Shown one piece after another: positions 1-38,813 of a stretch of DNA of 38,813 nt; position 1 is the stretch's first letter, and each line of letters begins with the position of its first letter. Below the pieces are notes generated by a model. That model ran no database searches. It saw nothing but the letters and a program-made list of their open reading frames with translations, and was not told the DNA's origin. The position numbers and the translations under genes were made by a program. Source of the stretch: a virus; the IMG/VR virus record IMGVR_UViG_3300032893_000160, positions 1-38,813 of that record; one strand, written 5' to 3'.

Positions 1-914
1 TTTTAGAACTGCAAAAGAGAAGAGAATCCGGAAGAAGCGTCTATGATTCCCTATTAAAAGCTGGTTATCCCGAAGAAACTGCAAGAATTTGGCAAAATCA
101 GATGGAAAATGCTCCTGTTGGAGGACAATCTGATGTCATTAAGAATGTTAATGATCTCATCAGAAGATCTAAGTCAGGTAAGGGAATTGGTGGACAAGTA
201 GAAACTAAGGCTGAAGTAAAGCCTAATATTGATATTCCAGGCACTAATATTGGCCCACTAGAATTAGATTTTCCAGAACTTCCTGAGCCAATTGGTATGA
301 CTCCATCTGATATCGTTAAACAGAATGAATATCGTGAAAAAACAAATACTCCTCTCTATAACGAAACAGTCGATCGCTTAAATGCTTTAGATGATGAATA
401 CCGAGAAGTTAAACATCTTCAAGAGTTAAACGAAATTCCTGGTGCACTTCCAACTGGAATTCAAAAGTGGAATGTGGATTGGGATACAGGTGATTTGCGA
501 GTAAGAGCGCTAGCTACTCCAGAAGCTCAAGATTATGTAAAGACAATTGCTAGGATGGCTAGGCGAGCCAAAGACTTTTTCCCTGGTCGTGTCACTAATT
601 TTGACTTAGATCAGTTCAAACAGGGATTTCCAACTCTTGCGAATAGTCCGGAAGGTAGAAAGTTAATTGCCGAACAATTAGCCCTTGGGAATAGAATTGC
701 CTATCTAAAAGATGAAACATTTAAGGCTGCTATGGATCATTATGGTTCTGGAGCTGATCCTGTTTTAATCAAGAAACATGCAACTGAGAATTACCGCCGT
801 CTCAAGTCTCAACTTGAAGATCAATTGAAACAGGTAAATTCTAAGGCTAGATCAATGGTTGATAGAGAATCACAAAAAGAAACGAGACCTTCTTTAGATG
901 AGATTTTCGGATGA
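1..914 (+). CDS. 3' part of a wrap-around internal virion protein (continues from 38426)
   Basis: The frame is open from base 3 and has no start before an internal ATG at 102. Joined to the frame open at the right edge through the shared 9 bases, it gives one protein of about 430 residues starting at 38426. The visible part is charged and mostly helical, with coiled-coil-like stretches near its end and motifs such as LLKAGYPEETARIW, similar in style to the AGYS..EI repeats of the next gene. It overlaps that gene by 4 bases (ATGA). Its place behind a Gly/Ala/Gln-rich protein and before a 640-residue protein suggests an ejection or internal core protein. That role is inferred from order; I recognise no family. 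Confidence 0.75.
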   Translation, partial: LELQKRRESGRSVYDSLLKAGYPEETARIWQNQMENAPVGGQSDVIKNVNDLIRRSKSGKGIGGQVETKAEVKPNIDIPGTNIGPLELDFPELPEPIGMTPSDIVKQNEYREKTNTPLYNETVDRLNALDDEYREVKHLQELNEIPGALPTGIQKWNVDWDTGDLRVRALATPEAQDYVKTIARMARRAKDFFPGRVTNFDLDQFKQGFPTLANSPEGRKLIAEQLALGNRIAYLKDETFKAAMDHYGSGADPVLIKKHATENYRRLKSQLEDQLKQVNSKARSMVDRESQKETRPSLDEIFG

Positions 915-2833
915 GTTATCAAGAGAAATATCAAAAAGCTAGAGAGGCTGGATATTCTGATGAAGAAATCATGGAATATCTTTCCAAAAAAGATCCTTCT
1001 TTTGAGCAGAAGATGGAGAAAGCACAAGAGATAGGATATACCCCTCAAGAAGTTCTGTCTTATTTTAATACACCTAAACAAGAGGAAAAGCCTGAAGAAA
1101 CAGGTTTTAAAGATTATGTCTCTGATTTTGGGAAACAAGCCGTTCAAGGGCTTGGAGTTGGTGCTATTGGCACTTACGGTGATATCCTTGATTTACTTGG
1201 CGTACAAGCCAAAGAAATCCTTCCTGGAGAGAAAGCCAAATACAGTCGCGAATTCGATATCTTGGAGAAGATGGAGCAAGGAAACAAGCCATCATTCGGA
1301 GAACTCATGGAGTTATCGGGTGACGACGATATAGTTCCAAGATATTCTCGATTACCTTCATCTCAAGAAGCAGAACAATTAGGTTCTGATTTGGGTCTTA
1401 TTTCTGAACCAAAAACAGCGGCAGGTCGATACGGTCGTAGAATTGGTAAACTTGGTGGTGCAGGAGCTGCACTTGGAGGTGGTGGTATTGTAGCACCAAT
1501 TGTAGCTGGAATAGCTGGTCAGACATTAGAAGAGCTTGGAGCTCCTCCTTGGGCGCAAGCAGCAGCAGAAATTATCGCTACATTGAAATATGCTCCTAAA
1601 TCAAATGTTCCAGTCACTTCAAAAAGCAAAGAAGTTGAGAAAGTCGTTCAAGATTTGAGAAAAGCTGGATTTTCCGAGCAAGATATTACGTTAGCCAAAA
1701 ACTCTCTTGAACAAAGAAATATCCTAAAAAAGATCTCTAAACCGACAGATAAATCTAAGAGAGCATTTCAACACGCTGAAGAGAATACAGCTAAGAATTT
1801 TGATAAGATTTTGGAGTCTTCATTTGAAGGTTTAACAACAGAAGGTCCCGATGTTTTCAAAAATATATCTGCTGATATTTTTCATAATCTTGATGAGATT
1901 GCTCAGAAAGTTCCTGTTTCTCAAACTTCAGAATTTGCACAAGATTTGAGTGAAATTGTTAAGTCTTTGGAGAAAACCTTAGCTGGAACTCCTCAAGAAA
2001 ATCAAATTATTGAGTTCTTAAATAAGGCAATAGAAAGCAGTAGGCCAAAATTTAAAGGAGGAAAAGCCGCGGTTCTCGAACAACCATCTTCTTTACTTGA
2101 TCAATTTGGAAATAGGATTATGGCTCCTGGAAAACCTGCAATTCCAGCTCAAAGAGCTCCCGATTTAACAGCTGACTATTATTTGAGATTTTACAAGGGA
2201 TTGAATGCTATAGGACAATGGGACAATCCAAAACAGCGTGAATTTGTCTTTTCCAAGGTTAAAGATGCAGTCAAAAAGGTTTTGGTCAAACAGGGAAAAG
2301 AAGGAATAGAAGTAGCTAATGAGTTAGAAAGAGCTAATAAATCCTGGATGAAATATCTAAAAGCGGAAAATATTTCAGATCTCCTGAGAAAATATTCAAC
2401 AGAAGACGGAATAAATTTTACAAGGTTATCAAAATCTCTTGAAAACCATAAGAATTACGATGTTTTAGTCGATGGACTCGGAGCAGAAAAAGCAAAAAAT
2501 CTTAAATTGATTGCCGATACAGGAAAGAGCATCAAAAATCTGGATAAGCAAATCACAGGTGATCAAGCTAAACAAATTTTTGGCTCTTTAAAGTTATGGG
2601 AATTTGCTAAATCAGTAGCTACTTTAAACCTAAAATCATTAGGTCTTATCATTGGTAACGAATTAGCTGGTAAATTTGCCACCAAGCTTTTAACTGATGA
2701 AAAATACCAAAACATAGCTAGAAGAATGATGCAGGCTGCTTCAGATCAAAAATGGATGCAAATGAGCATACTATCTAGAAATCTTCAATCTATGCTTACC
2801 AAGGAAGGCAATCAAACTTCGCAAGAAGAATAG
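911..2833 (+). CDS. Large internal virion (ejection-type) protein
   Basis: This 640-residue protein starts with two similar N-terminal repeats, AREAGYSDEEIMEYL (about residues 11-25) and AQEIGYTPQEVLSYF (about 38-52). A Gly/Ala-rich hydrophobic stretch follows at about residues 175-205 (GAGAALGGGGIVAPIVAG), which could insert in a membrane. The rest is long, charged and helical, with another hydrophobic patch near residues 570-590. This pattern is typical of podovirus proteins carried in the capsid and ejected with DNA, but no enzymatic motif is visible (no lysozyme or transglycosylase signature). The start overlaps the previous stop, so translation is probably coupled. The function is inferred from architecture and position. 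Confidence 0.75.
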   Translation: MSYQEKYQKAREAGYSDEEIMEYLSKKDPSFEQKMEKAQEIGYTPQEVLSYFNTPKQEEKPEETGFKDYVSDFGKQAVQGLGVGAIGTYGDILDLLGVQAKEILPGEKAKYSREFDILEKMEQGNKPSFGELMELSGDDDIVPRYSRLPSSQEAEQLGSDLGLISEPKTAAGRYGRRIGKLGGAGAALGGGGIVAPIVAGIAGQTLEELGAPPWAQAAAEIIATLKYAPKSNVPVTSKSKEVEKVVQDLRKAGFSEQDITLAKNSLEQRNILKKISKPTDKSKRAFQHAEENTAKNFDKILESSFEGLTTEGPDVFKNISADIFHNLDEIAQKVPVSQTSEFAQDLSEIVKSLEKTLAGTPQENQIIEFLNKAIESSRPKFKGGKAAVLEQPSSLLDQFGNRIMAPGKPAIPAQRAPDLTADYYLRFYKGLNAIGQWDNPKQREFVFSKVKDAVKKVLVKQGKEGIEVANELERANKSWMKYLKAENISDLLRKYSTEDGINFTRLSKSLENHKNYDVLVDGLGAEKAKNLKLIADTGKSIKNLDKQITGDQAKQIFGSLKLWEFAKSVATLNLKSLGLIIGNELAGKFATKLLTDEKYQNIARRMMQAASDQKWMQMSILSRNLQSMLTKEGNQTSQEE

Positions 2834-2873
2834 TCCCTATAAAACCTATTACAACAAATCCTAAAATAATCAT
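2796..2873 (-). CDS. Possible 25-residue single-span membrane peptide
   Basis: The reading frame encodes a 25-residue peptide, hydrophobic from MIILGFVVIGFIGTILLA onward and ending in KFDCLPW. A strong AAGGAG ribosome binding site lies six bases before the ATG and overlaps the stop of the 72-residue minus-strand gene, as in an operon. Its 3' half is antisense to the end of the large plus-strand virion gene. A membrane microprotein next to another membrane protein could act in lysis (holin or antiholin) or exclusion, but nothing proves this. A peptide this short may also be chance; the good ribosome site is the main support. Confidence 0.4.
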   Translation of the reverse strand: MIILGFVVIGFIGTILLAKFDCLPW

Positions 2874-2884
2874 TTTTCATCTCC

Positions 2885-3103
2885 TTAGGGATCTGTCCTT
2901 GGTTTTTTTGTTCGTTCATCAAGACCGCATAGTTTTCCATGAAAGTCTTTCATTTCTTTATCAATATCAGCTCGCCAACCATCGATTTTAGCTTCAAAAG
3001 CTTTCATGTCAGATCTAAGCCAAGAAATGAGGGCTATATTAGAACCAATAATGGCAACGGTTGTTCCAATAATGGTTACTACTAGTGTTACATCGCATTC
3101 CAT
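2885..3103 (-). CDS. Small membrane-anchored coiled-coil protein
   Basis: This 72-residue protein has one N-terminal transmembrane helix (about residues 5-27, LVVTIIGTTVAIIGSNIALI) followed by a charged helix ending in the motif DFHGKLCGLDER. The ATG is preceded by GAAGGTGA, a fair ribosome site. From memory, small proteins with a single helix and a DFH.[KR]L motif are common in Legionella, chlamydia-like and other amoeba-associated bacteria and their mobile elements, usually without known function. It lies between the HTH gene and the 25-residue membrane peptide on the minus strand. Possible roles are lysis (holin-like) or superinfection exclusion; both are guesses. Confidence 0.7.
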   Translation of the reverse strand: MECDVTLVVTIIGTTVAIIGSNIALISWLRSDMKAFEAKIDGWRADIDKEMKDFHGKLCGLDERTKKPRTDP

Positions 3104-3116
3104 ATTTCACCTTCCC

Positions 3117-3302
3117 TTATTTTTTCTCGCACATTCCTTGAAGATACAATCTCTCTAATTCGGATTCAGCTATCCTCCATGGGGACTTTTTTCCTAATCC
3201 AGGTCTAGAAGCATAGATTTTACCCTCTCGGATTGATCTTCTAACCGTTCCTGGATGGATTTTCAAACGTTTAGCAAATTCTTCTACAGTAAGAAAATTC
3301 AT
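3117..3302 (-). CDS. Excisionase-like helix-turn-helix DNA-binding protein
   Basis: The 61-residue product is almost entirely one MerR/HTH_17-type winged helix: LTVEEFAKRLKIHPGTVRRSIREGK is the helix-turn-helix, followed by the wing with SPWRIAESELERL. This is the fold of phage excisionases and small regulators. I start it at ATG 3302 rather than the ATG seven codons upstream, because AAAGGAGGT lies exactly four bases before it. No integrase is found in the window, so it may be a transcription regulator of the flanking divergent units rather than an excision factor. A palindrome at 3340-3350 upstream is a candidate operator. Confidence 0.8.
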   Translation of the reverse strand: MNFLTVEEFAKRLKIHPGTVRRSIREGKIYASRPGLGKKSPWRIAESELERLYLQGMCEKK

Positions 3303-3339
3303 ACTTACCTCCTTTAGGTTCACATACGATTACATTGTT

Positions 3340-3350
3340 GCACATTGTGC
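3340..3350. promoter_or_regulatory. Candidate operator palindrome GCACATTGTGC
   Basis: The 11-bp sequence GCACA-T-TGTGC is a perfect palindrome between the minus-strand HTH gene and the plus-strand fibre gene. An overlapping direct repeat, CATTGT spaced by 10 bases, is also present. TTGACT on the minus strand just beyond it (near 3358) could be a -35 box. It may bind the HTH protein encoded alongside, which is an inference. Confidence 0.35.
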
Positions 3351-3449
3351 GATATAAGTCAAAGCATTAAGCATCGACAAATATATATATTGACCAGCGT
3401 GAATTTTATACAGCAGTTTTTTGCTTAACCCCAACAGGAGTAAAAAACT

Positions 3450-4319
3450 ATGTCTAAGATGTTTCAAGTTTATGGTGTTGGTCAGGCTCTTTTTCCTGTT
3501 CTTCCACCTCCTTTGCCTTTTCAGAATGCGCCAACTAGCAACCAAACAAACTATGAAATTGGTCAGCTAGTTTTTACACCTCCTCATTCTCCTACAGCTT
3601 TTTATCTTTATGGTGGCGGAGGAAACTGGATTCAAATTGCTGATTCTGACGGACCAGTTGAATCAGTTTTAGGAACGACTAATCAGATTACCGTAACGAC
3701 TTCTTCTGGAGTAGCGACCGTCTCCTTACCTTCGGCTATCGTTGCCCCAGGATCGTTGACTACAACTACCACTTTAGCAGCCACAACCACTATTACTGCT
3801 GGTACAGGATTAACAGTGACGACAGGAAATGCTGTGGTTTCGACAGGTAATATTACAGCAACATTAGGAAACATAGCTGCTACCGCTGGATCAGTATCCG
3901 CTGGAACTACTGTGTCAGCAGGAACTACAGTGACAGCTGGAACAGGAATCACTTCAACTACAGGCAACATTGTCGCAACTGCTGGTGCTGTGAATGCTGG
4001 AACCTCAATGACAGCAACCTTGGGTAATATCACCGCAACAAATGGTAACGTTGTATTGAATACAGCAGGAAATAAAATAGTCATCGCAACAGGTTCAAAC
4101 GCATCTGTAGGAACTTCATCAGCTATGTCGGGAACTCCAGGCGCAGTAACAGTGGCCACAACAGCTTGCTCTGCTACTGCTAAGATCTTCTATTCAAGAG
4201 CTACTACTGGAGGAACACCAGGACAAGTTTCCATTACTGCGCAAGATGGAACCGGATTTACTCTTACCTCAACTGGTAATGAGACATCTACATTTAACTG
4301 GTGGATTATTAACGCATAA
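3450..4319 (+). CDS. Tail-fibre-like protein with TG-rich beta repeats
   Basis: This 289-residue protein has an N-terminal Pro-rich segment (VLPPPLPFQNAP) and a GW-like patch (YLYGGGGNWIQIADSDG). A long low-complexity region of Thr/Gly/Ala-rich repeats (TAGTG, TTGN, ATLGNI units, about residues 110-215) follows, typical of triple-stranded beta fibres. The C-terminal domain, from about 220, ends in FNWWIINA. AGGAG lies about ten bases before the ATG. It opens the fibre cluster and probably encodes a receptor-binding or fibre component. The exact family is not recognised. Confidence 0.75.
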   Translation: MSKMFQVYGVGQALFPVLPPPLPFQNAPTSNQTNYEIGQLVFTPPHSPTAFYLYGGGGNWIQIADSDGPVESVLGTTNQITVTTSSGVATVSLPSAIVAPGSLTTTTTLAATTTITAGTGLTVTTGNAVVSTGNITATLGNIAATAGSVSAGTTVSAGTTVTAGTGITSTTGNIVATAGAVNAGTSMTATLGNITATNGNVVLNTAGNKIVIATGSNASVGTSSAMSGTPGAVTVATTACSATAKIFYSRATTGGTPGQVSITAQDGTGFTLTSTGNETSTFNWWIINA

Positions 4320-4330
4320 GGAGTTAGGTG

Positions 4331-4669
4331 ATGACTACAAACAAAGCCAAAGTAGATACGTTGAGGACTCTTGCTTACACTAGCATTTCTGGAACATATG
4401 CCGCTGTAGGGCCTGCTCAATCATATCCAGCTAGAATTATATGCTTCACCAACACTACAGATGCAGACATGATCTTTAGTATGGATGGAACTACAGACCA
4501 ATTGATTGTCGCGGCTGGAGGATTCAAGCTATTTGACATCACTACCAATCATCGTCCTGTTAATCAAGACGATTTTTGCTTTTCAAATGGAACGCAATGG
4601 TATGTGAAGCAAAATTCTTCTACAACCAAAGGGGCTGTGTACATTGAAATCGTCTACGCTCAACCGTAA
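4331..4669 (+). CDS. Small virion-associated beta protein
   Basis: The 112-residue product is rich in beta-prone stretches (YPARIICFTNTTDADMIFSM, TQWYVKQNSS...VYIEIVYAQ). It resembles small phage structural or fibre-associated proteins that report a sample-like surface domain, but I cannot name a family. I choose ATG 4331 over the GTG one codon upstream because GGAG sits at 4320-4323. It lies between two fibre genes in one unit and is probably part of the adsorption apparatus. Confidence 0.65.
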   Translation: MTTNKAKVDTLRTLAYTSISGTYAAVGPAQSYPARIICFTNTTDADMIFSMDGTTDQLIVAAGGFKLFDITTNHRPVNQDDFCFSNGTQWYVKQNSSTTKGAVYIEIVYAQP

Positions 4670-4685
4670 TGTGCAAGCGCCTCTA

Positions 4686-5336
4686 ATGGCAGAGAAAAGA
4701 TTGCAAGCCCTCATGCAGAAAGAGATGATAGAGCATCAACATATCATCTCTTCTCATCATAAAGAAATGCAATCCTTACGCGATTCTTTGAAAATCGCTA
4801 TGGAAAGGTTCGATTCTCTATTCAATCATTGCGAATCAGTAATTCAAGATCATACTGCTTCTCATAATGAGGAAATTTCAAAACTTCAAGAGAAGATTAA
4901 AAATCATGAAGTTATGATTTCTGAACAGAAAAAAACTATTCTTTCTCTGTATCAAGAAATAAATGATTTTCATCAGAGTCATGCAAGTAAAAAAGATATA
5001 GAAAATCACAGAAAAGAGATGGCTAATCGTTCAAATGAAACAATGATTCATCATCTCAATTCCATTCAATCATTACAGCAAGACATGAAATCTTTATTTC
5101 AAACATTAAGTGAAGAGTTAAAACAACTTAAACTTGATTTTTTTAGAGATTATGACTCGTTAAAAGCAAGTATAGACGATAGATTTTCACTTTCAAAAAT
5201 GGATAAGGACGGCGTTTTAAAGGAAATAAGGGTGTATTACAAAACAATATTCATCATCGAGAAGAAGATTGAGCACCTATACATTCTAATAGAAAGAATT
5301 AATCAAAGAGGTGAGGTATGTCCCAAGCAGGATTAG
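4686..5336 (+). CDS. Coiled-coil protein of the fibre cluster
   Basis: This protein of about 216 residues is almost entirely alpha-helical and rich in Gln, His, Lys and Glu (HHKEMQSLRDSLKIAMERFDS and similar heptads), so long coiled coils are expected. No enzyme motif is seen. The start is uncertain: GTG at 4671 lies directly after the upstream stop and ATG at 4686 is five codons later, neither with a clear ribosome site. The end overlaps the next fibre gene by 19 bases. It may be a fibre stalk, a trimerisation helper or a tail-fibre assembly chaperone; position is the only argument. Confidence 0.65.
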   Translation: MAEKRLQALMQKEMIEHQHIISSHHKEMQSLRDSLKIAMERFDSLFNHCESVIQDHTASHNEEISKLQEKIKNHEVMISEQKKTILSLYQEINDFHQSHASKKDIENHRKEMANRSNETMIHHLNSIQSLQQDMKSLFQTLSEELKQLKLDFFRDYDSLKASIDDRFSLSKMDKDGVLKEIRVYYKTIFIIEKKIEHLYILIERINQRGEVCPKQD

Positions 5337-6979
5337 TAGATATTGAGGGATCACATCCTCAGATTCCAACATCTTTTGTAACCGATAGTGGAACCGCTGT
5401 CCCAATAGCCAACGTCCTAGAAATTCTTGGGACTACCGTTGCTGCACACGGGATTCCAGTGCGAACGACAGGAGCCGCTAATATCGTCACTGTTCAGGCT
5501 CAATACGCATCTGCAAATGCAACAACCGATGCAACAAAAGCTGGATTTTCCTCATTCAATTCATCTCAATTTACTGTTGATGCCAATGGATTTGTCTCTA
5601 TTTCAGCATCAGGTGAAGGATCTTTTCAAGTTGACGCTTCGACTGCTCCAGGAACAAATCCAGTTTTACCTAACGGTTCGGGGATTGTAACAGTTACGGG
5701 AGGTCAAGTAGCCGCAGGAACTACAGCTAATGTAATTCAAACAAATTCTCTTGCCGCGAATACCTACACCATCCAAATCCAAAGAAGCCAGGCAGTTGGT
5801 GTATCAACCGTGGGGGATAACGGAGTTTCTCACTTCAATTCCACTTATTTTACTGTGGATTCCAATGGATTTGTCTCTATTAATGGCTCTGCAATTGGGG
5901 AGACAATTACCGGAAACGTTGGAGGTGCTCTTTCTCCAACAGCGGGTAACTGGAATATCCTCGGAACATCAACGGCTGCTGGAAGCACTCCAGTCCAAAC
6001 CTCCGGATCTGTTAGCACTCTGACTGTCCAAGTGCAAAAATCACAAGCAATTGCTGCAACAGATGCAACTAAAGTCGGATTAGCAGCCTTTGACTCGGCA
6101 AGATTCACAGTAGATGGAAATGGTTTCGTTTCTATCAATGGATCTGGAATTGGAGAGACGATTACAGGTCAGTCAGGTGGAGCTCTTAGCCCAACTTCCG
6201 GTAACTGGAATATATTTGGTGCCTCAACAGCCGCAGGAACAAGTCCAGTTACGACATCTGGTTCAGTTAGCACTTTGACCGTAAACGTTCAGAAATCTCA
6301 AGCCATAGCATCAACAGATGCAACAAAGATTGGCTTGGCTGCATTTGATTCATCTAGCTTTAGTGTAGATGCAAATGGATTCGTGACTTTAAAAGGTGGG
6401 TCTGAAGCTATCGACTCAATCGGTGTAGATGCTACATCTGGTACTGGTACCAATCCAGTCTTACCCGATGCAAATGGATTGGTGACAGTTAATGGGGTGA
6501 GAGTAGCTGCGGGAACTAATCCTATTAGAACTGTTTCTACTGCTCCCAATCTTTACCAAATTCAATTACAGACATCTCAGGCAATAGCTTCCACAGATGC
6601 TACAAAAGTTGGTGTATGTAATTTTAATTCTGCTCAATTTACAGTAGATTCCAATGGTTTTGTTTCAATTACTAACTTTTCTCCATTTGCTTATACCACT
6701 GTCAATCATGCTCAATCTCCCTATACCGTGCTAAGTACTGATGAATATATTTCATGCGATCCATCAAGTGGAACGATTTCAATTTTACTTCCTAACGCCC
6801 CAACAACTTATCGAGAATTTGTCATCAAAGATAGAACTGGTAATGCCTCTACGAGCAATATTTCTGTGACAACAGTAGGTGGCGCAGTGACCATTGATGG
6901 TCAAACAACCTACACTCTTTCCGGAAATTACGGATCAATTAGTTTATTATTTAATGGCACAAGTTATGAGGTATATTAA
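5318..6979 (+). CDS. Repetitive tail fibre/adhesin-like protein
   Basis: The 553-residue protein contains at least five copies of a unit with the core FxVDxNGFVSIxG (about residues 88, 180, 265, 350 and 440). They are separated by stretches such as SQAIA.TDATK.G and GG.LSPT.GNWNI. The C-terminal domain (about 460-553, from FAYTTVNHAQSPYTVL to FNGTSYEVY) is of the type found at the distal end of many phage fibres and spikes. GAGGTGAGGT lies before the ATG, which overlaps the upstream gene. The stop overlaps the start of the next gene (TAATG). A role in host binding is well supported by this architecture; the receptor is unknown. Confidence 0.8.
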   Translation: MSQAGLVDIEGSHPQIPTSFVTDSGTAVPIANVLEILGTTVAAHGIPVRTTGAANIVTVQAQYASANATTDATKAGFSSFNSSQFTVDANGFVSISASGEGSFQVDASTAPGTNPVLPNGSGIVTVTGGQVAAGTTANVIQTNSLAANTYTIQIQRSQAVGVSTVGDNGVSHFNSTYFTVDSNGFVSINGSAIGETITGNVGGALSPTAGNWNILGTSTAAGSTPVQTSGSVSTLTVQVQKSQAIAATDATKVGLAAFDSARFTVDGNGFVSINGSGIGETITGQSGGALSPTSGNWNIFGASTAAGTSPVTTSGSVSTLTVNVQKSQAIASTDATKIGLAAFDSSSFSVDANGFVTLKGGSEAIDSIGVDATSGTGTNPVLPDANGLVTVNGVRVAAGTNPIRTVSTAPNLYQIQLQTSQAIASTDATKVGVCNFNSAQFTVDSNGFVSITNFSPFAYTTVNHAQSPYTVLSTDEYISCDPSSGTISILLPNAPTTYREFVIKDRTGNASTSNISVTTVGGAVTIDGQTTYTLSGNYGSISLLFNGTSYEVY

Positions 6980-8271
6980 TGGCTTACCGAAATTATAGTG
7001 TGGCTAATGGTTTTACAGTCGATCCAGCTGGAAACGGGGATTTTAAAACAATTGCGGCTGCCTTAACAGCAGCTTCAAGTCGAGGTGGCTCTGGAAGAAT
7101 AATATTAATGCCAGGAACTTATTCGGAAAATCCAGCTCTTGTTGCTGGATGGAATATAGAATCTTTCGTTGGCGATGGAATAACGCCTACAGTCACAATA
7201 TCAGGTACCTGTTCTTTTAGTTCAGTAGGAACGGTATGTATTAGCGGTGTTCGTCTTGCTTCTAATGGTGCAGAATTTCTTACGGTGACGGGTAGCGCAG
7301 CATCTGTAGTGAATTTATATAATTGTTATTTAACTACAGCTTTTGATCCTGGAATAACATATTCTTCCAGTTCTTCAAGCTCAGGAATAACTATTAGTTA
7401 CTGCCGATGTGATATATCTGCCTCAGCAAAAAAATTCTTCGCACATTCAAGTGCAGGAACTCTGAATATAATTCACAGCATTTGTACTAATAGCGGAGCA
7501 TCCACAACAGCAAGTACCTGCTCCTCAGGTGTTATAGGATGTCTTTTCTCACAAATAGCATTTCCCATAACTACTTCAAGCACAGGTGTTTTTTCAGGGA
7601 ATGAAACTTCTTTTAACACTGGAGCATTCAATACAACTCCTGTTACATGTGGTGGTGGAACAAGTTCTGGTATTCTCTGTGATTTTAATGGTGGTACAGC
7701 CTCGGCTTTATCTGTAGGCGGAACGCTTGGTTTAACTCAATGTACAATTGGGAGCTCAAATACTAATGCCGTTACAGGTGCAGGAACATTAACCTATTCT
7801 AATATTGCATTTAGCAGTACATCTTCCAAGATTAATGTCACAACTCAAACAGGTGGAGTTGGCTATGGAGGAGTCGTTCAAGCACCTTCTGCTGGATTTA
7901 TCGGTGAAAGAATTGAAAATACAGCCACTTCTGTTGCAATGACATCAAACACCCCAAAGACAGTCACAAGTATTAGTTTAACAGCTGGTGTATGGGACGT
8001 TTCTGGTTTAGCTGCTACCATTGCAACAGGCGGAACTGCCCTTGCTCAAGCATTTGTTGTTAATATTAGCACGACAGATAATACTGTTGTAGGAACTGCT
8101 GGGATACAAACATTCCAAACTAATGTGGCTGCTACTGTACTTTCTGGAAGCGTTCCTGCATATAGAGTCACATTAACAGCAACTACGACATATTATTTAG
8201 TGTGCAATGTCGTTTACACATCTACTACAGCACCAACAAATGGAAGACTTTCCGCAACAAGAGTGGGATGA
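6979..8271 (+). CDS. Tailspike-like beta-helix protein
   Basis: The 430-residue protein begins with a segment typical of right-handed beta-helix proteins (DPAGNGDFKTIAAALTAAS, then RIILMPGTYSENP), as in pectate-lyase-fold tailspikes. Ser/Thr/Gly-rich short strands fill about residues 80-290. A C-terminal domain from about 305 (GFIGERIENTATSVAMTSNTP, then TVTSISLTAGVWDVSGL) is a common fibre tip. No catalytic residues can be assigned, so it may bind or cleave a surface glycan. It is translated from an ATG overlapping the previous stop and is followed closely by the glycosyltransferase gene. Confidence 0.8.
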   Translation: MAYRNYSVANGFTVDPAGNGDFKTIAAALTAASSRGGSGRIILMPGTYSENPALVAGWNIESFVGDGITPTVTISGTCSFSSVGTVCISGVRLASNGAEFLTVTGSAASVVNLYNCYLTTAFDPGITYSSSSSSSGITISYCRCDISASAKKFFAHSSAGTLNIIHSICTNSGASTTASTCSSGVIGCLFSQIAFPITTSSTGVFSGNETSFNTGAFNTTPVTCGGGTSSGILCDFNGGTASALSVGGTLGLTQCTIGSSNTNAVTGAGTLTYSNIAFSSTSSKINVTTQTGGVGYGGVVQAPSAGFIGERIENTATSVAMTSNTPKTVTSISLTAGVWDVSGLAATIATGGTALAQAFVVNISTTDNTVVGTAGIQTFQTNVAATVLSGSVPAYRVTLTATTTYYLVCNVVYTSTTAPTNGRLSATRVG

Positions 8272-8276
8272 TTATT

Positions 8277-9158
8277 ATGAAAAAATTATTGAGTTTTCTT
8301 TTTTGTCTTTTTATTACTTCATGTTGTGCTTATCAATACGATTTATCAATCTGCACAATTTTTCGTGATGAAGCTCCATATTTGAAAGAATGGATTGAAT
8401 ATCATCGATTGCTAGGAGTACAGCATTTCTATTTATGTAATCATAATAGTTTAGATAATTATAACGAAGTTTTAGATCATTATATTAAAGAAGGAATTGT
8501 AGAATTAAAAGAAATCTCAGATAGTCCAAAAGCTGATCTTGCTGATTTCACGTTTAATTTTCAGACTAAATGGTATACCGAATGCCTTGTTAAAGCAAAA
8601 GATCAGAGTAAATGGGTTGCTTTTTTAGATTCTGATGAATTTTTATGCCTACTAGATGGAAATAATTTAGTTGATTTCTTAAAAAATTATGAAGAATTCG
8701 GTGGTGTTTCTTTGAATTGGTTCTTTTTCGGAACATCAAATATTCAACAATTATGTCCGAATAAATTAATGATAGAACAATTAACTTGTTGTTCTCTTCA
8801 CTCTAATGAGAATTTCACATTATTAAAATGCATTGTTCAACCTAGATATGTCTCACAATTTCGAAGTCCGCATTTTGCTGATTTCTTACCTGGATATTTT
8901 GCTGTTAATACAAATCAAGAACCTCTTCTAAATGAACCTTGGAAAGGTGTCCTTCTTTTCGATAAATTAAGGATTAATCATTACTGGACAAGGGAGGAAG
9001 AATACTTCTGGAAAGTAAAAATCCCACGTCAAATTCAATTGCATGGTCAAACTGAAACTGCCATGTCTTTTTATGTCGATTTTAATAAATCAGAAAATTT
9101 TGACATTCAGAAATTCGTTCCAGAGCTAAGGAAAAAAATGGGATACGATAAAAAGTAA
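8277..9158 (+). CDS. Lipoprotein glycosyltransferase, GT92 (DUF23)-like
   Basis: After a lipoprotein signal (hydrophobic LLSFLFCLFITSC, lipobox I-T-S-C with Cys16) comes a GT92-like domain: LSICTIFRDEAPYLKEWIEYH (about 23-43), GVQHFYLCNHNSLD, and the acidic DxD-like FLDSDEF (about 123-129). HYWTREEEYFW near residue 240 fits the C-terminal part of the family. The true start is ATG 8277, because starting here puts the signal peptide at the N terminus; a longer frame upstream only overlaps the tailspike gene. The family transfers hexoses to glycans. A version anchored as a lipoprotein is odd and suggests that it acts in the periplasm or at the surface. Its place behind the spike genes suggests receptor modification, which is an inference. 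Confidence 0.8.
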   Translation: MKKLLSFLFCLFITSCCAYQYDLSICTIFRDEAPYLKEWIEYHRLLGVQHFYLCNHNSLDNYNEVLDHYIKEGIVELKEISDSPKADLADFTFNFQTKWYTECLVKAKDQSKWVAFLDSDEFLCLLDGNNLVDFLKNYEEFGGVSLNWFFFGTSNIQQLCPNKLMIEQLTCCSLHSNENFTLLKCIVQPRYVSQFRSPHFADFLPGYFAVNTNQEPLLNEPWKGVLLFDKLRINHYWTREEEYFWKVKIPRQIQLHGQTETAMSFYVDFNKSENFDIQKFVPELRKKMGYDKK

Positions 9159-9184
9159 TCGAAAAAACAAGTAAGAGGTGCTGA

Positions 9185-9388
9185 ATGTATTGTCTATTAT
9201 TACTTATTCCGTTGATCACAAGCTGTCAATATATTCCAGATATGGCAAAAGATATTGAAAGTATAGAAACGGATACGGCGATTAGATTAGAAGTTTCAAG
9301 AGACACTTTCCAAAAGGAAACTGATCTTGATATAAGTATCAATGTACAAAACAAAGATATACCACAACCTAGCCAAAAGGATAAATAA
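9185..9388 (+). CDS. Small lipoprotein (o-spanin-like or exclusion candidate)
   Basis: The 67-residue product has a short hydrophobic leader and a lipobox, PLITSC (Cys14). The mature part is about 54 residues, acidic then Lys/Gln-rich, ending in PQPSQKDK. GAGG precedes the ATG. Small phage lipoproteins are often outer-membrane spanins (Rz1 type) or superinfection-exclusion proteins. It is not especially proline-rich, and no partner i-spanin is seen next to it, so neither role is secure. It shares the ITSC lipobox with the upstream glycosyltransferase. Confidence 0.65.
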   Translation: MYCLLLLIPLITSCQYIPDMAKDIESIETDTAIRLEVSRDTFQKETDLDISINVQNKDIPQPSQKDK

Positions 9389-9391
9389 GCC

Positions 9392-9547
9392 ATGCCACTA
9401 GTAAAAGGAAAAGGCGAAAAAGCTATTCGTCAAAACATTGAGACGGAAATGAAAGTTGGCGGCCGCCCAAGAAAACAAGCGGTAGCTATTGCTCTTAATG
9501 AAGCTCGTAAATCAGGAGCTAAAATACCAAGAAAAGGAAGGAAATAA
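9392..9547 (+). CDS. Tiny basic protein, DUF6496-like
   Basis: The 51-residue product carries the motif RPRKQAVAIALNEARKSGAKIP, split here as RKQAVAIALNEARKSG plus AKIP. This is the hallmark of a small phage and bacterial family often annotated DUF6496, usually found near virion genes. It is strongly basic. The start lies three bases after the lipoprotein stop and the stop overlaps the next ATG (TAATG). The function is unknown; DNA binding is possible from its charge. Confidence 0.7.
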   Translation: MPLVKGKGEKAIRQNIETEMKVGGRPRKQAVAIALNEARKSGAKIPRKGRK

Positions 9548-9678
9548 TGGATAAAGCAATCAAAAAAGAGAAGAAAGCCATGGATAAGGGGATGAATCAT
9601 CTTATCAAGATGGATAAAAAAAATGATAAAAAGATGGAAAAGATGGAAAAAATGAAAATGCATCACAAGAAAAAATAA
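9547..9678 (+). CDS. Lysine/methionine-rich 43-residue protein
   Basis: The frame encodes 43 residues, nearly all Lys, Met, Asp, Glu, Asn and His (KMDKKNDKKMEKMEKMKM is the central part). The ATG overlaps the upstream stop, and GGAAGGAA just before it serves as ribosome site. Composition suggests a disordered or helical polycation. It may bind DNA or be a virion component, but no family is recognised. Several similarly tiny basic proteins occur across this genome. Confidence 0.55.
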   Translation: MDKAIKKEKKAMDKGMNHLIKMDKKNDKKMEKMEKMKMHHKKK

Positions 9679-9697
9679 TTTTTTCTGGATTTTTCAG

Positions 9698-9731
9698 AGG
9701 GATCCCTATAGGATGTTTTTTCTTTAGGGAT
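9698..9731. repeat. Inverted repeats before the phosphoesterase gene
   Basis: A perfect palindrome AGGGATCCCT (9698-9707) overlaps a second inverted repeat, ATCCCTA (9702-9708) with TAGGGAT (9725-9731), around a T-rich loop. This could be a weak terminator after the basic-protein genes or a regulatory hairpin that ends near the ribosome site of the next gene. There is no clean T-tract after the stem. Confidence 0.35.
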
Positions 9732-9737
9732 TATTTT

Positions 9738-10409
9738 ATGATTATTGATTGTATCGGATGTCTCCATGGTTATCATCCTAGACTAGAAGGCGGAGACCTT
9801 CTAATTATCACTGGAGACTTAACAGCTAGAGATCAGCCATTCGAGTTAATTGGATTTATGTTGTGGCTTGATAAACAAGAATATCGCAAAAAGATATTCA
9901 TCTCTGGCAATCATGACATGCTTCATGAAAAAAATCCTATTAAAATTTGTCCCGAAGTCCTTCCCCCTAATACAGAATATCTCTGTGATTCAGGAACAAC
10001 ATTTGAAGGTTTCAAGATTTGGGGTTCTCCTTGGTCTCATCGTTTTAAAGGAATCAATCCCAATTGCACAGCTTTTACTTATTTAAATGAGCAATTGCAT
10101 TATGATGAACATATAGCCATTATTCCTCGTGAAACAGATATATTGATAACTCATGAGCCTGCCTTTGGTGTTCTTGATGGAATTCCTAATGAAGATGGAT
10201 CGCTTTTTCATGTAGGAAATAAAGGACTATACGGTTGGTTAAAATATGTAGAAAGACCAAAATTACATGTATTTAGTCACATTCATGAAGCTTATGGTAC
10301 AGAAGAGCATTTTCCTACTTACGATGATAAAATGATGATATCTGTAAACTGTTCGATAATGAATGAAATGTACAAGCCCGTGAATAGGCCCGTGAGAATA
10401 ACTCTATGA
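9738..10409 (+). CDS. MPPED-type metallophosphoesterase with altered first motif
   Basis: The 223-residue protein matches calcineurin-like phosphoesterases of the MPPED1/MPPED2 type: GD at 26-27 (ITGDLTARD), GNHD at 57-60, GFKIWGSPW at 91-99, THEP at 138-141, and HVFSHIHEAYG at 177-187. These residues bind two metals and the phosphate. The first motif should read D-x-H (usually ISDLHG), but here it reads IGCLHG, so the metal-binding Asp is replaced by Cys8. The usual G of GHxH is Ser. It may have lower or changed activity. It stands alone between the basic-protein genes and a terminator that overlaps its stop codon. Confidence 0.85.
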   Translation: MIIDCIGCLHGYHPRLEGGDLLIITGDLTARDQPFELIGFMLWLDKQEYRKKIFISGNHDMLHEKNPIKICPEVLPPNTEYLCDSGTTFEGFKIWGSPWSHRFKGINPNCTAFTYLNEQLHYDEHIAIIPRETDILITHEPAFGVLDGIPNEDGSLFHVGNKGLYGWLKYVERPKLHVFSHIHEAYGTEEHFPTYDDKMMISVNCSIMNEMYKPVNRPVRITL

Positions 10410-10440
10410 GGGTTTGCAGCCTTCATAGAGTTCTATTTTA
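10402..10440 (+). terminator. Rho-independent terminator after the phosphoesterase
   Basis: CTCTATGAGGG (10402-10412) pairs with CCTTCATAGAG (10420-10430), giving an 11-bp stem with one G-T pair and a 7-base loop. A T-rich tail (TTCTATTTTATTT) follows. The stop codon lies inside the stem. It separates convergent genes and may work weakly for the opposite strand too. Confidence 0.8.
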
Positions 10441-11307
10441 TTTCTTTTCATCTACCAAGATTTTCCAACTAGTGATAGATGCTTTGCGATATTTTTCAAG
10501 ATCAACGCCCTTCATTTCTGGTATCTCGTCATAAGCCACTCTTCCTTTCATGGATGTTTTTATGACTTTTATTCCGTGACCAATGCAACATTGATCACCA
10601 CACAATTGGATAATCTTTCTTCTAAGATAATCCTTTTTTTCCTCCAAAGATTTAATTGTTGCATCAGTTTCTTGATACATACGGGAATATTCTCGCCAAT
10701 CTAGATTGTCTTTCATATCCATAAAATCTGAATCTTGAAGGGGGGGGGGCTCAAAAAAGGCCACTTTTCTCCAAAAATCCCTAGCTTTTGGCATAAATTT
10801 ATTGATGAATTCTTTATCTGGTAGCACTTCAATACAAATTCCTTCTCGGCCATTATAGCTATAATAGAAACATTTTTCAGCTCTAGTGACAAGCAACTGA
10901 TGTTGTATTTGATCTTTATAATATTGTGGTATTTCTCCTTTTGAAGCCATTTCATGCAATTTGGCACCTCCACATTTGATTTCAAGAATGTGGTTACCAA
11001 GTTGAGATATTCCATCCAAAGAAGCTCCAAGAAATTCAAATTCTGAGCTTTCTACTACAATAGGCTGCATTTGAATTCCATATTGCTCAATGAATTGTGA
11101 TCGAGCTTCTGGCTCTAACCTCTTACCTCTTTCCATAGCATCGTTGGACTTTTGTTCTTCAATGAGACCAAGCTTTCTTTGCCAGCATTTATATGGAGTC
11201 ACCCAAGGATTATTTCCTAGAATGCAAGAGGCATCTGTTGCTGTGATGACTGTCTTTCTCCAAGACAGCCATTCTGGTGAACCTTGTTCTAGTTTTATTT
11301 CTTTCAT
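10438..11307 (-). CDS. YqaJ-family recombination exonuclease
   Basis: The 289-residue protein has the YqaJ/lambda-exonuclease fold: QGSPEWLSWRK at the N terminus, ITATDASCILG, ERGKRLEPEAR, the active-site stretch GASLDGI (Asp98) with LEIKCG (Glu109, Lys111), and QIQHQLLVT (Gln135). It would degrade one strand of double-stranded DNA ends to make substrate for the annealing protein encoded just upstream (start overlapping its stop). Together they form a phage recombination pair. A C10 tract in the coding strand, residues 187-189 (PPP), sits right after the nuclease domain and could cause slippage. The C-terminal 100 residues are helical and specific to this subfamily. Confidence 0.88.
   Translation of the reverse strand: MKEIKLEQGSPEWLSWRKTVITATDASCILGNNPWVTPYKCWQRKLGLIEEQKSNDAMERGKRLEPEARSQFIEQYGIQMQPIVVESSEFEFLGASLDGISQLGNHILEIKCGGAKLHEMASKGEIPQYYKDQIQHQLLVTRAEKCFYYSYNGREGICIEVLPDKEFINKFMPKARDFWRKVAFFEPPPLQDSDFMDMKDNLDWREYSRMYQETDATIKSLEEKKDYLRRKIIQLCGDQCCIGHGIKVIKTSMKGRVAYDEIPEMKGVDLEKYRKASITSWKILVDEKK
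10740..10749. repeat. Homopolymer G10 tract inside the exonuclease gene
   Basis: Ten consecutive G on the plus strand (C10 in the gene) encode PPP and part of the next codon. A tract this long is unusual in so AT-rich a genome. One base gained or lost would end the protein soon after the nuclease domain; for example, one alternative frame stops about 10 residues later. Confidence 0.9.
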
Positions 11308-11984
11308 TATGCGATGGCCCTCTCTTGATCTTTCAAATACTTAATTTTAGCATTGAGAGAAACCATGCACTTCTCGAAACAATTTTTAGGAATATCCTGT
11401 ATTGATTCGGCATTGAATGTTTTTTTAATCCATTCGCGAAAGGATTTGTTGCTATCCTCATCTAAGCTATTGATTAATGTTGTAAGAGCAACAATCTCAC
11501 CCTTTCCTATTTTTTCTCCTGGATTAGATTGATTAGGAGGATTGCCATTTTGATTAGGAGGTGTGTTATTTTGCTGTGCTCTTCCTCGACCTACTGAAGT
11601 CTCACCATCATCATCATCGTCGCATACAACGCCAACTAAAGCAGAAAGAGAGTATCTCCTTAGATAGGTAATTGCTGCACCAACACCTTGGCTATCATTC
11701 TTTGCTGGATTCAATGGAAGATAAGACTTAATCCATTGACCAGATGTATGAGCCAAAGTAGTCACCATGATGACTTGGTTCCTATCTGGCGCTAACTCGG
11801 TAGTCTGCATAACACAAAGACCGTATTTACTGAGAACTGGACGTGCTGCATCCCATACACTTCCTAAGTCTGCATAAGAACTTTTGAAGAAAGGGTTTAT
11901 CTTATCTTTGATAGCGGCTTGCATTTCTCCTTGCGCTTTTGATAAAGCTGCGGCAAGTTCATTTATGAGTTCTGATTGAGACAT
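11307..11984 (-). CDS. ERF-family single-strand annealing protein
   Basis: The 225-residue protein has the ERF domain at about residues 5-135: LAAALSKAQGEM, NPFFKSSYADL, PVLSKYGL, and the hallmark QGVGAAITYLRRYSL followed by an acidic DDDDD patch. A Gln/Asn/Pro-rich linker (about 135-165) leads to a short C-terminal helical domain. ERF proteins form rings that anneal complementary single strands during phage recombination. AAAGGAATAACAT precedes the ATG. The exonuclease gene follows with a 1-base overlap, so the two are probably translated together. Confidence 0.92.
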   Translation of the reverse strand: MSQSELINELAAALSKAQGEMQAAIKDKINPFFKSSYADLGSVWDAARPVLSKYGLCVMQTTELAPDRNQVIMVTTLAHTSGQWIKSYLPLNPAKNDSQGVGAAITYLRRYSLSALVGVVCDDDDDGETSVGRGRAQQNNTPPNQNGNPPNQSNPGEKIGKGEIVALTTLINSLDEDSNKSFREWIKKTFNAESIQDIPKNCFEKCMVSLNAKIKYLKDQERAIA

Positions 11985-12028
11985 ATGTTATTCCTTTATT
12001 TTTGTTTTTGATAGTCTTGGCGTTTCTC

Positions 12029-12208
12029 TTAAAAAAAGTCTCTCCAGGAGAGACCTAGGCAGTCCATACAATTTGAACAATTGCAATTTTGACTTGAATT
12101 TGTATCATCTTCATCATGCTCCAAATTTACGTCATCTTCCTCATCTTCGATACCATGCAAAGACATTATCTCTGCATGGCTCCATTGACCCCAATAAGCT
12201 GTATTCAT
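12029..12208 (-). CDS. Small acidic protein with a cysteine cluster
   Basis: A 59-residue frame begins two bases after the upstream minus-strand stop. It is acidic in the middle (EDEEDD, HDEDD) and carries a cluster of Cys residues, CNCSNCMDC (about 42-50), that could bind zinc or iron. No strong ribosome site is seen, so coupling to the upstream gene is likely. The last nine codons form a terminator hairpin. I do not recognise a family. Confidence 0.5.
   Translation of the reverse strand: MNTAYWGQWSHAEIMSLHGIEDEEDDVNLEHDEDDTNSSQNCNCSNCMDCLGLSWRDFF
12031..12054 (-). terminator. Rho-independent terminator inside a gene end (minus strand)
   Basis: Read on the minus strand, GTCTCT-CCTGG-AGAGAC is followed at once by TTTTTTT, a classic intrinsic terminator. 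It lies within the last codons of the 59-residue gene and before the ERF/exonuclease pair, so it could separate early control genes from recombination genes. Confidence 0.75.
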
Positions 12209-12210
12209 GA

Positions 12211-12396
12211 TTAGATACCATACATGTACTCAATTTCATGAATTGCTTCAGCTTGCTTTTGTATTTCTCTGATCGCTGTTTCCATTAAGCTAGATGCAAA
12301 GGAATTATAGTTCTCTGGCTTATTGATGAAGCTCTCTAACATTTTTGTTGTAGCAGAGATATTGGCGATCGCTGCTTTGATTTCATTGTTTTTCAT
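12211..12396 (-). CDS. Small helical early protein
   Basis: The 61-residue product (MLESFINKPE, then FASSLMETAIREIQKQAEAIHE) is helical and lacks known motifs. AGGAG precedes the ATG by five bases. It resembles the minus-strand protein at 22296-22547 in the stretch LES[FY]I and F..[SA]LM.[ATS]AI/INSI, so the two may be paralogues. It is the first gene of the minus-strand early unit, divergent from the HTH regulator. Confidence 0.65.
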   Translation of the reverse strand: MKNNEIKAAIANISATTKMLESFINKPENYNSFASSLMETAIREIQKQAEAIHEIEYMYGI

Positions 12397-12410
12397 ATTC
12401 TATTCTCCTG

Positions 12411-12440
12411 TTGATTTCATACCACTTCATGTGATATACT
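12411..12440 (+). promoter_or_regulatory. Predicted promoter for the HTH regulator
   Basis: TTGATT (12411-12416) and TATACT (12435-12440) are separated by 18 bases, with TGTGA upstream of the -10 box. The palindrome CGGAATTCCG at 12452-12461 lies near the expected start of transcription and is a candidate operator. The promoter faces the regulator gene, in the gap between divergent early genes. Confidence 0.55.
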
Positions 12441-12451
12441 TCTGACTGTAT

Positions 12452-12461
12452 CGGAATTCCG
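12452..12461. promoter_or_regulatory. Candidate operator palindrome CGGAATTCCG
   Basis: This 10-bp perfect palindrome lies about 12 bases downstream of the predicted -10 box, in the gap between the divergent genes. It may bind the HTH protein encoded next to it. I see no second copy in this gap. Confidence 0.35.
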
Positions 12462-12503
12462 GATTTTTTGTCTACAAAAAGAAATAAAATAAAGGAAAAT
12501 ACT

Positions 12504-12776
12504 GTGAATAAATTCGCAGAATGGATGAAATGCAACGATAAAAAACAACGTGGAGTTGCAGAAAAGTTAGGCATTAGCACCTCAACACTTCATGATATCT
12601 TGAGGAAAAACCAATTGCCTAGCTTGAAAATAGCTTATGAGATTGAAAAATACACTCGTGGAGCTATCACGGTATATGATTGGATTGATCAAGGCAATGC
12701 TGAAGAAGAGAAAGAAAATATCACTAAAAAACCAAAAGCCACTAGTAAAGATAAAGTCAAAAAAATTAAGAAATAA
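12504..12776 (+). CDS. Cro/CI-like HTH regulator
   Basis: The 90-residue protein has a Cro/CI-type helix-turn-helix at about residues 16-35 (QRGVAEKLGISTSTLHDILR), then TRGAITVYDWI, typical of small Cro-like proteins. The C-terminal tail is Lys-rich (KKPKATSKDKVKKIKK) and may add DNA affinity. I start at GTG 12504, which has AAAGGA seven bases upstream; a TTG 12 codons earlier would be an alternative. It is divergent from the recombination unit and upstream of the replication genes, so it probably controls the early switch. There is no C-terminal dimerisation or cleavage domain as in full-length CI. Confidence 0.75.
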   Translation: MNKFAEWMKCNDKKQRGVAEKLGISTSTLHDILRKNQLPSLKIAYEIEKYTRGAITVYDWIDQGNAEEEKENITKKPKATSKDKVKKIKK

Positions 12777-12840
12777 CGAAGCTCTGGAAAGAGTTTCAAT
12801 CCTTCCCAAATTTCCTTAAAAACCTCTCCCATACAGCTTC

Positions 12841-12867
12841 CACCTTAATTTTCTAATTGTTAAGGTG
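12841..12867. repeat. Inverted repeat CACCTTAA/TTAAGGTG
   Basis: Perfect 8-bp arms flank an 11-base loop. Outside the arms, CAG and CTG could pair across a 4-base bulge. There is no T-tract, so it is more likely a protein-binding or RNA structure than a terminator. Confidence 0.55.
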
Positions 12868-12917
12868 CTGTAAAGAAAAACAAATTGCAAATAATTTTTG
12901 TTAAATATATGAAAAGT

Positions 12918-12945
12918 GGGTCACCTAACGCCAATTAGGTAACCC
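12918..12945. repeat. Inverted repeat GGGTCACCTAA/TTAGGTAACCC
   Basis: Arms of 11 bp with one mismatch flank the 6-base loop CGCCAA. It lies in the gap before the replication genes. No T-tract follows. Possible roles are an operator, an origin element or an RNA switch. Confidence 0.6.
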
Positions 12946-13060
12946 GTGAGAATAGAATACTATCAAAAACGCCAACTTATTCAGGAGATTCAGCGGTCAA
13001 CTTTGCCAAGTAAACCAGCAAAATTCGGGAAAAGCTAACATTTCTTCGGATTAACATAAA

Positions 13061-13101
13061 CTTCACTAGGTAAAAATGTCAAGATTTTTACTTTTGTGAA
13101 G
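13061..13101. repeat. Nested inverted repeat upstream of the replication genes
   Basis: CTTCAC (13061-13066) pairs with GTGAAG (13096-13101), and inside it TAAAAAT (13071-13077) pairs with ATTTTTA (13084-13090) around GTCAAG. An internal loop of 4 and 5 bases separates the two helices. The structure lies about 60 bases before the first replication gene. Confidence 0.6.
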
Positions 13102-13159
13102 TCGATCCCTTATATGTAGTTTTTCCCAAAAAATAACAACAACTATTTTTTGAGGAACT

Positions 13160-13438
13160 ATGAACGGCTACCAGGAATTCCCACCTAGCAAATATTTTTT
13201 ACGCGTACTAAAATCTTGTCCGAAATCCGCACTTATTTATGCCCAAATTTGGGGAAAAAAAGACAAACACATGCGTCTTTTAACGAATAAGAAAGATGTA
13301 CGTAAAGAATATTTAATCTCCCCGACCATGTTTAGAAATCTTCTATCACCCTTGATGTTTCTAAATCTGATTAACTTCATTGAAAGTGATGACGGTTTCC
13401 AAATCGATGTGTTGGGGCCGAACCTGAATGAACAATAA
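13160..13438 (+). CDS. Small winged-helix-like protein of the replication unit
   Basis: The 92-residue protein (KYFLRVLKSCPKSALIYAQIW, then SPTMFRNLLSPLMFLNLINF) looks like a small winged helix: a helix-rich core, then a strand-like FIESDDGFQIDVL. GAGGA lies five bases before the ATG. The family is not recognised. As first gene of the replication unit it may be an initiator helper or a regulator. The next frame begins inside its last codons. Confidence 0.65.
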   Translation: MNGYQEFPPSKYFLRVLKSCPKSALIYAQIWGKKDKHMRLLTNKKDVRKEYLISPTMFRNLLSPLMFLNLINFIESDDGFQIDVLGPNLNEQ

Positions 13439-13634
13439 AGAACTTTATTGTATTCTATGTTCTGTTTATGCTAGCTTACTAAACGAAAATGCCTCGACTG
13501 GTAATCGAGGCATATTCAGCGCTTTACGCGAGAGCTACAAAAATGGACATCGAATACCCATCATTGTAGCATTCCACGGAAAAGCACGCAACGCTTTTAT
13601 TCTTATTCGCAATCGGGAGTGCTATGTCAGATAG
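13428..13634 (+). CDS. Hypothetical protein between replication genes
   Basis: The 68-residue frame overlaps the genes on both sides by 11 bases, which fits a packed operon. The protein has a Cys-containing N terminus (LYCILCSVYASLL) and a basic C terminus. A perfect 9-bp hairpin at 13489-13513 lies inside it. No family is recognised. The stretch could instead be non-coding, so confidence is low. Confidence 0.4.
   Translation: MNNKELYCILCSVYASLLNENASTGNRGIFSALRESYKNGHRIPIIVAFHGKARNAFILIRNRECYVR
13489..13513. repeat. Perfect stem-loop ATGCCTCGA/TCGAGGCAT
   Basis: Nine-bp perfect arms flank a 7-base loop (CTGGTAA) in the replication unit. The stem is GC-richer than its surroundings. No T-tract follows. 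It could be a primer or origin structure or a control hairpin for the initiator gene downstream. Confidence 0.65.
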
Positions 13635-14493
13635 ATTTATAAAATTTATTCCATCACAAGAAGCATTATATCTTGCGCGAAAGCATCCAAATGCATTCAT
13701 CCTTCTTGTTTTTATCGCCGAAAGGGCTCGTCGTGAAAATGGTCATCCTGATGGTTTAACCATCGGGCAATGTCATATTGGTGATTTCAAATCATATGGT
13801 CTAACAGAAAAAGAATATCGAACAGCTAAGAAGATTTTGGTTCAAAGAAACCATATAAAAATCGTTGAAACTTGCCGCTCTAGAAAAAAAGAAAAAGATC
13901 ATAGTTTGTTCTTTAATTCGAAAAATTCCGAAAATCGGGCGACCGAAAGGGCGACCAAAGTAACCACTATTGGAACTCTTGTAGAGTTATGTAGTTTAAG
14001 CATTTATGACATAAATTCAGATACTCGTAACCAACAAAAGGGCGACCGAATCGACGACCGAGGGGCGACCGAAGGGCGACCGAAGGGCGAGGAACAAGAA
14101 AGAAAAAGAAAGAATAAGAAAGAAGAAGAAGAACAAGAATATATTGCTCAGCCCGCTTCGCGTCTTCGCACAAAAGATGATTTATCTTTCGATTTTCAAA
14201 AATGGGAGTTTGTCGGAATTTCCGAAAAAGACTTGTCTGACTGGAAAGTCATGTATCCACACGTAGACTTTCAAGTCGAAATCCTCAAGGCTATCCAATG
14301 GCTAAAGAATAATCCTTCCAAAAGCGGAAAGAAGCTTTGGCGTAAATTCCTCACAGGATGGTTCGCTAGAACAAATGATTCCATTGAGAACAAAAAAGCC
14401 TTCAAAACTGCTTCTCAGCAGAATCCTATCGATAGAAAAACCAAAAACATGGATGGAACTCCGATAAAGAGTAGAGCAGAGGATTTGTTTTAA
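13624..14493 (+). CDS. Lambda O-like replication initiator with internal iterons
   Basis: The 289-residue protein has an N-terminal winged-helix domain (about 1-95; EYRTAKKILVQRNHIKIV is the recognition region), a basic low-complexity middle (about 100-180) and a C-terminal domain (about 195-265; LSDWKVMYPHVDFQVEILKA, then WRKFLTGWF) seen in phage replication organisers. GGGAG precedes the ATG. It should bind the origin and recruit the loader encoded just downstream. GC-rich direct repeats and an A-rich tract lie inside the gene, as in lambda O, and are its likely binding sites. The middle of the protein (GDRIDDRGATEGRPKGEEQE) is the translated repeat region and has little constraint of its own. 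Confidence 0.8.
   Translation: MSDRFIKFIPSQEALYLARKHPNAFILLVFIAERARRENGHPDGLTIGQCHIGDFKSYGLTEKEYRTAKKILVQRNHIKIVETCRSRKKEKDHSLFFNSKNSENRATERATKVTTIGTLVELCSLSIYDINSDTRNQQKGDRIDDRGATEGRPKGEEQERKRKNKKEEEEQEYIAQPASRLRTKDDLSFDFQKWEFVGISEKDLSDWKVMYPHVDFQVEILKAIQWLKNNPSKSGKKLWRKFLTGWFARTNDSIENKKAFKTASQQNPIDRKTKNMDGTPIKSRAEDLF
13937..14095. repeat. Iteron-like repeats of GGGCGACCGAA (candidate replication origin)
   Basis: Copies of GGGCGACC(G/A)A(A) start at 13937, 13949, 14040, 14063 and 14074. A degenerate copy (CGACGACCGAG) lies at 14052 and a partial one at 14085. Units are 11 to 12 bases, close to a helical turn. They are GC-rich in an AT-rich gene and lie inside the putative initiator gene. 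Confidence 0.75.
14091..14145. other. A-rich purine tract, candidate unwinding region
   Basis: Directly after the last iteron, about 55 bases are almost only A and G with very few pyrimidines (runs of GAA and AAG). In lambda the origin has the same order: iterons, then an A-rich strand-asymmetric tract. This is a likely DNA unwinding element. Confidence 0.6.
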
Positions 14494-14494
14494 T

Positions 14495-15013
14495 ATGCCT
14501 AAGATGAGTGAGATAGATAATAAAACACCTGAACAAATGGAAAAAATTCAGGCATTCGCCAGGAATCCAAAGGGATTTCTACTTCTTGCAGGAGCTAACG
14601 GAACAGGAAAAAGTTTCGTTGCAGAAGTTATTTACCAGTTGCATGCTAGGTATAAATTGCCCTACTACGATATGGACGAAGCTTTTTTTATCAATCAAGC
14701 TTCATTGAACGAGCGTTGGTTACGCGAGAAATCAGAGGGAAATTCGTTTGAACTATGCGATAGACTTCAAAAGACTAAGCTGTTGGTTTTAGATGATCTA
14801 GGTACAAGAAGCCCTTCAGATGCATTTGGAGAGTTCTTGTATGCAATAATAGATTATCGATGGCATTCTAGAGACACTCTTGGAACTATTATTACAACCA
14901 ATATGACAGGAAAAGTTACTAGAGAGAAGTTTGGAGATGCGATTTTAAGTAGAATTGCCTCTGGAATAAACATTCGTTTTGACGGAGAAGATAGAAGAAT
15001 TATTGACTTTTAG
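14495..15013 (+). CDS. DnaC/IstB-like helicase loader ATPase
   Basis: The 172-residue AAA+ protein has Walker A GANGTGKS (about 33-40), Walker B LLVLDDLG (about 91-98), sensor-1-like TTNM (about 130-133) and a C-terminal arginine in LSRIASG. It is shorter than E. coli DnaC (245) and lacks most of the N-terminal helicase-binding domain; the first 25 residues may substitute. It should load the host replicative helicase at the origin, since no phage helicase is encoded. It starts one base after the initiator gene, with GAGG upstream. Confidence 0.88.
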   Translation: MPKMSEIDNKTPEQMEKIQAFARNPKGFLLLAGANGTGKSFVAEVIYQLHARYKLPYYDMDEAFFINQASLNERWLREKSEGNSFELCDRLQKTKLLVLDDLGTRSPSDAFGEFLYAIIDYRWHSRDTLGTIITTNMTGKVTREKFGDAILSRIASGINIRFDGEDRRIIDF

Positions 15014-15066
15014 AATTTTGATGTTGAATTAAAGAAAGTTTATACTCAAAAACTTAAGGAGAAAAC

Positions 15067-15387
15067 ATGAGCGCATTTGATTTTGTAAGTCACGAGAGAT
15101 ATCCAGAGGATCAATACATCAAGGAAGCTGTTACGATATGCCTAGAGGGCAAACATCGCATCACTTACGTGAGAAAGAAAATGCAAAATGGGGGAATGTT
15201 TTGGGATGTTCCTTCTGCTGCTGTCACTCAGCATGGCAAGAAGAAATATTTAAAAGCTTACTCGACAGACAGTAATTTTTTGGTCGAAGATATCAAGCAT
15301 TTCCTCGATACCCGAGGTTGGGAAAAAGGAAGACAGAATGCACAACCTTCGAAAGAAGAACAAGAAAATGGTGAACTCCCGTTCTGA
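15067..15387 (+). CDS. Putative single-strand DNA-binding protein
   Basis: The 106-residue protein has a compact beta-rich region (KEAVTICLEGKHRITYVRKK, WDVPSAAVTQHGKKKYLKAY) and ends in an acidic-hydrophobic tail, ENGELPF, like the tip of bacterial SSB that recruits replication partners (DDDIPF type). Its place between the loader and the RusA-like gene fits a replication role. A clear OB-fold signature cannot be confirmed by eye. AAGGAG lies six bases before the ATG, and the 53 bases upstream carry no gene. Confidence 0.65.
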   Translation: MSAFDFVSHERYPEDQYIKEAVTICLEGKHRITYVRKKMQNGGMFWDVPSAAVTQHGKKKYLKAYSTDSNFLVEDIKHFLDTRGWEKGRQNAQPSKEEQENGELPF

Positions 15388-15898
15388 TTCGATAGTCCGT
15401 AATTCAGATGGCTCTATTTCGATCAGAAAGTCCATTAGAAAGCGGCAAAATAGGTTGGGTAATACCAAGGTAGCCTTGAGGAAAAAATCTTCTTCTAAAG
15501 CCAAAATAGATATGAAATCTGAAGTTTCTGGTGGAAAGGTGATTTTACACCTTCCATTGGAAACAGTAAGCGAAGCAAACAACTTCGAACATTGGACTAA
15601 AAAACATCAACGTCATAGCGAGCAAAAAAGAATTGTCTCTCTTGGATTGAAACCCTTAAGGCAACACATTTCGCTACCTTGTCATATCAAGATTATCAGA
15701 CGTGCTCCGCGCAAGCTGGATCGTTGGGATAATTTGCCGATGTCTGTCAAATATATTTTAGACGCTTGTTGTGCCATAATCACTGGAGATTTTAGGCCAG
15801 GAAGAGCCGATGACGACGAAAGAATAACAGTGTCGTATGATCAAATAGTTAGCCCACAATATGGTGTGAGTCTAGAAATTTCTAAAAATCTGATGTAA
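15338..15898 (+). CDS. RusA-like Holliday junction resolvase
   Basis: The 186-residue protein has a basic N-terminal extension (about 1-60, Lys/Arg/Ser-rich) followed by a RusA-like domain: LPLETVSEANNFEHWTKKHQRH, KLDRWDNL (about 127-134), SVKYILDACCAI, and DDDERITVSY (about 159-168). The conserved Asp residues of RusA (D..DN, K...D, DD) are present. The enzyme would resolve branched recombination or replication intermediates. AAAAAGGA lies seven bases before the ATG at 15338, which overlaps the SSB-like gene. The C terminus overlaps the convergent minus-strand gene by 27 bases. Confidence 0.85.
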   Translation: MHNLRKKNKKMVNSRSDSIVRNSDGSISIRKSIRKRQNRLGNTKVALRKKSSSKAKIDMKSEVSGGKVILHLPLETVSEANNFEHWTKKHQRHSEQKRIVSLGLKPLRQHISLPCHIKIIRRAPRKLDRWDNLPMSVKYILDACCAIITGDFRPGRADDDERITVSYDQIVSPQYGVSLEISKNLM

Positions 15899-16153
15899 CA
15901 CAGTCTCTTCTACGTAATAAGTGGTGCCAGTATAATCAATCTGCATATTTGCATCTAAACTTGAAGGATGATGTCTAACACTCGAAGTCTTGGCACTTGC
16001 AGATATTTTCTTAGCTTCTTCTTCTGCTTTTTTAGCATGTTCTTGTGCTGCTTCTACATTCCGATAAGCACAAACAGCCCATTCTTTATAATCTTCATAT
16101 TCTCCAGTTGCTCCCATTACTAAAAAAATGGGAATTCCTTCATGTGAGTCCAT
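15872..16153 (-). CDS. Small phage protein with TGEY and YTGT motifs
   Basis: The product of about 93 residues contains GATGEYEDYKEWAVCAYRN at the start, a Lys/Glu/Ala helix in the middle and DANMQIDYTGTTYYVEETVL at the end. I recall similar small proteins (TGEYSD..EW...A, then DYTGT.Y..EE) in many phages, always without known function. I choose ATG 16153 over the TTG two codons upstream. It is last in the minus-strand unit and converges on the resolvase gene. Confidence 0.65.
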   Translation of the reverse strand: MDSHEGIPIFLVMGATGEYEDYKEWAVCAYRNVEAAQEHAKKAEEEAKKISASAKTSSVRHHPSSLDANMQIDYTGTTYYVEETVLHQIFRNF

Positions 16154-16335
16154 AGCCAATAACCTTTGTTTTTTTTTGGAAAAGGAATAATCTGAGGAGA
16201 CGAATCTTCATCACTTTTGAAATGATGCCAAATTTGTCTCTTCAGGTCAGCTGTATAAACGCATTTATCCCTTTCGTTATACCAGGTGTCACCACCCCAA
16301 ACGTATATCGGAGGCTCTTTACTTACCCATTGCAT
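16120..16335 (-). CDS. Hypothetical aromatic-rich protein
   Basis: The 71-residue product is rich in Trp, Tyr and Lys (IYVWGGDTWYNERDKCVY, NKGYWLWTHMKEF). It overlaps the upstream gene by 13 bases and the downstream gene by 34 bases, typical of a packed phage operon. No family or motif is recognised. Confidence 0.6.
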   Translation of the reverse strand: MQWVSKEPPIYVWGGDTWYNERDKCVYTADLKRQIWHHFKSDEDSSPQIIPFPKKNKGYWLWTHMKEFPFF

Positions 16336-16679
16336 TGTTTAGATTTTAAATAGTATGGGTAAATGTCCATAATTAAACAAATTGTGCTCATGTGAGGATT
16401 TAATTCTACCTCTGATTTCAAAATTCTTGGAACTGGAATATCTGGATGCAAATTCTTCCAAAGTTTTTTAGCTCTTTTTGAGGAATATTTAGCTGATTCT
16501 CCTCCAAAAGCCCAGGTCATACAGGCAGTATAATCTTTTTGCAAAGATTGAATTTCAGGACATTCATCTTCATCCTCATCTTCGTCTTCTTCGCAACGAT
16601 TTTCAGAACAGCAGTTTGATTGCTTCATTAAACCCATTAATCCTTCTAAAAATTGGCGTATTTCTTTTTCACTATCCAT
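16323..16679 (-). CDS. Hypothetical protein with acidic Cys-rich N terminus
   Basis: The 118-residue protein has a cysteine-containing acidic stretch (SNCCSENRCEEDEDEDEDEC, about 21-40), which could bind metal, then a helical domain with KDYTACMTWAFGGESAKYSSKRAKKLWKNLHP. AAGGAG lies nine bases before the ATG. It directly follows the tRNA-like element and RNA ligase on the same strand. I do not recognise it. Confidence 0.65.
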   Translation of the reverse strand: MDSEKEIRQFLEGLMGLMKQSNCCSENRCEEDEDEDEDECPEIQSLQKDYTACMTWAFGGESAKYSSKRAKKLWKNLHPDIPVPRILKSEVELNPHMSTICLIMDIYPYYLKSKQCNG

Positions 16680-16705
16680 GTTTTCTATTCTCCTTTTTTG
16701 GGATT

Positions 16706-16802
16706 GAATGCGGCTAGCCTCGAACTAGCTTATTAACTTGAGACCTAAAGGAGTCTTAATTCTTTATTTTTACAAGTTAACACGATCCCACTTCACGCAT
16801 TC
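16706..16802 (-). ncRNA. tRNA-like RNA element beside the RNA ligase gene
   Basis: On the minus strand, 97 bases fold with a perfect 7-bp acceptor-like helix (GAATGCG with CGCATTC). Immediately inside the 3' acceptor strand is a 5-bp arm GCTAG/CTAGC with loop TTCGAGG, close to the T-loop consensus TTCRANY. A third helix, TTAACTTG/CAAGTTAA, takes the place of the anticodon arm, with a 32-base loop that contains a small AGAC/GTCT hairpin. The 15-base segment between acceptor and third helix (with GGGATCG) replaces the D arm. No anticodon loop and no CCA end can be assigned. The layout resembles the tRNA-like domain of tmRNA or a degenerate tRNA. It overlaps the ligase stop codon by two bases. 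Confidence 0.55.
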
Positions 16803-17475
16803 AAAATTCTTTGCATTTCAATTTGAACATAATCGGATCACCTTTTCGGTACATAACCAATGGTGAAGGTCTAGCAATAATTCCTTCCATAACTTGGGGA
16901 GTTATTGAACATTGACTTAGTGGTTTACTTTTAACAAATTCAACTATTTCTCCTTCGGTCATAATTCCTATTTGGGGAACCATAGGTATCCCGAATTGTT
17001 CTGCAACATCCTTGCACGAACTCCTCTCCAACCACCAGCCAGACACATAAACATCAAAAAGAATGAAGCCAACATCTTTTCTATAATTTCCTCCCCCTTT
17101 TTGAATTTTCGTCCCATATCCTTCACCAAATAATATTACGTACGGATAAGATTCGTTTTCTTTAACAGGAAAAACCTTACTAAAATTCCAATCACCAAAA
17201 TTTGCTTGAAGATAGTCAAATAAATGACAGGGGATTTGTGCATCTTTAGTACGACCGCCAAATCTTACTTTTCCATCTTGGTAGAAAATTCTGATATTTG
17301 TACCGTCCACTTTTTCGTCAACGGTCCACTTCTTGATATTTTCAAATTCTGGGAAAGCGTAATCACCCACGATAAATGATTGTCTACCTTTCTGATAATC
17401 TGGGGAGTTCTTTTTTCCTTCATCGAAGTACCATCCTTCACGCTTCCATAAGCTATTTATCTTCGGATATTCCAT
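16801..17475 (-). CDS. RNA ligase (Rnl2-like nucleotidyltransferase fold)
   Basis: The 224-residue protein has covalent nucleotidyltransferase motifs: motif I EKVDGTN (about 53-59, Lys54 would take AMP), RFGGRT (motif Ia-like, about 72-77), motif III-like ILFGEGYGTKI, motif IV EGIIARP, and motif V FKLKCKEF at the very end. It would seal nicks in RNA, usually repairing tRNA cut by host defence nucleases. It is near the minimal catalytic size and lacks a C-terminal domain. The predicted promoter at 17504-17532 drives it, divergent from the GroES-like gene. A tRNA-like element follows on the same transcript. Confidence 0.85.
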   Translation of the reverse strand: MEYPKINSLWKREGWYFDEGKKNSPDYQKGRQSFIVGDYAFPEFENIKKWTVDEKVDGTNIRIFYQDGKVRFGGRTKDAQIPCHLFDYLQANFGDWNFSKVFPVKENESYPYVILFGEGYGTKIQKGGGNYRKDVGFILFDVYVSGWWLERSSCKDVAEQFGIPMVPQIGIMTEGEIVEFVKSKPLSQCSITPQVMEGIIARPSPLVMYRKGDPIMFKLKCKEF

Positions 17476-17503
17476 TTTTATCCCTTGTTTTTAGAAAAAA
17501 ATC

Positions 17504-17532
17504 ATTGTATTTACAATTGATTTTATTTGCAA
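17504..17532 (-). promoter_or_regulatory. Predicted promoter for the RNA ligase
   Basis: On the minus strand, TTGCAA (17532-17527) and TACAAT (17509-17504) are separated by 17 bases. The inverted repeat ATTGTA-TT-TACAAT (17504-17517) covers the -10 box and is a candidate operator. Confidence 0.6.
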
Positions 17533-17545
17533 TTCCATATTAAAA
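17517..17545 (+). promoter_or_regulatory. Predicted promoter for the GroES-like gene
   Basis: TTGATT (17517-17522) and TTAAAA (17540-17545) are 17 bases apart. It overlaps the divergent ligase promoter, so both could be controlled through the repeat at 17504-17517. AAAAAGGAAAA lies just before the gene's ATG. Confidence 0.45.
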
Positions 17546-17578
17546 TTCCGTAAAAGCGACTCAAAAAAGGAAAATCAT

Positions 17579-17818
17579 ATGCTCATCCCGTTAGGAAAAA
17601 GAATCATAGTGAAACCTATTGAAGTAAAGAAAGGAGCTTTATTGCTTCCAGGTGCAAAGCCAACTCAATTTCAAATTCTTGCAATTGGTGATGAAGTGAC
17701 AAAAGTCAAGGTTGGAAATACTATTTATCTTGAGAAGCATTATGGAGCAGAAATCGAACACGAGAATGAAAAGTTTTTGGTTATTAATGAGGATTCTATC
17801 CTAGCTAAGCTTGACTAA
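17579..17818 (+). CDS. GroES-like co-chaperonin
   Basis: The 79-residue protein matches GroES from end to end: PLGKRIIVKPIEVKKG (strand 1 and mobile-loop start), ALLLPG (the hydrophobic tripeptide that contacts GroEL), ILAIGDEVTKVKVGNTIYLEKHYGAEIE, split across the barrel, and NEDSILAKLD at the end. It is about 18 residues shorter than E. coli GroES (97), mostly by a shortened mobile loop. Phage co-chaperonins of this kind replace host GroES for capsid folding (T4 gp31 is the classic case). It opens the rightward morphogenesis unit just before the terminase genes, which fits that role. Confidence 0.88.
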   Translation: MLIPLGKRIIVKPIEVKKGALLLPGAKPTQFQILAIGDEVTKVKVGNTIYLEKHYGAEIEHENEKFLVINEDSILAKLD

Positions 17819-17847
17819 AACGAATTTTTATACCTACGGTTAGTTGC

Positions 17848-18036
17848 ATGAGTGAACTTACCGTAATATTAAAAGATTCTGATCGAACTTGTAGACAAAA
17901 GTTTTTAGTCTATGAGAACTACACAGTGTCAGCTGATGATCCTGTGATAATCGCTTGCATGCAAGAAGCAAAGAAAAGTTTTGAAGGACAACCCGAAACT
18001 ATTCAAATCAAAATTCATTTAGAGATTATTCCATAA
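17848..18036 (+). CDS. Hypothetical small protein
   Basis: The 62-residue product (LTVILKDSDRTCRQKFLVYENYTV, split over two strands, then ETIQIKIHLEIIP) is probably a small alpha/beta protein. No family is recognised. Its stop overlaps the ATG of the terminase small subunit candidate (TAATGG), so it belongs to the packaging operon. The ribosome site is weak. Confidence 0.6.
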   Translation: MSELTVILKDSDRTCRQKFLVYENYTVSADDPVIIACMQEAKKSFEGQPETIQIKIHLEIIP

Positions 18037-18464
18037 TGGCTGGTGGTAGACCAAGAACAGTTTCATTTACCGAAGAAGAAATGATTGCTTTGGGCGAAGA
18101 AATGGTGAATTGGGTGAGAGAAAATAAACCTATTCATCTTTCTGTTTGGTATACCCAGGTTAAAGATTTCACTGATGAACAATGGGATACGTTTAGAAAA
18201 CGTCCTGAGTTTGTCCACTATTACACGAAGGCTTTAAAGTTAGTGGGTTATTCTTATCTTGATAAGGATAGTTCAGTGGATGTCAGACTAAAAGATAGAT
18301 GGCAACGGGTTTATTTCAAGGATTTGAAAGAGCAGGAAGACTTAGATGCGGATGCTGAAGCAGCAAGAAAAGCTTCTGCTTTAAAGAGTGAAGCTAAAGC
18401 TGTCGAAGAAGAAAGGCAAAAAGTTCTTGCAGAAGTTCAAAGAACAAAAAGGAAACCTACGTAA
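18036..18464 (+). CDS. Putative terminase small subunit
   Basis: The 142-residue protein starts with MAGGRPR and has helical segments (EEEMIALGEEMVNWVREN, FTDEQWDTFRKRPEFVHYY) that could form an HTH. A long charged coiled-coil C terminus (about 95-142) follows. This pattern, MAGGRP plus HTH plus helical oligomerisation domain, is common in phage DNA-packaging small subunits that recognise the packaging site. It lies four genes before the large subunit in one overlapping operon. The family match is by pattern only. Confidence 0.65.
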   Translation: MAGGRPRTVSFTEEEMIALGEEMVNWVRENKPIHLSVWYTQVKDFTDEQWDTFRKRPEFVHYYTKALKLVGYSYLDKDSSVDVRLKDRWQRVYFKDLKEQEDLDADAEAARKASALKSEAKAVEEERQKVLAEVQRTKRKPT

Positions 18465-18646
18465 TGGCTGAAAAGAAATGGATACAAAGGGCTATTAAGA
18501 AGCCTGGAGCATTAAGAGAATCTCTTCATGTAAAGAAAGGGGAGAAAATCCCTGCATCAAAGCTTAAGAAAGCGGAACATAGCAAGAATCCAACCACTCG
18601 CAAGAGGGCAGTTTTAGCAGAGACATTGAAGAAAATGCATAAGTAA
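18464..18646 (+). CDS. Small basic packaging-region protein
   Basis: The 60-residue protein contains KKPGALRESLHVKKGEKIP and KLKKAEHSKNPTTRKRAVLAETL, a pattern I recall in many phages close to the terminase genes. It is strongly basic (pI high) and probably binds DNA or protein in packaging or the virion. The ATG overlaps the upstream stop by one base. The function is unknown. Confidence 0.7.
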   Translation: MAEKKWIQRAIKKPGALRESLHVKKGEKIPASKLKKAEHSKNPTTRKRAVLAETLKKMHK

Positions 18647-18655
18647 TGGATTTGC

Positions 18656-18850
18656 ATGAAACAATACTTTGTTCATATTCAAAAATCTTATTACGACGAA
18701 CTTGTACAACAGATTGAGATAGAAATCGCTGCTCATAACGATGAAGGATTTGTTCTTGTAGACATCCAATATTTCAACATGGAAAACGATTCTTCTCAGA
18801 TTGATGCTTTTCTTTTATTTAACGAATGCAAAGTGTCTTTATATGAATAA
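18656..18850 (+). CDS. Hypothetical small acidic protein
   Basis: The 64-residue product (YFVHIQKSYYDELVQQIEIE, EGFVLVDIQYFNME) looks like a small alpha/beta protein with an acidic surface. No motif is recognised. The start has no clear ribosome site. Its end overlaps the next start by eight bases (ATGAATAA). It is part of the packaging operon. Confidence 0.55.
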   Translation: MKQYFVHIQKSYYDELVQQIEIEIAAHNDEGFVLVDIQYFNMENDSSQIDAFLLFNECKVSLYE

Positions 18851-19190
18851 TCGGTTACATAGTCATCATTGTCGTCGTTGCACTCGCTCTTATTTTTCTC
18901 CTGATTCAAATAAGGTCTATTGCTCTTCTTCTTGTGAAGGTAGAGATCAATATGAAGATCTCTATCCTCATGCAAAGAAAAAACCTATTAAGAATAATGA
19001 AGTTAAGCCAGAGCCATTGACTTTTGATCGCAAACCTGACGCAAAAACACAAGAAATATTAGATAGTAATGAAAGATGGGGTAAGAGAAAACACCCTTCT
19101 GAAAGACCAAGACAAGATCTCCAAAAGGCTATGTATAGGGATACCTTCAAGAAATGGATTCCAAAAAGATTGAAGGTGATGCGTGGATGA
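18843..19190 (+). CDS. Zinc-ribbon protein before the terminase
   Basis: The 115-residue protein has two cysteine pairs, HHCRRCTRSYF (C-x2-C) and VYCSSSC (C-x3-C), forming a zinc ribbon at about residues 8-33. A basic, Pro/Lys-rich C-terminal part follows (KHPSERPRQDLQKAM, FKKWIPKRLKVM). I start at ATG 18843, which overlaps the upstream stop, rather than an upstream in-frame ATG lying inside the previous gene. It overlaps the terminase start. It may bind DNA or help the terminase; it is not an HNH nuclease as far as I can see. Confidence 0.65.
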   Translation: MNNRLHSHHCRRCTRSYFSPDSNKVYCSSSCEGRDQYEDLYPHAKKKPIKNNEVKPEPLTFDRKPDAKTQEILDSNERWGKRKHPSERPRQDLQKAMYRDTFKKWIPKRLKVMRG

Positions 19191-20688
19191 ATATATTCCA
19201 ACTCAAGAAGAACTCAATGACAAGCTTTGGCGTCTTACTCATCTCTATTACATTACTGACAAATCAGGTAATGAAATCCTCTTTGATCTCAATTGGGCAC
19301 AAAAAGAGCTATATCAAAAAGAATGGCATCAAATGCTTGTGCTTAAAGCTCGTCAATTGGGCGTCACAACTTACTTTTCAATTAATTTCTTAGACGACTG
19401 CTTTTGGCATGCCAATACTCATGCGGGAATTATAGCCCATAGAAAGGAAGATGCCGAAGATATCTTTAAAAAGAAGGTGAAATACGCATATGACAGAATG
19501 CCAAAATGGACCAGAACTTTCAATTCGGCAACAAATGATAGAAGCGGAGAGCTCGCTTTCGAAAATGGTAGTTCTTATAGAGTCTCTACCGGATTTCGCA
19601 GTGGAACTTATCAGCGATTGCTTGTATCTGAATTCGGAAAAATTTGCGCTAAGTCGCCCGACGTCGCCAAAGAAATCGTTACTGGTTCACTCAATACAGT
19701 CAGTACTGATCAAATCATCGCAATTGAAAGCACGGCAGAAGGAAGAGAAGGTTATTTCTATGACTTCGCTAGAGAATCCCAGTCATTGGCGGAAACTGGA
19801 TGTAACTTGTCCCCAATGCAACAACGCTTTTTCTTTTTTCCATGGATGGATGAACCAGGATACCGAGAGTCCAGCTTAGAGGTAACTGTGAGCAAAGAAA
19901 CCAATGAATATCTTGATAAGATAGAAATAGAACGCCAACGCAAGATTGATGAAGAGCAGCGCAGATGGTACGAAATGAAGCTCAAGATGCTTGGCGATGC
20001 AATGAAACAAGAGTATCCTTCAACACCCAAGGAGGCTTTTGAAAGTGCTAATGAAGGTCTTTATTATGGTGCTCAACTTGCTAAAATTAGGGCTAATGGT
20101 GGTGTTTGTCGCGTTCCTTATGATGATGCACTACCTGTGCACACCGCTTGGGATATTGGCTTGGACGATTTTACTGCTATTTTTTGCTTTCAAGTAGGTC
20201 GTGGTGGAAGCGTATCAATTATAAACTATTATGAAAATTGGGATGAAGGAGCAGCGCATTATTGTGATTGGCTCAATAAGCTTAAATACCGTTTTGGAAG
20301 ACATATCTTCCCTCATGATGCGAGAAAAAGAGACGCTGGCTCTAAGACACAATATCTTGACCATGTTACTCCACTCCTCGAAGGCAAGTTTGTCGTATTG
20401 GACATCAAGGAATGTGACAAGTTGGAAGGCATCCAGACGGTTAGAAGTATGTTATCTAGATGTGTCTTTGACGAAGGGAATACACTTAAAGGATTCCGAC
20501 ATCTCGAAGCTTATAAAAAAGTTTGGGATGACAGGCTCGGTTGTTATAAAAACACACCGCTTCATGACGAACATAGCCATGCGGCGGATGCGTTCAGGTA
20601 TTTGGCTGTAGGATTGAAGGGGTTAGAGCGTAAAGATAAACCGCCTGAAGATGATATTAAAGCAGTAAATAGGTATTTCGGATTATGA
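19183..20688 (+). CDS. Terminase large subunit
   Basis: The 501-residue protein has the packaging ATPase-nuclease layout. The ATP-binding region KARQLGVTT (about 55-63) is a Walker A variant without GKT/S, known in this family. Walker B is LLVSEFG (about 146-152, catalytic Glu), and the coupling motif is ESTAEG (about 187-192). The RNase H-like nuclease domain has acidic motifs WDIGLDD (about 323-329), HDARKRD and DEHSHAADAFRYL near residue 475. It cuts and pumps DNA into the capsid. The start is GTG 19183 with GAAGG upstream, overlapping the previous gene. Headful packaging would explain the circularly permuted sequence; the exact mode is an inference. Confidence 0.93.
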   Translation: MDEYIPTQEELNDKLWRLTHLYYITDKSGNEILFDLNWAQKELYQKEWHQMLVLKARQLGVTTYFSINFLDDCFWHANTHAGIIAHRKEDAEDIFKKKVKYAYDRMPKWTRTFNSATNDRSGELAFENGSSYRVSTGFRSGTYQRLLVSEFGKICAKSPDVAKEIVTGSLNTVSTDQIIAIESTAEGREGYFYDFARESQSLAETGCNLSPMQQRFFFFPWMDEPGYRESSLEVTVSKETNEYLDKIEIERQRKIDEEQRRWYEMKLKMLGDAMKQEYPSTPKEAFESANEGLYYGAQLAKIRANGGVCRVPYDDALPVHTAWDIGLDDFTAIFCFQVGRGGSVSIINYYENWDEGAAHYCDWLNKLKYRFGRHIFPHDARKRDAGSKTQYLDHVTPLLEGKFVVLDIKECDKLEGIQTVRSMLSRCVFDEGNTLKGFRHLEAYKKVWDDRLGCYKNTPLHDEHSHAADAFRYLAVGLKGLERKDKPPEDDIKAVNRYFGL

Positions 20689-20822
20689 AATCTGTTTTAT
20701 GGGAACATTTCGGACGTAAACAGGGAGTTAAAAAGAAACAACCTTCCCAAACTCGCATTCAAAAACTTTTAAAGAAGAAAAGATTAAAGAAAAAGGAAAG
20801 AAATGACAACGCCACAGAGTGA
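20685..20822 (+). CDS. Tiny lysine-rich protein
   Basis: A 45-residue frame starts inside the terminase stop (ATGA) and ends inside the next gene. It is very basic (KQGVKKKQPSQTRIQKLLKKK and similar). It fits the pattern of several small basic proteins in this genome. No family is recognised; DNA binding is plausible from charge. Confidence 0.55.
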   Translation: MKSVLWEHFGRKQGVKKKQPSQTRIQKLLKKKRLKKKERNDNATE

Positions 20823-21018
20823 ATTACATAACTTGTCTTATAAGGTTAACCATTTGTGCAAGATGTTTGAAACATGTGATAGAGGAGATGATGAAGACAC
20901 GATTTCTATCTTTGAGAAGGTTGACCGCATTGAACGAGAGAATAGGCTTTTGCTTAATCGCATGTCATTAATCCAAGATCAATTGGCTTTAATCATTAAA
21001 CTTCTAGGTAAAGAATGA
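20803..21018 (+). CDS. Small coiled-coil protein
   Basis: The 71-residue protein ends in a coiled-coil helix (EKVDRIERENRLLLNRMSLIQ). AAAGGAAAG lies before the ATG, and its end overlaps the next gene by four bases. No function can be assigned. Confidence 0.6.
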   Translation: MTTPQSELHNLSYKVNHLCKMFETCDRGDDEDTISIFEKVDRIERENRLLLNRMSLIQDQLALIIKLLGKE

Positions 21019-21227
21019 AAGCATTTAGAACACCACAAGGTAATTATATAAATCTAAGTTTATGTAATAGATTCTTTGTGAGAACTTACGAAAATGGATT
21101 TGAAGTCAAAGCAGTTTTAGATCTTTCCGAAGACGATGAAATAACTTATTCTCTTACTGGTTTGTATGAAGTCAAACAAGAAGCCCAAGATAAATTAGAT
21201 GAAATCATGGAATGGATTATTTCATGA
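21015..21227 (+). CDS. Hypothetical small protein
   Basis: The 70-residue product (RTPQGNYINLSLCNRFFV, then SEDDEITYSLTGLYEVKQE) is likely alpha/beta and acidic. Start and stop overlap the neighbours (ATGA), so translation is coupled. Small proteins of this style, with FRTPQG then a beta sheet, occur in phages without known role. Confidence 0.6.
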   Translation: MKAFRTPQGNYINLSLCNRFFVRTYENGFEVKAVLDLSEDDEITYSLTGLYEVKQEAQDKLDEIMEWIIS

Positions 21228-21610
21228 AATCTAGATGGGATGAAATCAGACAAAAATGTCCACGTCTTTATAAGAATGGGATCGTCTTTGAATGTGGTCT
21301 CGGATGGGCGGATATAATCCTTGCTCTTTCGCTTAAAATCGAGAATATCCTGGAAAAAAATGCGAATAGACCAATAATTCTTGAGAATGTAGACAAGTTT
21401 GGTTCGGAAATGTATGCTGTCCAAGTAAAAGAGAAGTATGGCACATTGCGTTTCTACATGTCTTGTGAAACCGATGAGATAAGCAATCTTATTCATGAGA
21501 CAGAAGCTTTATCTTCTCAGACCTGCGAAAACTGTGGTGCATTTGCCAAGATGCGTGGAACCAAATGGTTAGAAGTCAAATGTGATAAATGTTACGGAGA
21601 TAAAAGATGA
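21224..21610 (+). CDS. Phage zinc-ribbon protein with KYGTLRFY motif
   Basis: The 128-residue protein has a conserved central strand KEKYGTLRFYM (about 73-83) and a C-terminal zinc ribbon, TCENCGAFAKMRG then KCDKCYG. I recall this combination in phage proteins of unknown function. I start at ATG 21224, overlapping the upstream stop, rather than at a codon four residues earlier. The next gene overlaps its end. It may bind nucleic acid. Confidence 0.7.
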   Translation: MKSRWDEIRQKCPRLYKNGIVFECGLGWADIILALSLKIENILEKNANRPIILENVDKFGSEMYAVQVKEKYGTLRFYMSCETDEISNLIHETEALSSQTCENCGAFAKMRGTKWLEVKCDKCYGDKR

Positions 21611-21843
21611 GTGACGCATTAAATGTTATTAAGGAAAAGACTAAGAGAGATATATTTAAATTCAATGGTGTAAATCCTACAGCAATTAACCTTGAGCATG
21701 TGACAATGATTACTGTTAATGGAAAGACAATTACTTTTAGCTTTATTACCAATGGTCTGAATATTGATATGGAAAGTGAAGAAATTGCTAAAGCTGTTTT
21801 CGATCAACTCTTAAATGTGTGGGCTTCAGATGTGGTGGCATGA
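21607..21843 (+). CDS. Hypothetical small protein
   Basis: The 78-residue product (INLEHVTMITVNGKTITFSF, then DMESEEIAKAVFDQLL) resembles a small single-domain alpha/beta fold, comparable to phage proteins that end in an IVF.QLL-like helix. No family is recognised. Coupled start (ATGA) and an overlap with the next gene place it in the operon. Confidence 0.6.
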   Translation: MSDALNVIKEKTKRDIFKFNGVNPTAINLEHVTMITVNGKTITFSFITNGLNIDMESEEIAKAVFDQLLNVWASDVVA

Positions 21844-22318
21844 TATTCGAGAAATGAAAGAGAAATTGAATAAAATAGAATCTTATATTAACGAGATCGA
21901 ACAATTCGATAACAATGATATTCAAGACAGCTTTGATATCATTCATGATAAAATTAATAAGATTTTAAATGATTCTAATAGATTGGAACAAGTTGCATTA
22001 GCAGAAAAGACTCTCGATAAGTTCGAAGACTATATGAAAAACGCAGATAAATTGAATTCTATGATCAATGAATTCAAAGGCTGCATTTCTATGGCGCGTG
22101 CTTCATTAGCTGAAAAGAAAGAATTTGATGAACAGAAAACTATCTTGAAGAATATGATAGAGACTTTCCAAAAGTACTATGACTATCAAAGCCAAATAAC
22201 CAATCAACATTACAAGATTGATGCTATCTATAAAGCATTGGTAGATGAGAAAACACCCGTGAAGAAAAAGAGAAAGTCGACCCCAAGGAAAAAGTCTAAT
22301 CCTTCCCCTTTATCTTGA
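21830..22318 (+). CDS. Coiled-coil protein with basic tail
   Basis: The protein of about 162 residues begins with MWWHDIREMKEKLNKIE, a typical start for small phage coiled-coil proteins. It is helical throughout and ends in a basic tail, KKKRKSTPRKKSNP. I choose ATG 21830, inside the upstream gene's last codons; ATG 21854 is another possibility. The gene lies just before the portal gene, so a virion or assembly role is possible, but no motif proves it. Confidence 0.65.
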   Translation: MWWHDIREMKEKLNKIESYINEIEQFDNNDIQDSFDIIHDKINKILNDSNRLEQVALAEKTLDKFEDYMKNADKLNSMINEFKGCISMARASLAEKKEFDEQKTILKNMIETFQKYYDYQSQITNQHYKIDAIYKALVDEKTPVKKKRKSTPRKKSNPSPLS

Positions 22319-22547
22319 TCGTACGGATTGAACTATCAAAGATTTGCATAAATACATTTCTATAAAATACAACTTCATCAAGGGTCTCACACTGAGCGAG
22401 TATGCTATTAATAGTAGCACTCATTAATGCTGAAAATGCCAGGGATAATTCGTTGTCTTGGAGAATTCTTGAGATGTAGGATTCCAGTTTTTGAGTCATT
22501 TCCATGACATCTATCAAATCATCCTGTGGGATAGCTGGTTGGTCCAT
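22296..22547 (-). CDS. Small helical protein, possible paralogue of the 12211-12396 protein
   Basis: The 83-residue product is helical (QKLESYISRILQDNELSLAF, then SATINSILAQCETLDEV). I start at ATG 22547, which has AAGGAAC upstream and fits the predicted promoter at 22567-22595; a longer frame would begin upstream of that promoter. It shares a similar pattern with the early minus-strand gene at 12211-12396 (LES[YF]I and F.A/SSLM..A). It is the only minus-strand gene in the packaging region, with its own promoter, as expected for an accessory or lysogeny-expressed gene. Confidence 0.65.
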   Translation of the reverse strand: MDQPAIPQDDLIDVMEMTQKLESYISRILQDNELSLAFSALMSATINSILAQCETLDEVVFYRNVFMQIFDSSIRTIKIKGKD

Positions 22548-22566
22548 GATAAGTTCCTTGCGCATA

Positions 22567-22595
22567 ATAAAATATATCCTAAAAGATAAAGTCAA
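22567..22595 (-). promoter_or_regulatory. Predicted promoter for the 83-residue minus-strand gene
   Basis: On the minus strand, TTGACT (22595-22590) and TTTTAT (22572-22567) are 17 bases apart. The same TTGACTTT -35 context occurs before the minus-strand gene ending at 28569. Confidence 0.55.
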
Positions 22596-22614
22596 TATAT
22601 ATCCAGGGTGAAAA

Positions 22615-24630
22615 ATGCGAAATAACGATCCAATTTTTTGGCCGGAAGACTCTTTAAATATCTCATTGCGTCAGAGTATGGAAAAGAATTACTCAGACAG
22701 CATTAATATTTTACAGACTCAATGGTATCAGGCAGATGTTAATCAAAGATTTACCATAAATGACCAAGAGATTTGGGGACTAATTTTTCCAGGTGTTGCG
22801 ACATATCGAAGAAAGATATGGAACTTCAACATCATGAATCCCATCAGTGAAGCTATCAGTGGACAGCAAAGACAAACTAGAAAGAGTTCGGCTGTCATTC
22901 CCATACATAACGGGATGCAAAAGACAGCAGATCAGCTAACCAAGTGCCTCTATCATAATCATAAGTGCGGTTTCCATCAAACATTTAGCGACGCCTTCCA
23001 ATTAGGAGCTATCATTCAAGGACTTGGCTTCATGTACATGTATGCTGATTCTACGAAAGACCCGATTAGTCCCGATCCTAGATGGCGTTATGTAGACATG
23101 AAGTCATGTATATTTGATCCCTATTTCCGTAAGCATGACATGTCTGACGCTAGATTCTGGTGGGTTAGAACCTTCTTTGATGCTCAAGAAGCTGCTCTGA
23201 TGTATCCTCAATTTGGTGATGAGATTCTTTCTCTTCCAAAAGGGACATATCGCGATGACAAATTCTATTACATGCCTGAAGTTTACCAAATCCAGTTTCC
23301 TAACCTTATTGCATTCGATGAATATTGGTACCTCACAAACAGAGAAGCTACTTTTCTGGTGGATAAAAAGACAGAGGAATGCCAAGAATTCCAAGGAACA
23401 CCAGATCAGTTAAAAGAAGTGATGATGGCTTTTAGAGGAAAGCTTGCGACAATTAAAAAGCCTGTTCCTACTGTACGTAGAAGCATTATTTTGAATGATA
23501 GAGTAATCGTTGACGAACCAAATCCCTATGGCATGGATAGATATCCCGTTGTGCCAATGTTAGCTTTCTTCACTGCCGATACGCCATATTATGCGTACAA
23601 GTTCAACTCTCCAATGACCATGCTTCGTGATCCACAATACCTTCTGAACCGTCTTAAAGTATCTAATCTTGAAATATTAGACGCTCAACAGCAAGGACTC
23701 AAGGTTAAGAAAGGGGCTTTAGTTACTCCTGAAGATGCTTTGAATTCTGGACACGGTCGCGTTCTTTCGATTGATCCTGACTTTGAAATGTCAGACGTTG
23801 AAGCAATGCCAATCGTTCCTCCTTCTCCAGTCATGCTACAAATGGAAGAGATGTTAAAAGGAATCTTCTACAATATTGCCGGTATAGACCCAAATGCTAT
23901 GGGCATGGATATTGATGATAAAGCTGGCATTATTACCATGATGAGACAAGCCGCTACCGCTAGAAACCTACAAAGATTATTTGATCAGGCTGACGAATCT
24001 CAAAGATTATGCAGCGATATCGAGGTAGAATACATCCAAAAGAATTGGACATACGGAAAAGTCAGACAAGTCATCGGGGAAGAACCAACAGCCGAATTTG
24101 ATAGCAAAATCTTCTTTAAATATGGTTGTAAAGTTGTTCAAGCCGCTTTAACAGAGACCCAACAACAATTGGAATTAGCTCAAATTCTCCACTTCCAGCA
24201 GCTTTATCCTGACCTTATGCCTCCAGATGAAATTCTGGAATGTATGACAATTCAAAACAAAGACAGAATTATTGAAAAAGTCATGCAGAAACAGAAAGCA
24301 ATGCAAGAGCAGCAACAAAGAGTTGAACAATTGCAAATGCAAGAAATCCAAGTCAATAATATGACTAAAGTTGCATACGCTCATAGTCAGGAAGGATTAG
24401 CTAAAGAACGAGTAGCCAAGATTCAAACAGATCAAGCAGTTGCTCACGACAAGATTAGAAGAGCTCATCAGGAAGATACGGCTAGCTTGCTTAATGTGGT
24501 TAAAGCTCTTAAAGAACTTAAAGGAATGGATCTTGATCATTTAATGAAACAGGTCGAAATCCTTAATGCTTTGAGTCCTGCCGCCAATCCTGAAGAGGAA
24601 GTGGTTGCAAATAATCAAAATGTTGCATGA
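22615..24630 (+). CDS. Portal protein, P22-like
   Basis: The 671-residue protein is near the size of P22 portal (725). Visible portal features are INPISEAISGQQRQTRK-like text (NIMNPISEAISGQQRQTRK, about residues 70-88), GAIIQGLGFMYMYAD (about 125), RYVDMKSCIFDPYF and ARFWWVRTFFD. Then come DRYPVVPMLAFF and a long C-terminal helix rich in Gln (about 535-600), the barrel region. It forms the dodecameric ring through which DNA enters and leaves. GGGTG lies before the ATG. Scaffold and capsid genes are about 4 kb downstream, separated by the partition and accessory genes, an unusual insertion in the head operon. Confidence 0.9.
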   Translation: MRNNDPIFWPEDSLNISLRQSMEKNYSDSINILQTQWYQADVNQRFTINDQEIWGLIFPGVATYRRKIWNFNIMNPISEAISGQQRQTRKSSAVIPIHNGMQKTADQLTKCLYHNHKCGFHQTFSDAFQLGAIIQGLGFMYMYADSTKDPISPDPRWRYVDMKSCIFDPYFRKHDMSDARFWWVRTFFDAQEAALMYPQFGDEILSLPKGTYRDDKFYYMPEVYQIQFPNLIAFDEYWYLTNREATFLVDKKTEECQEFQGTPDQLKEVMMAFRGKLATIKKPVPTVRRSIILNDRVIVDEPNPYGMDRYPVVPMLAFFTADTPYYAYKFNSPMTMLRDPQYLLNRLKVSNLEILDAQQQGLKVKKGALVTPEDALNSGHGRVLSIDPDFEMSDVEAMPIVPPSPVMLQMEEMLKGIFYNIAGIDPNAMGMDIDDKAGIITMMRQAATARNLQRLFDQADESQRLCSDIEVEYIQKNWTYGKVRQVIGEEPTAEFDSKIFFKYGCKVVQAALTETQQQLELAQILHFQQLYPDLMPPDEILECMTIQNKDRIIEKVMQKQKAMQEQQQRVEQLQMQEIQVNNMTKVAYAHSQEGLAKERVAKIQTDQAVAHDKIRRAHQEDTASLLNVVKALKELKGMDLDHLMKQVEILNALSPAANPEEEVVANNQNVA

Positions 24631-24670
24631 CAGTTAAGAATGTATAAACGCGTTTAACTAAGGTATTATT

Positions 24671-24868
24671 ATGAAAGAAAAAATGTCAAAAGCTGGGTAC
24701 AAACAAGGGGATATGTCTCCTCATGTTGAAGATTACCAAAAGCCTGAAAAAGATTTTGCTGAAAGAGGTTTTAGCAAAACTACTGAATACATCGAAAGAC
24801 AAGATAGAAGTCAGTCTAAGATGGAAAAAGGGATCAATAAGCAATCCTATCAAGGCAGATATTCTTAA
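24671..24868 (+). CDS. Small charged protein after the portal
   Basis: The 65-residue protein (KEKMSKAGYKQGDMSPHVED, then RGFSKTTEYIERQDRSQSKM) is charged and probably disordered. AAGG precedes the ATG. No family is recognised. It may be a virion or assembly component. Confidence 0.55.
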   Translation: MKEKMSKAGYKQGDMSPHVEDYQKPEKDFAERGFSKTTEYIERQDRSQSKMEKGINKQSYQGRYS

Positions 24869-24880
24869 TAGGAGAAAGCA

Positions 24881-25060
24881 ATGGCTAAACGAGAGAATTC
24901 TAAGCCTTATGCGGTAGAAGTTCAAAATGGCCCTATCCGTATGGATGCTCAATATACTGAGAAATTCCATAGAGAGCCTGAACATACTATGCGCGATATT
25001 GAGAATAATAGGATGCGTCAAGAAAAGATGACTCTGACTTTACATACTCCTAAAAAGTAG
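24881..25060 (+). CDS. Small hypothetical protein after the portal
   Basis: The 59-residue frame (NSKPYAVEVQNGPIRMDAQY, then HTMRDIENNRMRQEKMTLTL) has a good AGGAG before the ATG. It is charged, without known motifs, and follows the previous small gene by 12 bases. Confidence 0.6.
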   Translation: MAKRENSKPYAVEVQNGPIRMDAQYTEKFHREPEHTMRDIENNRMRQEKMTLTLHTPKK

Positions 25061-25175
25061 AGTTTTACATTGGGCTGGGGATTCCTAGCCGTGTAATTTT
25101 GGGGTACACTCGCATATGTCACCCTCTTTAAAGGTTTGGCTACTGAACCAGCCTGGCAAATCAGTAGCTTTTATT
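25061..25175. other. Non-coding stretch with possible small hairpins
   Basis: No gene is seen here. Short hairpins are possible: GGCT/AGCC followed at once by GTGTA/TACAC (about 25074-25113), and GGTT/AACC further on. The stretch is GC-richer than its surroundings. It could be an RNA leader or a binding site; nothing is decisive. Confidence 0.3.
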
Positions 25176-25274
25176 ATGAAGAAAACTCCCACCAAAAAAA
25201 TCATCCGAACCATTGGAAATCCTCTTCCTCTCCAAAAAAATCCACTTATCCGAAAAAAAAGCAGTAAAAAATAG
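25176..25274 (+). CDS. Possible 32-residue basic peptide
   Basis: A short frame encodes a Lys/Pro-rich peptide (KKTPTKKIIRTIGNPLPLQK, then NPLIRKKSSKK). There is no clear ribosome site. It resembles the tiny basic protein at 33707-33823 in style (basic, with PLP and a GN/GG..P). It may be real or chance. Confidence 0.35.
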   Translation: MKKTPTKKIIRTIGNPLPLQKNPLIRKKSSKK

Positions 25275-25320
25275 ATTTTCTTGCTAAGATAAATTTACAA
25301 GAAAACATAAGGAAAATTTT

Positions 25321-25665
25321 ATGTTTAGACTTTTTTTAGGATTATCTTTGATTTTAGGTTCTTTTTGTCATGCGGCGGCATTTCAAATAAAAGACAAAAT
25401 GTACATTGACGTAGACTCTTTCAAAGCAAATACCAAAGGCGATGAATTCTATATCCATGTAGGAAATAACGTATGGTTGGTTACTCACAGTATTCATAGA
25501 GATGCTTCTGGCGTATTTGCATATGAAGAAAATCTTAGTAAAACATTGGGTGGTCCAGGATATAAATGTGAATATGAAAAGAAATGGAAATGTCCTTATT
25601 GCTATAACTATTGGCCAATAGGTACTGCCTGTCAAAATAAAGATTGTCCGTCAAAATATAAATAA
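25321..25665 (+). CDS. Secreted cysteine-rich protein with C-terminal zinc ribbon
   Basis: The 114-residue protein begins with a Sec signal peptide (FRLFLGLSLILGSFCHAAA, cleavage after AAA at about residue 20). The mature part has a beta-rich domain (DKMYIDVDSFKA, GDEFYIHVGNNVWLV, then EENLSKTLGG) and a Cys-rich end (WKCPYCYNYW, then ACQNKDC) that could bind zinc. AAGGAAAATTTT precedes the ATG. It stands alone with its own terminator, a moron-like arrangement next to the partition cassette. An exported phage protein suggests an effect on the host envelope or outside the cell; no family is recognised. Confidence 0.7.
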   Translation: MFRLFLGLSLILGSFCHAAAFQIKDKMYIDVDSFKANTKGDEFYIHVGNNVWLVTHSIHRDASGVFAYEENLSKTLGGPGYKCEYEKKWKCPYCYNYWPIGTACQNKDCPSKYK

Positions 25666-25696
25666 TTAGACATCTAAAGTTTATATTATTCTCTTA

Positions 25697-25724
25697 GGCT
25701 CCCATCGCGGAGCCATTTTTATTT
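25697..25724 (+). terminator. Rho-independent terminator
   Basis: GGCTCC (25697-25702) and GGAGCC (25709-25714) form a perfect GC-rich stem around CATCGC, followed by ATTTTTATTT. It ends the secreted-protein transcript and insulates the partition cassette. Confidence 0.88.
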
Positions 25725-25732
25725 CAACAACC

Positions 25733-25815
25733 TCACATATATAAATTATATTTGCCACATATTGACAATATAGATATGGTATATGTCATGTATATATATA
25801 ACATATAGGAGACAT
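25733..25815. promoter_or_regulatory. Candidate centromere/operator and promoter region of the partition cassette
   Basis: This very AT-rich stretch contains many ATAT and ACATAT elements, a TTGACA box (25762-25767) and a repeat, TATATGTCATGTATAT, at 25780-25795. A near copy lies after the first gene of the cassette. AGGAGA before the ATG at 25816 is the ribosome site. Centromeres and operators recognised by ribbon-helix-helix partition proteins are typically repeated AT-rich sites upstream of the ATPase gene. Confidence 0.55.
25780..25795. repeat. Partition-site repeat, copy 1 (TATATGTCATGTATAT)
   Basis: This 16-base element differs by one base from copy 2 at 26457-26472. The two flank the ATPase gene. 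Confidence 0.6.
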
Positions 25816-26463
25816 ATGATAATCGTCATAGGTGGCATTAAAGGTGGCAGTGGAAAAACAACGATTGCCACTAATTTAGCGGTTATGAGGTCATCAGCTG
25901 GTAAGAAAGTTTTGTTAGTTGATGCAGACGAACAAAGGAGCGCATGGGAATGGTCCCAACAAAGAGATGCTTGCGAACCTGATCTATTGAAAGGTATTTT
26001 CTCAACGGTTTGCATGTCGGGAAAAGCTATCTATTCCAATCTAATAAGATTAAAAGAAGATTATGATGATATCATCGTTGATACTGGTGGTCGAGACACC
26101 ACATCTCAACGTTCCGCTTTATCTATTGCAGACAAACTAATCCTTCCTTTCAAGCCAAGCTCTATCGATGTTTGGACTATGATTCCCATTAAAGCTATTT
26201 TGAGTGAATGTTTGAATGAAAATCTAAAAACTTATGCCATGATTAGTCAAGCCGATCCGGTAGGAAAAGACAACGAGCAAGCTAAAGACATTCTTAAAGA
26301 AGCAGAAAATATCAAAACATTAGAAAATACTATAGGGAACCGAAAAGCATTTCGTAATGCTTCGGGTGAAGGTCTAGGAGTTCAAGAATTATTCCCATTA
26401 GATAAAAAAGCACTACAAGAAGTAGAAGAGCTTTACAATATAATATATATGCATCATATATGA
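25816..26463 (+). CDS. ParA-family partition ATPase
   Basis: The 215-residue protein has the deviant Walker A box KGGSGKTT (about 7-14) of ParA/MinD ATPases, VDADEQRSAWEW (Walker A' region, about 38-49) and DIIVDTGGRD (Walker B, about 79-88). It lacks the N-terminal HTH of type Ia ParA, so it is of the small type Ib class. I start at ATG 25816, after AGGAGA, rather than 11 codons upstream. It should move episome copies over the nucleoid with the RHH protein that follows. It is the strongest sign that this phage lives as a plasmid. Confidence 0.9.
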   Translation: MIIVIGGIKGGSGKTTIATNLAVMRSSAGKKVLLVDADEQRSAWEWSQQRDACEPDLLKGIFSTVCMSGKAIYSNLIRLKEDYDDIIVDTGGRDTTSQRSALSIADKLILPFKPSSIDVWTMIPIKAILSECLNENLKTYAMISQADPVGKDNEQAKDILKEAENIKTLENTIGNRKAFRNASGEGLGVQELFPLDKKALQEVEELYNIIYMHHI

Positions 26464-26472
26464 CATGTATAT
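26457..26472. repeat. Partition-site repeat, copy 2 (TATATGACATGTATAT)
   Basis: One mismatch to copy 1 upstream of the ATPase gene. It covers the end of that gene and lies about 40 bases before the RHH gene. Confidence 0.55.
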
Positions 26473-26514
26473 GTGATACATATTAAATAAGTATAAGATA
26501 AATATGGGAGATAT

Positions 26515-26763
26515 ATGGTAGTTAAAAAGGTGAATCGTTCTATAAATGATTTTATAGAAAAAGGAGCGGATGTTAAAGAGTCTAAATCAAAGGATTTTAA
26601 GAACGTATTATTTAGGATACCAACCTCTGTTTTGACAGAATTAGATAAATTAGTGGAGAAAAAGCCATGGCTAAACAGAACTCAATGGATTGTTGAAGCT
26701 ATCAATGACAAAATAAAGAGCGAGTACGATGCGAGTAAAGAAGACAATAGAGCAGGAAATTAA
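26515..26763 (+). CDS. Ribbon-helix-helix partition/centromere-binding protein
   Basis: The 82-residue protein has a flexible basic N terminus (VKKVNRSINDFIEKGADVKE) and a C-terminal ribbon-helix-helix: strand NVLFRIP (about 32-38), then helix LTELDKLVEKKP and helix NRTQWIVEAINDKIK. This resembles ParG/Omega-type centromere-binding partners of small ParA proteins. GGGAGATAT precedes the ATG. It is encoded right after the ATPase gene, and the AT-rich repeats around both genes are its likely sites. It probably also represses the cassette. Confidence 0.8.
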   Translation: MVVKKVNRSINDFIEKGADVKESKSKDFKNVLFRIPTSVLTELDKLVEKKPWLNRTQWIVEAINDKIKSEYDASKEDNRAGN

Positions 26764-27025
26764 TGAATTCTTGGAGAAATGGGATGCTAATCAGATGTGT
26801 GATTTTCTTCGGGATATCATTCCACTTTTTGAACTTTATGATGTAGAAGATGAAAATGACTGGGTAAAAGAAGCAGTAGGTGAGTTGAACGAAAGAAACG
26901 TACGACTGATTCGTACAGTTTATTTAGTCTCTCGGATAGCAGAATTTCACGCTGGAATTCTTGCTTCAATAAAAATGAATTTCAAAGATTTATATAGGAG
27001 AATGGAGAAGCATGGGATGGAATAA
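26729..27025 (+). CDS. Hypothetical helical protein after the partition cassette
   Basis: The 98-residue product is acidic to neutral and helical (EQEINEFLEKWDANQMCDFLR, split, then VRLIRTVYLVSRIAEFHAGI). It overlaps the RHH gene by 35 bases and the next gene by 14. No family is recognised; it could belong to the cassette or to the accessory genes that follow. Confidence 0.6.
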   Translation: MRVKKTIEQEINEFLEKWDANQMCDFLRDIIPLFELYDVEDENDWVKEAVGELNERNVRLIRTVYLVSRIAEFHAGILASIKMNFKDLYRRMEKHGME

Positions 27026-27326
27026 AATTGCAGAAGCTGGAGTACCAAATAAAGATGGAAGATACTTCGTTTTATACACTTTTGAGAAAAATGTTGTTTC
27101 GTGTGGCAAACATTGCAGAAGAAATGTTCCAGGCGTTAGTAATTTCTTTCATGGGAAATGGACCGCTTTGACAGATGAAATGATGATAACTCACTGGATG
27201 GATGTGCCAGGCTTACCTGATGAAGAACTAGAAATTGATGACTCTGATGAAAAGGTAAAAGAAATGAAGGAAAAAACAAGATCAATGACACCTGAAGATT
27301 TTATGCAATTAATGAGGTCAAGATGA
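27012..27326 (+). CDS. DUF551-like phage protein
   Basis: The 104-residue protein has the layout of DUF551: an N-terminal WNKIAEAGVPNKDGRYFVLY (about 3-22), a strand with VVSCGKH, and then ITHWMDVPGLPDEE (about 59-72), the family signature (THWMPLP). The C-terminal 30 residues are an acidic/basic extra helix. DUF551 proteins are common in phages; no function is known. It is coupled to both neighbours (ATGG and ATGA overlaps). Confidence 0.7.
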   Translation: MGWNKIAEAGVPNKDGRYFVLYTFEKNVVSCGKHCRRNVPGVSNFFHGKWTALTDEMMITHWMDVPGLPDEELEIDDSDEKVKEMKEKTRSMTPEDFMQLMRSR

Positions 27327-27604
27327 GTGGAGAATGCGAAAAATGCTGGGAACACTGTTTAGATTGTAAATGTCCCATTCCTTTAGGGGATGGGGAAAAT
27401 CCTCCTGCCGAACAAATTCCTGTTCGATATGTAAATGTTCGAGGAAGGGAAGAGCATGAAGCTATTATCAAGGATTCTAAGAAATGTGAAGAACTTGGAT
27501 TAGACCAATATTATGAAATAATGGTTTATCTGAAAAGATGGGGAAATTGGCTAGATAAAACAACAGAAAAAAATGCAAAAAATCACAAATTTCGCATCCT
27601 CTAA
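27323..27604 (+). CDS. Hypothetical protein with N-terminal cysteine motif
   Basis: The 93-residue protein starts with ECEKCWEHCLDCKCPIP, five Cys residues that could bind a metal. A charged middle (REEHEAIIKDSKKCEELGLD) and a basic end follow. It is last in the rightward accessory unit. No family is recognised. Confidence 0.6.
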   Translation: MSGECEKCWEHCLDCKCPIPLGDGENPPAEQIPVRYVNVRGREEHEAIIKDSKKCEELGLDQYYEIMVYLKRWGNWLDKTTEKNAKNHKFRIL

Positions 27605-27736
27605 AACTATATGTAGGCTGTGTGGTTGCCTGACATCTATACCAAAAGGCAAATCAAGTTCACATATATGCGAGGGCTTCTTAGAGGCCCTACACATATA
27701 CTGGAATGGTCCATAAATGAAACATAATATAGGTTA
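27605..27736. other. Short intergenic region between convergent genes
   Basis: No gene is seen. AGGGC (27673-27677) and GCCCT (27687-27691) could form a small hairpin flanked by CACATATA repeats, perhaps a weak terminator; it has no T-tract. Confidence 0.3.
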
Positions 27737-28285
27737 TCAGACTACGACCCTAGCTTCTTTCTGCCCATCTTTACTTCCAATTAAGAAGTCTCCACGATAT
27801 AGCTGATTTTCTATCCAATTTCCTTCGCTATCCTTGGTAAATCCGAAATATTCGAGCTGAAGATTCTCCCATCTTTTGATTTGAGATACTTGATTTTGAT
27901 CATAAAGACTAGGATTCATCAAGATATTCATCATTTGCGATCTATGTGGTAATTCCCAACAAAAATAAACATCTCCATTAGGATAAACATGGAACAACAT
28001 CATATCTTGTTCAGGATAAGGACGATATTTTGTAATCTTACGAATCCTAACTAGCCCTTTTTTTAGCATTAGGTCGTATTTTTCGTAGATAGCTAAATAA
28101 AATGGCTTGTCTCCCATTTCCTTAGAACCTTGTTCAATCGCTTCATTAATGTCTTTCACTAAATCTTTTTTGATTTCATGAGAAACATCTCCAATAACTA
28201 CTCCTCTTTCGCCATTTATTTGTGCATCTCTATAGATAGACCCAACAGTATTTCGTGATGGATCTATATGTGATTTAAATTCCAT
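27737..28285 (-). CDS. Hypothetical accessory protein
   Basis: The 182-residue protein is mixed alpha/beta (VIGDVSHEIKKDLVKDINEA, DMMLFHVYPNGDVYFCWELP, YRGDFLIGSKDGQKEARVVV). I start at ATG 28285 because AGGAGGGGGAG lies six bases before it; a longer frame lies inside the zinc-finger gene. The stop of the upstream gene overlaps the start. No family is recognised. With the next gene it forms a two-gene minus-strand unit with its own promoter, as expected for a moron or defence gene. Confidence 0.65.
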   Translation of the reverse strand: MEFKSHIDPSRNTVGSIYRDAQINGERGVVIGDVSHEIKKDLVKDINEAIEQGSKEMGDKPFYLAIYEKYDLMLKKGLVRIRKITKYRPYPEQDMMLFHVYPNGDVYFCWELPHRSQMMNILMNPSLYDQNQVSQIKRWENLQLEYFGFTKDSEGNWIENQLYRGDFLIGSKDGQKEARVVV

Positions 28286-28569
28286 TATGCTCCCCCTCCT
28301 GCTCGAACTTTTCTTGTCCAATGGTTTTTTATGAGTTTTTTGTGCCCTTTTTCTGCGCATTCATAGGAACAAAAAACAGTTCTTTGACGTTTTTTCAAGT
28401 TTTCTATTCGCACAACTTGCTTCCCACACATCCGGCAAAACGTTGGATTTGGCGTTCGCTTTCCCGTTGTTTTTTCGATCTTTTTCTGATATTCGCAGCG
28501 ATAACAAAATTTCTGATTTTTTATAAAATCTGTAACTAACCGATCAATTTTGCAACTATCACAAATCAT
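28285..28569 (-). CDS. Zinc-finger protein
   Basis: The 94-residue protein has two cysteine-pair modules: ICDSCKIDRLVTDF with FCYRCEYQ (about 2-29) and FCRMCGKQV with VFCSYECAEKGHKK (about 44-77). Both look like zinc ribbons or knuckles. The C terminus is basic (KNHWTRKVRAGGGA). I start at ATG 28569 with GTGAGG upstream; a GTG three codons earlier is possible. It probably binds nucleic acid. It is cotranscribed with the next gene from the promoter at 28590-28618. Confidence 0.65.
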   Translation of the reverse strand: MICDSCKIDRLVTDFIKNQKFCYRCEYQKKIEKTTGKRTPNPTFCRMCGKQVVRIENLKKRQRTVFCSYECAEKGHKKLIKNHWTRKVRAGGGA

Positions 28570-28589
28570 AAACCTCACTTTTGTATAGA

Positions 28590-28618
28590 CTTATAATAAT
28601 TTTATTAAACAAAGTCAA
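28590..28618 (-). promoter_or_regulatory. Predicted promoter for the two minus-strand accessory genes
   Basis: On the minus strand, TTGACT (28618-28613) and TATAAG (28595-28590) are 17 bases apart, a strong sigma-70-like match. It is back to back with the scaffold/capsid unit. Confidence 0.7.
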
Positions 28619-28623
28619 TGTAG

Positions 28624-28662
28624 GGCGTAATTAAGGCAATCAGCCCTTTGCCGCGGCGTAAT
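28624..28662. promoter_or_regulatory. Direct repeats GGCGTAAT upstream of the scaffold gene
   Basis: Two identical 8-base copies start at 28624 and 28655, 31 bases apart (about three helical turns). They lie in a GC-rich patch with an AGGGC/GCCCT hairpin (about 28622-28647). They could control the capsid unit; the factor is unknown. Confidence 0.4.
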
Positions 28663-28697
28663 GTGGGCCTAGCCGACCACCAAACAAAAGGAAATTC

Positions 28698-29465
28698 ATG
28701 ACTGAGATTGAAAACCAAAACAGCGAAGTCCAAGAGGTAGCACCTCAGGTCGAAACCCAAGTCAATGAAGTGAATGAGACGCAGAAAGTTCAAGAGCCGG
28801 TAACTAACCAGCATTTGAAAGCGATGCGACTTAAGAATGCCGAACTCGAAAGAGAACTGAAGCAATTGCGCGAAATGCAAATGCAGTTAATGCAAGCTCA
28901 ACTTAGCAATCCTGCACCAGCAAAACCGCAAGAGGTCGACGAGTTTGACAAGATCGGTGATGAAGAGTTCATTCCTTTAGGTAAGGTGAAAAAGCTAGCT
29001 GAGAAAAACACTCAGAAGGTCCTCAAAAACACCGAAGAACTTGTGCGTCATGAGGTAGAAAAAGCCCTCAAGAAACAACAAGACAGTCAATTCATTGATC
29101 GCTTGAATCGTCAATATTCAGATTTCTCCGAGGTCGTCAATCCTGAAACTTTATCAATTTTGGAAGAAAAGGAACCGGAATTGGCGGCTACGATTGCGGA
29201 GTTAAAAGATCCGTACAAAATCGGAGTCCAAAGCTACAAATACATCAAAGCGATGGGACTTTCCCAATCAGCAAAGGAAGCTCGAAGAGAGAAGGAAGTA
29301 GATAAGGCAATTGCTAAGTCAGAAAAGGCGGTGACGTCTCCAATGGCTTACGATAAGCGACCTATTGCCCAAGCCTTTAAGCTTACGGATGCTATGAAAA
29401 AAGATCTTTATCGTGAAATGCATGGATATGCAGCATTAGCCAGCTCGGTTCCCGAACTGACCTAA
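28698..29465 (+). CDS. Scaffolding protein
   Basis: The 255-residue protein directly precedes the capsid gene, the usual place of the scaffold. It is charged and largely coiled coil: an acidic Gln/Val-rich N terminus (about 1-35), a helix with LKNAELERELKQLREMQMQL (about 48-67), and a long Lys/Glu helix to about 130. It ends in a helical C terminus with YREMHGYAALASS. No enzyme motif is seen. AAAGGAAATTC precedes the ATG. It would form the inner mould of the procapsid and then leave. Confidence 0.8.
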   Translation: MTEIENQNSEVQEVAPQVETQVNEVNETQKVQEPVTNQHLKAMRLKNAELERELKQLREMQMQLMQAQLSNPAPAKPQEVDEFDKIGDEEFIPLGKVKKLAEKNTQKVLKNTEELVRHEVEKALKKQQDSQFIDRLNRQYSDFSEVVNPETLSILEEKEPELAATIAELKDPYKIGVQSYKYIKAMGLSQSAKEARREKEVDKAIAKSEKAVTSPMAYDKRPIAQAFKLTDAMKKDLYREMHGYAALASSVPELT

Positions 29466-29483
29466 TAGGTCAAAGGGAACACA

Positions 29484-30431
29484 ATGACAGTCTCAATTGC
29501 GTCGCTGCCTCCACAAATTCAGCAGCGATATAATGCGAAGTTGCTGTCAACTCCAGAGCACAACTTAATTCACCAGTTGTTTGCTACACCTGTTGAGTTG
29601 CCAGACAACCAAGGTTTTATTGATCGTCAATCTAGATACGATAGATTAGATCTATTCGAAGTCCCACTTGACGATGCTCAAAATAACCCACCACCACAAC
29701 AGCTTAATCGTGTTGACGTAGATTGCCGTGTACGTGTTTACGCGACTTATATCGTGTTAACTCGTCAAGTTACAATCACCAATGAAGACCCAGTTCTTAA
29801 CTCTGCTGCTGCTCGTCTTGGACAATCTCTTCGTGAGACTCAAGATGCTCTGCAAAGAGATAACTTGGAATCTTCAGCGTCTATTATTAACTGCGTAGGT
29901 GGAACAAACGGCGACATTCCTACTGAGATGACTATCTCAGATGTGGATGACGTATTCACAGTGCTCCAGAACAACTCTGGAGAGTACATTACTAACATCG
30001 TGGAAGCCGAACTACGTTTTGGCACATCTCCGATCGGTGATGCATACGGTTGCATGTTAACCACACGTATGATCCCAGTATTGTACAACATGACTGGATT
30101 CATCAAGAAATTCCAGTATCCAAATATTAGCCAAACCCTTTCCACAGAGATTGGTGGAGCTAATAACGTTCGCTTCTTCGTATCTGAGCAAGGCTCTGTC
30201 ACACCAAATGCTTCATTGCTTGGTAATGACATTGCTAACTGCTTCGTTGCTGCTAAAGAAGCCTACAAAGTCGTGTGGCAAGCAGGAGGTAAAGCTCGCT
30301 TTATCTATCTGCCTCCTGGATATAACAACGACCCATGCATGCTTCGTCATACTGCTGGTTGCTCGTTCTATCAAGGGCAATGCATCACAAATGACCTCTG
30401 GATCCAAAACCTACGCTCAACAGGTATTTAA
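29484..30431 (+). CDS. Major capsid protein, N4-gp56/P22-type HK97 fold
   Basis: The 315-residue protein has the N4-gp56 family layout. Its start is IQQRYNAKLLSTPEHNLIHQ, then RQSRYDRLDLFEVPLDD. DCRVRVYATYIVLTRQVTIT matches the conserved E-loop and strand region, and ARLGQSLRETQDALQRDNLES the spine helix (about 113-133). The C terminus carries the A-domain strands (ARFIYLPPGYNND). It forms the icosahedral shell. It follows the scaffold by 18 bases. The exact family (N4-gp56 or P22 coat) is by eye. Confidence 0.85.
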   Translation: MTVSIASLPPQIQQRYNAKLLSTPEHNLIHQLFATPVELPDNQGFIDRQSRYDRLDLFEVPLDDAQNNPPPQQLNRVDVDCRVRVYATYIVLTRQVTITNEDPVLNSAAARLGQSLRETQDALQRDNLESSASIINCVGGTNGDIPTEMTISDVDDVFTVLQNNSGEYITNIVEAELRFGTSPIGDAYGCMLTTRMIPVLYNMTGFIKKFQYPNISQTLSTEIGGANNVRFFVSEQGSVTPNASLLGNDIANCFVAAKEAYKVVWQAGGKARFIYLPPGYNNDPCMLRHTAGCSFYQGQCITNDLWIQNLRSTGI

Positions 30432-30442
30432 GGAGGTACATT

Positions 30443-31549
30443 ATGGGTCAATTCCCTTACGGATTCGTTGCATCTGGATATTATACATCAGATACAACTG
30501 CTAAAAATATTGCTTTACCCGATAGACCAGACAAGTTCGTTTTGTATGACAGAACGAATTGGGGTGCTGCTACAACAGCCGTTGCAGCAATGCAAAGTTT
30601 CTGGTTTAGAGGCATGGCTGCTGGTTCTTATTTGCAAATCGGCCAAATCAGTGCTGCTGCTGCATCAAACTATATGTATGGTGCTCAAGGTACTTCCGGC
30701 GGATTTACATTTATAGACCAAACAAATCCTCCCACATTCGCAAAAGTTGCAGTTACAGCTGTCAACGGCACTACTGGGGTAGTTTCTACAGGAACAACTA
30801 CAGGTTTAGCTGTTGGCGACTGGGTAAGATTGATAAACATCACAGGTGCTCAAGAATTGAGTGGCCCGATTGCATATCAAATTACCGCAATTAGCGCAGG
30901 TGTAAGCTTTACACTTGGTTACTTTGCTACAGCTGCTTCAGCAGGATTTTCAGTTTCTAACGGTACAACTGGATACTATCAAAAAGTGTATCCAGGATTT
31001 ATGTATCCAAGTAAGCAGTATGTAATTGGTATCACACAAGCTACTCAGGCTAAAGTCTATTTCCCTCGTCAAAACGACTTTACTGTTGGCGAAATGGTCG
31101 ATTTCCAAATTCCATCGTCTTATGGAATGTCGCAAATGAGCAACTTAACTGCTAACCCAAAAGGGAATTCCAACAATGGAAATCCTCCAGGTCCAGCAAG
31201 AGTTCTCCAAGTAATCAATTCTTCGACTGAATCTTCAATCGTTCTTGATTACGACACCACAGGATTCACAGCGTTTGCACAACCAACATCTGCATCATTT
31301 GCAGGTGGAGCATCACCCGCAACTTGCTTCCCAGCAGGTTCTGGAGTTGTTCCATATGGTGCAAGTTCCACAGTAATTGGAAGCGCAACAATTCCTCAAT
31401 CTCCCCCAGGCACTAACCTTCTTGACGCATTTGACAACCGTGCTCAGTACGTCATGAACCTCGGTACTAGTGTAGTAGGAGCCAACAATGCAGTTATGTA
31501 TTGGGAAGCTTGGAGAGGTGACAATTTTAACGATGTTTCTAATGCGTAG
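30443..31549 (+). CDS. Structural protein with two FCCH-like modules
   Basis: The 368-residue protein follows the capsid gene after AAGGAGG. It holds two modules like the ubiquitin-activating E1 FCCH domain found in phage structural proteins. One is at about 105-185 (TTGLAVGDWVRLINITGAQE then YQITAISAGVSFTLGYF); the other is at about 195-315 (ITQATQAKVYF, FTVGEMVDFQIPSSYGMSQM, then VLDYDTTGFTAF). It ends in NLLDAFDNRAQYVM, matching the end of the next-but-one gene's product. It could be a capsid decoration or head-vertex protein. Confidence 0.7.
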   Translation: MGQFPYGFVASGYYTSDTTAKNIALPDRPDKFVLYDRTNWGAATTAVAAMQSFWFRGMAAGSYLQIGQISAAAASNYMYGAQGTSGGFTFIDQTNPPTFAKVAVTAVNGTTGVVSTGTTTGLAVGDWVRLINITGAQELSGPIAYQITAISAGVSFTLGYFATAASAGFSVSNGTTGYYQKVYPGFMYPSKQYVIGITQATQAKVYFPRQNDFTVGEMVDFQIPSSYGMSQMSNLTANPKGNSNNGNPPGPARVLQVINSSTESSIVLDYDTTGFTAFAQPTSASFAGGASPATCFPAGSGVVPYGASSTVIGSATIPQSPPGTNLLDAFDNRAQYVMNLGTSVVGANNAVMYWEAWRGDNFNDVSNA

Positions 31550-31557
31550 TAAATATA

Positions 31558-31587
31558 GGAGAGGGACATTTCGTCCCCCTCCTTTCT
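31558..31587 (+). terminator. Rho-independent terminator
   Basis: GGAGAGGGAC (31558-31567) pairs with GTCCCCCTCC (31573-31582) with one mismatch around the loop ATTTC, followed by TTTCT. It ends the scaffold-capsid transcript and may let part of the polymerases through, since structural genes continue. Confidence 0.8.
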
Positions 31588-31603
31588 AAAAAAGGATGGA
31601 AAA

Positions 31604-31966
31604 ATGGAAGTCAGAGAAATCAATAAAAAGCTCAAAAAAAGTCTACCACCTCAGGAACGAGATGAGCTGGTTAAGAAGCAACGTAAAGAAGACGATAAAG
31701 TCATGACCGGAATGTTCGAATTTCTTGATGCTCAAGGAGGATGGCTAGAGTTTTCTTATAGAAAATACCCAGGGGAGCCAATTCAAATCATCAAATTGAT
31801 TCATGGGGAGATTTGCGATTTGCCAATGGGGATTATAAAGCACCTAAATAATACAAAGAAAAAGGTAAGACGCTACTCAATGGAATTGCCTGCTACTGGA
31901 CAAAGAGTTCCTCGTAGTTTTGAAACTATCTCTAGAGTGAGATTTACCCCAACTAACGTACTATGA
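31604..31966 (+). CDS. Virion-region protein
   Basis: The 120-residue protein has an N-terminal charged helix (KKSLPPQERDELVKKQRKED) and a beta-rich part: WLEFSYRKYPGEPIQIIKLI, then GEICDLPMGIIKHLNN. Proteins with a GEIC.LP.GI.KHLN motif occur in podoviruses next to capsid genes and are structural without a settled role. AAAAGGATGG precedes the ATG. Overlap with the next gene is four bases. Confidence 0.7.
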   Translation: MEVREINKKLKKSLPPQERDELVKKQRKEDDKVMTGMFEFLDAQGGWLEFSYRKYPGEPIQIIKLIHGEICDLPMGIIKHLNNTKKKVRRYSMELPATGQRVPRSFETISRVRFTPTNVL

Positions 31967-32346
31967 GTGCTCCATATAATTCAAATTATGGGCCTCCTTT
32001 CGGTTCGGAATTCATTCCGAATTTGCAGTACATATTAAATATTACGCAGGCTGCCCCGGCGGTTGTTACGTTCACTGGAAATCATAATTTTGTTGTGGGG
32101 GAATGGATTAGCTTTCGAATTCCTCCTCCAAATGGGATGGTTCAGCTTAATAACCAGAAAGCTTTAATAATTTCTACGACTCCAACGACGGTAACAATAG
32201 CAGTAGACAGCTTGCAATTTTATCCATTTATATATGTGCAAGACCCTCAAGTTCCTTGTGTTGCGGTTCCAGTAGGTTCCGGTATTCCACCAGGTACGGC
32301 GACGGTGACCTTAGAAGATGCATTTGATAACCAACCATTATTATGA
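31963..32346 (+). CDS. FCCH-module structural protein
   Basis: The 127-residue protein is essentially one FCCH-like module (ILNITQAAPAVVTF, FVVGEWISFRIPPPNGMVQL, then ALIISTTPTTVTIAVDSLQF). It ends in TLEDAFDNQPLL. The same pattern occurs in the 30443-31549 protein (VIGITQATQAKVYF and NLLDAFDNRAQ), so both come from one duplicated module. A role in virion assembly is inferred from position, between the capsid region and the connector-like gene. Confidence 0.7.
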   Translation: MSAPYNSNYGPPFGSEFIPNLQYILNITQAAPAVVTFTGNHNFVVGEWISFRIPPPNGMVQLNNQKALIISTTPTTVTIAVDSLQFYPFIYVQDPQVPCVAVPVGSGIPPGTATVTLEDAFDNQPLL

Positions 32347-33710
32347 CGACATTTGTTCCCACATTTCCGTTATATCCTACCTTGGCAAATGCTGTGACCA
32401 AGACGCGCAAGCTCACTGGTTCAAGCAATTCGTTTCAAGTTACGGATGAGTATATAGTTCAGCAAATGCATAGCTTCTATTCCTATGATTTGCCAGCTAA
32501 GTTTAGATCTTTAAAGCTAAAGGATTTATATACTTTCACGACTAATGTCGGTCAGGATGTTTATCCTTTTAATAGTGAACTTTATGTCACTGTTAATCAG
32601 CCATGCTATTGTGCAAAGAGAGAGATTCGCTTGTTTAATGATCCGTGGAATTTCTATGGAGTCAATTATAATTGGCAGCAATTTACTACTTTTGCTAGTG
32701 GAGATGGAACCAATGGATCTCGAACTGGCTCAATTACTAACGTAACAAATGCAGTAAATGCAGTTGTTACAGCTCCAAGTCATGGGTTAGTCTCAGGAAC
32801 CACCGTTATCATTAATAACGTTAGTGGAATGATTGAACTTAATGGTAATTCCTATACCATTACTGTCATAGATGCCAATACTTTTTCTTTAAATGTGAAT
32901 TCAACCAGCTTTTCCGCTTACACCTCCGGAGGAAGCTGGTATTCTTCTCCATATAATGGATTTACAACAGCTGCTCCTTTGATTGGAAGTTTCAATAACG
33001 ATCCAGGTCCACAATCCAACCCGAATCTTTTTTTTCCTCAAGGAAGAGTTCAAAACATCCTTATTACAGCGAATGTAATTGGGCCTAATGGAGTAGGGGA
33101 AACTCAAAACGTAACTGATGATGGTCAAGGAAACCTAATTCAGATTTTCCAAACCTCCAATAGTGGAAATCAAGAATATGGATGGACTTACTATCGTCAG
33201 TACGCTTCTTCAACTCCAACAATGCCAGGAAATGCGACGATAAATTACCAGACTGGTCAGATTACAGGTCTTACTTTTGCAGAGGCAATTCCGGAAGGAA
33301 CTCCTATACAGATTCAATACAATCCAAAGCAGTTTTCTATCCCTCTTTCTATCATGTTCTATCAAAACCAATTCACATTAGCTCCGGTGCCTGATGCTGG
33401 TTATACTATAGAGCTCACATGCTATCGTCAGCCAATTCAAGCTCTTTTAGCTGCTGATATGGCTGGAAACCCCGAGCTCTCGGAATGGTGGGAGGTTTTA
33501 GCGGTAGGTGCTGCTAAGAAGATATTTGAAGAAAGACTGGATTCTGATGGAGTTATATTCATCGATAAGATGTTGAAAGAGCGCTATGACATCATTGAGA
33601 CGAGAACCTATGCACAGATAGGTCAGGAAAGGATTAATACAATTTATACTGACCAATTAACCTATAATTATGGTTTAGGCGGTCTTACTTCGAACTTTGG
33701 TTCTATATGA
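32343..33710 (+). CDS. Connector/stopper-like protein with FCCH module
   Basis: The 455-residue protein has an N-terminal helical part (ATKTRKLTGS-like VTKTRKLTGSSNSFQVTD, VQQMHSFYSYDLPAKFRSLK). One FCCH module sits at about 138-200 (VNAVVTAPSHGLVSGTTVII, GMIELNGNSYTITVIDANTF, YTSGGSW), followed by a C-terminal part (ELSEWWEVLAVGAAKKIFEE, then IDKMLKERYD). The outer part resembles head-to-tail connector or stopper proteins of podoviruses (P22 gp4/gp10 region by order). The inserted module is unusual and is probably decoration. The gene lies in an ATGA-coupled structural unit. Confidence 0.65.
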   Translation: MTTFVPTFPLYPTLANAVTKTRKLTGSSNSFQVTDEYIVQQMHSFYSYDLPAKFRSLKLKDLYTFTTNVGQDVYPFNSELYVTVNQPCYCAKREIRLFNDPWNFYGVNYNWQQFTTFASGDGTNGSRTGSITNVTNAVNAVVTAPSHGLVSGTTVIINNVSGMIELNGNSYTITVIDANTFSLNVNSTSFSAYTSGGSWYSSPYNGFTTAAPLIGSFNNDPGPQSNPNLFFPQGRVQNILITANVIGPNGVGETQNVTDDGQGNLIQIFQTSNSGNQEYGWTYYRQYASSTPTMPGNATINYQTGQITGLTFAEAIPEGTPIQIQYNPKQFSIPLSIMFYQNQFTLAPVPDAGYTIELTCYRQPIQALLAADMAGNPELSEWWEVLAVGAAKKIFEERLDSDGVIFIDKMLKERYDIIETRTYAQIGQERINTIYTDQLTYNYGLGGLTSNFGSI

Positions 33711-33823
33711 AGAAAAAATTAATTAAAGCTCCCACAATCAAAAAGAAAAAACTTAAACCATTGCCCAACAAACCCATTCCGATTGGAGGAAGTCCATTTG
33801 TTGGCAGGTCAACAACAGGATAA
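33707..33823 (+). CDS. Tiny basic protein
   Basis: The 38-residue frame (KKKLIKAPTIKKKKLKPLPN, then PIPIGGSPFVGRSTTG) starts inside the upstream stop. It is Lys/Pro-rich and ends in a Gly-rich tail. No family is recognised. A virion-associated or DNA-binding role would fit, as for the other tiny basic proteins here. Confidence 0.55.
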   Translation: MKKKLIKAPTIKKKKLKPLPNKPIPIGGSPFVGRSTTG

Positions 33824-33825
33824 TT

Positions 33826-33960
33826 ATGGCCGTCATAAAAGGTAAAGAAAAGAAACTTAAGAAACCTACCTCTGTTTTGAAGGCTCAAATGAGTGAAAAA
33901 GCTAAGCGTAAATTGCGCAGGCCACAGGATGTTCAACCCATTCCAACCGTTGCAGTTTAA
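33826..33960 (+). CDS. Tiny basic protein
   Basis: The 44-residue frame (MAVIKGKEKKLKKPTSVLKA, then QMSEKAKRKLRRPQDVQP) starts two bases after the previous stop. It is very basic. I recognise no family. It lies between the connector-like and fibre genes, so it is possibly a virion component. Confidence 0.55.
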   Translation: MAVIKGKEKKLKKPTSVLKAQMSEKAKRKLRRPQDVQPIPTVAV

Positions 33961-33969
33961 AGGAATAAC

Positions 33970-34617
33970 ATGCCAATACCAACATACACACCCGGATATC
34001 CTCCTGATGGGTCATCATTGGGACAAACAAAGGCAACCATTAGAAATAACCTAGATGGAACGTTTGAGACTTTGGGTATTGATCACGTAAACAACAATGG
34101 TCAACCAGGATCTCAACCAGCTGGATATCACACGATCATCCATCAAGTTTCTCAGACAAGCGTTTCTACAGTTGCAGGTTATAATCAAGTCTTTTCTGGA
34201 GTTCCTGGAACTTTAGTCGTTAATGGAGTTACAACACCTAATATTCCACCTGGCGGAGATACTCAACTTTATTCCCTTACAAGTCTAGGTGGATTAAATC
34301 AGATCACGGGAAGTGTACCGGCAAACAATGGTTATGCATGGCTTGGAGGAGTTCTTTTGCAATGGGGAAAATTCAATTTAAGTGGTTCCCAAGGACAAAA
34401 AGCACCTGTTAGTTTTAATACTAGCAACGTTGATTTCCCGAATAATTGCTTCATGGTTCAATTAACATTGATATGCAATTCTAGTGGAACATCGTCTTCG
34501 GATAATACCCTTTCAGTAGTTCGTGGAAGCGTTACTAATACAGGTTTTACATTCCAATATAATGGATCTGGAGGAAGTAATTACCAGCAATTTTATTGGC
34601 TCGCTATAGGTAACTAG
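33970..34617 (+). CDS. Tail fibre protein with gp53-like C-terminal domain
   Basis: The 215-residue protein has a Pro/Gly-rich N terminus (PTYTPGYPPDGSSLGQ), a head region with YHTIIHQVSQ, and a C-terminal beta domain: GGVLLQWGKFNLSG, then VDFPNNCFMVQLTLI, and FYWLAIGN at the end. The WG, VDFP and W.A.G pattern is that of gp53-like C-terminal domains of phage fibres, which bind the host or assist folding. AAAGGA precedes the ATG. It sits before the nozzle-like gene. Confidence 0.75.
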   Translation: MPIPTYTPGYPPDGSSLGQTKATIRNNLDGTFETLGIDHVNNNGQPGSQPAGYHTIIHQVSQTSVSTVAGYNQVFSGVPGTLVVNGVTTPNIPPGGDTQLYSLTSLGGLNQITGSVPANNGYAWLGGVLLQWGKFNLSGSQGQKAPVSFNTSNVDFPNNCFMVQLTLICNSSGTSSSDNTLSVVRGSVTNTGFTFQYNGSGGSNYQQFYWLAIGN

Positions 34618-37137
34618 ATGACAGGTTTTCAGCAAGTCTTAATTGGTGGATATCCTAGCGGAGGTCTTACACAAGACAGAAAGCCAGCATTGTTACCTAA
34701 TGAAGCCTTTTCTGACTTGCAAAATGCCTATGTATTCCGCGAAAGAACAAAAAAAAGAGATGGAGAAGTCCCAATGGGACGTCTTAGTCGTCTTTTTACT
34801 TCTCAATCTTTAGGAAATAGCGGAGCTTCTCCTTGGGTATTTATTATATATACTCTTCTTGGAATAACTCCCGAACCTAATGCAGAAATTGTACCTGGCA
34901 GTGTAAATATTTCTATTGCTGGATTAGCTAATCCTTTTATAGATCAAGGAAATGGCATACTTACAAATGCAACTCCTGGAAATCATGGTGCCGTTAACTA
35001 TACAAACGGAGGGATTATTCTTGTTACCACATCTCCAGCAGGGCATGCAGCTACTATTACCTTCTCTTATTCTCCTGGTTTACCTGTTATGGGAATTTTA
35101 CGTAGAGAAGTATCAACAATAGGTATTGATTCTACTGTTTTTTTCGACACAAAATATGCTTATCAATATGTTAACGGATTTCAAGAACTCGTTCCAGGTA
35201 TAACATGGACAGGAACTAATACTGACTTCTTTTGGGCTGCTAACTTTCAAGGAGCAACCGCAGATTTAAGATATTTTTTCGTTACGAATAATAATATTGA
35301 TACGGTTGGTCTAACTTATGACCCTATTCGCTATTACAATGACACTACATGGATTGATCTACAACCACTATTAACCGCAACAACCACATTATGGCAATCC
35401 TTAATTTTAATTCCTTATTACGGACGTTTATTAGCTTTAAATACATGGGAAGGTGCAACAGCCAGCACATACACAGGCGCAACTAATTTCTTTGCTAGAT
35501 GCAGATTTAGTCAACTTGGAGACCCAACTGATCAAACTAATGGTTGGCGTTCTGATATCTTTGGAAGGGGAGGTTTTATTGATGCCCCCACGAATGAATC
35601 GATTGTTAGTGCTGCTTTCTTTAGAAATACGTTAATTGTTTTCTTTGAATATTCCACTTGGCAATTACGTTATATTGGAGAATATGGACTCCCTTTTATT
35701 TTCGAGCGAATTTCTTCGGATTTTGGTGCTGTCAGTCCTTATAGCCCGATTGTTTTTGACCAAGGCGTAATGACTGTCAGTGATCGCGGGATTATTCAAG
35801 CGGCTGCTCATGGCGTTAGTCGGCTTGACGATCAAATCCCTGAACAAGTTTTTGGATTTGAAATCCAAAATCAAGCCCCTAATTTTGTTCATGGAATTAG
35901 AGATTTCGAAAAAGAAGTTGTCTATTGGAATTATGTAGATACCGCTAATGCCTCTACTACTCAAACATTCCCAAATACAGTACTGTTGTTTAATTATAGA
36001 AATAATACTTGGGCTAAATTTCGAGATACCATCACTTGCTTTGGGCCTGCTCAATTTCAATTCGGTATTACCTGGGATAGTTTAACTACTACCTGGGAAA
36101 GCAATGTAAGTTGGGATAACGTTGATGATCAGCAATATGTCGATTACGTCACTTCTGGTACTCAACAAGGTTTTATCAATATCTATAATAATCCAGATGC
36201 AGAAACTCCTCAGCCTGTCACTACTCTTTATGCGCCGACAATGGCGATAACAGCCATAAATTTTGGTACTAATCCAAACCAAATAACCATTCCTAATCAC
36301 AATCTAGTTAATGGAGAAATTATTTATATAACCGGAACGGTATGGGTTGGTGCAGATCCTGGTTTAAATAATACTATTTACAATGTAACTATAGTGGACG
36401 CTAATACAGTGACATTAGGTATTTGGAATGGTGAGAATTATGATTCTGTGAATATTACTTCTTCTTCTGTTTATGTGGGAGCTGGTCGTGTCACATTATT
36501 TCCTAAAATGAATATTGTAGGAAAAGACTTTAACCCATTCCAAGGAGCTGGAAAGCAATTTAAGCTTTCATATATTGACTTTCAAATGGATTCTAATCTC
36601 ATTTCTCCTGCAATTGCGGCAGTTACTATTCAACTGTTTGTGAATTCATATCTTGGAGAACAAGCAAATTTGATTGCCACAAATCAAGAGCTTATCAATT
36701 CATCTCAAAATTGCGGATTCATTACGAATGCAACCAAAGCAAACCCATGCCGGATTACGAGTCCAAATCACAGCTTAATCACAGGAACTCTAATCTATAT
36801 TGCCAATGTCAAAGGAATGACGCAGCTCAATGCGGCTATTTATTCAATTACTGTAGTAGATTCCAATAATTTTACTCTGGACAATACCGATTCCACGGGA
36901 TTTAGTACTTACACTTCTGGAGGGATATGGAATACTTCTCCGGTAAATGGACAGACTTATATTCCAGGTTCAGAGTATGCGTGGTATCGCTTCTATAGCA
37001 CTCAATTTGGTCAGTATTTACGCGTAGGAGTCACATATGATGACACCCTTATGAATCAATTAGCTACCCATCAAACTCCCATGGAATTAAATGCTATGAA
37101 TCTTTGGATGAGAGAGGGTGGAAGGTTAATAAATTAA
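34618..37137 (+). CDS. Large tail/stabilisation protein (nozzle-like) with FCCH modules
   Basis: The 839-residue protein begins with GYPSGGLTQDRKPALLPNEA and SDLQNAYVFRERTKKRDG, a start typical of podovirus proteins that plug the portal or form the tail nozzle (P22 gp10 or T7 gp12 type by order). A beta-propeller-like region covers about 85-500 (LIPYYGRLLALNTWE, STWQLRYIGEYGLPFIFERI). Two FCCH modules follow: one about 540-620 (INFGTNPNQITIPNHNLVNG), one about 700-770 (PCRITSPNHSLITGTLIYIA, then YTSGGIW). The gene starts right after the fibre stop. The assignment to a nozzle is by architecture and position. Confidence 0.75.
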   Translation: MTGFQQVLIGGYPSGGLTQDRKPALLPNEAFSDLQNAYVFRERTKKRDGEVPMGRLSRLFTSQSLGNSGASPWVFIIYTLLGITPEPNAEIVPGSVNISIAGLANPFIDQGNGILTNATPGNHGAVNYTNGGIILVTTSPAGHAATITFSYSPGLPVMGILRREVSTIGIDSTVFFDTKYAYQYVNGFQELVPGITWTGTNTDFFWAANFQGATADLRYFFVTNNNIDTVGLTYDPIRYYNDTTWIDLQPLLTATTTLWQSLILIPYYGRLLALNTWEGATASTYTGATNFFARCRFSQLGDPTDQTNGWRSDIFGRGGFIDAPTNESIVSAAFFRNTLIVFFEYSTWQLRYIGEYGLPFIFERISSDFGAVSPYSPIVFDQGVMTVSDRGIIQAAAHGVSRLDDQIPEQVFGFEIQNQAPNFVHGIRDFEKEVVYWNYVDTANASTTQTFPNTVLLFNYRNNTWAKFRDTITCFGPAQFQFGITWDSLTTTWESNVSWDNVDDQQYVDYVTSGTQQGFINIYNNPDAETPQPVTTLYAPTMAITAINFGTNPNQITIPNHNLVNGEIIYITGTVWVGADPGLNNTIYNVTIVDANTVTLGIWNGENYDSVNITSSSVYVGAGRVTLFPKMNIVGKDFNPFQGAGKQFKLSYIDFQMDSNLISPAIAAVTIQLFVNSYLGEQANLIATNQELINSSQNCGFITNATKANPCRITSPNHSLITGTLIYIANVKGMTQLNAAIYSITVVDSNNFTLDNTDSTGFSTYTSGGIWNTSPVNGQTYIPGSEYAWYRFYSTQFGQYLRVGVTYDDTLMNQLATHQTPMELNAMNLWMREGGRLIN

Positions 37138-37149
37138 AAAGGCTTTTAA

Positions 37150-37335
37150 ATGGCTAAGAGGAAAACAGATCATGTTGCTGATAGAGTGCATACAGCTGAA
37201 CTTCAATATAATCGCATGTTGGAAAACATTGAAAAGGGAATTATAAATCAGCAAGAAATCGTTGCTGCCATGACAGTCATTAATCTTGCTCATCAAGTTG
37301 CGTTGCATGAAAACAGGAGAGAATTAATTAAATGA
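37150..37335 (+). CDS. Small helical protein
   Basis: The 61-residue protein is helical (HTAELQYNRMLENIEKGIIN, then QEIVAAMTVINLAHQVALHE). Its end overlaps the next start by four bases (ATGA). No family is recognised. Confidence 0.65.
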   Translation: MAKRKTDHVADRVHTAELQYNRMLENIEKGIINQQEIVAAMTVINLAHQVALHENRRELIK

Positions 37336-37835
37336 CTTTTTCTAGCAACAATCCATTAAACACCAACCAACTTCCTATTTCATTAGATGTCAATCCAGAG
37401 GATAAGGATTTTGAATCAATATTATTGCTTTATCTTCGTCGTGTAGCAAATGCAGTAAATACGAAAGAAAGCGGACTTTTTCTCCTTCAAGAAAACGCAA
37501 ACTTTGAACAATGGTATCAAACAGGAAATCCTCAGCAAAATCGCAACGGGTATCGAATTACCGCTGATTTAGTTCTTTTAAATGGCGGAAATATTCCGAA
37601 TGGGACAACAAATCTAGTTCTTTCCACCTCAACTCAGCCTATGAAAATAAATGGTTATCTTTACCCAGTTCAAGGATTTGGTGGTGCAATTGATACAGGC
37701 GGAACTTCTTATTTCTTAAATGATCCCGATCTTTACGTTAGATATATTAACTCGACAAATACGATTACTATTCAAAATAATACGGGTAACGCTCTGACCT
37801 GGTGTGTATGGGTCATGGAATACTTAAAAAATTAG
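37332..37835 (+). CDS. Virion structural protein
   Basis: The 167-residue protein has an N-terminal helix (FESILLLYLRRVANAVNTKE) and a beta-sandwich-like rest: LFLLQENANFEQWY, RITADLVLLNGG, TQPMKINGYLYPVQG, TITIQNNTGNALTWCVWVM. It lies between the nozzle-like gene and the ejection-type genes. I recall similar proteins in metagenomic podoviruses as virion structural proteins; the exact role is unknown. Confidence 0.7.
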   Translation: MTFSSNNPLNTNQLPISLDVNPEDKDFESILLLYLRRVANAVNTKESGLFLLQENANFEQWYQTGNPQQNRNGYRITADLVLLNGGNIPNGTTNLVLSTSTQPMKINGYLYPVQGFGGAIDTGGTSYFLNDPDLYVRYINSTNTITIQNNTGNALTWCVWVMEYLKN

Positions 37836-37842
37836 GTGAAAT

Positions 37843-38424
37843 ATGCCAAGTTTTAGCGATTGGCTCTTCGGGAGCCCAGACAAATTAAAAAAAGTTGATA
37901 CAGCCACAAAAGAGCAAAAATCTTTGCATAACAACATTCTTGCTCAGGCGATGGGTTTGGCTGGAGAAGGAGGAGGTTATAATCAAGCTCAACAATATTA
38001 TAATAGCTTTCTACAACCTGGTAACGAAGCCTTTCAAAACTTTTCAGCTCCTTTTATGAATCAGTTTGAAGAACAGATTTTACCTCAGATAGCTGAAAGA
38101 TTTGCAGGTGCAGGAGCACTTTCATCAAGCGGTTTTGGACAGGCTTTAGGTGGGGCTGGAGCTGGATTACAAGCGCAATTAGCGCAATTATTCGCTCAAT
38201 TACAATCTCAGGCAGCTGGAGCACAAACTCAACAGTATAATCAATTAGCTCAAACTGGTCTCAATTTCCAACCATTTGGATATGTTACAAAACAAGGATC
38301 AGGTGGGATGTTAAATCCATTGTTATCCGGAATTGGTGGCGCTTTGGGTGGCCCAATTGGCTCAGCCCTTGGAAGTGGAATTAGTAGCTTATTTAAAGGC
38401 GCTCAAGGAGGAGGAATAATGTAA
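37843..38424 (+). CDS. Gly/Ala/Gln-rich DNA-ejection-type protein
   Basis: The 193-residue protein starts with MPSFSDWLFGSPDKLKK and has a Gln-rich helical middle (about 85-140, LQAQLAQLFAQLQSQAAGAQ). It ends in a hydrophobic Gly/Ala-rich C terminus (LNPLLSGIGGALGGPIGSAL, about 158-180), which could insert in a membrane. This is the pattern of podovirus ejection proteins such as P22 gp7/gp16/gp20. The next gene starts one base after its stop and continues past the right edge of the window. Confidence 0.75.
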   Translation: MPSFSDWLFGSPDKLKKVDTATKEQKSLHNNILAQAMGLAGEGGGYNQAQQYYNSFLQPGNEAFQNFSAPFMNQFEEQILPQIAERFAGAGALSSSGFGQALGGAGAGLQAQLAQLFAQLQSQAAGAQTQQYNQLAQTGLNFQPFGYVTKQGSGGMLNPLLSGIGGALGGPIGSALGSGISSLFKGAQGGGIM

Positions 38425-38425
38425 T

Positions 38426-38813
38426 ATGGTTCAACATTTTGGAACATTACAAAATCCTCAAGGAAAGCTTTCCGAAATGCTTGGGATGAGTTTGGGACAA
38501 GGAATTGGTAATGGTCTTAACACATTCTTTGCAAACAGAAGTTTAGAGAGTGTCTTACAAGATAAATCTCTTGAAAACGCTCCACAATCCAAAAAGCTAG
38601 AAGCTATTCGATCTGCTTTGAGTCCTTATGGAGAAAAAGGCCAAGAAATATTCAATCAACGCATGATGATTGACCAACAAGAGCAAAATGAAATCCAGCA
38701 GAAAAGAAATGAAGCTCAACAGGATGTTCTTAGTCGCGTAGTGTCGGGGGAAAAAGTCACTCCAAAAGAACTAAGCAAACTCACTCCTGAAAATCAACTT
38801 AAAGTTTTAGAAC
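38426..38813 (+). CDS. 5' part of a wrap-around internal virion protein (continues at base 10 of the window)
   Basis: The frame is open at the right edge after 129 codons: a start with MVQHFGTLQNPQGKLSEMLG, then helices rich in Gln and Glu (MMIDQQEQNEIQQKRNEAQQ). The last nine bases equal the first nine of the window, and the frame carries on in register (KVLE then LQKRRESG) to the stop at 912-914. The joined protein would be about 430 residues and probably belongs to the internal ejection proteins, given its neighbours. Confidence 0.85.
   Translation, partial: MVQHFGTLQNPQGKLSEMLGMSLGQGIGNGLNTFFANRSLESVLQDKSLENAPQSKKLEAIRSALSPYGEKGQEIFNQRMMIDQQEQNEIQQKRNEAQQDVLSRVVSGEKVTPKELSKLTPENQLKVLE

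What the first reader, a model, noticed from the sequence alone, without database searches (positions are those of the whole stretch)
25321..25665. Exported Cys-rich protein as a lone gene with its own terminator
A signal peptide plus a C-terminal Cys ribbon (CPYC, then C.....C) is unusual for a phage. The gene sits between a structured non-coding region and a strong terminator, next to the partition cassette, as expected for a gene expressed during episome carriage.
Basis: partly seen in the sequence, partly recalled or inferred. Interest (0 to 1): 0.5.

Follow-up and report, generated by a model that had tools for sequence, protein, structure and literature searches.

The report
Phage-borne exported chlamydial zinc-ribbon protein
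A small exported protein in a virus of chlamydia-like bacteria turns out to belong to an undescribed family that the bacteria often keep beside a membrane-anchored partner gene, while the viruses seem to carry only the small half, which suggests they use it to interfere with, or stand in for, a piece of the host's cell envelope.

Summary
The 114-codon gene at 25321-25665 is real: signal-peptide-like start, C-terminal four-Cys ribbon (CPYC-x9-C-x4-C), strong terminator at 25697-25714. It is not peculiar to this phage: 38 other IMG/VR contigs encode relatives. 'Lone gene with terminator' and 'next to parA' are local: 15 of 23 viral loci have a same-strand ORF within 50 bp, and 4 of 24 carrier records have ParA. 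It lies in an accessory island; close relatives lack it, hold a divergent version, or carry it elsewhere. The family comes from Chlamydiae, where it is often paired with an undescribed ~300-aa membrane-anchored protein ('GSKP'): 67 of 136 profile hits lie within 800 bp of one, 54 with the small gene first on the same strand. No GSKP was found in viral contigs. Two chromosomal copies without GSKP beside them fall inside the viral tree. Best reading: a host-derived accessory gene whose exported product imitates the small partner and acts on host GSKP. Family, export signature, patchiness and pairing are supported; zinc, GSKP binding and benefit are inferred. Expression during episomal carriage is untested.

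The parts
25321..25665 (+). Gene for the exported Cys-ribbon protein (called ZR here), 114 aa
   Evidence: relatives in 38 further viral contigs; purifying selection
25321..25377 (+). Signal-peptide-like N-terminus (residues 1-19)
   Evidence: hydropathy and charge script, 26 of 26 members; AlphaFold helix 2-16
25396..25524 (+). Small beta domain (residues 26-68) with the family motif I-H-x-G-x-N-x-W
   Evidence: AlphaFold strands 26-29, 34-36, 43-48, 51-55, 59-61, 64-68; invariant H46, G48, N50, W52, D61, G64 in 25 rows
25585..25656 (+). Four-Cys ribbon (residues 89-112), W-K-C-P-Y-C-x9-C-x4-C-P; zinc binding inferred
   Evidence: W89, C91, P92, Y93, C94, W98, C104, C109 invariant in 25 rows
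25697..25714 (+). Intrinsic terminator after the gene
   Evidence: only weak candidates after 2 of the other 22 viral copies, none after 20
25073..25090 (+). Terminator-like hairpin after the upstream portal operon
25138..25169 (+). Second hairpin with T-run, similar sequence in L072, L085, L099, L112, whose fetched stretches have no ZR
25061..27736 (.). Variable accessory island between the small gene after portal and the gene at 27737-28360; ZR, parA and small genes come and go here
   Evidence: portal neighbourhoods of related phages
25816..26463 (+). parA-like partition ATPase, neighbouring cargo of the same island
   Evidence: phrog_164 E 4.8e-40; Pfam AAA_31, MipZ
26515..26763 (+). Small gene often following parA (possible partition partner)
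   Evidence: phrog_949, unknown function, E 8.9e-6; follows parA in several relatives
22615..24630 (+). P22-like portal gene, used to find related phages

Best explanation
ZR is an accessory gene that tailed phages of Chlamydiae took from their hosts. The protein is exported by its signal peptide; the mature ~95-aa protein is a small beta domain plus a C-terminal four-Cys (probably zinc) ribbon in the periplasm or beyond. In the bacteria such proteins are often encoded beside a ~300-aa protein ('GSKP') that looks anchored in the membrane by an N-terminal helix or a lipid. The phage carries only the small half. The most likely action is that phage ZR binds GSKP proteins of the infected cell in place of the host's own small partners and so blocks, retunes or stabilises them, changing the envelope to the phage's benefit. 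Shown: the gene, its export signature, the conserved ribbon, selection, the chlamydial family, gene pairing, patchy and mobile distribution in phages. Supported but less firm: return of phage copies to chromosomes. Inferred: zinc, location, binding to GSKP, outcome.
For: Nearest cellular relative found is a 70%-identical gene in a Chlamydiae MAG contig whose neighbours look chromosomal (ribosomal L13/S9-like, Mla-type transporter genes; named by eye). Profile A2 matches in 81 of 232 chlamydial genomes, many weakly. 67 of its 136 matches have a listed GSKP within 800 bp, 54 with ZR first on the same strand (GSKP list cut at 150 rows, so a lower bound). Distances co-vary over 32 pairs (Mantel r 0.587, 0 of 5000 permutations as high). 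GSKP has a TM- or signal-like N-terminus in 29 of 32 and ZR partners in 26 of 32; GSKP model pLDDT 86.6, helix 5-33. No GSKP found in viral contigs or in the window and viral loci L041-L147. Portal relatives in 10 of 232 chlamydial genomes, five on contigs of 35-41 kb. Two chromosomal copies lie inside the viral tree; AU p 0.031 against the viral rows as one clade; neither has GSKP within 800 bp.
Against: No direct evidence that phage ZR binds GSKP. 69 of 136 ZR-profile matches have no listed GSKP within 800 bp, and weak matches may be false. In the fetched chromosomal loci 34 non-redundant pairs were found, but also 8 loci with GSKP only and 7 with ZR only (four of these seven are the two phage-like copies, each fetched twice). 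G001, with the 70%-identical copy, has no GSKP match at all: that copy works without it, or the MAG is incomplete. None of the ZR matches lies on a contig with a portal match. Co-variation of distances is confounded by shared ancestry. Neither protein has a convincing solved relative.
Confidence: 0.42

Rival explanations
1. Superinfection exclusion or receptor masking: exported ZR sits in the envelope of the carrier cell and blocks DNA entry or adsorption of related phages, without involving GSKP.
For: Patchy and exchanged among close relatives: phages with ~90% identical portals carry a 58% or 48% identical ZR, or none; export signature; selection.
Against: No membrane anchor seen in the mature protein; lipobox-like motif in 1 of 26 members; does not explain why the family is paired with GSKP in hosts.
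Confidence: 0.2
2. Conversion factor secreted beyond the bacterium into the vacuole or the eukaryotic host cell, benefiting carriers.
For: Signal-peptide-like start in 26 of 26; ZR-like genes are multi-copy in some chlamydiae (up to 9 profile matches in one genome).
Against: Nothing shows export past the outer membrane; about half of the chromosomal relatives are encoded with a membrane-anchored partner, which points to the envelope.
Confidence: 0.17
3. Structural, lysis or assembly protein of the virion.
For: In this phage it lies between portal and head genes.
Against: None of 21 portal-selected records of at least 34 kb has a full-length ZR match, one has a weak partial match; the position moves, in several phages beside recombination genes.
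Confidence: 0.05
4. Passenger host gene without use to the phage.
For: Patchy presence.
Against: Synonymous sites saturated while the protein is kept (pN 0.08 and 0.18 in the two closest non-identical pairs, 0.26-0.29 in five others); 15 invariant residues over 25 diverse rows.
Confidence: 0.04

Closest known systems
Lysogenic-conversion or 'moron' genes of temperate phages (e.g. sieA and gtrABC of P22: PMC10883804, start of abstract seen in the listing; the rest recalled)
   Same: Accessory, patchy, own terminator here, product with export signature, not part of the head-gene set
   Different: Host-derived, apparently the orphan half of a two-gene bacterial module; no control by a repressor shown; the phage group is hardly represented among GenBank phages
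Chlamydial chromosomal ZR-GSKP gene pair (undescribed, defined here)
   Same: Same plan of the small protein: signal-peptide-like start, short middle domain, C-terminal four-Cys ribbon in most
   Different: Viral copies found here, and two phage-like chromosomal copies, have no GSKP beside ZR
Phage-encoded antitoxins or immunity proteins that copy one half of a host pair (concept recalled, not looked up)
   Same: Phage keeps only the small partner of a paired, multi-copy host module
   Different: No toxicity of GSKP known; both proteins look envelope-located; no PADLOC match

Membership tests
Chlamydial ZR family (small exported ribbon proteins, defined here) | Significant profile or sequence match | tested here: met
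   70% identity to the chlamydial copy, E 2.3e-54; viral rows branch with chlamydial rows
Chlamydial ZR family (small exported ribbon proteins, defined here) | Signal-peptide-like N-terminus | tested here: met
   hydropathy and charge only, no SignalP
Chlamydial ZR family (small exported ribbon proteins, defined here) | GSKP gene alongside (seen for about half of the chromosomal matches, so typical rather than defining) | tested here: not met
   none in the window or the fetched viral loci, none confirmed in the viral collection: the phage gene is an orphan
Zinc ribbon | Four conserved Cys in two knuckles | tested here: met
   the spacing x2-x9-x4 is the same in all 25 rows
Zinc ribbon | Binds zinc rather than forming disulfides | not testable with these tools
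   needs metal analysis; an exported protein could be oxidised
Rubredoxin-type LapB ribbon (PF18073) | Profile match over the curated cut-off | tested here: inconclusive
   2 of 9 members match weakly, best E 0.0054; the window protein itself is not among the matches
Moron / lysogenic-conversion gene | Accessory, absent from close relatives, not in a fixed place | tested here: met
   4 of 72 portal-selected records match, one weakly and in part; place varies
Moron / lysogenic-conversion gene | Independent expression in the carrier state | not testable with these tools
   own terminator here, strong in none of the other 22 loci; no RNA data
Known anti-phage defence protein (PADLOC-DB 2.0.0) | Profile match | tested here: not met
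   0 matches at E <= 1 for 2 ZR and 5 GSKP proteins; undescribed systems would be missed

The most novel reading that the evidence does not exclude
ZR-GSKP pairs are a multi-copy, specificity-matched envelope system of Chlamydiae (for example a periplasmic toxin with its restraining partner, or an envelope-level anti-phage system), and phages carry a free-standing small partner as a counter-measure: an exported 'antitoxin' or decoy. This would be a conflict system acting in the periplasm of obligate intracellular bacteria.
Probability: 0.15. Interest if true: 0.85.

Novelty: new variant of a known kind. Interest (0 to 1): 0.55.

Why it matters
Relatives of this tailed phage are numerous in metagenomes but hardly present among annotated GenBank phages (two portal matches at about 24% identity), and how such phages deal with an obligate intracellular host is open. 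A host-derived exported protein that they keep, swap and relocate points to an envelope component that matters to them. The ZR-GSKP pairing (ZR-like matches in 81, GSKP in 92 of 232 chlamydial genomes) is an undescribed module and offers a binding partner that can be tested directly.

Tried and rejected
Families and structures: Pfam, PHROGs, NCBIfam and PDB sequence searches with the window protein gave nothing significant; GSKP likewise. Fold searches of ZR gave no solved relative (best E 1.5; best Z 2.6); one predicted viral protein matched (A0A6J5KV14, uncultured Caudovirales phage, uncharacterised, E 1.4e-4) and was not followed up. For GSKP the top three Foldseek rows are chains of one cysteine methyltransferase effector, NleE (probability 0.60-0.80, E 0.03-0.06, rmsd about 10). 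As that enzyme modifies zinc-finger cysteines (recalled), this was tempting, but the second aligner gives Z 2.9, rmsd 6.3, at rank 39, no Pfam family matched significantly, and GSKP seems to face the periplasm, so I do not use it.

Rejected ideas: a regulatory RNA upstream of the gene (terminators; no Rfam family at gathering score; the four sub-threshold matches taken as chance); a fixed link to partition; a virion protein; a tRNA in the window (none).

Limits. Most viral records are fragments. The first viral scan used one pattern (W/Y-x-CPYC type) and the second two, so other ZR subtypes in viruses would be missed; the GSKP scan also used two short patterns. No random-position control was run for the ZR-GSKP adjacency; with a few GSKP genes per ~2-Mb genome I expect well under 1% by chance (own arithmetic). 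In the Mantel test two of 34 pairs were dropped for length. In the second tree three long-branch chromosomal rows (G117, G145, G121) were left out, support for the viral node fell to 87/88, and the AU test was made after the first tree had been seen. The chlamydial host is inferred and the cellular relatives; no other phylum was searched with the portal profile, and MAG binning can mislead. The genome-contig scan was made with the single sequence only. Paper searches, seen as listings, showed no paper on this family or these phages; they cover only the open-licence library.

Full report
What is there. The window is one 38,813-base virus record without an exact repeat at its ends. It has a P22-like portal, a terminase large subunit, a major head protein, a RecE-like exonuclease and ParA. 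The ORF at 25321-25665 is as described: 114 aa, a hydrophobic N-terminus with a basic start, and C91-P-Y-C94 / C104 / C109 near the C-terminus. A terminator follows at 25697-25714. The structured stretch before the gene contains terminator-like hairpins of the portal operon; the sequence of the one at 25138-25169 recurs in relatives whose fetched stretch lacks the gene.

It is a family. No library names it. One sequence finds a 70%-identical gene in a Chlamydiae MAG and matches in 8 of 232 chlamydial genomes. A nine-row profile finds 27 IMG/VR contigs; a 25-row one finds 38, which include those 27 (several are near-copies of each other, and L239 keeps only part of the protein). Across 25 rows the invariant residues are Y28 H46 G48 N50 W52 D61 G64 W89 C91 P92 Y93 C94 W98 C104 C109. 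Synonymous sites are saturated with few amino-acid changes. No match was found among GenBank phages or PLSDB plasmids. AlphaFold gives a signal helix, a small beta domain and a two-strand ribbon (mean pLDDT 78, pTM 0.50) without a solved look-alike.

In phages it is mobile cargo. Of the 80 best, 72 records were searched: 4 match the ZR profile, one of them weakly and in part. Of the 21 records of at least 34 kb among them, none has a full-length ZR match. This is a rough estimate, since L063's record, with a 90% identical portal and a ZR, is not among the 80. Between the small gene after portal and the gene at 27737, relatives carry ZR alone (L073 and L078, whose ZR genes are identical), parA with small genes, other small genes, or almost nothing (49-140 bp in L070, L077, L082). 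L063 has a 48% identical ZR there and no parA; L073 and L078 (portal 91%) a 58% identical one. L041, whose matching genes from the two ends of the window are 46-88% identical, has a 58% identical ZR between the relatives of the genes at 911-2833 and 3450-4319. In six other loci a relative of the recombination exonuclease lies nearby. In 23 viral loci, 15 have a same-strand ORF of at least 60 aa within 50 bp on one side or both; a strong terminator follows only the window's copy, weak candidates follow two others. A ParA match occurs in 4 of 24 carrier records, one of them with stop codons, and a tyrosine integrase in 1 of 24; many records are fragments.

In bacteria it often has a partner. Six chromosomal loci of the first set, and L019, place the small gene beside a ~300-aa protein with a G-S-K-P motif. 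A profile of that protein matches in 92 of 232 chlamydial genomes. Of 136 ZR-profile matches, 67 have a listed GSKP within 800 bp: 54 same strand with ZR first, 11 divergent, 2 convergent; 69 have none (GSKP list cut at 150 rows; seven of the pairs were used to build one or both profiles). Among the 20 best matches it is 17; two of the three exceptions are G001 and G071, the copies that fall inside the viral clade. In the loci fetched, 34 non-redundant pairs were seen, 8 loci had GSKP only and 7 ZR only. In 32 of the pairs, ZR distances follow GSKP distances (Mantel r 0.587; 0 of 5000 permutations); common descent contributes to this. GSKP has a TM- or signal-like N-terminus in 29 of 32 and a lipobox-like motif in 6. 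Its model is good (pLDDT 86.6, pTM 0.83), with no convincing solved relative. A scan of the viral collection of the same kind as that which found ZR confirmed no GSKP (38 pattern matches, none a relative), and a profile found none in the window or the viral loci L041-L147, which are stretches and not whole records.

Direction of transfer. The first tree puts six chromosomal relatives outside a viral clade (100/99) that contains two chromosomal copies. With nine more viral rows and without three long-branch chromosomal rows, that node has 87/88, the window groups with L073 and the chlamydial copy L002 (100/99), and holding all viral rows as one clade is disfavoured (AU p 0.031). The simplest history is capture from Chlamydiae, spread among their phages, and at least one return to a chromosome. 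Long branches and short sequences limit this.

Host. Portal relatives lie in 10 of 232 chlamydial genomes, five of them on contigs of 35,479, 39,844, 40,745, 36,464 and 39,969 bases, which fits phages or phage-plasmids of these bacteria. None of the ZR matches lies on these portal contigs. Only this phylum was searched. A paper on chlamydial plasmids (PMC7846284, passages seen) reports phage-type genes on some plasmids and ParA without ParB, so exchange between phages and plasmids in this group has been proposed.

How it likely works. Exported ZR most plausibly acts in the envelope. Because hosts often encode the same kind of protein next to a membrane-anchored partner, and phages seem to take only the small half, I propose that phage ZR engages host GSKP. 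Whether it blocks, stabilises or releases GSKP cannot be told. Alternatives are exclusion of other phages without GSKP, or secretion to the eukaryotic host.

Noticed in passing
L071:4479-4562, L074:4503-4579, L099:1934-2008: ARAGORN finds tRNA or odd tRNA-like genes (four-base anticodons gtcc and catg; Asp gtc) in the accessory island of 3 of 22 related loci scanned; the island may sit at a tRNA-like element.
   Followed up: partly
window 8202-9158: Phage-encoded glycosyltransferase family 92 protein (PF01697 E 2e-28) with an internal start that looks like a signal peptide (by eye); a relative is near ZR in L064/L065.
   Followed up: no
window 27323-27604: Small Cys-rich protein starting MSGECEKCWEHCLDCKC; a short similar stretch lies near ZR in several viral loci, and a similarity cluster of such small proteins spans 10 viral ZR loci.
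   Followed up: no
window 16801-17475 (-): RNA ligase (PF09414 E 3.3e-19) in a phage of what appear to be intracellular bacteria.
   Followed up: no
chlamydial genomes, e.g. L009:547-1467 (-): GSKP: undescribed ~300-aa membrane-anchored family with matches in 92 of 232 chlamydial genomes, several copies in some, confident model without a clear solved relative.
   Followed up: partly
L005:1492-1791 (-): Chromosomal ZR copy with the last Cys changed to Tyr and a stop codon in its apparent signal region, beside an open GSKP frame: it looks decayed.
   Followed up: no
L239:2887-3096: Viral contig with a 69-aa protein that keeps only an N-terminus and the ribbon of ZR.
   Followed up: no
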